Part shown: positions 1-40,412 of the stretch, piece after piece
Layout: every line of letters begins with the position of its first letter
Position numbering within the stretch: position 1 is the stretch's first letter
Origin: an uncultured Flavobacteriales bacterium
GTDB taxonomy: Bacteria > Bacteroidota > Bacteroidia > Flavobacteriales_F > PHOS-HE28
Direction: 5' to 3'
Length of the DNA stretch: 40,412 nt
Assembly: GCA_937873385.1 (NCBI GenBank)
Contig: CALMYC010000175.1
Span: 1 to 40,412 of the forward strand
Notes under the pieces: model-generated
Databases searched by the model: none
What the model saw: the letters and a program-made list of their open reading frames with translations, nothing else
Told to the model about the DNA's origin: nothing
Program-made: the position numbers and the translations under genes

Positions 1-59
1 GGATGCCCTTCACTTCCGCGGAGATCAGGGCTGGCGCGCTAAACCTGTTGACGTCATGA
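1..59 (+). CDS. korA: 2-oxoacid:acceptor oxidoreductase subunit alpha, C-terminal tail (partial)
   Basis: Only the last 18 codons are in the window. The frame starting at position 3 reads [18 protein letters not shown] and ends at TGA 57–59. A 'PFTSAEI'-type ending is usual for the alpha subunit of 2-oxoacid:ferredoxin oxidoreductases, which carries the substrate and CoA domains. The stop overlaps the ATG of the beta-subunit gene by four bases (ATGA), as expected for a translationally coupled korAB operon. The assignment rests on this short tail plus the neighbour, so it is good but not certain. Confidence 0.6.
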
Positions 60-1204
60 GCGAGATGAACATTCCCGCGATCCCGGCGCAGGGCCGGAAT
101 GACAAGCCGGATTATTCGAGCGACCAGCAAGTGCGCTGGTGCCCCGGCTGCGGCGACTATTCCATCCTGAAGCAGATGGAGAACGTGTTGGTGCAGCACG
201 GGCGGCCCAAGGAGGAGATCGTCTTCATCAGCGGCATCGGCTGCTCGTCACGTTTCCCCTACTATCTCGACACCTATGGCATGCACAGCATCCACGGTCG
301 CGCCCCGGCGATCGCCAGCGGCCTGCGCTTCTTCTCGTCGCCGACGATCTCATAGGCCTGGTTGGCGGCGGTGAATTGTTCCTTCGCCTTCGGATCATTG
401 GGGTTCTGATCCGGGTGATATTTCTTGGCCAGTGTGCAACCGGACCTCAGCGTGTGGCTGATCACCGGCGACGGCGATGCACTCAGCATCGGCGGCAACC
501 ACCTCATCCACCTGCTGCGCCGCAACGTGGACCTCAACGTACTGCTCTTCAACAACGAGATCTACGGCCTCACCAAGGGGCAATACTCACCCACTTCGCC
601 CGAGGGTGCCATCACGCGCAGCACGCCGATGGGCAGCACGGACCATCCCTTCAATCCGCTCGCCCTTTGCATTGGGGCCGATGCCACGTTCATTGCCCGC
701 AGCATGGACCGCGATCCCAAGCACCTGCGCGAAATGCTCCTGCGCGCCGATGCGCACCGCGGCACCAGCATGCTGGAGATCTACCAGAACTGCAACGTGT
801 TCAACGACGGCGCCTTCGAGATCTTCACCGAGAAGGCCAGCAAGGCATTGCACACCGTCTTCGTGGAGCACGGCAAGCCCCTCCTATATGCCAACGGCAC
901 CAAGGGCATCAAGCTGGACGGCCTGACGCCCGTGGCCGTGGACCTCACCGACGGCAAGCACTCCGTGGACGACGTGTGGGTGCATGATGAGCGCGATCCC
1001 TTCAAGGCCAGCATCCTCGTGCGGCTCTTCGACGACCCGCATCACGAAGGCGCATTGCCCCGGCCTTTCGGCGTCTTCTACGTGAACGACCGCCACACGC
1101 ACGAAACAAAGATGAACGCGCAGGTGGCACTGGCCAGGCAGAAGAAGGGCGATGGCGACCTGGATGCGCTGCTGCGCGGGGAGAACGTGTGGACGATAGC
1201 GTGA
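56..1204 (+). pseudogene. korB: 2-oxoacid:ferredoxin oxidoreductase subunit beta, interrupted by a ~105 bp foreign segment
   Basis: This is the thiamine-diphosphate and Fe-S subunit of a pyruvate/2-oxoglutarate:ferredoxin oxidoreductase, which oxidatively decarboxylates 2-oxoacids to acyl-CoA. The first part (56–325) carries the CPGCGDY and [11 protein letters not shown] motifs and ends in [11 protein letters not shown]. The second part (from about 431) resumes at QPDLSVWL and carries the thiamine-diphosphate motif [14 protein letters not shown] followed by [16 protein letters not shown]. Between them lies about 105 bp that does not belong to this family. It introduces an in-frame TAG at 353–355 and two further stops. 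Both halves are in the same frame, so the inserted length is a multiple of three. As written the gene cannot make a full protein. In the real genome it may be intact, because this could be an assembly chimera. The start at 56 fits the ATGA overlap with korA. Confidence 0.85.
326..430 (-). other. Fragment of a DnaJ J-domain coding sequence embedded in korB
   Basis: Read on the - strand this segment encodes about 35 residues: [19 protein letters not shown], then [16 protein letters not shown]. This is the second half of a J-domain, with the HPD tripeptide, the loop and helices III–IV. The wording ([13 protein letters not shown]) resembles alphaproteobacterial DnaJ-like proteins more than Bacteroidota ones; that is recollection, not a search. 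It has no start, no stop and no J-domain N-terminus, so it is not a gene. Its edges are set by where KorB homology stops and resumes and are good to a few bases. Confidence 0.75.
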
Positions 1205-1240
1205 GGTTGCTGTGCGGCACCGTGAGGAACAGCATGTTCA

Positions 1241-1270
1241 CGATCCCCCACCTTTTCAGGCGGGGGATCG
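1241..1270 (+). terminator. Hairpin downstream of korB
   Basis: A perfect 9 bp stem (CGATCCCCC 1241–1249 with GGGGGATCG 1262–1270) encloses a 12-base loop, 37 bases after the korB stop. Only a weak pyrimidine stretch (TTCTC) follows, so it may be a factor-independent terminator of modest strength. It also lies at the 3' side of the convergent outer-membrane protein gene ending at 1466. Confidence 0.5.
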
Positions 1271-1465
1271 TTCTCAGGTGCCGAAGTGGATCAGTGCCCC
1301 AACCAAGGGCTGCCTCCCTTGAATGCAATTCTTGATGGCACGGTCACCGGTTCGTGCACAAGACCGGTGCTGTTGCGGTGAAGTGCATTGTGCTGTTTCT
1401 TCATTTGTTTACCGGTGCATTTCCACCATTCGTCCGGTGTTGGCACCCCGGTGTGTTGCACAGCA

Positions 1466-2314
1466 TCAGAACGCCACGCCGAACGTGATGCCCGTGCTCA
1501 GGGCGATCGGAAAGGAGCTGCTGCCGACCAGGACGCCGAACGAATTGTTACTGCCTGAGTTCTTGTCCACCGCATCTTTGGTGCGGGTCCAATGCGTTCC
1601 AAAGCCAAGCCCGAAGAAGGTGTCCACCGTGACACCGCCGCCCAGCAGGTGTTGCTTGCCGAAGACCATGTTGAAGGCGAAGTCGCCGCTTTTCACCGGG
1701 TCCTGATTGAGCATGGCAGATCCGTTCAGGCCGGTCGACTTCATGGTGTAGCTGGAGTAGATCAACTCAGGCTTTACATATCCGCCTTGCAACAGGGCAT
1801 TGAGCCGCATGCCATGGGATACGATCGCGGGCCGGTTAATGAACTTCAAGCCGGCCTTCAGCATGATACCGGAGTATTTGGCATCACCTTGCTTGGCGAT
1901 GCCCACCCCGATGAAGCCCACCTTGGCCTCCACGTTCATCCAGGGCCTGAGCACTTGTTCATAACCAAGTACCAAATGGTTCACCACCGGGGAGAGGATA
2001 TCCACCTTGACCACGTGCTTCCGCTTGGCTACCTGAGGCGGTATCTTGGCATCCATCGGTTCAAGGGCGAACTTGATCATCTCCCCGGAATACAGCGTTA
2101 TTCGGGCGATCTCAGATTTAGCCACGGAGCGGCGGAGGGTTTCACCAACCTGGCGGTAGATGATGGCGTCCGGCCCGACCTCGTCCAGTTGTACGGCCAT
2201 GCTATGACCATCCCTGAAGTACAGGGTGTCCGCCACGGAGGTTTTCTGTGCGGAGGAACAATTCACCAGCACGAACATGCCGATGACGATGCCAAGGTGC
2301 TTGAGGGTTTTCAT
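1466..2314 (-). CDS. Hypothetical outer-membrane protein with signal peptide
   Basis: 282 aa. The N-terminus MKTLKHLGIVIGMFVLVNCSSAQ is a signal peptide ending in SAQ, a common Bacteroidota cleavage context. LVNC is a poor lipobox, so lipidation is unlikely but possible. Residues 27–80 resemble a small domain (DTLYFRDGHSMAVQLDEVG) seen at the start of Bacteroidota proteins that read 'the X required for Y'. The rest alternates polar and hydrophobic residues with many glycines and ends in ITFGVAF, suggesting a small outer-membrane beta-barrel. The frame is open further upstream to 2599, but the start at 2314 gives the signal peptide and avoids overlap with the divergent HTH gene. No precise family was recognised. 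Confidence 0.65.
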   Translation of the reverse strand: MKTLKHLGIVIGMFVLVNCSSAQKTSVADTLYFRDGHSMAVQLDEVGPDAIIYRQVGETLRRSVAKSEIARITLYSGEMIKFALEPMDAKIPPQVAKRKHVVKVDILSPVVNHLVLGYEQVLRPWMNVEAKVGFIGVGIAKQGDAKYSGIMLKAGLKFINRPAIVSHGMRLNALLQGGYVKPELIYSSYTMKSTGLNGSAMLNQDPVKSGDFAFNMVFGKQHLLGGGVTVDTFFGLGFGTHWTRTKDAVDKNSGSNNSFGVLVGSSSFPIALSTGITFGVAF

Positions 2315-2536
2315 GGTACTGTGTTTTGTAGGGGCAAAGCAACCCCCACGGGAAGGCGGGGTGTTGGCGCGGCATGCGCCGTACAGGCGGGTGATCGGCG
2401 GAAGTCCTTGGCGCGCCCCCCGAAAATACCGGAGATCCGGCGGCCCTTGCGGATGGGAGGGGCCATCCCCGAACGATCCGTGAAATCCCGTAGGAAAAGA
2501 TGTGCAGATCACGGGATTCCGCCGATCTTCGTATCC

Positions 2537-3526
2537 ATGAATGCCGCCGAACTTCAGCAGGTCCTGTTCAAGCGGATCAAGGAAAACTTGCCTCCCCACC
2601 TGTCACTGGCGGAGGAATTGGCTTCATTGCTGGGCGTAAGTGCCGACAGTGCCTACCGGCGCATCCGGGGCGAAAAGCCGTTGGACATCGGTGAACTGGC
2701 GGCGGTCAGCCGCAAATTCCGGTTGTCCGTGGATGGCCTGATCGGCCAACATGCGGGTGGTTTCCTCTTCCAAGGGCCGTTCGTGGACGGTAAGGAGTTC
2801 ACCTTCACCGCATGGCTGGACTCCTTGCACCGGCACTTGGCGGAAGCTGCGGACGGCAGGGACACGACATTCATCTTCCAGAGCAAGGACATTCCCTTGT
2901 TCCACCACTTTTCCTCTCCCGAACTGGCCCATTTCAAATTCTTCTTCTGGCGCAAGACCATTCTTCAAGAGGACGGCCCGGACCTCCTGGCCTTGGACCT
3001 TTCCATTCGGGATGAAGCATTGCTGGCACTTGGCAGGAAGACCTACCTCACCTATTGCCGGATGCCAAGCGTTGAGATCTGGAACGCGGAAGGCATGAGC
3101 AGCACCCTGAGGCAGATCAGCTATTACCGCGCTACCGGTGTGTTCAGGAAGGAGGAGGATGCGCAGGTCCTGTTCGACCAGTGCCTGAAGTTGCTTGACC
3201 ACCTGGAACGGCAGGCCGAGCATGGCGTGAAATTCCTGCCGGGCGACCGTCCGGAAGAAGGAACGGCGCGATACCAGCTCTGCCATAACGAGGTGTTGCT
3301 CGGGGACAATGCGATCTACATCGACAACGGCCGCAGGCGCATTGTTTTCCTGAACCACACCGGAGTGAACTTTCTCGGCACCACCGATGAGCGGTTCGTG
3401 GATCACACCAAGCGCTCATTGGACAACATCATGAGGCGTTCCACACCGATCAGCGGGAGCGGGGAAAAGGAACGCAAGCGCTTCTTCAATGCGCTGCGTG
3501 CGGACATTGATGGTCGCAGGCGATAG
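2537..3526 (+). CDS. Helix-turn-helix transcriptional regulator (Bacteroidota-type)
   Basis: 329 aa starting MNAAELQQVLFKRIKENLPPH. Residues 20–60 (LAEELASLLGVSADSAYRRI, then RGEKPLDIGELAAVSRKFRL) form an XRE/lambda-repressor-like helix-turn-helix. The remaining 260 residues have no motif I recognise beyond a conserved-looking FHHFSSPELAHFKFFFWRKTIL block. Proteins of this layout are common in Bacteroidota and are of unknown regulon. The frame is open far upstream (to 1592), but that part is antisense to the outer-membrane protein gene. The ATG at 2537 is preferred because the helix-turn-helix begins soon after. It is divergent from the 2314 gene with a 222 bp spacer, so it may control that neighbour (inference). 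Confidence 0.7.
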   Translation: MNAAELQQVLFKRIKENLPPHLSLAEELASLLGVSADSAYRRIRGEKPLDIGELAAVSRKFRLSVDGLIGQHAGGFLFQGPFVDGKEFTFTAWLDSLHRHLAEAADGRDTTFIFQSKDIPLFHHFSSPELAHFKFFFWRKTILQEDGPDLLALDLSIRDEALLALGRKTYLTYCRMPSVEIWNAEGMSSTLRQISYYRATGVFRKEEDAQVLFDQCLKLLDHLERQAEHGVKFLPGDRPEEGTARYQLCHNEVLLGDNAIYIDNGRRRIVFLNHTGVNFLGTTDERFVDHTKRSLDNIMRRSTPISGSGEKERKRFFNALRADIDGRRR

Positions 3527-3534
3527 GGGGAGAC

Positions 3535-4335
3535 CTACTTCCGCAATCTTTCCGGGATCATGCACACCGGTATCGCCTTCCACTTGTGCGCGTTCGCCGC
3601 ATGCAGCCGGTCGTAGATGGCCAGCACCTCACGTTGCCTTGAACTGAGCTCATCATTCTTGGCGACATCGACGCCATCACGCAGCGCCATCGCCCATTCC
3701 AATTCCGGATAGCTGGCGCCGAGCTGGTCCTCATCGCTGCGGTCGTCGCCGAAGAGGCCGTCGGTTGGCTTGGCTTGTTGGATGCTTTCGACCACACCGA
3801 GCGCTTTCGCCAACGCAAACACTTCGCTCTTCGTCAGGTCCGCGATGGGTGAGAGGTCCACGCCGCCATCGCCGTACTTGGTGTAGAAGCCGACGCCGAA
3901 GTCCTCCACCTTGTTGCCGGTGCCGGCCACCAGCATGCGGCGGAGCCCCGCGAAGTAGTAGAGCGTGGTCATGCGCAGGCGGGCGCGGCTGTTGGCCAGT
4001 GCGAGGTGCAGTGCAGCAGTGGCTTCTTGCTGCGGAAGGACCTTCACCATCGTGTCAAAGACCGGCGTAAGGTCCACGCGTTCCCCTTCCACGTCCGGGT
4101 GGCTCTCGCGCAGCCCTGTGATGTGCTCCCGTGCCCGGTCCACCTGGGCCGTGGCTTGATGGATGGGCATTTCCACGCAGAGCACCGGCAGGCCTGTCCG
4201 TGCACAAAGCGTGCTGGTAACGGCGCTGTCGATGCCTCCGCTGATGCCCACCACGAAGCCTTGCTGCCTGTTCAATTGGCAGTATTCGTGCAGCCAAGCC
4301 GTGATGTGATCGATGGTTCCCGCAGCGTTCAGCAT
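3535..4335 (-). CDS. nadE: NAD+ synthase (ammonia-dependent type)
   Basis: 266 aa. The enzyme amidates nicotinic acid adenine dinucleotide to NAD+ using ATP, the last step of NAD synthesis. The PP-loop SGGIDS lies at residues 32–37. Other family blocks are GTGNKVEDFGVGFYTKYGDGG and DLSPIADLTKSEVFALA, followed by the PTDGLFGDDRSDEDQLGASY segment. It lacks the glutaminase domain of long NadE, so ammonia is the likely nitrogen donor. The ATG at 4335 places the PP-loop where short NadE proteins have it; the frame is open to 4395 but those codons fall in a terminator hairpin. nadE beside gldB and gldC is a familiar flavobacterial arrangement. It converges with the HTH gene with an 8-base gap. Confidence 0.93.
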   Translation of the reverse strand: MLNAAGTIDHITAWLHEYCQLNRQQGFVVGISGGIDSAVTSTLCARTGLPVLCVEMPIHQATAQVDRAREHITGLRESHPDVEGERVDLTPVFDTMVKVLPQQEATAALHLALANSRARLRMTTLYYFAGLRRMLVAGTGNKVEDFGVGFYTKYGDGGVDLSPIADLTKSEVFALAKALGVVESIQQAKPTDGLFGDDRSDEDQLGASYPELEWAMALRDGVDVAKNDELSSRQREVLAIYDRLHAANAHKWKAIPVCMIPERLRK

Positions 4336-4347
4336 GGTGCAAAGGAA

Positions 4348-4381
4348 AGCCCCGCGCCTTTCCCAAAATGGACGCGGGGCT
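4348..4381 (-). terminator. Rho-independent terminator of the porin-like gene
   Basis: A 9 bp GC-rich stem (AGCCCCGCG 4348–4356 with CGCGGGGCT 4373–4381) has a 16-base loop. Read on the - strand it follows the porin-like gene that ends at 4428 and is followed by TTTCCTTT, so it points in that direction. It ends 12 bases before the nadE start, implying that nadE has its own promoter or relies on readthrough. Confidence 0.65.
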
Positions 4382-4427
4382 GTTGAGGAACGCAAGGTCA
4401 GAAGAACACGCCCAGCGAAAGCTCTAC

Positions 4428-5069
4428 TTAGTTCTGCTTGGCCTTCAACTCCTTGTCTCCCACCTTGATGTCCTTGTTGATGTTGGTGAACCCATTGTTG
4501 TAGGTAACCCCCACCATGGCCGAGGTGTTTCCGCTGAAGTTGAACTCCAAGCCCCCGCCCACGATCAGCGAAGCCTTGAACAGTTGGGTGTTGTCCATGA
4601 TGTTCTCGCCGGTGGTCCTGGTAACCTTCTTGGCCACGGGATCATAGGTGTCGAAATCGGATTTGGCGCTGATGTTGAATGCCGTGCCGAACCCGATTTG
4701 CCCGTAATAGGTCATGTACCCGATCTCGTTGGTCTTCAGTTTCAACGTGATCGGCAGCTCAATGTACTGGTACTTTGATTCCGTCGAGAGGTTCTGGTCG
4801 CCGGCCGGAAAGGTGGTCTTCCCACCCACGTTGTTCAGGAAGAGCCCGGTGGCAAAGGCGTAGTTCTGGTTGCTGCCCAGCATGAAGTCGCCCATCAGGC
4901 CGAAGGTGTAGCCGAAACGGGTGCCGTCGTTCTTCAGTTCCTTCGTGTCCGGATGGATGAAGCCCAGGTTGGGTGCTACTTTGATGCCGAAGCGCACGGA
5001 TTTTTCCTGCGCATGGACAGTGGTGGCGGTGATCGCCAGCAAGCAGACAATGGCGGGGACCTTCTTCAT
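4428..5069 (-). CDS. Porin-family outer-membrane beta-barrel protein
   Basis: 213 aa. The signal peptide MKKVPAIVCLLAITATTVHA is followed by QEKSVRFGIKVAPNLGFI, the typical opening of the Bacteroidota 'outer membrane beta-barrel / PorT-like' family: a small 8-strand barrel starting with 'G.K.G.N'. Alternating strands with aromatic girdle residues continue through YQYIELPITLKLKTNEIGYM to GVTYNNGFTNI near the C-terminus. Function cannot be told from sequence. The start at 5069 gives a clean signal peptide and lies 27 bases downstream of a good -7 element. A hairpin terminator follows. Confidence 0.75.
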   Translation of the reverse strand: MKKVPAIVCLLAITATTVHAQEKSVRFGIKVAPNLGFIHPDTKELKNDGTRFGYTFGLMGDFMLGSNQNYAFATGLFLNNVGGKTTFPAGDQNLSTESKYQYIELPITLKLKTNEIGYMTYYGQIGFGTAFNISAKSDFDTYDPVAKKVTRTTGENIMDNTQLFKASLIVGGGLEFNFSGNTSAMVGVTYNNGFTNINKDIKVGDKELKAKQN

Positions 5070-5076
5070 AGGTTTG
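5069..5076 (+). promoter_or_regulatory. Bacteroidota -7 promoter element for gldB
   Basis: TAGGTTTG matches the TAnnTTTG -7 consensus of Bacteroidota sigma-A promoters and lies 12–15 bases before the gldB start. No clear -33 TTG was found. It overlaps the start codon of the divergent porin-like gene, so the two transcription units share a very short control region. Confidence 0.5.
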
Positions 5077-5088
5077 CAGTCTTTTTGA

Positions 5089-6129
5089 ATGATGGCCAAA
5101 GTTAATGGTGGTTCCGGGTACGCAAGCAGTACCCTCTTGTTGCCCTTGCTTTTGTTCCTGGCGGCATGCGGCGGCCAAGGACCGGCGCACGAGGCCGTGA
5201 AGCCGGTGGCGGTGCATTTGAAGATCGAGCGCTTGGACAGGGACCTGTTCCAGGCCGTGGACGATACTGCGGGCAATTACAACCTGAGGCTCCAGGCGAA
5301 ATACGGGGACTTCTACAAACTCTATGTGGAGCGCGTGCTCCAAGCCGCCGCCTTCAGCGATCCACGGCTGCCCATGGCGTTGAACCGCTTTGTGCACGAC
5401 CCGGACTGGAGCAAGGTGCAGCAGCTCGTGGACAGTGTTCTGGGCGACATGTCGGAACAAGAGGCGGGGTTCAATGAAGCGTTCGGCAAGCTGAAGGCAT
5501 TCTTTCCGGATAGCTTGGTGCCGCGGATCATCGCATACAATTCCGGCTTCAACTACGGTGTGCTGCCCACCGACAGTGTGCTGGGTTTTGGCGTGGAATG
5601 GTTCGTGGGCAAGGACAGTCCGGTGGTGCAGTACCTCTCCCCGGAAATGTTCCCCCAGTACCGCAAGGAGCGGATGCGCCCGGAGATGTTGGTGCCCAGC
5701 GTGGTGAAAGGTTGGCTGCAGGTGCATTACACCCGCGATGTGCGTGGTGAAGACTTGCTCACGAACCTGGTGGTCATCGGCAAAGTGATGGCGCTGTTGG
5801 ATGCATTATTGCCGGAAACCGATGCCAGCCTCAAGTTCGCCTTCACCCCCAAGCAACTGAAGTGGTGTGAGGACAGTGAATTCAACGCCTGGCGGGAGAT
5901 CGTGGGCAAGGAACTGCTCTATTCCAAGGACCCCAAGGAGATCGACCGCTTCATGAACGATGGTCCATTCACGCCGGGTTTCCCGCGCGAAAGTCCCGGC
6001 CATTTGGGTGAGTGGATCGGATACCGGATGGTGGACAGCTACATGCGGGCGCACCCGAAGACCACCTTTGCGGATCTTTTCGCCATGCACGACCCGCAAG
6101 CCATTTTGAAGACGTACAAACCCCGGTGA
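5089..6129 (+). CDS. gldB: Gliding motility lipoprotein GldB
   Basis: 346 aa. The N-terminal signal has a lipobox LAAC with the acylated cysteine at residue 27. The body matches the GldB pattern: an early LKIERLDRDLF motif, a central YNSGFNYG, then GVEWFVGKDSPVVQYL and FPQYRKERM, and the ending WIGYRMVDSYM...ILKTYKP. GldB is a lipoprotein needed for flavobacterial gliding and, together with other Gld proteins, for T9SS function. It is followed by gldC and sits next to nadE, as in other flavobacteria. Starts at 5089 and 5092 are both possible (ATGATG). Confidence 0.9.
   Translation: MMAKVNGGSGYASSTLLLPLLLFLAACGGQGPAHEAVKPVAVHLKIERLDRDLFQAVDDTAGNYNLRLQAKYGDFYKLYVERVLQAAAFSDPRLPMALNRFVHDPDWSKVQQLVDSVLGDMSEQEAGFNEAFGKLKAFFPDSLVPRIIAYNSGFNYGVLPTDSVLGFGVEWFVGKDSPVVQYLSPEMFPQYRKERMRPEMLVPSVVKGWLQVHYTRDVRGEDLLTNLVVIGKVMALLDALLPETDASLKFAFTPKQLKWCEDSEFNAWREIVGKELLYSKDPKEIDRFMNDGPFTPGFPRESPGHLGEWIGYRMVDSYMRAHPKTTFADLFAMHDPQAILKTYKPR
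5097..5125 (-). promoter_or_regulatory. Promoter of the porin-like gene
   Basis: On the - strand, TAACTTTG (5097–5104) is a perfect TAnnTTTG -7 element. A TTG (5123–5125) lies 18 bases upstream as the -33 element. The expected transcription start falls about 20 bases before the ATG at 5069. The whole promoter sits inside the beginning of gldB. Confidence 0.55.
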
Positions 6130-6227
6130 GAATTTGGACACATGAAAGCTGAAAAATGAACGCTGAAGAAGCGACGCTCATACAATCCCAGTTCATTTTG
6201 CAGCGGTGGTTCCGCCAACTGAACACC

Positions 6228-6290
6228 ACTCACCACTCACCACTCACCACTCACCAATCACCAATCACCAATCACCAATCACTGCTCACT
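6228..6290 (+). repeat. Heptanucleotide tandem repeat directly before gldC
   Basis: Nine consecutive 7-base units: ACTCACC four times, AATCACC three times, then AATCACT and GCTCACT. The array stops 4 bases before the gldC ATG, so no Shine-Dalgarno sequence is present. Just upstream (6141–6172) is a different AT-richer stretch with GAAAGCTGAAAAATGAA-type wording that is also often repetitive in Bacteroidota intergenic DNA. Confidence 0.9.
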
Positions 6291-6294
6291 CTAA

Positions 6295-6624
6295 ATGAAA
6301 GAATCCGACATCACCATCCGCGTCCACCTCGATGAAAACCATGTTCCGGAGAACATTGAATGGAAAGCCGAGGGTGACAACCAGGGTGTGGGCAAGGCCA
6401 TGCTGCTGAGTTTCTGGGATGCGCGCGACCTGAACACATTGCGCATTGACCTTTGGACGAAGGAAATGACCACCGAGGAGATGAAGGCCTTCTTCCACCA
6501 GAACATCCTGACGCTGGCCGACACCTTTGAGCGTGCCACCAACGAGGAAAAGATGGCCGCCCAAATGCGCGACTTTGCGGCCTACTTTGCCGAGCACATG
6601 CTGCCGGAATTGAAAAAGAAGTAG
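6295..6624 (+). CDS. gldC: Gliding motility protein GldC
   Basis: 109 aa, the usual GldC length. Characteristic segments are SDITIRVHLDENHVPENIEW, LRIDLWTKEMTTEEMKAFFH and LADTFERATNEEKMAAQMRD, ending AAYFAEHMLPELKKK. GldC is a small soluble protein with a homologue in Flavobacterium johnsoniae encoded next to gldB; its loss there impairs but does not abolish gliding. The two genes are separated here by 165 bases containing a heptamer array, so co-transcription is likely but not proven. Confidence 0.93.
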   Translation: MKESDITIRVHLDENHVPENIEWKAEGDNQGVGKAMLLSFWDARDLNTLRIDLWTKEMTTEEMKAFFHQNILTLADTFERATNEEKMAAQMRDFAAYFAEHMLPELKKK

Positions 6625-6698
6625 TTTTTCCGTTCACAGTTGCCCGTTGTCCGTGGTCAGGGCGGTATCACCATCAGCCGGCAACGAACATCTACGAA

Positions 6699-7319
6699 CT
6701 AAAGGCCCCAGCGCGAATTCACGTCGGCGATGAAGCCGAGCACCTCCTCCCGGCCTTGTCCGGTTTCAGCTGAGGTGATGATGAGGTGCGGCAGTGTTTC
6801 CCAGGTTTTCTTCAAGGTCCGCTTGTAGAACGCCACGTTGCTCACAATTGCAGGTTGTTTCAGCTTGTCGGCCTTGGTGAACACAATGACGAACGGGATG
6901 CCTTCCGTGCCCAGCCATTGGATCATGTCCAGGTCGTTCTGCTGCGGGTCCAACCGCACGTCCACCAGCAACAACACGCATTGCAGGTTTTCGCGTTCGC
7001 GCAAATAGGTTTGGATCATGGCCTGCCATGCGGCGCGTTCGGTCTTGCTGGTCTTGGCGAATCCATAGCCGGGAAGGTCCGCAAGCATCCAGGCCACGCC
7101 CTTGTTCTTGTTCGGCTCAACCCGGAAATGCTCCACGTTGCGCGTGCGGCCCGGGGTATTGCTTACCCGCGCCAAACGGTGAATGCCCACCAGCATGTTC
7201 ACCAGCGAGCTTTTGCCCACGTTGCTGCGCCCGATGAAGGCGTATTCCGGCAGTGTGGGTTTCGGCCAGTGCTTCGCCTCGCGGCCACTGCCGAGATGTT
7301 CGGCCTTGAGGTTTTCCAT
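6699..7319 (-). CDS. engB: Ribosome biogenesis GTPase EngB (YihA/YsxC)
   Basis: 206 aa, normal for the family. The GTPase motifs are in order: G1 GRSNVGKSS (residues 30–38), G2 region NTPGRTRN, G3 DLPGYG, G4 TKADK and G5 SAETGQG. EngB is required for assembly of the large ribosomal subunit. The start MENLKAEHLG gives the usual distance to G1. It is flanked on both sides by copies of a short CAGTTGTCCGTTGT-like intergenic repeat. Its 5' neighbour on the same strand is an alpha/beta hydrolase gene 119 bases away. Confidence 0.95.
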   Translation of the reverse strand: MENLKAEHLGSGREAKHWPKPTLPEYAFIGRSNVGKSSLVNMLVGIHRLARVSNTPGRTRNVEHFRVEPNKNKGVAWMLADLPGYGFAKTSKTERAAWQAMIQTYLRERENLQCVLLLVDVRLDPQQNDLDMIQWLGTEGIPFVIVFTKADKLKQPAIVSNVAFYKRTLKKTWETLPHLIITSAETGQGREEVLGFIADVNSRWGL

Positions 7320-7325
7320 TTTGGG

Positions 7326-7423
7326 CAGTTGTCCGTTGTTCGTTCCCGGTTGTCAGGAACACACCGCAGGTAGGTATGGCGCGCCGGTCGCGGCAAAGCC
7401 TGACAATCGGCAACAGACAACTG
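7326..7423. repeat. Imperfect inverted repeat between engB and the hydrolase gene
   Basis: The left arm 7326–7357 (starts CAGTTGTCC, ends GTTGTCAGG) is answered by the right arm 7399–7423 (starts CCTGACAA, ends ACAACTG). About 41 bases lie between the arms. The pairing is imperfect in the middle. A further copy in the orientation of the left arm lies at 6637–6660, on the other side of engB. It looks like a small palindromic intergenic repeat. Confidence 0.6.
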
Positions 7424-7438
7424 AACACGTTCCCTCCA

Positions 7439-8200
7439 TCACCCGAGCGTCTTCCCCAACCACGCTTCCAGAATGGCATTGAACTGCCCGGGCTGCTCCA
7501 TCATCGCGGCATGGCCGCACTTGTCGATCCAGAACAGCTCACTGTGCGGGATCAGCGCATTGAACTCCTCGGCCACATGGGGCGGCGTGATGGTGTCCTG
7601 CTTGCCCCAGATCAGGCAGGTGGGCATCTTCAGTTTTGGCAGTTCCGCGGCCATGTTGTGCCGGATGGCGCTCTTGGCCAGCGAAAGGATGCGGATCAGC
7701 TTCGCGCGGTCATTCACGGTCACAAAGCATTCATCCACCAATTCGTCCGTGGCAAACTTGGGGTCGTAGAAGGTCAAGGCCACCTTCTTGCGGATGAATT
7801 CCTTGTCCTCCCGCCGGGGAAAGCCACCCCCGAAAGCGTTCTCGTACAACCCGCTACTGCCTGTTAGAACCAGGGTTCTTACATGCGCCGCGTGCTGGCT
7901 TGCATAGACCAGGGCCACATGGCCGCCCAGTGAATTTCCCAGCAAGTTCACCCCGTCCAGGCCTAGGTGTTTGATGAACCGGTCCAGAAAAGCGGCCAAT
8001 GCCTTCACATTGGTGTTCAGCATCGGCAGGGAGTAAAGGGGCAACATGGGCATTACCACACGGTACTTCGCGCGGAAGTGTGCCGTGGTATCGCCGAAGT
8101 TGCTCAGTGCGCCGAACAGGCCGTGCAGGAACAGCAGGGTAGGGCCTTTGCCAACATCAATGTAGCGGAATTCCCCCGCCTCCTTCAGCTCTTGCGCCAT
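7439..8200 (-). CDS. Alpha/beta hydrolase
   Basis: 253 aa. The alpha/beta-hydrolase fold features are in order: oxyanion-hole LHGLFG (residues 25–30), nucleophile elbow GNSLGG with Ser90, the acid in GKQDTITPP (Asp202) and the catalytic histidine in CGHAAMMEQP (His230). The closest style is the MhpC/BphD-like group, but the substrate cannot be inferred. The ATG at 8200 is chosen over 8239 because a -7 promoter element lies at 8218–8225. It is the last gene before the dcw cluster and is divergent from it. Confidence 0.85.
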   Translation of the reverse strand: MAQELKEAGEFRYIDVGKGPTLLFLHGLFGALSNFGDTTAHFRAKYRVVMPMLPLYSLPMLNTNVKALAAFLDRFIKHLGLDGVNLLGNSLGGHVALVYASQHAAHVRTLVLTGSSGLYENAFGGGFPRREDKEFIRKKVALTFYDPKFATDELVDECFVTVNDRAKLIRILSLAKSAIRHNMAAELPKLKMPTCLIWGKQDTITPPHVAEEFNALIPHSELFWIDKCGHAAMMEQPGQFNAILEAWLGKTLG

Positions 8201-8217
8201 CCGTGCTCGTGGATGCC

Positions 8218-8225
8218 CAAATGTA
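8218..8225 (-). promoter_or_regulatory. -7 promoter element for the alpha/beta hydrolase gene
   Basis: Read on the - strand this is TACATTTG, an exact TAnnTTTG match, 17 bases before the ATG at 8200. No -33 TTG was seen at the expected distance. Its position would exclude the longer start at 8239. Confidence 0.45.
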
Positions 8226-8260
8226 GGGTTTGGATCCATGTGGTGCCGTGAACCGGTGTT

Positions 8261-8377
8261 TCACCAACCGGGGACCACGGCGAGCCGCTCCTTCAGGCCC
8301 GGGCCAAACAGCCTGCAGCCGGCAAGCACGCGATCCAGGTCACGGTTATCCACAATGCGGGTTACGAGGCTTCGCAT
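8261..8377 (-). CDS. Possible small protein (38 aa), uncertain
   Basis: A short frame on the - strand, MRSLVTRIVDNRDLDRVLAG continuing to a C-terminal VVPGW, lies in the 355 bp gap between the hydrolase gene and mraZ. About three quarters of its codons end in G or C, as in real genes here, and its composition is protein-like. No family was recognised and it could be a remnant or chance. The rest of the gap (8378–8555) holds the mraZ control region. Confidence 0.25.
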   Translation of the reverse strand: MRSLVTRIVDNRDLDRVLAGCRLFGPGLKERLAVVPGW

Positions 8378-8472
8378 GGGAATTTGCCCCACTTTCCTCC
8401 CCCATGAAAAATTCCTTTATGGACGTGCATTTCCTTGCAGCATTGAATCCCGGGATTAGCTTTGCCGTACAA

Positions 8473-8480
8473 TAGTTTTG
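8473..8480 (+). promoter_or_regulatory. -7 promoter element of the dcw operon
   Basis: TAGTTTTG is an exact TAnnTTTG match on the + strand, 75 bases before the mraZ ATG and 7 bases before the first MraZ box. A convincing -33 TTG at the usual spacing was not found; the nearest upstream TTG is at 8443–8445. Repeated TGGGN boxes just downstream would place MraZ over the transcription start. Confidence 0.45.
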
Positions 8481-8487
8481 AACAAAG

Positions 8488-8512
8488 TGGGGTTATATGG
8501 GTGAAAGTGGGG
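8488..8512 (+). promoter_or_regulatory. MraZ operator: three TGGGN boxes at 10-base period
   Basis: TGGGG (8488–8492), TGGGT (8498–8502) and TGGGG (8508–8512) are separated by exactly five bases each. This is the operator arrangement described for MraZ in E. coli and other bacteria: TGGGN direct repeats with 5-nt spacers upstream of mraZ. It lies 43 bases before the mraZ start, supporting autoregulation of the cluster. Confidence 0.8.
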
Positions 8513-8555
8513 GAACCCTTCTACTTTCGCGGCCATCACGCCCCGATGAACACGC

Positions 8556-9032
8556 ATGCTCAACCTGCTCGGCGAATACGATGTGCGGCTGGACGCCAAG
8601 GGGCGCCTGGTGCTGCCCAGCGGGCTGAAGAAGCAGTTGGCGGATTCCCTGTCGCACGGCTTTGTGGTCAACAGGGATGTGTTCCGCCCGTGCCTGGTGC
8701 TGTATCCGCAATCGGTCTGGGACGGCACCAACCGCATGCTCGGGCGGTTGAACCGCTTCGTGGAAAAGAACATGGAGTTCATTCGGCGCTTCACGGCCGG
8801 GGCCACGCACTTGGAGCTCGATGGCAGCGGACGGTTGCTGCTGCCGAAAGCGCTGATGGACGAACCCAAGCTGGGCAAGGAGCTCAAGCTCGTAGGCTTG
8901 GGCGATCGCGTGGAAGTGTGGGGCAAGGCGGGCTACACCGCCATGCGCAAGCAGAAAGTGGATCTCTCCGCGCTGGCCGAGGAGGTAATGGGGAGCTTGG
9001 GCAATGACGCAGCCCCAGGCCACATATCATGA
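8556..9032 (+). CDS. mraZ: Transcriptional regulator MraZ
   Basis: 158 aa. It has two SpoVT/AbrB-like halves: the first with EYDVRLDAKGRLVLPSGL (residues 7–24), the second with LELDGSGRLLLPKALMD (about 89–105). MraZ forms a ring-shaped DNA-binding oligomer and represses its own dcw operon by binding TGGGN repeats, which are present just upstream. It is the first gene of the cluster and overlaps rsmH by 29 bases. Confidence 0.95.
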   Translation: MLNLLGEYDVRLDAKGRLVLPSGLKKQLADSLSHGFVVNRDVFRPCLVLYPQSVWDGTNRMLGRLNRFVEKNMEFIRRFTAGATHLELDGSGRLLLPKALMDEPKLGKELKLVGLGDRVEVWGKAGYTAMRKQKVDLSALAEEVMGSLGNDAAPGHIS

Positions 9033-9918
9033 ACCGGTGCTGCTTAATGAGTGCTTGCAGGCGCTCGCCATCAAGCCCGACGGCCGGTTTGTGGCCGCCC
9101 CGGGGGGGGGGGGGGGGCCCAGCCTCCCAATCAGAAAGTTATTGGGGCCGAGGGGGGCGTTGGCCGCTGTCGGCGGTGATGCCGATGCCCGCCACAACGC
9201 ACCTGCCGACGAACGCTTCACTTTTGTTCCTTCAGATTACCGCTGGGTCAGGAACCACCTTCGTTTCATGGGGTTGCTCCCGGTGGACGGGATGCTTGCG
9301 GACCTCGGCGTAAGCAGCCACCAGTTCGACACGGCCGGGCGCGGCTTCAGTTTCCGCTTTGATGCCCCGCTGGACATGCGCATGAACCAGCGTGCGGGCC
9401 GCACGGCAGCCGATCTGGTGAACACCCTGGATGAGCAGGCCCTGGCCCGCGTGCTTCGCAACTACGGCGAAGTGGAGCAAGCGCCCAAGGTGGCGCGCCG
9501 ACTGGTGCAAGCCCGCGCCGAACGTGCATTTGAAACCACCGGGGAGCTGGCGGAGGCATTGCGCCCCATGGCCCGCAGGGGTGATGAGCACGGATTTCTG
9601 GCGCAAGTGTTCCAGGCTTTGCGCATCGCCGTGAACGACGAACTGTCATCCTTGGCGCAACTCCTGCGGGAGAGTGCCGAGGTGGTGCGCCCGGGCGGCC
9701 GCTTGGTGGTCTTGAGCTACCACTCCCTGGAAGACCGCATGGTCAAGAACTGGATGCGCGCTGGCGACCTCGGAGGCCTGGAGGAAAAGGACATGTACGG
9801 CAACAGCAGGCGGCCTTTCAAGCCATTGCATGCCAAAGCGGTGCAGGCAGGTGAACAGGAGCAGTTGGACAATCCGCGGGCAAGGAGCGCCCGCCTCAGG
9901 GCAGCACAACGGCAATGA
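9004..9918 (+). CDS. rsmH: 16S rRNA (cytosine1402-N4)-methyltransferase RsmH, with corrupted SAM-motif region
   Basis: 304 aa. It methylates N4 of C1402 in 16S rRNA using SAM. Family blocks are HEPVLL near the N-terminus, VDGMLADLGVSSHQFD, RGFSFRFDAPLDMRMN and SYHSLEDRMVKNW. The SAM motif expected after PDGRFV (roughly DATFGGGGHS) reads AAPGGGGGPS here, and the second motif expected as FDxDxDA reads VGGDADA. The spacing is unchanged. This stretch (about 9094–9175) contains a run of 16 G at 9102–9117. Base errors in the sequence are the likeliest cause; otherwise the enzyme would be inactive. It overlaps mraZ by 29 bases and ftsL by 4. Confidence 0.9.
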   Translation: MTQPQATYHEPVLLNECLQALAIKPDGRFVAAPGGGGGPSLPIRKLLGPRGALAAVGGDADARHNAPADERFTFVPSDYRWVRNHLRFMGLLPVDGMLADLGVSSHQFDTAGRGFSFRFDAPLDMRMNQRAGRTAADLVNTLDEQALARVLRNYGEVEQAPKVARRLVQARAERAFETTGELAEALRPMARRGDEHGFLAQVFQALRIAVNDELSSLAQLLRESAEVVRPGGRLVVLSYHSLEDRMVKNWMRAGDLGGLEEKDMYGNSRRPFKPLHAKAVQAGEQEQLDNPRARSARLRAAQRQ

Positions 9919-10325
9919 ACAAGCGCAAGGAGGAAACGCCGAAAGCCAAGCCCGCCGGCCCAAGGCCAAAGGGCAAACACACCTTCTCCCGGGGCTTGGT
10001 GAACGTGATGAACGGCACCTTCCTCACACGTGAGAAGGTGCTTGCGAACATGCCCTACCTGTTGTTCGTGGCCGGCCTCATGCTCTTCTACATCGGGTAC
10101 GGCTACTGGACGGAGCGTACCGTGCGTGAACTGGACCGCACCAGCAGTGACCTCAAGGAAATGCGCTCCGAATACATCACGGCGCGCAGCCACCTGGAAC
10201 GGGCCGAGCGCCAAAGCCAGGTGGCGGATGACATCGGGGGCATGGGCCTGCGTGAAAGCCGCGTGCCGCCCATGCGCATCGGGGTGGACAAACGGGAGTT
10301 GAAGGCACAACGGAGCAAGCCATGA
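9915..10325 (+). CDS. ftsL: FtsL-like cell division protein
   Basis: 136 aa. It has a basic cytoplasmic tail (residues 1–45), one transmembrane segment (about 46–63, MPYLLFVAGLMLFYIGYG) and a short periplasmic heptad-like helix (about 68–102). This is the FtsL plan, and the position between rsmH and ftsI is the canonical ftsL place in dcw clusters. FtsL recruits and activates the FtsW/FtsI septal synthase together with FtsB and FtsQ. Sequence similarity in this family is weak, so the call relies on topology and context. It has 4-base overlaps on both sides. Confidence 0.8.
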   Translation: MNKRKEETPKAKPAGPRPKGKHTFSRGLVNVMNGTFLTREKVLANMPYLLFVAGLMLFYIGYGYWTERTVRELDRTSSDLKEMRSEYITARSHLERAERQSQVADDIGGMGLRESRVPPMRIGVDKRELKAQRSKP

Positions 10326-12436
10326 ACGACAACAAGGCCCTCCGGCTGCGCGTGATCTTGGTTTACGCGGTCCTGCTGCTTTTTGCCGCTGCCATTGCCG
10401 TGAAGCTCTTCACCATCCAGTTGGCCGAGGGCGCGAAGTGGCGAGCCAAGGCGGTGAACGTGGCCACGGCCATGCGCAACGTACAGTCCGAAAGGGGCCA
10501 CATCTTCAGTGATGACGACCGCTTGTTGGCCACCAGCGTGCCCGAATACGAGATCCGCATGGACACGCGTGCCGACGGTCTCACGGACCAGCTGTTCAGC
10601 GCGAACCTCGATTCGCTCAGCTGGGGGCTTTCCAAGCTCTTCGGCGACCGGAGCATGCAGGATTACCGCCGTGAGCTGGTGGATGCCCGCGACCGCGGCG
10701 AACGCTACCACTTGCTCCGCAGGCGCTGTGACCATGAGCAGCTAAAAGCCTTGCGCGAACTGCCCCTCTTCCGACTGGGGCGGCACCGCAGCGGCATGAT
10801 CGCCGACAAGCGCATGGTCCGGATCCGTCCTTTCGGGCGCCTCGCGTCAAGGACCGTGGGGTATGTGCTGCGCGACAGCACCACCATCGGGCTGGAGGCC
10901 GGCTTCGCGCCTTGGCTCCAGGGCATTTCCGGAAAACGGTTGGAGCGGCGGCTCACCGGTGGCGTCTGGATGCCCGTGGACGGTGGTGAAGGCAAGGACC
11001 CGGTGCCGGGCAGCGATGTCCACACCACCATCGACATGAACCTGCAGGACGTGGCCGATGCAGCGCTGGAGGCCCAGTTGCGCAAGAACGGCGCCCACCA
11101 TGGCTGCGTGGTGGGGATGGAGACCAAGACCGGATACATCAAGGCCATCAGCAACCTCACGCAGTTGGACGACAGCACCTACGATGAAGTGTACAACTAT
11201 GCCATCGGCGCCAGCACCGAACCGGGCAGCACGTTCAAAACGGCTGCGCTGATGGTGGGCATGGACGATGGCCTGGTCTCCCCGGACCAGATCGTGGACA
11301 CACGCGGCGGCAAACTGAAATACTACGACCGCGTAATGCGGGACTCGCATGAAGAGGGATATGGCCTCATCACCGTGCAGCGGGCCCTGGAGGTGAGCAG
11401 CAACACCGGCATTTCGCAGGCCATCGACAAGGCCTACAAGGGCAACGCCGCCAAGTTCGTTGATGGGCTGCGGCGCCTGGGCTTCGGCTCCACGCTCGGG
11501 TTGCGCATTCCCGGCGAGGGGATCCCGGTGCTGCACGGGCCGGAGGACAAGAAGATCTGGAGCGGCACCAGCCTGCCGTGGATGAGCATCGGCTACGCGG
11601 TGAGCGAAACACCGCTGCGCATGCTCACCTTTTACAACGCCATCGCCAATGGCGGGCGCATGGTACAGCCGCAGTTCGTCAGCTCCATTACGCGCAATGG
11701 GAAGACGGTTGAGAAGTTCCCGCCCGTGACCTTGAACGAGCGTGTTTGCAGCGAAGCCACATTGAAAAAGCTCCACCGCATGCTGGAAGGCGTGGTTGAT
11801 TCCGGCACGGCCGTGAACCTGCGCAGCGCACACTTCAAGATCGCAGGCAAAACGGGCACCGCGCAGATCGCATCCGGCGGGGAAGGCTACAAGTTGAACG
11901 GTGTAAGCTACCAGGCCTCCTTCGTGGGCTACTTCCCGGCTGATGCGCCCCGCTACACCTGCATCGTGGTGGTGAGCTCCCCAAGCATGCGCGGGGTGTA
12001 CGGTAACGTGGTGGCCGGGCCGGTCTTCCGCGAGATCGCGGACAAGATCTACAGCAACCGCCTGGAAATGCAAACCCTGGTCGCCCAAGTGGACACGGTG
12101 CACCGCACCCCGGTCTCCTTCGGCGGAAACCGCGCCGACCTGCTCACGGCGATGACCCATTTGGACATACCCGTGGTGGTGAATGGCGAAGGGGAGTGGG
12201 CGAGCACGCAGGCCACGGACAGTACGGTGGTGATCAATGAACGCATGGTGCCCCCCCCGGGAACAGGCATGGTGCCCAATGTGGTGGGCATGGGCTTGCG
12301 CGATGCCATGTACATCCTGGAGAACCATGGGCTTCACGTAAGGCTTAGCGGAAGCGGTATGGTGAAGCGCCAGTCACCGGCACCAGGAACCCGCTCGCTG
12401 AAAGGAACAACGGTGACCCTTGAACTGACGATATGA
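10322..12436 (+). CDS. ftsI: Septal peptidoglycan transpeptidase FtsI/PBP with C-terminal PASTA domain
   Basis: 704 aa. A single N-terminal membrane anchor (about residues 10–30) is followed by a PBP dimerisation domain with the usual ERGHIFSDD start. The transpeptidase domain has the SxxK motif S303-T-F-K306, SSN near 359 and KTGT at 510–513. Residues 651–704 (starting VPNVVGMGLRDAM) form a PASTA domain, so the layout is SpoVD/PBP2x-like, as is usual in Bacteroidota. It cross-links septal peptidoglycan together with FtsW, whose gene is downstream. It has 4-base overlaps with ftsL and murE. Confidence 0.95.
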   Translation: MNDNKALRLRVILVYAVLLLFAAAIAVKLFTIQLAEGAKWRAKAVNVATAMRNVQSERGHIFSDDDRLLATSVPEYEIRMDTRADGLTDQLFSANLDSLSWGLSKLFGDRSMQDYRRELVDARDRGERYHLLRRRCDHEQLKALRELPLFRLGRHRSGMIADKRMVRIRPFGRLASRTVGYVLRDSTTIGLEAGFAPWLQGISGKRLERRLTGGVWMPVDGGEGKDPVPGSDVHTTIDMNLQDVADAALEAQLRKNGAHHGCVVGMETKTGYIKAISNLTQLDDSTYDEVYNYAIGASTEPGSTFKTAALMVGMDDGLVSPDQIVDTRGGKLKYYDRVMRDSHEEGYGLITVQRALEVSSNTGISQAIDKAYKGNAAKFVDGLRRLGFGSTLGLRIPGEGIPVLHGPEDKKIWSGTSLPWMSIGYAVSETPLRMLTFYNAIANGGRMVQPQFVSSITRNGKTVEKFPPVTLNERVCSEATLKKLHRMLEGVVDSGTAVNLRSAHFKIAGKTGTAQIASGGEGYKLNGVSYQASFVGYFPADAPRYTCIVVVSSPSMRGVYGNVVAGPVFREIADKIYSNRLEMQTLVAQVDTVHRTPVSFGGNRADLLTAMTHLDIPVVVNGEGEWASTQATDSTVVINERMVPPPGTGMVPNVVGMGLRDAMYILENHGLHVRLSGSGMVKRQSPAPGTRSLKGTTVTLELTI

Positions 12437-13896
12437 AACTGCTCAAGGACCTCCTGTACAAAACGCGCCTCGAGCATGTCGTGGGCGATACCAACACGGC
12501 CATCGAACACTTGGCGTTCGACAGCCGCCTGGTGGTGCCCTTTACGGCCTTCATCGCCGTACACGGAACGGCCGGTGACGGCCATGGCTTCATTGATGCC
12601 GCCATCGACAAGGGCGCGTCCGCCATCATTTGTGAGGAGCTTCCGGCCACGCTCCGCGAGGGTGTGGCCTATGTGCGCGTGGCTGATTCGCGCCATGCAC
12701 TGGCCATCATGGCCGGCAATTTCCACGACCATCCGGAACGCAGGCTGCAGCTCACCGGCATCACCGGCACCAACGGGAAGACCAGCGTTGCCACCCTGCT
12801 CTACAAGCTTTTCCGCGCGCTGGGCCACCGGTGCGGCCTGATCTCCACCGTGGAGGTCCGCATCGGCTCCCGGGTGGTTCCCGCTACGCATACCACGCCG
12901 GACCCGATCAAGCTCAATGAACTGCTGGCTGCCATGGTGGAGGCCGGCGTAACGCACTGCTTCATGGAAGTGAGCAGCCACTCCGTGGTCCAGGAGCGCA
13001 TTGCGGGATTGCATTTCGTGTTGGGCATTTTCACCAACATCACCCACGACCACCTGGACTACCATGGAACATTCGACGCATACATCAAGGCGAAGAAGGG
13101 GTTCTTCGACGGCCTGCCCCGGGAAGCGCATGCCTTGGTGAACGCCGATGATGCCCACAGCGCGGTGATGGTACAGAACACCAAGGCCGTGAAGGTTTCC
13201 TATGCCCTGCACAACCTGGCCGACCACCGTGCACGCATCATCGAAGACCAGCTGACCGGGCTGCACATGAACATCGACGGGCGGGAAGTGTATTCTCGGC
13301 TGGTGGGCGGGTTCAACGCCAGCAATCTGCTGGCGGTGTACACCGGCGCCCTGCTCTTGGGCAAGGAACCGGTGGACGTGCTCACGGCCCTGAGCGACCT
13401 GGATCCCCCGCCCGGCCGCTTTCAAGTGGTGCGCGGGAATTCCGGTGTCATTGGCATTGTGGATTATGCGCATACGCCGGATGCATTGAAAAACGTGCTG
13501 GCCACGATCAACGAGGTATGCGGCGACCGAGACCATGTGCTCACGGTGGTGGGCTGCGGTGGCGACCGTGACCGCACCAAGCGCCCGCTGATGGCTGCGA
13601 TCGCCGCTTCGATGAGCCGCACCGTGGTGCTCACCAGCGACAACCCGCGGAACGAGGACCCGATGGCCATCATCGGGGAAATGCGCAGGGGCTTGCTGGA
13701 GGCGGACATGGCGCGCGTGTTCGTGAACGCCGACCGCCGCGAGGCCATTCGCCAGGCGGTGGGCCTGGCCGGGCCGGGCGATGTGGTCCTGGTGGCCGGC
13801 AAAGGACATGAGAATTACCAGGAGGTGCGCGGTGAACGCCATCCCTTCGACGACGTGGAAGTGCTGAAGGAAACCTTGGAACTCCTGCGCAAATAA
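12433..13896 (+). CDS. murE: UDP-MurNAc-L-Ala-D-Glu:meso-diaminopimelate ligase MurE
   Basis: 487 aa. It adds the third amino acid to the peptidoglycan stem peptide, using ATP. The ATP P-loop [10 protein letters not shown] is near residue 109, and [20 protein letters not shown] and [10 protein letters not shown] are typical Mur-ligase middle-domain segments. The DNPR motif at residues 403–406 (SDNPRNEDP) is the known hallmark of meso-diaminopimelate rather than lysine specificity. The GKGHENYQ block is near the C-terminus. Its stop TAA overlaps the mraY ATG by one base (TAATG). Confidence 0.97.
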
Positions 13897-15143
13897 TGCT
13901 CTACCACCTGTTCCATTGGCTTGGCCCGGGCATCCCGGGAAGCGGTGTGTTCAACTACATCAGCTTTCGCGCGGGCATGGCGCTCATCCTGTCGCTGGTG
14001 ATCTCGCTATGGTTCGGAAAGGGCATCGTGCGCCTGCTGCAGCGCCTGCAAGTGGGGGAGACGGTCCGCGACCTCGGCCTGGAGGGGCAATTGCAGAAGC
14101 AGGGCACACCCACCATGGGCGGGCTCATCATCATCGCGGCAACGATGGTGCCGGCCCTGCTGTTCGCGCGATTGGACAACATCTATATCCTTTTGATGCT
14201 GGTGTCCATGCTTTGGTTGGGCACCATTGGCTTCATCGATGATTACATCAAGGTCTTCAAGAAGGATAAACGCGGCCTGGCCGGCACATCCAAGGTCATC
14301 GGCCAGGTGGGCCTCGGCCTGGTGATCGGCCTCACCGTGTACTTCCACCCGGCCATCCGCACCAAAGTGGAACTTCCCCAGGCGCTTGCCGAGCAGTTCG
14401 ATCCCGGTGAAGTGAGCACTTATGTGGAGGACAACGGTACGGAGCACTTTCTCCTGGACCGGCGGCAGCCCAACACCACCATTCCGTTCGTCAAGGACAA
14501 TGAATTCAACTATTCCTCCGTGCTTGGCCTCTTTGGCAGGTCCGCGAGGCAGTATACCTGGGTGCTGTACGTGCTGGTGGTGGTTTTCATCATCACCGCG
14601 GTAAGCAACGGCGCCAACATCACTGACGGCATTGACGGTTTGGCCGCGGGCACCAGCGCCATTGTCGTCCTGGCCTTGGGCGTGCTCACCTACATCGGCG
14701 GCAACATCATGTTCTCGCAATACCTCAACGTGATGTACATCCCCGGCATCGGGGAGCTGGTGGTGTTCATCGGCGCGCTGCTGGGTGCCTGCATCGGCTT
14801 CCTCTGGTACAATGCCTATCCCGCGCAGGTTTTCATGGGCGACACGGGCAGCCTCGCCCTCGGCGGGGTGATCGCCGCGTTGGCGATCCTGGTCCGCAAG
14901 GAACTGCTGATCCCCGTGCTCTGCGGCGTGTTCCTGGTGGAGAACCTGAGCGTGATGCTGCAGGTGTCCTGGTTCAAGTACACCAAGCGCAAGTACGGGG
15001 AGGGCCGCAGGATCTTCAAAATGTCGCCCCTTCACCACCACTACCAGAAGCTGGGCTACCACGAAAGCAAGATCGTGACCCGTTTCTGGATCGTCGGCGT
15101 GATGCTCGCCGTGCTCACCCTCGTAACGCTCAAGCTGCGATGA
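13896..15143 (+). CDS. mraY: Phospho-MurNAc-pentapeptide transferase MraY
   Basis: 415 aa polytopic membrane enzyme that transfers phospho-MurNAc-pentapeptide to undecaprenyl phosphate, giving lipid I. Recognisable family blocks are [11 protein letters not shown], the aspartate-rich [30 protein letters not shown] (about residue 242), [11 protein letters not shown] and the SPLHHHYQ loop near 380. An insert of about 60 residues ([15 protein letters not shown] to KDNEFNYSS) separates two membrane segments, as in other Bacteroidota MraY and longer than in E. coli. It overlaps murD by four bases. Confidence 0.97.
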
Positions 15144-16483
15144 GCACGGGCCGGAAACTGGTGGTGCTTGGCGCGCAGGAAAGCGGCGTGGGTGCCGCAT
15201 TGCTGGCCAAAAAACTGGGCATGCCGGTGTTTGTTTCCGACGCGGGCAACATCCCTGAACGCTACGCCGGGCAACTGTCCCGTGCGGGTATTGAGTTTGA
15301 GCAGGGAGGGCACTCCGTGGGCAAGGTGCTGGCCGCGGATGAAGTGGTGAAGAGCCCGGGCATCCCGGAGACCGCCTCGATCGTGCGTGCCCTGCGTGAA
15401 AAAGGGGTGCCCGTGATCGGCGAGATCGAACTGGCGGCCCGCCACGTGGACGTCCCCATCGTTGGCATCACCGGCAGCAACGGCAAGACCACCACCACGC
15501 TCCTCGTTCACCACATCCTTGCGAAGGCCGGCATGGATGCCGGGCTGGGCGGCAATGTGGGCACCTCGTTCGCGGGCCTGGTGGCTGCCGGGAACCATGC
15601 CATCTATGTACTCGAGCTGAGCAGCTTCCAATTGGACGGAACCACGAGTCTCAAACCCCACATCGCCGTCCTCACCAACATCACGCCGGACCACCTGGAC
15701 CGCTACGGGAACCGCATGGAGAACTATGTGGACAGCAAGTTCCGCATCACCATGAACCAAGGGCCCGGAGATCATTTCATCTACTGCGCGGACGACCCGC
15801 AAACGCTTGCCGGCATGCGCCGGCACGCCGTCCGGGCGCGCCAATGGCCTTTCTCCATCAAAGTGCCGGTGGAGCAGGGCGGTTACCTGGAAAACGGATC
15901 CATCCACATCACAACCAACCAAACCACGTTGAACATGAGCATCCTCGAACTGGCCCTCCAAGGCAAGCATAACGTGTACAATTCCCTCGCGGCGGGCATT
16001 GCGGCTCGCGTGCTTGAAGTGCGCAAGGACGTGGTCCGCGAGGCCCTCGGCGATTTCCAGAACGTGGAGCACCGCCTGGAACGCATCGGGATGGTGAACG
16101 GCGTGGAGTTCATCAACGACTCCAAGGCCACCAATGTGAACAGCACGTGGTACGCGCTTGAAAGCATGGAGAAGCCCGTGATCTGGGTGGTCGGCGGCGT
16201 GGACAAGGGGAACGACTATTCGGAGCTGCGCGAACTGGTGCGCCAAAAGGTGAAGGCCATCGTGTGCCTGGGCACGGACAATGCCAAGATCCACAAAGCG
16301 TTTGGCGACATCGTGCCGAACATCACCGACACGGCTTCCGCCGAGCAGGCCGTCAAGGCCAGCTATGGAACGAGCGAGCCGGGCGACGTCGTGCTGCTCA
16401 GCCCCGCATGCGCCAGTTTCGACCTGTTCGAGAACTATGAGGACCGAGGGCGCAAGTTCAAAGCCGCCGTGCGTGGATTGTGA
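15140..16483 (+). CDS. murD: UDP-MurNAc-L-alanine:D-glutamate ligase MurD
   Basis: 447 aa, full length. It adds D-glutamate to UDP-MurNAc-L-Ala. The N-terminal Rossmann domain ends with [10 protein letters not shown]. The P-loop [12 protein letters not shown] is near residue 111, the middle domain has [12 protein letters not shown], and the C-terminal domain has the substrate-binding NDSKATN (about 327–333), [11 protein letters not shown] and [22 protein letters not shown]. All expected motifs are present, so this copy should be active. Its stop overlaps the GTG start of the next gene, which resembles its own C-terminal domain. Confidence 0.97.
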
Positions 16484-17001
16484 CCGCAAACCGACATTGG
16501 ACCATGGACGTGGAACGCACATCTGATCTGTCCGGGCAGTTGCTCGCATTGCGCGGCAGCGGGCCGGAAGGCCTTCGCAATGGATCCCACAGCCTGCGCC
16601 CCGTGGCGGAGGTGAACGGCGTGGAATACGTGGACGACACCCGGGGCACCTTTCTGGACGCGAGCCTGCTTTCCATCCTGGACCTGGGCAAGCCGCTGGT
16701 CTGGATCGTGGATGCCACCATGGCACCTGCCTTGGACGGCCGCATCCAGGAATTCATGCGCGACCACGTGGATTGCACCGTGTTCTTCGGAAGGGCGGGG
16801 ACAGCGGCAATAGAAGCATTGGATGCCGGGCTGGGCTGCGTGTACGGCGTGGATGACCTGCGCACGGCCGTGTTTACTGCGCGCGAGCTGGCCAGCCCGG
16901 GCGGCAAGGTGCTCTTCAGCCCCGCCTGCCCGAGCGCGAAAGGGGCCGCAAACCAAACGGATCTCAGTGCCGTGTTCAAGCGTGCTGTAATGGATCTCTG
17001 A
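16480..17001 (+). CDS. Stand-alone MurD C-terminal-domain-like protein (degenerate paralogue)
   Basis: 173 aa from a GTG that overlaps the murD stop (GTGA); an ATG at 16504 is an alternative start. After about 40 residues it aligns with the C-terminal third of the MurD encoded just upstream. VNGVEYVDDTRGTF matches [25 protein letters not shown] matches [11 protein letters not shown], and GGKVLFSPACPS matches [12 protein letters not shown]. Both end in FK and a short hydrophobic tail. Key positions differ: DSKATN is DTRGTF, the GGxDKGNDY loop is lost, and the [11 protein letters not shown] segment is replaced. There is no N-terminal or ATP P-loop domain. It is therefore unlikely to be a ligase. 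It could be a binding or regulatory partner of MurD, or a decaying duplicate. It is fully embedded in the cluster, eight bases before ftsW. Confidence 0.8.
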   Translation: MTANRHWTMDVERTSDLSGQLLALRGSGPEGLRNGSHSLRPVAEVNGVEYVDDTRGTFLDASLLSILDLGKPLVWIVDATMAPALDGRIQEFMRDHVDCTVFFGRAGTAAIEALDAGLGCVYGVDDLRTAVFTARELASPGGKVLFSPACPSAKGAANQTDLSAVFKRAVMDL

Positions 17002-17009
17002 ACCCAAGC

Positions 17010-18215
17010 ATGTACATGGAACGGGCGAGCCACCTCTTCAATGACCACCTCAAGGGCGACCGCACCATTTGGATGGTGGCCCTGTTGTTGGGCATGGTGA
17101 GCATGCTTGCCGTGTACAGTGCTTCATCCTGGATGGGATGGCGCCAGGATTGGGGGACGTTCCAAGTGCTGGTGAAGCATTCCCTGATGCTTGCGGCCGG
17201 CGGTGGCATCATGTATGCCGCCAGCAAGCTGAAGTACACCGTTTACTCCAAACTTTCCCAAGTGCTCCTCGGTGCCACCATCGGCCTGTTGCTGCTCACC
17301 TTGCTGGTTGGTTCCAATGTGAACGGCGCATCCCGTTGGCTTGCCATTCCCGGCGTTGGCATCACCTTCCAGACCAGTGACCTTGCGCGGGTGGTGATCG
17401 TGGTCTACCTGGCACGGATACTCGGCCGGCACCGGGAAGAGGAATGGACTTTCCGTGAGGTGCTGCTCAAGGTGATCCTGCCGGTGGGTGCGGTTTGCGG
17501 CTTCATCCTGCCGGCCAACTTCTCCACGGCTGCGCTGCTGTTCGGCACCTGCATGATCATCATGTTCATAGGCCAGGTGCCCGTCCGCCATCTGCTGCTG
17601 GTGATCGGCATCGCCATCGCCGCTTTCGGGGTGCTGCTCCTGCTTTCAAAGGCGAACCCCGAGTTGCTGCCCCGCCTGGAAACATGGCGTTCGCGCCTGA
17701 TGGCCCATGGCGGTGATGACCGGGACGCCAACTACCAGGTGAACAACGCCAAGATCGCCATCGTGCATGGCGGCCTGCTGCCCAACGGCCCGGGCACCGG
17801 CACCTCACGCAACTTCATGCCGCACCCCGAGAGTGACATGATCTACGCGTTCATCATCGAGGAATACGGCTCGGTGATCGGGGGCCTGGGGCTGCTGTTG
17901 CTCTATTTGATCCTGCTTTCGCGCGCCATGCGCATCGCCAACCGCTGCGATAAGCGGTTCGGCTCGCTGGTGGCCGTGGGCTTGGCCCTCAGCCTGGTGC
18001 TCCAGGCACTGGTGAACATGGCCGTGGCGGTGAATTTGGTGCCGGTCACGGGCCAACCGTTGCCCTTGGTCAGCATGGGCGGCACCAGCATGTGGTTCAC
18101 CTGCCTTTCCCTCGGCATCATGCTCAGTGTGAGCCGCAGCGTGTACGACAATCCCGAGGCCCGGAATGAGGGGCCCGTCCGCACAACAGATGCCAGCCAT
18201 GCCGCAGCCGCTTAG
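17010..18215 (+). CDS. ftsW: Septal peptidoglycan glycosyltransferase FtsW (SEDS family)
   Basis: 401 aa integral membrane protein with about ten membrane segments. It polymerises lipid II at the septum in partnership with FtsI. SEDS features include the loop NAKIAIVHGGLLPNGPGTG followed by HPESDMIYAFIIEEYG, and the late LPLVSMGGTSMW segment, the counterpart of PFISYGGS. A run of about 30 soluble residues closes the C-terminus. The start MYMERASHLF lies eight bases after the MurD-like gene. The end overlaps the probable murG start by about 17 bases. Confidence 0.95.
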   Translation: MYMERASHLFNDHLKGDRTIWMVALLLGMVSMLAVYSASSWMGWRQDWGTFQVLVKHSLMLAAGGGIMYAASKLKYTVYSKLSQVLLGATIGLLLLTLLVGSNVNGASRWLAIPGVGITFQTSDLARVVIVVYLARILGRHREEEWTFREVLLKVILPVGAVCGFILPANFSTAALLFGTCMIIMFIGQVPVRHLLLVIGIAIAAFGVLLLLSKANPELLPRLETWRSRLMAHGGDDRDANYQVNNAKIAIVHGGLLPNGPGTGTSRNFMPHPESDMIYAFIIEEYGSVIGGLGLLLLYLILLSRAMRIANRCDKRFGSLVAVGLALSLVLQALVNMAVAVNLVPVTGQPLPLVSMGGTSMWFTCLSLGIMLSVSRSVYDNPEARNEGPVRTTDASHAAAA

Positions 18216-19332
18216 GTTCCTTATTTCCGGTGGCGGCACGGGGGGGCACATTTTCCCGGCCGTGGCCATTGCGAATGCGCTGAAGGAGCGTGCCCCCGGA
18301 GCCCGTTTCCTCTTTGTGGGCGCGTTGGGGAAAATGGAGATGGAGAAGGTGCCGGCGGCGGGATTTGAGATCACGGGACTGCCCATCCGGGGTTATCAGC
18401 GGGGGGCGATCTTCAGGAACATCGGGCTGCCGTGGCGCTTGTTGCGCAGCATGATCAAGGCCAGGGGCATTGTGCGTACGTTCAAACCCGACGTGGCCAT
18501 CGGTACGGGCGGATATGCGAGCGGACCCGTGCTCGCCGCCGCACAGCGGGCAGGCATCCCCACGTTGATCCAAGAACAGAACAGCCATGCAGGGGCAACC
18601 AACCGGTTGCTGGCCAGGCGTGCCGCAGCCATCTGCGTGGCCTATCCTGGCATGGACCGCTATTTCCCGAAGGAAAAGATCCGGCTCACCGGCAACCCCG
18701 TGCGCCAGGACATGGTGCGCGTGGCTGGAAAGCGGCCGGCTGGCTTCGAACATTTCAAGCTGCGCGACCACGCGCCAGTGGTGTTGGTCACTGGAGGCAG
18801 TTTGGGCGCCCGCGGCATCAACCTCGGCATTGCCGCAGCACTGGAGGCTTTCAAGGAGCATGGCATCCAATTGATCTGGCAAACCGGGACCCCGTTCCAC
18901 GCAAACGCATTGAAAGCCGTGCAGGAAGCCCGTTATGCCGATGCCCATGTGCACGAGTTCATCACCCGCATGGACCTGGCCTACGCCGCGGCGGATGTTG
19001 TCGTGGCCCGTGCCGGTGCCATAACCGTGAGTGAACTCTGCATCACGGGCCTGCCTTCCATCCTGGTGCCGCTGCCCACCGCAGCGGAGGACCACCAAAC
19101 CAGCAATGCACGCGCACTTTCCGACCGGGGTGCAGCGGTTTTGGTGAATGATGCCGATGCGATCGCCGGCCTGGGGCGCGAAGTGCTGCGACTGGTCGGA
19201 GACCCCGCCGAACGCGAACGGTTGCGCAGGGCCATGGAACCGCTGGCAAGGGCGAACGCAACGGAGGACATTGCGATGGAAGTGGTCCGGATCGCAAGGC
19301 CGAACGTGTTGAACACTAGAACAGGGCAATAG
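18199..19332 (+). CDS. murG: UDP-GlcNAc:undecaprenyl-PP-MurNAc-pentapeptide GlcNAc transferase MurG
   Basis: About 377 aa from the ATG at 18199; ATGs at 18190 and 18166 are in frame and would add 3 or 11 residues. It is a membrane-associated GT28 glycosyltransferase that makes lipid II from lipid I. Family blocks are the N-terminal GGGTGGHIFPAVAIA, GTGGYASGPVLAAA, the QEQNSHAG loop, GGSLGARGIN, and the C-terminal VVARAGAITVSELC with PTAAEDHQTSNA. The latest ATG is preferred because MurG proteins start only a few residues before the GGGTGGH loop. It ends one base before murC. Confidence 0.95.
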   Translation: MPQPLRFLISGGGTGGHIFPAVAIANALKERAPGARFLFVGALGKMEMEKVPAAGFEITGLPIRGYQRGAIFRNIGLPWRLLRSMIKARGIVRTFKPDVAIGTGGYASGPVLAAAQRAGIPTLIQEQNSHAGATNRLLARRAAAICVAYPGMDRYFPKEKIRLTGNPVRQDMVRVAGKRPAGFEHFKLRDHAPVVLVTGGSLGARGINLGIAAALEAFKEHGIQLIWQTGTPFHANALKAVQEARYADAHVHEFITRMDLAYAAADVVVARAGAITVSELCITGLPSILVPLPTAAEDHQTSNARALSDRGAAVLVNDADAIAGLGREVLRLVGDPAERERLRRAMEPLARANATEDIAMEVVRIARPNVLNTRTGQ

Positions 19333-19333
19333 G

Positions 19334-20713
19334 ATGGAAAGGCCGGCATACCTCTATTTTATCGGCATTGGTGGCATTGGCATGAGCGGATTGGCCCGCT
19401 ATTTCCGGCGACAAGGAGCGGTAGTGGCCGGGTACGACCGCACCCCGAGCGAGCTTTCCGGGCAACTTGCCCTGGAGGGCATTGCGGTGGGGTACGACAC
19501 CGATCCCCGAAACATCCCAGCCGTTTTTCGCGATGCGGACCCGGCCGGGGTGCTGGTGGTGCGCACGCCGGCAGTTCCCTTGGCAAACCCCTTGATCGCT
19601 TATTGGAACGAGCGGGGCGCCGTGATCAAGAAACGGAGCGAGGTGCTGGGCCTGGTGACCATGGACCGCCGCACCATCGCGGTGGCCGGCACGCACGGCA
19701 AAACCACGGTGAGCACCATGCTGGCGCATCTCCTCACTGAGGGCGGGGTGCCGTGCAACGCCTTCCTTGGCGGCATCAGCGCCAATTACGATACCAATGT
19801 GCTGCTGAACTCGAATGCCGTGCTGAACGTGGTGGAGGCTGACGAGTACGACCGTAGTTTCCTTGCGCTGCACCCGGAGGAAGCCGTGGTCACGGCCATG
19901 GACCCGGACCACCTGGACATCTATGGCACGCCCGGGGCCATGTACGCGGCCTATGCGGATTTTGCCGCACTCGTCACGGGCCGGATGTTGGTGCACCACC
20001 GGGTGCTGGCCCGGTTGAAGGCCCATGCCACGGTGCTCCGCGACGCGGTGCCGTACGGCATAGATGAACCGGATGGCCCCCATGCCGCCAATGTGGCCGT
20101 GCGGGATGGCGCTTACCACTTCGACCTTGTCGCCGATGGGCAAATGCTGGAGGGCCTGGTCTTGGGAATGCCCGGCCGGCACAATGTGGAAAACGCGGTG
20201 GCCGCTGCCACCATGGCCCTGCATGCAGGGGTCAATCCGGGTGCCGTGCGCAAGGGGCTTGCAAGTTTCATGGGGGTCCGTCGCCGGTTTGAGCTCCGGG
20301 CCCGGACTGCACAAACCGTGTTCATCGATGACTATGCACACCATCCCACGGAGTTGGAGGCGTGCATCCGGAGCGTAAGGGAACTGTTCCCGGGCCGCAA
20401 GGTCACTGGTGTTTTCCAGCCCCACCTGTTCAGCCGCACCCGCGATCTGGCGGCGGATTTCGCCGCGAGCCTGGGTTTGTTGGACGAGTTGATCCTGCTG
20501 GAGATCTATCCGGCCCGCGAGGAACCAATCCCTGGGATCACCGCTTCCTGGCTCCTGGACCAGGTGCCATTGACTAACAGGACGCTGTGCACAAAGGAGG
20601 GGTTGATACCCCTTTTGGAAGGCCGGAAACTCGACATCTTGCTCACCCTTGGCGCCGGCGACATCGACCGGCTGGTGCCGGGCATAGCGGCAATGGTCAA
20701 CAGGCACGGATGA
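19334..20713 (+). CDS. murC: UDP-N-acetylmuramate:L-alanine ligase MurC
   Basis: 459 aa. It attaches L-alanine to UDP-MurNAc, the first stem-peptide step. The N-terminal nucleotide-sugar fold has GIGGIGMSGLA. The ATP P-loop GTHGKTT is at residues 119–125. The middle domain has VEADEYDRSFL and TAMDPDHLDIYG, and the C-terminal domain has DDYAHHPTELEA and FQPHLFSRTRDL. All motifs look intact. In this cluster murC follows murG and precedes ftsQ, with a 4-base ATGA overlap to ftsQ. No separate murB or ddl gene is present between them. Confidence 0.97.
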   Translation: MERPAYLYFIGIGGIGMSGLARYFRRQGAVVAGYDRTPSELSGQLALEGIAVGYDTDPRNIPAVFRDADPAGVLVVRTPAVPLANPLIAYWNERGAVIKKRSEVLGLVTMDRRTIAVAGTHGKTTVSTMLAHLLTEGGVPCNAFLGGISANYDTNVLLNSNAVLNVVEADEYDRSFLALHPEEAVVTAMDPDHLDIYGTPGAMYAAYADFAALVTGRMLVHHRVLARLKAHATVLRDAVPYGIDEPDGPHAANVAVRDGAYHFDLVADGQMLEGLVLGMPGRHNVENAVAAATMALHAGVNPGAVRKGLASFMGVRRRFELRARTAQTVFIDDYAHHPTELEACIRSVRELFPGRKVTGVFQPHLFSRTRDLAADFAASLGLLDELILLEIYPAREEPIPGITASWLLDQVPLTNRTLCTKEGLIPLLEGRKLDILLTLGAGDIDRLVPGIAAMVNRHG

Positions 20714-21516
20714 ACAAGTGGCGGCATATCCTGCGCACTGCTGCGAAGATCGCGGCCGGAACCGCTGTGCTTGCGGCCCTCGGTTTCGTGGAACACCGGA
20801 GCGACAGCATGCCCGTGCGGGACATAGCCGTGGAAATGGACATGGGCAGCGGCATGCACTTCATTGACAAGGATGCCCTGCGCCAGGAGGTGGTCAAAGG
20901 TGCGGGGCCGGTGATCGGCACGCCGATCGACAAGGTGGACGAAACCGGCATTGAGCAACGCCTCCGCGCCATTCCATGCGTGGCCGAGGCCGATGTGTAC
21001 CACACCATGGACGGCATCCTGCATGTCAGGGCCCGCCAACGGGAACCCATCGTTCGCGTAGTGAACGCCGACGGATCGGGCTTCTACATCGACAAGGACG
21101 GATGGACCATGCCGCTGAACGAGAACTACACGGCCCGGGTGCTGGTGGTCACCGGCCAACTGGCCGAACCCTTCGCCAATTGCGCCCCCGTGAACGTGGC
21201 CGCGGGACGGGACAGCCTGTTGACAGGCACGCACAGCCGCGCCATTCATGCCATGGCCCGCACCATGCAGGCCGATCCCCTCTGGTGTGCCTTGTTCACA
21301 CAGGCCGTGATGGATGCCGAAGGTGACATCACGCTGGTTCCCAACGTGGGCATGTTGCGGGTGCGTGTCGGTGACGGCACCATGCTGGCCGCCAGGCTTG
21401 AAAAACTGCGCAGCTTTTTTGCCGAAGGCATTCCACAAACCGATTGGCGCCGTTATTCAGCCATCGACCTCCGCTTCGATGACCAGGTGGTCTGCACCAA
21501 ACGAATCAATTCCTGA
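20710..21516 (+). CDS. ftsQ: Cell division protein FtsQ
   Basis: 268 aa. A short cytoplasmic tail with basic residues (MNKWRHILRTAAK) precedes one membrane helix (about 11–26). A POTRA-like region follows (MHFIDKDALRQEV to IPCVAEADVYHTMDGILHV), with the conserved pattern of a small hydrophobic domain ending in a short strand, then the beta domain. FtsQ links FtsL/FtsB to the divisome. Similarity across phyla is low; the call rests on topology, POTRA pattern, length and position between murC and ftsA. The frame is open upstream into murC, but the ATG at 20710 gives the ATGA overlap. Confidence 0.88.
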   Translation: MNKWRHILRTAAKIAAGTAVLAALGFVEHRSDSMPVRDIAVEMDMGSGMHFIDKDALRQEVVKGAGPVIGTPIDKVDETGIEQRLRAIPCVAEADVYHTMDGILHVRARQREPIVRVVNADGSGFYIDKDGWTMPLNENYTARVLVVTGQLAEPFANCAPVNVAAGRDSLLTGTHSRAIHAMARTMQADPLWCALFTQAVMDAEGDITLVPNVGMLRVRVGDGTMLAARLEKLRSFFAEGIPQTDWRRYSAIDLRFDDQVVCTKRINS

Positions 21517-21559
21517 CGCGCCTGCCCGAAAGCACCCTACAACACGAGACTACACCAAC

Positions 21560-22849
21560 ATGGAAAAGAACGAGGATATTGTTGCCGGACTGGACATCGG
21601 CACCACCAAGATCGCCTGCATCGTGGGCCGCAGGAACGAGCAGGGCAAACTGGAGATCATGGGCATGGGCAAGTCCAAGAGCGACGGCGTGAGCCGGGGC
21701 GTGGTGACCAACATCCAACGCACCGTGGACAGCATCAAGGCCGCGGTGCAGCAAGCTGAGGACAGCGCCGGCGTGGAGATCACCACCGTGAACGTGGGCA
21801 TCGCCGGCCAGCACATCCGCAGCATGCACCACCGGGGAATGATCACCCGCCAAAGCCTCGAGCAGGAGATCCGCCAGCAGGACATCGACCAACTGATCGA
21901 TGACATGTACAAGCTTGCCATGGTGCCGGGCGAGGAGATCATCCACGTGCTTCCGCAGGAGTACATGGTGGACAGCGAGCAAGGCGTGAAGGACCCCATC
22001 GGCATGAGCGGGGTGCGCCTCGAGGCCAACTTCCACATCATTACCGGCCAGGTCACCGCCGCGCGGAACATCAACAAGTGCGTGGCACGCGCCAACCTGG
22101 AGGTGACCGAACTGATCTTGGAGCCCCTGGCCAGTGCCGATGCGGTGCTCAGTGCAGAGGAGAAGGAGGCCGGCGTGGTGCTTGTGGACATTGGCGGCGG
22201 AACAACGGACATCGCCATCTTCAGCGACCATATCATCCGGCACACGGCCGTGATCCCCTTTGGCGGCAACGTGATCACCGATGACATCAAGATCGGCTGC
22301 GCCATCCTGCGCGACCAGGCCGAACTGCTCAAAAGCCGCTTCGGCAGCGCACTGGCATCCGAGAACAAGGAAAACGAGGTGGTGTGCATTCCGGGCCTGC
22401 GCGGCCGCGACCCCAAGGAGATCAGCCTGAAGAACCTGGCCCACATTATCCAGAGCAGGATGGAGGAGATCCTGGACCATGTGTACTTCGAGATCAAGAA
22501 CAGCGGATTGGAAAAGCAGCTCAGTGGCGGCATCGTACTTACAGGAGGTGGTGCCCAGCTCAAGCACCTGCGCCAGCTCACCGAATACGTGACCGGCATG
22601 AGCACGCGGATCGGTTACCCCAATGAACATCTTGCCAACAGCAAGGTGGAGGATGTGACCAGCCCGCTTTTCGCCACCGGGGTTGGCCTCGTACTGCGCG
22701 GCTTCGACTTCCTGGAGCGCCGACGCAACCAGCAGCAGAAGGTGGAGGCACCCACGGTGAAATCACACAGCCATGCCGGCAAGGTGGGGGGCTTTTTCGA
22801 CAAGGTGTTGAAAGGTGCCTCGGAAATTTTTAGCGACGACGAAGCCTGA
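21560..22849 (+). CDS. ftsA: Cell division protein FtsA
   Basis: 429 aa actin-like ATPase that tethers FtsZ filaments to the membrane. Motifs are AGLDIGTTKIACIVG at the N-terminus (phosphate 1), the 1C subdomain between about 85 and 165, DIGGGTTD from residue 210 (phosphate 2), and LTGGGAQL (adenosine). The last 25 residues (GGFFDKVLKGASEIFSDDE) form an amphipathic membrane-targeting helix. The start at 21560 leaves a 43-base gap after ftsQ, one of the few real gaps in the cluster. Confidence 0.97.
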   Translation: MEKNEDIVAGLDIGTTKIACIVGRRNEQGKLEIMGMGKSKSDGVSRGVVTNIQRTVDSIKAAVQQAEDSAGVEITTVNVGIAGQHIRSMHHRGMITRQSLEQEIRQQDIDQLIDDMYKLAMVPGEEIIHVLPQEYMVDSEQGVKDPIGMSGVRLEANFHIITGQVTAARNINKCVARANLEVTELILEPLASADAVLSAEEKEAGVVLVDIGGGTTDIAIFSDHIIRHTAVIPFGGNVITDDIKIGCAILRDQAELLKSRFGSALASENKENEVVCIPGLRGRDPKEISLKNLAHIIQSRMEEILDHVYFEIKNSGLEKQLSGGIVLTGGGAQLKHLRQLTEYVTGMSTRIGYPNEHLANSKVEDVTSPLFATGVGLVLRGFDFLERRRNQQQKVEAPTVKSHSHAGKVGGFFDKVLKGASEIFSDDEA

Positions 22850-22894
22850 CACTGACATTTGTGGACCCATTCCCGAACCCGAAACAACCCAACG

Positions 22895-24505
22895 ATGAAA
22901 TTCGACCTTCCCTCCGAGCTTTCCTCCATCATTAAAGTGGTCGGTGTGGGTGGCGGTGGCAGCAACGCCGTCAACCACATGCATGCCCAAGGCATCCGTG
23001 GCGTGGACTTCCTGATCTGCAACACCGATAAGCAGGCGCTCGACATGAGCCCCGTGCCGGTGAAGCTGCAGCTGGGTGCCGCGCTCACCGAGGGCCTCGG
23101 GGCGGGTAGCAAGCCGGAGCGCGGTGAAGCAGCGGCCAAGGAAAGCATTGATGAGATCCGCGAGCTGCTGAACACCCGCACCAAGATGATCTTCGTTACC
23201 GCTGGCATGGGCGGCGGCACCGGCACCGGTGCGGCACCCGTGGTGGCACGCGCCGCCCGCGACATGGGCATCCTCACCGTCGGCATCGTTACCATGCCCT
23301 TCAACTGGGAAGGACGCAAGCGCCTGCAGCAGGCCACCGCAGGGGTGGAGGAAATGCGCCAGGCCGTGGACACGCTTATCGTGATCAACAACGACCGCCT
23401 GGGCGACCTCTACGGCGACCTGCAGATCGATGATGCATTCGCCCATGCGGACAATGTGCTCTCCACCGCCGCACGCGGCATCGCGGAGGTGATCATGAAG
23501 GAGGGCAAGATCAATGTGGACTTCGAGGATGTGCGCACCGTAATGGCCGGAAGCGGCGTGGCATTGATGGGCATGGCCGAGGCGGAAGGGGAGGACCGCG
23601 CCCTCCGGGCCGTGCAGGATGCGCTCGCCTCACCGCTGCTCAATGACAACGACATCACCGGGGCCACGTATGTGCTGCTGAACATCGCTCAGGGCACCAA
23701 GACCATGTCCATGGCCGAGATGAACGGCATCACGGACCACATTCAGGACGTCTCCGGGAGCACGGCGGATGTGATCTGGGGCTATTGCAAGGATGAGAGC
23801 CTCGGTGAAAAGGTCCGCGTCACCGTCATAGCGACGGGCTTCAAGTCCAAGAACCTTGCCGCCACCTTGGAACAGCGCCCGGAAGAGAAGAAGATCATCG
23901 ACCTCAATGAGGACCGGTCCATCATTATCACCGCGCCGATCACCAATCCGGTGCAAACCAACATCACGCCGGAAAAGGCTCCAGCACCCGCCCCTGTCAC
24001 GGAGATGTTCGTCAAGAATCTGGAGTTGCCGGTGAAGGAGCAGACCCGCTTCCAGTTTGATCCGGAACCCGCACAAGTGGAGCAGCAACCAAAGCCCGGG
24101 GCCCAGGTGGAGGCAACGGCTTCCGGCAAGGTGGTGCACAACCTGCATGAGGAGGGCAATGCCAAGCCGGAACATGTTCATGAGGAGCCTGCCAACCACG
24201 CCATGGCGCAGCCGGCCAACGGGGTGCCGCCACAGGGTCCTGCCCCGGCAGCGAACCACAACCGCGTGGAGGAACGGTTGGCCCACATGCGTGAGGTGAA
24301 CATGCGCCTGCGCACGCCCAACGGCCTGGCCGAAATGGAGCGCGAACCCGCCTTCAAGCGCCGCAACATTGAATTGCTGGACGGGCCGCGCAGCACGGAC
24401 AGCAATGTGAGCCGGTACACGCTTACGGAGACGAACAATGAGCATGGGGAGCGCCAGGTGGAACTGCGCCGGAACAACCCGTTCCTGCATGACAACGTGG
24501 ACTGA
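22895..24505 (+). CDS. ftsZ: Cell division GTPase FtsZ
   Basis: 536 aa tubulin-like GTPase that forms the Z ring. The N-terminal VVGVGGGGSNAVNHM and the tubulin signature GGGTGTG at residues 106–112 are intact, as is the T7-loop region with NVDFEDV. After about residue 330 comes a long proline/alanine/histidine-rich linker, then the Bacteroidota C-terminal tail: EPAFKRRNIELLDG, then VELRRNNPFLHDNVD. The length exceeds E. coli FtsZ because of this linker. The start at 22895 matches the usual short lead before the first glycine loop; upstream in-frame codons are in the ftsA–ftsZ gap. Confidence 0.97.
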   Translation: MKFDLPSELSSIIKVVGVGGGGSNAVNHMHAQGIRGVDFLICNTDKQALDMSPVPVKLQLGAALTEGLGAGSKPERGEAAAKESIDEIRELLNTRTKMIFVTAGMGGGTGTGAAPVVARAARDMGILTVGIVTMPFNWEGRKRLQQATAGVEEMRQAVDTLIVINNDRLGDLYGDLQIDDAFAHADNVLSTAARGIAEVIMKEGKINVDFEDVRTVMAGSGVALMGMAEAEGEDRALRAVQDALASPLLNDNDITGATYVLLNIAQGTKTMSMAEMNGITDHIQDVSGSTADVIWGYCKDESLGEKVRVTVIATGFKSKNLAATLEQRPEEKKIIDLNEDRSIIITAPITNPVQTNITPEKAPAPAPVTEMFVKNLELPVKEQTRFQFDPEPAQVEQQPKPGAQVEATASGKVVHNLHEEGNAKPEHVHEEPANHAMAQPANGVPPQGPAPAANHNRVEERLAHMREVNMRLRTPNGLAEMEREPAFKRRNIELLDGPRSTDSNVSRYTLTETNNEHGERQVELRRNNPFLHDNVD

Positions 24506-24520
24506 TCGACCCCAAAGTCC

Positions 24521-24976
24521 ATGGACCTCCAGCAACGCATCGATACCGACATCAAGACGGCCATGCTGGCCCGTGACAAGGACCGCCTGAACGTGCTGCG
24601 CGCCATCAAGAGCGCATTGATGCTGGAGATGACCAAGGAAGGCGGGGCCCACGAAGTGTCCGGTGAAACGGGCTTGCGCATCCTCCAGAAGCTGCACAAG
24701 CAACGCACCGAGGCTGCGGCCATCTACCACGGGCAAGGTCGTGCGGACCTGGCGGCGGAGGATGAGGCACAGGCCAAGGTGATCGAGGCCTATTTGCCCG
24801 CACGGATGAATGAGGCGGAGGTCAAGGCGGCGGTGAAGGAAGTGTTGGCGGAGATCGGTGCCGCTTCCATGGCGGACATGGGCAAGGCCATGAAGGCCGT
24901 GAACGCAAAACTGGCCGGCAAGGCGGATGGCAGTGCCATCGCCGCCGCCGTGAAGGCATTGCTCAGCGGGGGCTGA
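24521..24976 (+). CDS. GatB/YqeY domain-containing protein
   Basis: 151 aa, typical of the YqeY family. It opens with LQQRIDTDIKTAMLARDKDRLNVLRAIKSA and continues with KLHKQRTEAAAIYHGQGRADLAAEDEAQAKVIEAYLP. Its C-terminal half (EIGAASMADMGKAMKAVNAK, then GKADGSAIAAAVKALLS) resembles the tRNA-binding tail of the GatB amidotransferase subunit. The cellular role is not established. It is the last gene of the dcw transcription unit, 15 bases after ftsZ. Its stop codon lies inside the 3' arm of the operon terminator. Confidence 0.9.
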   Translation: MDLQQRIDTDIKTAMLARDKDRLNVLRAIKSALMLEMTKEGGAHEVSGETGLRILQKLHKQRTEAAAIYHGQGRADLAAEDEAQAKVIEAYLPARMNEAEVKAAVKEVLAEIGAASMADMGKAMKAVNAKLAGKADGSAIAAAVKALLSGG

Positions 24977-24987
24977 GCAATTTTGTT
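24958..24987 (+). terminator. Terminator of the dcw operon
   Basis: A perfect 10 bp stem (ATTGCTCAGC 24958–24967 with GCTGAGCAAT 24972–24981) is capped by GGGG and followed by TTTGTT. The stop codon of the yqeY-family gene (24974–24976) is inside the 3' arm. Confidence 0.85.
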
Positions 24988-24998
24988 GGGTAGGGACG

Positions 24999-25035
24999 GT
25001 GGCGGCGAGTACCGTAAGGTGCCCGTCGCCGCTGT
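24999..25035 (+). other. Structured hairpin with GTAA tetraloop in the gap after the dcw operon
   Basis: Bases 24999–25008 can pair with 25026–25035 (10 pairs, three of them G·U). An inner ACC/GGT stem (25011–25013 with 25018–25020) is capped by GTAA, a GNRA-type loop. CCGTAA at 25012–25017 could instead pair with TTACGG at 25036–25041. No T-tract follows and no known RNA family was recognised. Otherwise the 220-base gap to 25197 shows no gene. Confidence 0.4.
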
Positions 25036-25196
25036 TTACGGCGGTATCCGGGTTTCAAGCTCTTCACTCCCGGGGAAGGGATCCGCGATGCCCGGCCATT
25101 CCGCAGGCCGGACCGAAGGGGCGTTGCATGGCCGGTGCCACGGAAGGAGGCCGGGAAAGCGCAAGCGGGCGGCCCTCGTCTGGCTGCTGGAAGGAT

Positions 25197-25919
25197 CTAC
25201 TCCACCTGCATCTTGAACCCGACCCCGTGCACGTTCACAATGCGCACGCGTTCATCGTGTTTCAAGTATTTGCGCAGGCGGCTGATGAACACGTCAAGGC
25301 TGCGGCCCAGGAAATAACTGTCATCGCCCCACACCATGTTCAGCACCAGCTCGCGCGGCAATACCTGGTCCATGTGCATGCACAGCAAGCGCAGCACGGC
25401 GGCTTCCTTCTTCGTCAACCGCCGCTCTTCGGCCGGGTGCTTCAAAATCTTGTTGCGCTCATCAAAGGTGTAATCCCCCAAGGTGAACACTTCCCGGTTG
25501 CGTTCTTCCGTGCCTTTCCCTTGCGTGCGCCGGAGGATGGCTTCAATGCGCAGCAACAGCTCCTCGTGGCTGAACGGCTTGGTGATGTAATCGTCGCCGC
25601 CAGCCTTGAAGCCCGCAATGCGGTCCTCCGTCTGGCTTTTGGCCGTGAGGAAGATGATCGGCACTGTGGCATCCGTCAGGCGGATGTCCTCGGCCAGGCT
25701 CAAGCCGTCCTTGTGCGGCAGCATCACGTCCAGCAGGCACAGGTCGTAGGTGTTCCGGTTGAAATGTTGCAGGCACTCCTTCCCGTCACGGAAGAGGTGT
25801 ACCGTGTATCCCTTGCGCTTCAGTGTGTCCTGCACCACAAAGCCAAGGTTCTCGTCGTCCTCCACCAAAAGCAGGGTGCCTTTGCTTTCCACCGGTGCCG
25901 TCGCCAGGTTTTCGTTCAT
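25197..25919 (-). CDS. OmpR-family response regulator
   Basis: 240 aa. The receiver domain has the acidic pair E20-D21-D22, the phospho-acceptor D64 in CLLDVMLPHKDG, and K114 in YITKPFS. The C-terminal half (about 140–240) is a winged-helix OmpR/PhoB DNA-binding domain, with RLTKKEAAVLRLLCMH and SLDVFISRLRKYL, ending in VHGVGFKMQVE. It is encoded directly after the cognate histidine kinase with a 4-base overlap. The pair resembles the RprX/RprY type of Bacteroidota. Targets are not visible from the sequence. Confidence 0.93.
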   Translation of the reverse strand: MNENLATAPVESKGTLLLVEDDENLGFVVQDTLKRKGYTVHLFRDGKECLQHFNRNTYDLCLLDVMLPHKDGLSLAEDIRLTDATVPIIFLTAKSQTEDRIAGFKAGGDDYITKPFSHEELLLRIEAILRRTQGKGTEERNREVFTLGDYTFDERNKILKHPAEERRLTKKEAAVLRLLCMHMDQVLPRELVLNMVWGDDSYFLGRSLDVFISRLRKYLKHDERVRIVNVHGVGFKMQVE

Positions 25920-27259
25920 GTTTTCGAGGTTGCTTTTCCCAAGGGAAGTTCAAGCGTGAAGATGCTCCCTTCGCCCCATGTGCTTTTCACCAGCACCTTG
26001 CCTCCATGGGAGCGGATCGTTTCCGAAACATAGTGCAGGCCCAATCCGAAGCCTTTTACGTCATGTACATTGCCGGTATGCACGCGGAAGAAGCGCTCGA
26101 AGATATTCCTTATGTCCTCCTTGCGGATCCCGATGCCCTTGTCCGCCACGTCAATGCGAAGGGTGCGGCGGTCATTCGAGGTCGAAATACGCACTTGCGG
26201 CGACCCCTTAGAATACTTGACGGCATTGTCCACCAAATTGAACAGTGCGTTGGTGAGGTGCATCCGGTCCCCGTTCACCACCGCGTTGGTGGCATTGAGC
26301 TCCATGAAGACCTCGCCGGAGCGTTCCTCCAGCAACAATTCAAAGGACTGCACCACCTCGGTGATCAGCTCGTGCATGTCCACGGCTTCCACCTTCAGCT
26401 TGGGCACGCTGCGGTCCAGCTTGGCCAGCTGCAATACGCGTTCCACCTGTTGGCGCAATCGCTCATTCTCCGAGCGGATGATCCGTGCATAGTTCCGCAA
26501 CCGTTCCGGTTCCTTGATGATCCCCGGGTCGTTCAGCACTTCGCTGCTCAGCGCTATGGTGCTGATCGGCGTCTTCAGTTCATGCGTCATGTTGCCGATG
26601 AAGTCGTTCTTCATCTCCCCGAGGCGTTTTTGCCTGAAGATCACCCACATGCTGTACGCGAAGAAGGCAAACACAATGAAGCTGACCACCGCCGGATAGA
26701 TCCAATTGATGGTGCCCCCGCTTTTCGGCTTCCAGATGGAACTGGTGCGGCGCGGGAAATACACCCCGAAATAGTGCCCGTCCTTGTTCAATTTCAGCAA
26801 CCTGCTGTGGTGGCTGGAATCCGTCCGTGCACTGTCATGCAGGCTGACGTAGTTGCCGTACACAATGCTGTCCGTGAAGCAATCATAGATGCCGTATTCG
26901 AAATCCTCGTTGATGTTCCTCCGCTTGAATTCCTGCTTCAGCAACGCTTCCAGCAGGTAGGGGTGAATGGTGTCATTGATGGTGACCGCGAAGTAGTTGG
27001 GCCGTTCCTGCTTCACTGCATCAAACAGGTCACTCGGGTCCTTGGTGATCGAAAGGATGCGCTCGGTGACGTCGGTGAGCGCAATGGTCACACGGTCGCT
27101 GAACTGCTTGTCCATCTGCCGCTGCTGCTGCTCCTGCAGGGCCACCTGCTCATGTTCGTATTGCTTCGCCCTGTCCAGCCAGATCACTTGGGTGAGCACC
27201 ACACCGGCCAAGCTGAGCGTGGCCAAAAGGACCAGGATGCCGAGGTTCCGCCTGTGCAT
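25916..27259 (-). CDS. Sensor histidine kinase
   Basis: 447 aa. There are two membrane segments (about 7–27 and 187–207) flanking a periplasmic sensor region of about 160 residues. The HisKA domain has the phospho-acceptor H226 in NMTHELKTPIS. The ATPase domain follows with NALFNLVDNAVKYS (N box), VADKGIGI (G1) and GFGLGLHYV (G2). It begins the kinase–regulator operon. The start lies 218 bases from the divergent HmuY-like gene. A near-consensus -7 (TAACATTG, one mismatch) sits at 27280–27287. Confidence 0.93.
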   Translation of the reverse strand: MHRRNLGILVLLATLSLAGVVLTQVIWLDRAKQYEHEQVALQEQQQRQMDKQFSDRVTIALTDVTERILSITKDPSDLFDAVKQERPNYFAVTINDTIHPYLLEALLKQEFKRRNINEDFEYGIYDCFTDSIVYGNYVSLHDSARTDSSHHSRLLKLNKDGHYFGVYFPRRTSSIWKPKSGGTINWIYPAVVSFIVFAFFAYSMWVIFRQKRLGEMKNDFIGNMTHELKTPISTIALSSEVLNDPGIIKEPERLRNYARIIRSENERLRQQVERVLQLAKLDRSVPKLKVEAVDMHELITEVVQSFELLLEERSGEVFMELNATNAVVNGDRMHLTNALFNLVDNAVKYSKGSPQVRISTSNDRRTLRIDVADKGIGIRKEDIRNIFERFFRVHTGNVHDVKGFGLGLHYVSETIRSHGGKVLVKSTWGEGSIFTLELPLGKATSKT

Positions 27260-27477
27260 GTGCTGTCGCCGCCGATCGGCAATGTTAAGCCAGCCCTGCC
27301 GCCCGTGCGGAAATCTTCACAGCTCTTGGAGGGCAGGGCGGCATGCGCGGCAAGGGCCGGAAGGCCCGGTACACGCACGGTTCCAACAAGATGGGACACT
27401 TCCATGACAAAGCCCTGCCCGAATACCATGATCGGGGTATGGCGTACCACCGGCCCAGCCCGGTCCTTTGCGGGGCC

Positions 27478-28719
27478 ATGAAAAAATCATTCCTCCTCCT
27501 GGCCTCAACCGGGTGCATTTCCGCCCTCTGTGCCCAAACCGCCGTAACGGTGTCCACCCACCCTGGCACCACCGATCAAGTCTGGTACAGCTTGGAGAAC
27601 GGCGAAGCCGGGCGCGCAGCCTTGTCCGAATGGGACCTGGCCTTTGAAATGACCGGCTTCACCTCGTCCATCCGCGTGAACGCGGCCAAGGGGTTGATCA
27701 CCTACGAAACACCGGATGGCATCGGCGATTGGGACAACGTCACCTCTCCGGACACCGCGAATTGGACGATCGTTCAGAACAGCGACAGCAGTTGGTCCGT
27801 CGGGGCGCTGAACCACGGAAATGATCTCGCCAACCCGGACGGCGTGAACGTGGGCTGGGGCATTTACAACATGGTGACGCATGTGATCGCGGGGAACCGC
27901 ATCTATGTGATCCAATCGCCCGATGGTACGTTCCGCAAGCTTCGCATTGATGCGTTGAGCGCCGGTGTGTTCCACTTCACCTATGCCAACCTGGACGGCA
28001 GCAATTCCCATGATGCGACATTGGTGAAATCGAATTTCACGGGAAAGAATTTCGGCTACTATTCCTTTGACACGAACTCCGCATCGGACCGCGAACCGGC
28101 CACCGCCGCTTGGGACCTGCTTTTCTCCAAGTACCACCAACTGGAGCCGTACCCGTACACCGTGGTAGGTGTGCTCCAGAACAAGGCCGTCACCGCACTC
28201 CAAGTGGACGGCGTCCCCACGGGTGAGGCCGATTGGACTTCCGCCCCATTCCAAGTGAACATGAATGTGCTCGGCGCGGATTGGAAGCAGTACGACATGG
28301 ACCAGAACGCATACACCATCGTGCCGGACCGCACCTATTTCGTGAAGGATGTGCCAGGCAACATTTGGAAGATCGTTTTCTCGGGATATGGTGGCAGTGC
28401 TACGGGCGACATCAGTTTCAACCAGGAGCTGGTCAGTGCGGTCGGCGTCATGGATGTTGGTGCGGCCAAGGGCAGGTTGTTCGCATGGCCCAACCCCGTG
28501 GCAAACGGCCGTGCGCAGCTGGTCCTTGATGTGCCTGCCAACGAGGGTGTGTTGCGTGTGCTCAACACCTCCGGCCAGGAGCTCCTGCGGCAACGGATGA
28601 CAGGCCTGAGCGGGCTGGCCGGCCGCACACTCGACACAGGCAACTTGGCCAAGGGTGTTTACATCCTCCGCTTCGATGCGGCCTATGGAAACACCACGGG
28701 AAAACTCATTGTGGAGTGA
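27478..28719 (+). CDS. HmuY-like secreted protein with T9SS type A sorting domain
   Basis: 413 aa. The signal peptide MKKSFLLLASTGCISALCAQ is followed by an HmuY-family domain (about 25–325). Its hallmarks are a QVWYSLENG start, SEWDLAFEM, and later the AAWDLLFSKYH and YTVVGVLQN pair. The last 85 residues, from RLFAWPNPVANG to TGKLIVE, form a T9SS type A C-terminal domain, so the protein should be exported by type IX secretion and surface-anchored or released. HmuY of Porphyromonas gingivalis binds heme and hands it to the receptor HmuR. Here a TonB receptor gene follows. Heme as the ligand is inference. The start at 27478 gives a clean signal peptide. Confidence 0.8.
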   Translation: MKKSFLLLASTGCISALCAQTAVTVSTHPGTTDQVWYSLENGEAGRAALSEWDLAFEMTGFTSSIRVNAAKGLITYETPDGIGDWDNVTSPDTANWTIVQNSDSSWSVGALNHGNDLANPDGVNVGWGIYNMVTHVIAGNRIYVIQSPDGTFRKLRIDALSAGVFHFTYANLDGSNSHDATLVKSNFTGKNFGYYSFDTNSASDREPATAAWDLLFSKYHQLEPYPYTVVGVLQNKAVTALQVDGVPTGEADWTSAPFQVNMNVLGADWKQYDMDQNAYTIVPDRTYFVKDVPGNIWKIVFSGYGGSATGDISFNQELVSAVGVMDVGAAKGRLFAWPNPVANGRAQLVLDVPANEGVLRVLNTSGQELLRQRMTGLSGLAGRTLDTGNLAKGVYILRFDAAYGNTTGKLIVE

Positions 28720-28903
28720 GCCCATTGGTAGTTGACCTTATCAGGAAGCCCGGCGGTATCGGGGTGGCCGGGGGCAAACTGCATGTCTTACGCAGCGGTG
28801 ACGTTAATTCCGTGCCATGCGGTGAAATTCGCGCCATGCTGGCCGAATTGCCGCTTGGCCGGGGCGCATTGCGCACAGCACGGCGGATTTCCCGCAGGAT
28901 GCC

Positions 28904-31183
28904 ATGACACGCACTGCTCTTGCCTTGTCGTTCCTGCTCTTGGGTACGGCCGGTGCCGCGCAGGTGCCGATGTTGGTGCGGGATGCCGCCACCAGGGAAC
29001 CGGTTGCCTACGCCCATGTGGCATGGCAAGCGCTTGGCACAGCGGGCAAGGGCGTGGTGGTTGCCGGTCCGGACGGCAAGTTGACCCTTCCCGTGGACCC
29101 AGCCACCGTGCCCAACGGGATTGCCGTACGCATCGATTTCATCGGTTTCATGCCGGTGCAGGATACCCTGCGCTCCACCAGGCCCTGCACCTTTAACCTG
29201 AAGTGCGCGCAACAATTCAACCTGGATGACGTGGTGGTCACCGGCCAGTACCGGCCCACCACGGCGGACCGCGCCGTGCAGCGCATGCATGTCATCGGTG
29301 CAGGGCAGATCGAGCGGATGGCTGCACAGGGCCTTGCGGACGTGCTGGGCCAGGAACTGAACATGCGCCTTGCACAGGACAATGTGCTCGGCACTTCCAT
29401 GAGCATGCGCGGCCTCGGAGGGGAAAATGTGAAGATCCTTGTGGACGGCGTACCGGTGATCGGCCGACAGGACGGCAACCTGGACCTTGCACAATTGGAC
29501 CTTACGGGCATTGAACGGGTGGAGGTGATCGAGGGGCCGCTCAGCGTGAACTACGGCACCAATGCACTGGCCGGTACCATCAACCTCATCACCAAGAAGG
29601 GCGGCGGCAACGGCTCCTCGCTGAAGGCGGTGGCTTATACGGAACTGGTGGGGCGCCTGAACCTATCGGTGGCGGCCGGCCTGCGCTTGGGCAGGAACGA
29701 CCTGCTGATGACCATCGGCCGGAATTATTTTGGAGGGTGGGGACCCGGCCAGGATGCCGCCTATGACTTCGATCGGCATTTGGCGGATTCCTCCCGTTAC
29801 CAACCATGGAAGCCGCGCGAGCAGTACTTCGGCAGGTTGAATTACCGGTTTGCCTTGAACAAAAGGTGGACCGTGAACTACAAGGGAGAGGCCATGCAGG
29901 ACCGCATCTTCGACCGCGGCCTGCCCCGCGCGCCCTACGCAGAGAGTGCCTTTGATTCCGAATTCCTCACCAAGCGCATGGACAACGCCCTTTTTGCAAA
30001 GGGGGATGTGGGCAGATGCGGACACGTGGACGCCCTGATCGCCCACGATGTATATGACCGCACCAAGAGCACCTGGATCAGGAACCTCACCACCCTGGAC
30101 GAGGTGCCTGTGCCGGGGGAAGCGGACAATACCCGGTTCACCCTTACCAATGCGCGCGGCACGTGGTCCAGTGCAAGCGACAGTGCACGGCTGGGTTATG
30201 AGCTCGGCATCGACATCAACCAGGAAACAGCCACTGGGGAGCGCTTGGCGGACGGGACGGAGAAACGCATCGCCGACAACGCGGTGTTCGGCACCCTGCA
30301 GTGGAAGCCGGTGCGGCCGCTCATCGTGCGGCCGGGTGTGCGTGCAGCGCACAACACACAGTACAGCGCGCCGATCGTGCCTTCGCTGGACATCAGGTAC
30401 CAGCTGGCCCCGGCACTTGCCTTGCGTGCCTCCTACGCCGAGGGCTTCCGCGCCCCTTCGCTGAAGGAGTTGTACCTCTACTTTGTTGACGTGAACCACG
30501 ACATCCACGGTAACCCCGGCCTGGTGGCGGAATCGTCGAACAACTATTCGCTTTCACTGAGCTACCGCAAGGCACTGGAAAAGGGTGTGGTGCGCGCCGA
30601 ACTCGCCGGCTATCATGACCGCGTCCACAACCTGATCACCCTGGTGCAGGAAGGTGCCAACCTGTACAGCTATGTCAACGTGGGGGAGTACCGCACCCTG
30701 GGCGGTAGTGCCAGCGTGAACTGGGATGGTGGCCATTGGTTGATGGGCGCTGGCGCAGCATTGACCGGCCGGTATGACACGTTGGGCCTTGCCGGAGGTG
30801 GTGCATCCTATGATCTTGCGCCACAGGCCAACATCAATGCCACGCGCAGTTGGCGCAAGCAAGGTTGGAGCATCACCGCCTTTGCGAAGTACCAGGGGGA
30901 GCAACAGAACTACATTCAACTGGCCGACGGCAGCCTGGGGCGTGGAAGCATTGCTGCTTACGTGATGGCGGATGCATCCGTGGCGAAACGCCTTTGGAAT
31001 GACCGCCTCATGGTAACGGCGGGATGCAAGAACATCGGCAATGTCACGGACCTGAACGCCACCATGGGCAATGGCGGGGCGCCCAGCGATGCCGGAACGG
31101 GGAGCGTGCCCTTGGCCACGGGCCGCACCTACTTCCTGCGGTTGACGCTGGAGATGAAGGAGCGGGCGAAAAGCATGCAGTGA
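28904..31183 (+). CDS. TonB-dependent receptor, probable heme/iron type
   Basis: 759 aa outer-membrane receptor. It has a signal peptide (MTRTALALSFLLLGTAGAAQ), a carboxypeptidase-regulatory-like domain (about 22–100), a TonB-box-like DDVVVTG, a plug domain (about 125–235, with SMSMRGLGGENVKILVDGVP), then a 22-strand barrel. The barrel contains EGFRAPSLKELYLYF followed by a His-rich VNHDIHGNPGL. This resembles the FRAP…H…NPxL pattern known from heme receptors, though related wording also occurs in other TonB receptors. It lies between two HmuY-like genes, 184 bases after the first and overlapping the second by one base (TGATG). Confidence 0.85.
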   Translation: MTRTALALSFLLLGTAGAAQVPMLVRDAATREPVAYAHVAWQALGTAGKGVVVAGPDGKLTLPVDPATVPNGIAVRIDFIGFMPVQDTLRSTRPCTFNLKCAQQFNLDDVVVTGQYRPTTADRAVQRMHVIGAGQIERMAAQGLADVLGQELNMRLAQDNVLGTSMSMRGLGGENVKILVDGVPVIGRQDGNLDLAQLDLTGIERVEVIEGPLSVNYGTNALAGTINLITKKGGGNGSSLKAVAYTELVGRLNLSVAAGLRLGRNDLLMTIGRNYFGGWGPGQDAAYDFDRHLADSSRYQPWKPREQYFGRLNYRFALNKRWTVNYKGEAMQDRIFDRGLPRAPYAESAFDSEFLTKRMDNALFAKGDVGRCGHVDALIAHDVYDRTKSTWIRNLTTLDEVPVPGEADNTRFTLTNARGTWSSASDSARLGYELGIDINQETATGERLADGTEKRIADNAVFGTLQWKPVRPLIVRPGVRAAHNTQYSAPIVPSLDIRYQLAPALALRASYAEGFRAPSLKELYLYFVDVNHDIHGNPGLVAESSNNYSLSLSYRKALEKGVVRAELAGYHDRVHNLITLVQEGANLYSYVNVGEYRTLGGSASVNWDGGHWLMGAGAALTGRYDTLGLAGGGASYDLAPQANINATRSWRKQGWSITAFAKYQGEQQNYIQLADGSLGRGSIAAYVMADASVAKRLWNDRLMVTAGCKNIGNVTDLNATMGNGGAPSDAGTGSVPLATGRTYFLRLTLEMKERAKSMQ

Positions 31184-32157
31184 TGGAAAGAACGATACAG
31201 TTCGGTGCTTGGGTGGCGGCTTGCGCGCTTTGCGGATGCATGAAGGATGAGATCGCCGTCCCCAGGCACCCCCGTGGGGGTGTGGTGGAGGGCATCGCCC
31301 ACGTGGGGGCGGACTATGGCGCGCAGGTATGGTATGACCTTGGCACGAACAGCGTGGTTTCCACCAACGGCAAAATGGACTGGGACCTCGCCTTTGAATG
31401 CGGTGCGAACGGATGGCAGGTGCGGTTGAACAGTTCGCGCCTGATGCGTGCCCGCCAAACGGCTGATCAACTGGCACAAGCCACCGATACCGCCGGGTAC
31501 GGCGGTTCCTGGAAGATCGACCTGCCGAACGGGCGCCCGGACAGTTTGGCCTTCGGTGACTGGCGCACTGGGCAGCCCGTGTTTGTGGTGGACATGGGCT
31601 ACAACGTGATGGGCTTGCCCATCGGGTTGCGCAAGGTGCAGATCACCTCGGTTAGCGGGAGTGAATTCCAGTTCCGGTCGGCGGCGCTGAACGGTTCCGG
31701 CATCCAGGAATTCATTGTGCAGAAGGACCCCGCACGGGCATACGTCCACTTCAGTTTCTCCGCCGGAACAACCGTCCCCATTGCACCGCCTTTGGGCACC
31801 TATGATCTGGTCTTCACCCAGTACACGGAGCAGTTTTACGCCCCAGACCCCTATCTCGCCTATTCAGTGACCGGCGTGCTGAACGGCTATAGCGGCATTC
31901 GCGTGGCGAAGCTCACGGGCGATTTCAATGCCGTGTCATTGGCCGATACCCTGGCCCACCCGTTCAGCATGGACCAGGATGCCATCGGGTACAACTGGAA
32001 GGATTATTCATTCGATACCGGGGAATACCAGGTCTATGCCAACATGGTCTTCATCATCCAGGACCATTTGGGCTTCTTCCGCAAGCTGCACTTCATCGAC
32101 TTCTACGATGCACAAGGCCAGCGCGGTGCACCCACCTTTGAGATGGAGCAGCTCTGA
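31183..32157 (+). CDS. HmuY-like lipoprotein
   Basis: 324 aa. The signal peptide ends in LCGC, a lipobox with the acylated Cys19. The body shares with the upstream HmuY-like protein the QVWYDLGTN, DWDLAFECG, GTYDLVFTQYTEQ and YSVTGVLNG blocks and their spacing, but it has no T9SS C-terminal domain. It should be anchored in the outer membrane by lipid, as HmuY is in P. gingivalis. The ATG overlaps the receptor stop by one base, so co-expression with the receptor is very likely. The frame is open further upstream to 31024, inside the receptor gene. Confidence 0.82.
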   Translation: MERTIQFGAWVAACALCGCMKDEIAVPRHPRGGVVEGIAHVGADYGAQVWYDLGTNSVVSTNGKMDWDLAFECGANGWQVRLNSSRLMRARQTADQLAQATDTAGYGGSWKIDLPNGRPDSLAFGDWRTGQPVFVVDMGYNVMGLPIGLRKVQITSVSGSEFQFRSAALNGSGIQEFIVQKDPARAYVHFSFSAGTTVPIAPPLGTYDLVFTQYTEQFYAPDPYLAYSVTGVLNGYSGIRVAKLTGDFNAVSLADTLAHPFSMDQDAIGYNWKDYSFDTGEYQVYANMVFIIQDHLGFFRKLHFIDFYDAQGQRGAPTFEMEQL

Positions 32158-32163
32158 ACCGGC

Positions 32164-34656
32164 TCACTCCCCACCGCCCTCATCGCCGCCCCTGCGGCCG
32201 GGTTCCGGCCTGTCCGCCCCGGCGGATCGCCTGCCGAAGAGTTGCGCGTCCTGTTTGCCGAACCGCCACGTTGCGTTGATCCGGAATTCACGGCTGCCCC
32301 AGCTTCGGAAGCCCCGCTGTTCAAAGAAGGGTGTCCCGTAAAAGCTGCCCCAGCCGCGGGAATCAAAGATGTTGTTCGCACTGGCCGTCAGGAAAAAGCG
32401 TTTGCTGAACTCCTTTCGCAGCGTAACATCCATGGAATAGGTCTCCAGCGTATGCCCTTGCGGAATGGCGCGCGGGCCGTCATAGTCCGCATTCACTTGA
32501 AGCGTGAAACCCTTGGGCAGCTTCTGGGAAACATTGGCCTTGGCATCAAAGGCCACTCCTTGGTTACTGTAGTTCACCCCCCCCTGGGTGAGGCCGATGC
32601 TGATCCATTGCACATTGCCGTTCAACGTGGCTTCAGAACCGTTCCAAAGCGTGAGTTTCACGGTGTTCTCCCATCCGAAACTGTGGTTCTGCCTGCCGTT
32701 CACATACGTGGTGACCAATATGTTGGGGTCGTTTGCCAGCGGCGCGGTGAAACTGGTGATGACATCCGAGGTGAACCGGCCGTATAGCGAGGAAAGCCAA
32801 TTGCCCTTGCCCGCAAAGGGAAGCAAATGGTTTACTTCCACGATGGTGTTCATTTCCGGCCGCAGCACCGGGTTCCCGATCCGGTAGCTGCGCGCATCGG
32901 TGCTCATGATGAAAGGCATCAACTGGTAAAAGTTGGGGCGGTCCACCTTGCGCGACACATTGACCTGGAGCTCCTCCTGAAGTTCCCCTTCCGCAGCATC
33001 CCACTTGCGGCTCAAATACACGGCCGGGAACAGGATGCGGCCAAGATCGTCCAGTGCGCCGGGGTAATTGTAGCTGAAATCAAGGCGCTTGTCCGTGCGC
33101 TTCGCGTTCATCACGTTCTGTTCCACCCGCAGGCCGGCCTGCATGTTCCAGTGGGCGCTCAGCTTGGCGCCCCAATTCACGTAGCCCGCATTGATCATCG
33201 TGCCGATCCGGTACGCATTGCTCAATGCCGTGTCACGCAACAGTACCGGTAGGGTATCATTGGTGTAGGAAACATCCATCCAGGAGTTGTTCAATGCGTA
33301 GTTGGACCGGAATCCCCATTCCAGTTTCCGGTTGTCCGCATACGGGTCCGTCACATCCAATTGCCAGGTCCACTCCTGGCCATCGCCCTTCGAATCCCTG
33401 TTCTGGTAACTGTACCCGGGCAGGATCTGGTCACTGCCCGCATTGGTCTGCTCCGTGGTTGCGGGGGAACGGTTCTTGGAAAGGCTCAAGGTGAGGTCCG
33501 TGCTCCATTCCTTGCCGGGCTTGGTGGTGGTGCGCTTGAACCCCGCGCGCGAGGTGAGGTTGGTGTACCGCCCGTCCATGCCGTTGTGCTGGGTGCCGCT
33601 CCCGTTGGCGTTGTTCCCGGCATCCGTGCTGGTGAAGCGCTGGTCTTCGCTGCTGTTGCGCGTGCCGATGCTGATCCCTTGGGAAAGGCTGACGGTGTTG
33701 CGGTTGCTCAGGTGGTAGTCCCAGCCGAGGCGCGCATTGGTGCGCATGTGTTCATGGGTGCCTTCCGCATTCTGCCTGAAGTACCCGGTGGGAAGCCCTT
33801 CGGCCAGGTCCGTGCGGTAATTGTAGCTGGTGCCGGGCGCAGCCGAATGCCCCAGGCCCCCGTTCAGTGTGATTGCGCTCTTGCCCTGGCGCATCAGCAG
33901 GCTGCCATTCGCGTTGTACCGCTGGTTGCTTCCCAGGCCGGCTTGCAACTGTCCACTGTAGCCCGGCCGGGTGCTCTTTTTCATCACCACGTTCACGATG
34001 CCGCCCGTGGCGCTGGCATCGAACAGCACGCTCGGGTTGGTGATCACTTCCACGCGCTCAATGTCGCTGGCCGGGATCTGGTCCAGGGTCAGCGGCGAAG
34101 GCCTGCCGTCCACAAAAATGCGCGGGCTTTTGCCGCGCATCTCCACGTTGCCGTCCGCATCCACGCTCAGGCCGGGAATGTTCTTCATCACATCGGTGGC
34201 ATCACCCCCGGTCACGCTGATGTCCTTGTCCACGTTGTACACGCGGCGGTCCACCTGCAGCACTTGCGTGGCGCGCTCCTTGGTAACCTCGGCCGCTTTC
34301 AGCACCACGGCGTCAGTTTCCAGCCGCAGGTTGCCCAAGTCCAGTGTGGGAGCCTCCGTGGAAAGGGTGAACTCCTTCTCCAACGTGCTGTAGCCAAGTC
34401 CTGCCACCTTCAGCTTAAGCTTGCCCAAGGGTAACTTGGGTAGGTCAAAATCGCCATTTTCCTGGACCAGTGCACCGCCTACCATGCTGTCCGCCAGCAT
34501 GACGCTCACGGAAGCGAAGGCCACGGGCTTTTTATCCGCATCGATCACACGCCCGTAGGCATGGCCAGTGGGCATCCGGCCACCGCCCCAGCGCTGGGCA
34601 TGCAGGAGGCTTGGCAGAAGGGTGGCGAGCAGCAAGGCCGAAAACTTGGGAAGCAT
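32164..34656 (-). CDS. TonB-dependent-receptor-like outer-membrane beta-barrel protein
   Basis: 830 aa. The signal peptide MLPKFSALLLATLLPSLLHAQ is followed by a carboxypeptidase-regulatory-like domain (about 35–110, GRVIDADKKPVAFASVSVML), then a plug-like region (VDRRVYNVDKDISVTGGDAT, RGKSPRIFVDGRPSPLTLDQ) and a long barrel ending in an OMP_b-brl_3-type strand series. The C-terminus is an unusual Gly/Arg/Glu-rich tail (GADRPEPGRRGGDEGGGE) after the last strand. The transported substrate is unknown. The start at 34656 gives the signal peptide and is six bases from a perfect -7 element. It converges with the HmuY lipoprotein gene with a 6-base gap. Confidence 0.82.
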   Translation of the reverse strand: MLPKFSALLLATLLPSLLHAQRWGGGRMPTGHAYGRVIDADKKPVAFASVSVMLADSMVGGALVQENGDFDLPKLPLGKLKLKVAGLGYSTLEKEFTLSTEAPTLDLGNLRLETDAVVLKAAEVTKERATQVLQVDRRVYNVDKDISVTGGDATDVMKNIPGLSVDADGNVEMRGKSPRIFVDGRPSPLTLDQIPASDIERVEVITNPSVLFDASATGGIVNVVMKKSTRPGYSGQLQAGLGSNQRYNANGSLLMRQGKSAITLNGGLGHSAAPGTSYNYRTDLAEGLPTGYFRQNAEGTHEHMRTNARLGWDYHLSNRNTVSLSQGISIGTRNSSEDQRFTSTDAGNNANGSGTQHNGMDGRYTNLTSRAGFKRTTTKPGKEWSTDLTLSLSKNRSPATTEQTNAGSDQILPGYSYQNRDSKGDGQEWTWQLDVTDPYADNRKLEWGFRSNYALNNSWMDVSYTNDTLPVLLRDTALSNAYRIGTMINAGYVNWGAKLSAHWNMQAGLRVEQNVMNAKRTDKRLDFSYNYPGALDDLGRILFPAVYLSRKWDAAEGELQEELQVNVSRKVDRPNFYQLMPFIMSTDARSYRIGNPVLRPEMNTIVEVNHLLPFAGKGNWLSSLYGRFTSDVITSFTAPLANDPNILVTTYVNGRQNHSFGWENTVKLTLWNGSEATLNGNVQWISIGLTQGGVNYSNQGVAFDAKANVSQKLPKGFTLQVNADYDGPRAIPQGHTLETYSMDVTLRKEFSKRFFLTASANNIFDSRGWGSFYGTPFFEQRGFRSWGSREFRINATWRFGKQDAQLFGRRSAGADRPEPGRRGGDEGGGE

Positions 34657-34661
34657 GTGGC

Positions 34662-34669
34662 CAAAGGTA
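34662..34669 (-). promoter_or_regulatory. -7 promoter element for the 830-aa outer-membrane protein gene
   Basis: Read on the - strand this is TACCTTTG, an exact TAnnTTTG match, ending 5 bases before the ATG at 34656. A transcript starting about 7 bases downstream would begin at or next to the start codon, i.e. leaderless or nearly so. No -33 TTG was found. Confidence 0.4.
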
Positions 34670-34803
34670 CCGGACACCACGGGAGGGTGGCGGCATCACC
34701 CGGTACCCGGATTTTCGCTCATCCCAGCTTTGGGATCCTCGGCAACCACCGCTCCAAATGGGGCTGGCTCGCGGGCCTCCCCGTTGCCCGGCTGCAACGA
34801 AGA

Positions 34804-34827
34804 AGCCCCCCGGGGGTCCGGAGGGCT
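34804..34827 (-). terminator. Terminator of the RRM protein gene
   Basis: A 10-position stem (AGCCCtCCGG with CCGGgGGGCT on the - strand, one mismatch) has a 4-base loop. Read on the - strand it is followed by TCTTCGTT. It begins 24 bases after the stop of the RNA-binding protein gene. Confidence 0.65.
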
Positions 34828-34850
34828 CTCGATGCGAAGAAGTGCGTTGC

Positions 34851-35225
34851 TTAGTATTCGTCGCGGCGATATCCGCCACGATCGCCACGGTCTCCGCCGC
34901 GGTATCCACCACGGTCGTTGCCGCCGCGGTATCCACCACCGCCGTTTCCGCCGCGGAACCCGCCACGGTCACCGGCACCTTCCGTGCGCGGGCGTGCTTC
35001 GTTCACCACGAGGTCGCGGCCATGGAAGGCCACGCCGTTGGTGCCTTCGATCGCGGCACGTCCGCTCTCGTCGTTGGCCATTTCCACGAAACCGAAACCA
35101 CGGCTGCGGTTGGTGGCCTTGTCCATAATGATCTTGGCCGAGGTCACTTCACCGTAGGCTTCAAAAAGCTCGCGGAGGTCTTGGTCCTGTGCGGAGTACG
35201 CAATGTTGGCGACGTAAATGTTCAT
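34851..35225 (-). CDS. Glycine-rich RNA-binding protein (RRM domain)
   Basis: 124 aa. A single RRM occupies residues 1–78, with RNP2 IYVANI (2–8) and RNP1 RGFGFVEM (about 42–49). The C-terminal tail (about 82–124) has RGG/RGGY-type repeats (GGFRGGNGGGGYRGG). Such short RRM proteins in bacteria are mostly linked to cold or stress response and to single-stranded RNA binding. The ATG at 35225 is chosen because the RNP2 strand follows at once; in-frame codons up to 35336 do not look like protein. The 5' region holds a 14-base palindrome. Confidence 0.92.
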   Translation of the reverse strand: MNIYVANIAYSAQDQDLRELFEAYGEVTSAKIIMDKATNRSRGFGFVEMANDESGRAAIEGTNGVAFHGRDLVVNEARPRTEGAGDRGGFRGGNGGGGYRGGNDRGGYRGGDRGDRGGYRRDEY

Positions 35226-35280
35226 GAGTTCGACTGACTGAGTGAGTGTTTTTGGTTTGTGCCCCTTCCCGCCGTTCTCG

Positions 35281-35294
35281 CCAAAGATCTTTGG
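35281..35294. repeat. Perfect 14-base palindrome upstream of the RRM gene
   Basis: CCAAAGATCTTTGG is its own reverse complement and lies 56 bases before the RRM gene ATG. It could be an operator. If transcription starts near a TAATTTCG element (35307–35314, one mismatch to the -7 consensus), it would be in the transcribed leader. Confidence 0.55.
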
Positions 35295-35444
35295 GCTAAA
35301 GCGGGGCGAAATTAGGTGGATTCCCCATATCTGCAAGTCTTTGCCGTTTTTTTAACCATGGACGCTCCGGGGCCGGTGGTTTCCAGGGTGCGGCATAGTA
35401 GGACATGCCCGCTAACTTCGCGCGCCGAAAACGGTGCTTTTTCC

Positions 35445-36518
35445 ATGTCCCAAACAAGTTTCGCTAAAACGCCTCCCGTATTCTTCCATCGGCTGCGGGA
35501 GGTCACCGAGGCCTATTTCAAGGAGAACAACCTGCGCAAGACCGGTAATGGCCGGCTCTATTGGAAAACGGCCATCCTGCTTTCGGCCATGGCCGGCCTG
35601 TACGTGCTCCTCGTCTTCTTCACCCCGCCCTCCGGCGGGGTCGCCCTCGGGCTCTGTTCCCTGTTGGGCCTGGTGGTGGCCAGCATCGGCTTCAATGTGA
35701 TGCACGACGGGGCCCACGGCAGCTACAGCAGCCGGAAATGGGTGAACGAGATCATGGGCCATTCCCTCAACTTGCTGGGCGGCAGTGTGCATTTCTGGAA
35801 ACTGAAGCATAACGTGAACCACCACACCTTCACGAACATTGAAGGCATGGATGATGACATCGACATCAAGCCCTTCGTCAGGGTCCATGCCGGCCAGAAA
35901 CGCTACTGGTTCCACCGCTTCCAACACATTTACGGCCTGCTCCTCTATGGCCTCACCTACCTCTTCTGGATCTTTTACAACGACCTGAAGAAGTACTGCA
36001 CCGGCAAGATCGCGGACAATACGCGCATGAAGCCCCTGGACCTGAAGGAACATCTCATTTTCTGGGCCACCAAGCTCGGCTACGTCACAGTCTTCCTGGT
36101 GCTTCCGATGTACTTCGCCGGGGTGGTGCCCACATTGGTCGGCTACGGGGTGATGGTGTTCATCACCGGCCTGTTCATCGCCGTGGTGTTCCAACTGGCC
36201 CACGTGGTGGAGCAGGCTGAATTCGTCGATCCCAAAGTGGACGGGGATTGCATCCAGAGCGAATGGGCCGTGCATCAGCTGGCCACCACGGCCAATTTTG
36301 CCACGCACAACAAGCTCTGGAACTGGCTCTTCGGCGGGTTGAACTTCCAGGTGGAGCACCACCTGTTCCCCAAGATCTCCCACATCCATTATCCAGCGCT
36401 GAACAAACGACTGAAGCAGGTGTGCGCGGAATTCAACGTGGGGTACCGTGAGTTCCCCAACCTTCGCAGTGCGCTGTGGTCGCACTTGGTTTACTTGCGC
36501 CGAACGGGAATTGCCTGA
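35445..36518 (+). CDS. Membrane fatty-acid desaturase
   Basis: 357 aa integral-membrane di-iron desaturase that introduces a double bond into acyl chains. The three histidine boxes are H87-DGA-H91 (HDGAH), H122-NVN-HH127 (HNVNHH) and Q302-VE-HH306 (QVEHH). The Q in the third box is typical of front-end (delta-5/delta-6-like) acyl desaturases. Hydrophobic segments lie around 41–60, 66–84 and 195–270. No fused cytochrome b5 domain is present. The start MSQTSFAKTP is preferred; the frame is open upstream to 35316 but that part is intergenic in character. A near-consensus -7 (TAACTTCG) lies at 35413–35420. Confidence 0.9.
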   Translation: MSQTSFAKTPPVFFHRLREVTEAYFKENNLRKTGNGRLYWKTAILLSAMAGLYVLLVFFTPPSGGVALGLCSLLGLVVASIGFNVMHDGAHGSYSSRKWVNEIMGHSLNLLGGSVHFWKLKHNVNHHTFTNIEGMDDDIDIKPFVRVHAGQKRYWFHRFQHIYGLLLYGLTYLFWIFYNDLKKYCTGKIADNTRMKPLDLKEHLIFWATKLGYVTVFLVLPMYFAGVVPTLVGYGVMVFITGLFIAVVFQLAHVVEQAEFVDPKVDGDCIQSEWAVHQLATTANFATHNKLWNWLFGGLNFQVEHHLFPKISHIHYPALNKRLKQVCAEFNVGYREFPNLRSALWSHLVYLRRTGIA

Positions 36519-36533
36519 GCCTGCGGGCCCGGT

Positions 36534-38621
36534 TCAGTGTTGCAGCCTGAAAGCTGAAAAAACACCGGATCGACCGGTGGCCAGCAGCATGTAGGTGCCC
36601 GGGGCCAATGAGGCGGGGAGGGTGATCCGATGCAATGCGCCTTGGCCTGCAAATGGGCCGGTCATTTGAACCAAGCGCCCCACCGGATCGATCACCTTGA
36701 CCATCACCGCTTCATTGGTGGCGGTACGGAACTCCACCCCGTCGGAAAAGGGATTTGGGAAGGGCCGGTCAATGGCGGCGGTAGGTTCCCCAATGGAACT
36801 GGTGATCCCGCAGGTGCCGGGCAGGTGGGTGTCCATCCACGCCCAGCGCGCGTTCATGAAGTCCTTCAACTCCTGTACTTCACCGGCGTACGTGGTGGGC
36901 AGGGGCAAGGGGTTCGGCCACACGTAGGTGCCGAGAATGGGCCATCTGAGGAAGTTGCGGTGCTGGGCAGCATCGATCAAGCCGGCCACTGAATCACAGT
37001 AGGCGGACACGTATGCCGGTGACAGCACATTGTCCCGAAGTTCGTCCCAGCGGCAGCGGACGGTGTTCACAAAGCTGCTGTCCTCCATCAATCGCGCCCA
37101 CCAGAAGGGGACTTGGGCCTGGTGTTCCGGGCAGATGTCGCCGAACAAATAAGCCCAGCCCGTACTGTCGGTGGCCGCGCAGTAACTGGCGTTGCCCCAT
37201 GCAATGTCATAGTCCCACGCCGGGCCGTCGTGGAGCTTGCCGCCGTTGCTGTCCTTGTCCTTGTACAGGTAGCTGCTCAGGCGGTAGCCGTCCACGTTGC
37301 GGCTCAGTTCGTTGATCAGGAACATGTCCACGAAGGACGGCACGTCCATGTATGCGCGGTAACCCGTCAGGGTATCCATGAAGCCGGGGCCCGCCAAGGC
37401 GGTCTCGAAGCTGTCCACATAGGCCTGGATGTAGGTCTTCTGTTCGGGCACGATGTTTTCCGCTTTGGGGTACCGGTATTCAAAGTAGGTGACTTGCCCG
37501 GCATTGCTCACCGCAGGCGGGTAGGGTGAAACAAATCCGTTCCCATTCCCATTGAACCAATCCACCCGCAGGATGTAGCCGCCTGTAAGGTCATCGCCAG
37601 TGATCTCCGTTGGTTGCAGCTTGGCAATGTCCACCCGGTTGGCGTTCCGCTTGATCTTTTCCACCAAGGCATAAACGCCCATGTATTCGCCGTTCAGCAC
37701 CACCTCCACGTCCCGTGTGCGGGGGGCGTAATTGCCCATGGCGCGGGCCAGGTGGTACGTAAGCGTATTGTTCATCAACGACTTGTCGAAGTAGTTCGCC
37801 AACAAGATCCAATCGCTTTCCGCAGGCATGCCTAGGAGCGGGGCGTTGAAGTCTGCCCCCAATCCATCGCGCAGCTCCACGCTCCAGGATTTCTTCGGCG
37901 AAAGCGAGTTGGACGTGTTGCCCCGCACTTCAATCCCGATCAACCCGTCGTAATCGGTGTATGGGGGACCCGGAAAGTTGGGATTGCCCGGCCCGTTGTC
38001 CACAACGCCCATCGTGGCGGTGATCTTTACGTCATCCGGGATTTCCTGCCCGCCGGTGTTAATCACAATGATGGGCAAATTGGAGGAGGTGAAGGTCAAC
38101 GGCACCGCCGGGTCATTGCCAAAGGTGAGGTCCCAGGTGGTCACGGATCCCGAATTGGCGCCCGGGTTCATGTCCAGCACACGCAAATTCCACGTGCCGT
38201 TGCCATCCTGCCCGTTGTTGATGGTGCCCATGTCCTCTTGCGGACGGAATGTGCCCGAAAAGGGTGGAATGCCCTGTGTGATCAAGGTGAGCGCATCCTG
38301 CCGAAAACAGGTGTAGCCGTACTGGCTGTTCGGACCGCCTTGGGCGGAGGCCAGCAGCACTGCGGTGCCGTCCGGCGCAACAAGGCTGATGGCCAGTTCG
38401 CCGATCGCGGCATGTTGAATGGTGAAGCACACTTCCTCCAGACCGAACGAGGTGGTGTTCAAGGGACCTGAAAGCCCGGAAACGGCCACGGGAATGTTCA
38501 AGGTGGTGCCGTCATCGGGGATTGCGGCCCCATTGCCTTGGAAGGTCTGCGCGCACATGAAGGCGGGCAAGCACAGTAGTACGCAGGCGCCAGAAAGGCT
38601 TGCAAAGGGGGAGGCATTCAT
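36534..38621 (-). CDS. CotH kinase family protein with P-domain and T9SS sorting domain
   Basis: 695 aa. There is a signal peptide (MNASPFASLSGACVLLCLPA to FMCAQ). A proprotein-convertase-type P/Homo B domain covers about 27–165, with LEEVCFTIQHAAIGELAISL and GTWNLRVLDMNPGANSG. A CotH-like kinase domain covers about 215–600, with SPKKSWSVELRD, LNGEYMGVYALVEKI and the metal/catalytic-type PAWDYDIAWGN. A T9SS type A C-terminal domain starts near FPNPFSDG and ends in the short RLQH. CotH proteins phosphorylate secreted proteins in spores; the substrate here is unknown. The ATG at 38621 gives the signal peptide. Confidence 0.85.
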   Translation of the reverse strand: MNASPFASLSGACVLLCLPAFMCAQTFQGNGAAIPDDGTTLNIPVAVSGLSGPLNTTSFGLEEVCFTIQHAAIGELAISLVAPDGTAVLLASAQGGPNSQYGYTCFRQDALTLITQGIPPFSGTFRPQEDMGTINNGQDGNGTWNLRVLDMNPGANSGSVTTWDLTFGNDPAVPLTFTSSNLPIIVINTGGQEIPDDVKITATMGVVDNGPGNPNFPGPPYTDYDGLIGIEVRGNTSNSLSPKKSWSVELRDGLGADFNAPLLGMPAESDWILLANYFDKSLMNNTLTYHLARAMGNYAPRTRDVEVVLNGEYMGVYALVEKIKRNANRVDIAKLQPTEITGDDLTGGYILRVDWFNGNGNGFVSPYPPAVSNAGQVTYFEYRYPKAENIVPEQKTYIQAYVDSFETALAGPGFMDTLTGYRAYMDVPSFVDMFLINELSRNVDGYRLSSYLYKDKDSNGGKLHDGPAWDYDIAWGNASYCAATDSTGWAYLFGDICPEHQAQVPFWWARLMEDSSFVNTVRCRWDELRDNVLSPAYVSAYCDSVAGLIDAAQHRNFLRWPILGTYVWPNPLPLPTTYAGEVQELKDFMNARWAWMDTHLPGTCGITSSIGEPTAAIDRPFPNPFSDGVEFRTATNEAVMVKVIDPVGRLVQMTGPFAGQGALHRITLPASLAPGTYMLLATGRSGVFSAFRLQH

Positions 38622-38964
38622 GGGCTGGGCGGAAGACACCTGCAAATATTGGCAAATCGGCATCATTCGGGGAAGTGCCATTGAAACCTTCCCATCAAGC
38701 GGAATACTTCCAAGCCACCGGCCGATGGTCCCATTGTGCCCGTGTACCCGGAATGTGCAGTGGTATGACACTGCGAAACGGGATCGCTTGGCCACTGTGC
38801 GGCGCACGCATGTTTGTTCCTCACCGGGGAACATGGCCCCGTCTTTGTCACGAATATGCCTGTGGCTCTTCGTTGCCGGGTCTCGCTACGTCCTCCACTG
38901 CTTGATCCGGGCGGTATCCTCCGGGGGGAATGGTGGACGATCCGCAGGCCCGGACCCCGTGGCC
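38622..38964. other. Intergenic region, no gene seen
   Basis: This 343-base gap lies between two genes on the - strand. It holds a possible -7 element for the CotH gene (AATATTTG on the - strand at 38643–38650, one mismatch to consensus). A weak hairpin (AGGCC…GGCCT) lies just after the stop of the upstream gene, near 38945–38964. No convincing coding frame, RNA gene or repeat was recognised. Confidence 0.5.
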
Positions 38965-39825
38965 TCATTCTTTGCTGAAGCCGGTTGCACTTTTCGAGCC
39001 ATCGCCCCAGGATATCCGCACCAGGTAGTGGCCGGTCCGGAGGCTGGACACGTCCAGGACTTCCAAGCCCGTGCCGGCAGGGCGTTCCAACAGGCTTCGC
39101 CCGGTCAGGTCCAAAACCTCCACTTGGTGCATGGACGCATCTGCCCTGATGTGGAGCATGCCGGTGGCAGGAGAGGGATAGACATGCAGGCCGTGCATGG
39201 CCCCGGGTTCCGCGATGCCCGCGATGCCTGCGAACAACAATGCGTCCACCTTCAAAAAGCTGCCGGCAATGGGTGACGCAAAGCTTTTACTGGCCGCGAA
39301 CTGGATGTAGGCTGTGTCCGGAATGTCGTTGCTGAGGTAGTTCAACGGAACCGTGAACGTGGTCCATGAATTGGCCTCCCCCGTCACCTCTAGTTGGCCC
39401 GTAGCGATCAGTTCACCGCCGCTTCCGCTGCGCGTCAACATCACCATCACCACTGCGGTATCGTTCGGCTGGATGCCGTATTGCCATTGCCCCGTAAGCT
39501 CCGCCGGACGGGTTGAGCAGGCAAAGCCCGCCGGTTCTCCATGTCCTGCCGGGGCCGCCGACATCCACCCTTGGATGGTGCCACCGCTTGACAGGGCACG
39601 GGATTGGACCAACGCGTAAAAGACACCAACAGCCCCTGGTGTGCCCGGTTCCACCGTGGTGAAGTAACCCTGTGGGGTCATCACGTCATTGTAGGTGATC
39701 CATCCATCGGGGTCGGTGTAGCCGCCCTGGTTGCTCCACAGTTCAAATCCTGCGTTGGGGATCTGGGCCATGGAGCTACCCATCACCAGGAGCGCCATGC
39801 ATGGCAGTACATTCCGAAGGTTCAT
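38965..39825 (-). CDS. Secreted protein with T9SS type A sorting domain (PCMD-like)
   Basis: 286 aa from the ATG at 39825 (two residues longer from 39831). The signal peptide NLRNVLPCMALLVMGSSMAQ is followed by IPNAGFELWSNQGGYTDPDG, the opening of a family of Bacteroidota extracellular proteins resembling the 'putative carbohydrate metabolism domain' jelly-roll. The final 75 residues, from LHVYPSPATGMLHIRADAS onward, form a T9SS type A C-terminal domain, although the terminal strand is followed by a short KSATGFSKE tail. It is probably exported and surface-associated. The ligand is unknown. Confidence 0.75.
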   Translation of the reverse strand: MNLRNVLPCMALLVMGSSMAQIPNAGFELWSNQGGYTDPDGWITYNDVMTPQGYFTTVEPGTPGAVGVFYALVQSRALSSGGTIQGWMSAAPAGHGEPAGFACSTRPAELTGQWQYGIQPNDTAVVMVMLTRSGSGGELIATGQLEVTGEANSWTTFTVPLNYLSNDIPDTAYIQFAASKSFASPIAGSFLKVDALLFAGIAGIAEPGAMHGLHVYPSPATGMLHIRADASMHQVEVLDLTGRSLLERPAGTGLEVLDVSSLRTGHYLVRISWGDGSKSATGFSKE

Positions 39826-39841
39826 CTTCAACTACTTCATG

Positions 39842-39849
39842 CAAACGTA
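39842..39849 (-). promoter_or_regulatory. -7 promoter element for the T9SS cargo gene
   Basis: Read on the - strand this is TACGTTTG, an exact TAnnTTTG match, 16 bases before the ATG at 39825. It is embedded in a small imperfect palindrome (ATGCA…TGCAT). No -33 TTG was seen. Confidence 0.45.
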
Positions 39850-39898
39850 TGCATCAGGGGGGGCCATGTAGATCGCACCCTCCGTCCTGCACGGGTGC

Positions 39899-40412
39899 CT
39901 ATTCCAGCACCACCGGCAGGTCCTTCGGGTATTTAACCGTATAGGCAAAGCCCAGCTTTTGGGTTTCCTTCGGTGCGAGCTTCAGCTTCCAGGTGAGCAG
40001 GCCCTTGTCCTTGTCCACAATGGCACCGCCACCTTCGGTGAGCTTCACCTCAATTTCGCTTTGCGGGCTTAGCGGGTACTGGTCGCGGATCTCAAGTTCC
40101 ACGGCCATGCTCTTGGTGTTGCGCACGGTGAGGTCCCAGCCCACGGTGGCGGTCCGGCTGCCGCCGATGATGGCCTTTTGATTGTCCGCCTTTCGCTTCA
40201 CGCGTTCCACCACAACCCCTTTGTCGCGGCCCAAGCTGATCTCCAAGGTGTCCTTGGGCACGTTCAATTGCAGGTAGCTTTTGCCCACGTAGGTGCCCTC
40301 GAAGAACACGTTGGCCTCGCCGCTCAGCAGGTTCAGGTCTTCCCAGCCGGTGGTGCGGGCGTAGAGGAAGGCATCCTTGTCCAGCTTGGGGGTGGCGATG
40401 CAGGTGTAAGTG
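39899..40412 (-). CDS. DUF4139 (MuiA-like) protein, C-terminal part, cut by window edge
   Basis: The last 170 codons of a gene whose start lies beyond the window. The frame is open to the edge and reads TYTCIATPKLDKDAFLYART, then TTGWEDLNLLSGEANVFFEG and TYVGKSYLQLN. This is typical of the DUF4139 domain of 'mucoidy inhibitor MuiA family' proteins. It ends LGFAYTVKYPKDLPVVLE, a usual C-terminus for the family. Such proteins are large, with a coiled coil and a beta-rich C-terminal domain, and have no settled biochemical function. A GTG at 40309 should not be taken as the start. Confidence 0.85.
   Translation of the reverse strand, partial: TYTCIATPKLDKDAFLYARTTGWEDLNLLSGEANVFFEGTYVGKSYLQLNVPKDTLEISLGRDKGVVVERVKRKADNQKAIIGGSRTATVGWDLTVRNTKSMAVELEIRDQYPLSPQSEIEVKLTEGGGAIVDKDKGLLTWKLKLAPKETQKLGFAYTVKYPKDLPVVLE

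Follow-up and report, generated by a model that had tools for sequence, protein, structure and literature searches.

A TonB receptor gene between two HmuY-like genes, one for a predicted type IX cargo and one for a predicted lipoprotein, in an uncultured Flavobacteriales bacterium

Introduction

The familiar HmuY is a lone lipoprotein on the cell surface that serves a single receptor. The stretch of DNA analysed here (the window, 40,412 nucleotides from an uncultured Flavobacteriales bacterium) raises the question of what two HmuY-like proteins, apparently anchored in different ways, would do on either side of one TonB-dependent receptor, and whether heme is their common ligand. A first-pass annotation, made from the sequence alone, had proposed a relay in which one copy is exported by the type IX secretion system (T9SS) and the other is held by lipid, and had suggested comparing structure predictions of both proteins with HmuY and checking whether the trio is conserved.

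Results

The locus and its three proteins

The window is the entire contig C175 of a 3.54 Mb assembly with 359 contigs and 95% completeness, and it carries HmuY1, the TonB receptor and HmuY2, all on the plus strand and in that order, as shown in Table 1. HmuY1 and HmuY2 account for the only two PF14064 matches in the host assembly, and they are homologous to each other (24% identity, pairwise E 6e-21). Domain matches, models and conservation in relatives together confirmed the trio.

Table 1. Features of the HmuY1, TonB receptor and HmuY2 locus, in positions of the window
Feature	Position	Strand	Basis
HmuY1: signal peptide, tandem HmuY-like domain, T9SS type A sorting domain	27478..28719	+	ORF, domain matches, model
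HmuY1 tandem HmuY repeats (A ~27538-28008, B ~28009-28446)	27538..28446	+	profile comparison, fold
HmuY1 His135 codon, candidate heme ligand	27880..27882	+	conserved in 56/57 aligned sequences
HmuY1 T9SS type A sorting domain	28486..28716	+	profile matches, solved cargo domains
TonB-dependent receptor	28904..31183	+	PF07715, PF00593
Receptor EGFRAP...NHDIHGNPGL segment	30440..30523	+	sequence
HmuY2: lipoprotein, tandem HmuY-like domain	31183..32157	+	lipobox, PF14064, model
HmuY2 lipidated Cys19 and C-M-K-D-E-I surface-export-like signal	31237..31254	+	sequence, rule of PMC5080379 (available text)

HmuY1 matches PF14064 (HmuY) at 35.4 bits (cut-off 27) and the T9SS type A sorting domain TIGR04183 at 32.6 bits (cut-off 23), with a marginal PF18962 match of 27.4 bits (cut-off 27). 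Its signal peptide, as read from the sequence, ends in CAQ, its sorting domain matches solved T9SS cargo domains in a profile search (8glk at E 1.3e-9 and others), and the host genome has a SprA_N match at E 8e-163. By this combination of signal peptide, sorting domain and SprA in the same genome, HmuY1 is a predicted T9SS type A cargo, and the first-pass claim of a T9SS-exported HmuY-like protein was borne out at the level of sequence. The identity of the sorting domain rests on sequence because its Ig-like fold is common, and fold rows from unrelated proteins scored nearly as high for it. Among the best 80 of 194 relatives, the sorting domain was found in 71 of 72 HmuY1 proteins, counted at a lenient 15-bit threshold with a model built from the genus. 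The HmuY1 of L149 (4379-5713) has a lipoprotein-like signal and no sorting-domain match; judged by these signals, both HmuY copies may be lipid-anchored in that locus, which may offer a natural test case.

HmuY2 matches PF14064 at 59 bits (cut-off 27), its signal sequence ends in the lipobox LCGC and a profile search gave no sorting-domain match, in agreement with the earlier description of a second HmuY-like protein with a lipobox and without a T9SS domain. In the window its ATG overlaps the receptor stop codon by one base; in 59 of 62 measurable loci no more than 20 bases separate its start from the receptor stop, and 36 of these show a 4-base overlap. The available text of PMC5080379 gives C-X-K-(D/E)2-X as the optimal surface-export signal of C. 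canimorsus lipoproteins. The C-M-K-D-E-I of HmuY2 fits this rule, which comes from another genus, and a surface location is thereby predicted. Of the 80 HmuY2 sequences (best 80 of 194 relatives), 56 show C-x-(K/R)-(D/E)2 before the domain; in the same loci, a pattern search picked out 35 further lipoprotein-like ORFs, and none of these has it. C-x-(K/R)-(D/E)-E occurs in 37 of 40 genus loci, the window included, the exceptions being two cut sequences (L059 and L070) and one with an unreadable N-terminus (L060). Two successive pattern scripts recognized the lipobox in 51 and then 55 of the best 80 HmuY2 sequences of 194, and each of the 25 that were missed has a Cys at the expected place when read by eye.

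The receptor between them carries Plug (PF07715, 68.4 bits) and TonB barrel (PF00593, 119.7 bits) domains and, as annotated before, EGFRAP followed by the His-rich NHDIHGNPGL. A motif of the FRxP-NH-NxxL type was found in 73 of 75 related receptors with a loose pattern and in 44 of 75 with a strict one; the available text of PMC9331221 cautions that the heme-receptor motif alone leaves the substrate undecided. The TonB-hemin model TIGR01785 scored 119.7 bits, under its cut-off of 316.85, and the BtuB (vitamin B12) model TIGR01779 scored 119.6 bits, under its cut-off of 599.7. Cobalamin was considered as a ligand for these equal scores and was set aside because the window has no Rfam family match, hence no cobalamin riboswitch at the gathering score, and because relatives have heme genes within the trio. 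BtuH was likewise considered as a relative of HmuY and rejected: the title of one paper assigns B12 binding to DUF4465 domains, and HmuY goes unmentioned in the BtuH papers among the literature matches listed.

Fold, tandem repeats and candidate heme ligands

Models of both proteins were obtained with high confidence (pLDDT 94.4 and pTM 0.90 for HmuY2; 93.8 and 0.75 for HmuY1), and the suggested structural comparison turned out in favor of HmuY, as both models fit its fold and 3h8t (P. gingivalis HmuY with heme) tops the VIA-align re-scoring of the Foldseek matches for each. The alignment with 3h8t reached Z 15.6 and rmsd 2.5 over 137 residues for HmuY2, and Z 12.9 and rmsd 3.0 over 131 residues for HmuY1. 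In the same re-scoring, the first eight rows for HmuY2 are HmuY relatives and the ninth drops to 4.9, and for HmuY1 seven HmuY relatives score 10.7 to 12.9, its remaining rows covering only the last 80-odd residues with T9SS sorting-domain-like (8qb1, PorU, PorZ, 8glk) or Ig-like folds. Foldseek alone placed other multi-domain chains first for HmuY1, with HmuY chains from rank 13. Profile searches of solved chains retrieved 8b6a and 3h8t with both HmuY2 (E 1.7e-6 and 0.0032) and HmuY1 (E 2.3e-5 and 0.004); searching the solved chains with the HmuY2 sequence by itself retrieved no HmuY, which profiles and folds did find.

Leaving any sorting domain aside, each protein runs to about 300 residues, compared with 175-200 in solved HmuY chains, and contains two repeats. 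Profile comparison of repeat A with repeat B gave a probability of 96.7 (E 3.4e-10) in HmuY1 and of 92.1 (E 6.2e-7) in HmuY2, repeat B of HmuY1 matched repeat B of HmuY2 at 99.9, and the control, the sorting domain against HmuY2 repeat A, gave 1.0. Since the structural alignment on the HmuY2 model spans both of its ends (13-306), the HmuY-like unit may, as modelled, join the start of repeat A to the end of repeat B.

Conserved residues differ between the two proteins. His135 is kept in 56 of 57 aligned HmuY1 sequences and is the sole His column of HmuY1 above 50%; the HmuY2 alignment has no strongly conserved His (best column 58%), and Met88 is present in 88% of its sequences together with several conserved Tyr. 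The repeat A profile of HmuY1 gave a weak alignment to the solved protein of T. forsythia (12.9 bits over the stretch), which puts His135 two residues from the Met of an NPMGK stretch, and by our reading of the numbering this Met would be the ligand Met169. As far as the available texts go, the axial ligands are His134/His166 in HmuY and Met143/Met169 in Tfo (PMC11967795), the latter pair being written Met140/Met169 in PMC9331221, and two Met can serve as ligands in known HmuY proteins (PMC11208336).

Conservation of the trio

A scan of genome contigs gave 194 HmuY2 relatives, of which the best 80 were kept; the cultured Fluviicola chungangensis and Taibaiella soli are among the relatives. HmuY2 is present in all 80 loci, the receptor in 77 and HmuY1 in 72, and the conservation check ended with a complete trio in 72 of the 80, all on one strand in the order HmuY1, receptor, HmuY2, as scored by a script covering the plus strand. 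A contig edge truncates seven of the eight incomplete loci (L085, L097, L107, L108, L123, L127, L138 and L143) on their upstream side; in L108 more than 4 kb of upstream sequence contains no receptor, and in L107 a HmuY1 fragment follows HmuY2. The gap between HmuY1 and the receptor is below 400 bases in 45 of the 72 complete loci, as in the window.

A class-wide sample of 129 genomes, five host-genus members included, gave matches in 43 genomes and in 33 of 88 genera. In 34 of these 43 genomes a pair of matches shares a strand and lies within 10 kb, with the HmuY2-like match first in two of them (G064 and G105). PF14064 alone missed HmuY in 6 of 45 genomes, of which profile A1 recovered 3. 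In a tree of 27 loci (every second locus with both proteins, the window sequences left out), HmuY1 and HmuY2 fell into separate clades with 100/100 support, which indicates from sequence that they are old paralogues inherited together.

Genes around and inside the trio

The Pfam scan of the genes flanking the trio in the window identified YqeY, a response regulator, a kinase, an outer membrane protein, a desaturase and CotH. The response regulator and sensor kinase (25197-27259, minus strand) are divergent from HmuY1, and the same kinase is likewise divergent upstream of the trio in 21 of 39 genus loci read by eye; this pair is possibly the regulator of the trio. Hemin acquisition under a two-component system has reportedly been published for P. 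gingivalis. On the other side, a TonB-type outer membrane protein (OMP_b-brl_3, CarboxypepD_reg; 32164-34680, minus strand) converges on HmuY2, and it is also seen in 32 of 39 genus loci read by eye.

In relatives, additional genes lie within the trio. HemS stands between HmuY1 and the receptor in 10 of the 72 complete loci, 8 of which add a periplasmic binding protein, an FecCD permease and an ATPase, and a CbiX-type protein takes that place in 11 (L110, L115, L119, L124, L129, L132, L133, L136, L140, L141 and L145), accompanied in 9 cases by a PepSY-type membrane protein. The two never occur together in the 72 complete loci, neither was seen elsewhere in them, and the CbiX-type protein has a lipoprotein-like signal in those inspected. 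A small DUF6686 protein was observed inside the trio with either of these back ends (L115, L124, L133, L135, L136 and L148). DUF6607 occurs inside the trio in three of the complete loci and outside it in three more. Pfam searches of the query proteins gave HemS at E 2.4e-73, CbiX at 1.2e-15, PepSY_TM_like_2 at 1.1e-14 and DUF6607 at 1.9e-112. The DUF6607 protein of L126 matches 8xjc, a chain named haemophore, at E 7.4e-72; this would fit RhuH of R. anatipestifer, 8xjc presumably belonging to PMC11967795. By analogy, the CbiX-type protein, standing in the place of HemS, might release iron from heme like HmuS of Bacteroides; the available text of PMC12583661 describes a CobN-type HmuS that de-chelates heme.

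Heme synthesis in the host genus

Among 44 genus genomes, ferrochelatase was matched in four (G012, G016, G019 and G032) and HemE in three (G012, G016 and G019). The host genome has neither match, and it has two COX1 matches. HmuY2 is present in 41 of the 44, all 30 good genomes included, and both enzymes are unmatched in 40 of these 41, G019 being the exception. All three genomes without HmuY2 (G012, G016 and G032) match ferrochelatase (Fisher p 3e-4); they are 84, 73 and 69% complete, respectively, and may share one ancestor. Judged by ferrochelatase and HemE, most of the host genus is probably heme-auxotrophic. HemS was matched in 14 of the 44 genomes, and neither HemS nor CbiX in the host genome. 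The genus gave two weak CbiX matches, but both fall in ferrochelatase genes already matched in those genomes; they were rejected, and no separate CbiX was found there.

Discussion

The trio resembles several published systems and differs from each of them. The HmuY-HmuR system of P. gingivalis (hmuYRSTUV) has the HmuY fold, an adjoining TonB receptor and a surface lipoprotein like HmuY2; however, it has one single-domain HmuY of about 180-190 residues, whereas the trio has two tandem-repeat proteins, one with a T9SS sorting domain, and none of hmuSTUV is among the Pfam-scanned genes flanking the trio in the window. C6N29_01035 of F. columnare combines a HmuY domain with Por_Secre_tail as HmuY1 does, but is described in the available text of PMC9618737 without a lipoprotein HmuY or a receptor partner. 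HfpR-HfpY of F. psychrophilum, from the same class, pairs a HmuY-family heme-binding protein with a co-transcribed TonB heme receptor; it has one HmuY-like protein, an unknown gene between the receptor and hfpY, and a partly conserved receptor motif (PMC9331221, as far as available). RhuH-RhuR-RhuA of R. anatipestifer unites a secreted haemophore, a TonB receptor and a surface heme-binding protein in one locus, and heme transfer from RhuH to RhuA or RhuR is suggested by its authors, but RhuH has another fold than HmuY, is secreted in vesicles and is encoded divergently from rhuR-rhuA (available part of PMC11967795). In the hmu operon of P. endodontalis, the gene of a T9SS sorting-domain protein is followed by hmuY and hmuR; that protein is described as beta-barrel-like, with no role assigned, and a single HmuY homologue is encoded there (PMC11208336, as far as available). 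Accessible portions of two further papers report that hmuY of P. intermedia is iron-regulated and precedes a T9SS-domain gene (PMC10434189) and that HmuY homologues are numerous, up to three per genome (PMC12106395).

The premise that a described HmuY is a lipoprotein holds for P. gingivalis and fails for F. columnare, whose HmuY is T9SS-secreted according to the available text of PMC9618737. The novelty implied by the first-pass annotation was overstated, because both a T9SS HmuY (PMC9618737) and a three-part secreted, receptor and surface heme system (PMC11967795) are in print, as the available parts of these papers indicate. Among the literature matches listed, in which subscription papers are thinly covered, neither an exported and lipid-anchored HmuY pair around one receptor nor the spread of the trio and its link to missing heme-synthesis genes is described, and the literature search found no paper on heme auxotrophy in Flavobacteriales.

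Heme as the ligand, which the first-pass annotation had drawn from the receptor motif and family, now appears well supported by sequence comparison, with neighbor genes in relatives and missing heme-synthesis genes in the genus added to the motif. A relay from exported HmuY1 through lipoprotein HmuY2 to the receptor is plausible; the analysis shows sequence, domains, modelled folds, conservation and gene neighborhood, and from these we infer heme binding, surface location, docking and the direction of transfer. In this model of an outer-membrane heme-uptake system, to which we give an even chance, the type IX system would carry HmuY1 across the outer membrane to act as a hemophore, either in the surroundings or at the cell surface, with His135 as part of its heme site. 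HmuY2 would be a lipoprotein displayed on the surface and co-produced with the receptor; most likely it would dock on the receptor, take heme from HmuY1 (or free heme) and pass it inward for import by the TonB receptor. In the host genus, mostly without HemE and ferrochelatase matches, the trio would probably provide heme as a cofactor beyond iron alone. Counted against the model are the absence of a conserved His from HmuY2, the receptor score under the TonB-hemin cut-off and a host without HemS or CbiX. Two published deletions also count against it because their phenotypes are nil or mild: F. columnare lacking its T9SS-secreted hmuY grew without defect in the tested media (PMC9618737), and F. 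psychrophilum lacking hfpY was mildly affected on hemoglobin and unaffected on hemin (PMC9331221), both as given in the available texts.

The strongest rival, drawn by analogy with BtuB-BtuG, is that HmuY1 alone carries heme and HmuY2 would be a non-binding lid or docking subunit. BtuB and BtuG reportedly form stable complexes, with the surface lipoprotein on BtuB. The single His kept in 56 of 57 HmuY1, against none conserved in HmuY2, would fit such a division of labor, as would the tight coupling of the HmuY2 gene to that of the receptor (start within 20 bases of the stop in 59 of 62 loci, with the 4-base overlap in 36); yet HmuY2 retains the HmuY fold, Met88 (88% of sequences) and a number of conserved Tyr, and HmuY proteins are known to use two Met (available text of PMC11208336). 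We hold this reading to be rather unlikely. Lower still we place a parallel arrangement in which HmuY1 and HmuY2 would serve the same receptor with different heme sources or redox states. Two fully separated clades with different conserved residues agree with it, as does the direct transport of free heme by P. gingivalis HmuR (PMC11208336, as far as available), but the constant gene order and the co-occurrence of all three in 72 complete loci suggest one unit, an argument that does not separate serial from parallel action. A ligand other than heme (corrinoid, metal-free porphyrin, siderophore or other), suggested by the nearly identical TonB-hemin and TonB-B12 scores far under both cut-offs, is very improbable given the lack of an Rfam match and hence of a cobalamin riboswitch at gathering score in the window, the HemS, CbiX or haemophore homologue inside relatives' trios, the reciprocal pattern with ferrochelatase in the genus and the FRxP-NH-NxxL type motif in 73 of 75 receptors.

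Extended beyond the host, the serial relay from HmuY1 through HmuY2 to the receptor leads to a broader reading that we offer tentatively and hold to be doubtful as a whole: a class-wide two-stage relay with a receptor-clamped HmuY2 and one of two back ends, HemS plus an ABC importer or the CbiX-type lipoprotein. On this broader reading, the CbiX-type lipoprotein may strip iron from heme outside the cytoplasm, and the two-stage relay would be the cofactor-heme source of free-living bacteria without heme synthesis.

An exported and a tethered HmuY in fixed order in 72 complete loci would provide a clean test of hemophore-to-receptor heme handover in Bacteroidota. The alternation of HemS and CbiX inside the trio points to a candidate route of iron release from heme, and the retention of the trio in a genus where 40 of 41 HmuY2-bearing genomes lack HemE and ferrochelatase matches suggests that heme is traded in communities.
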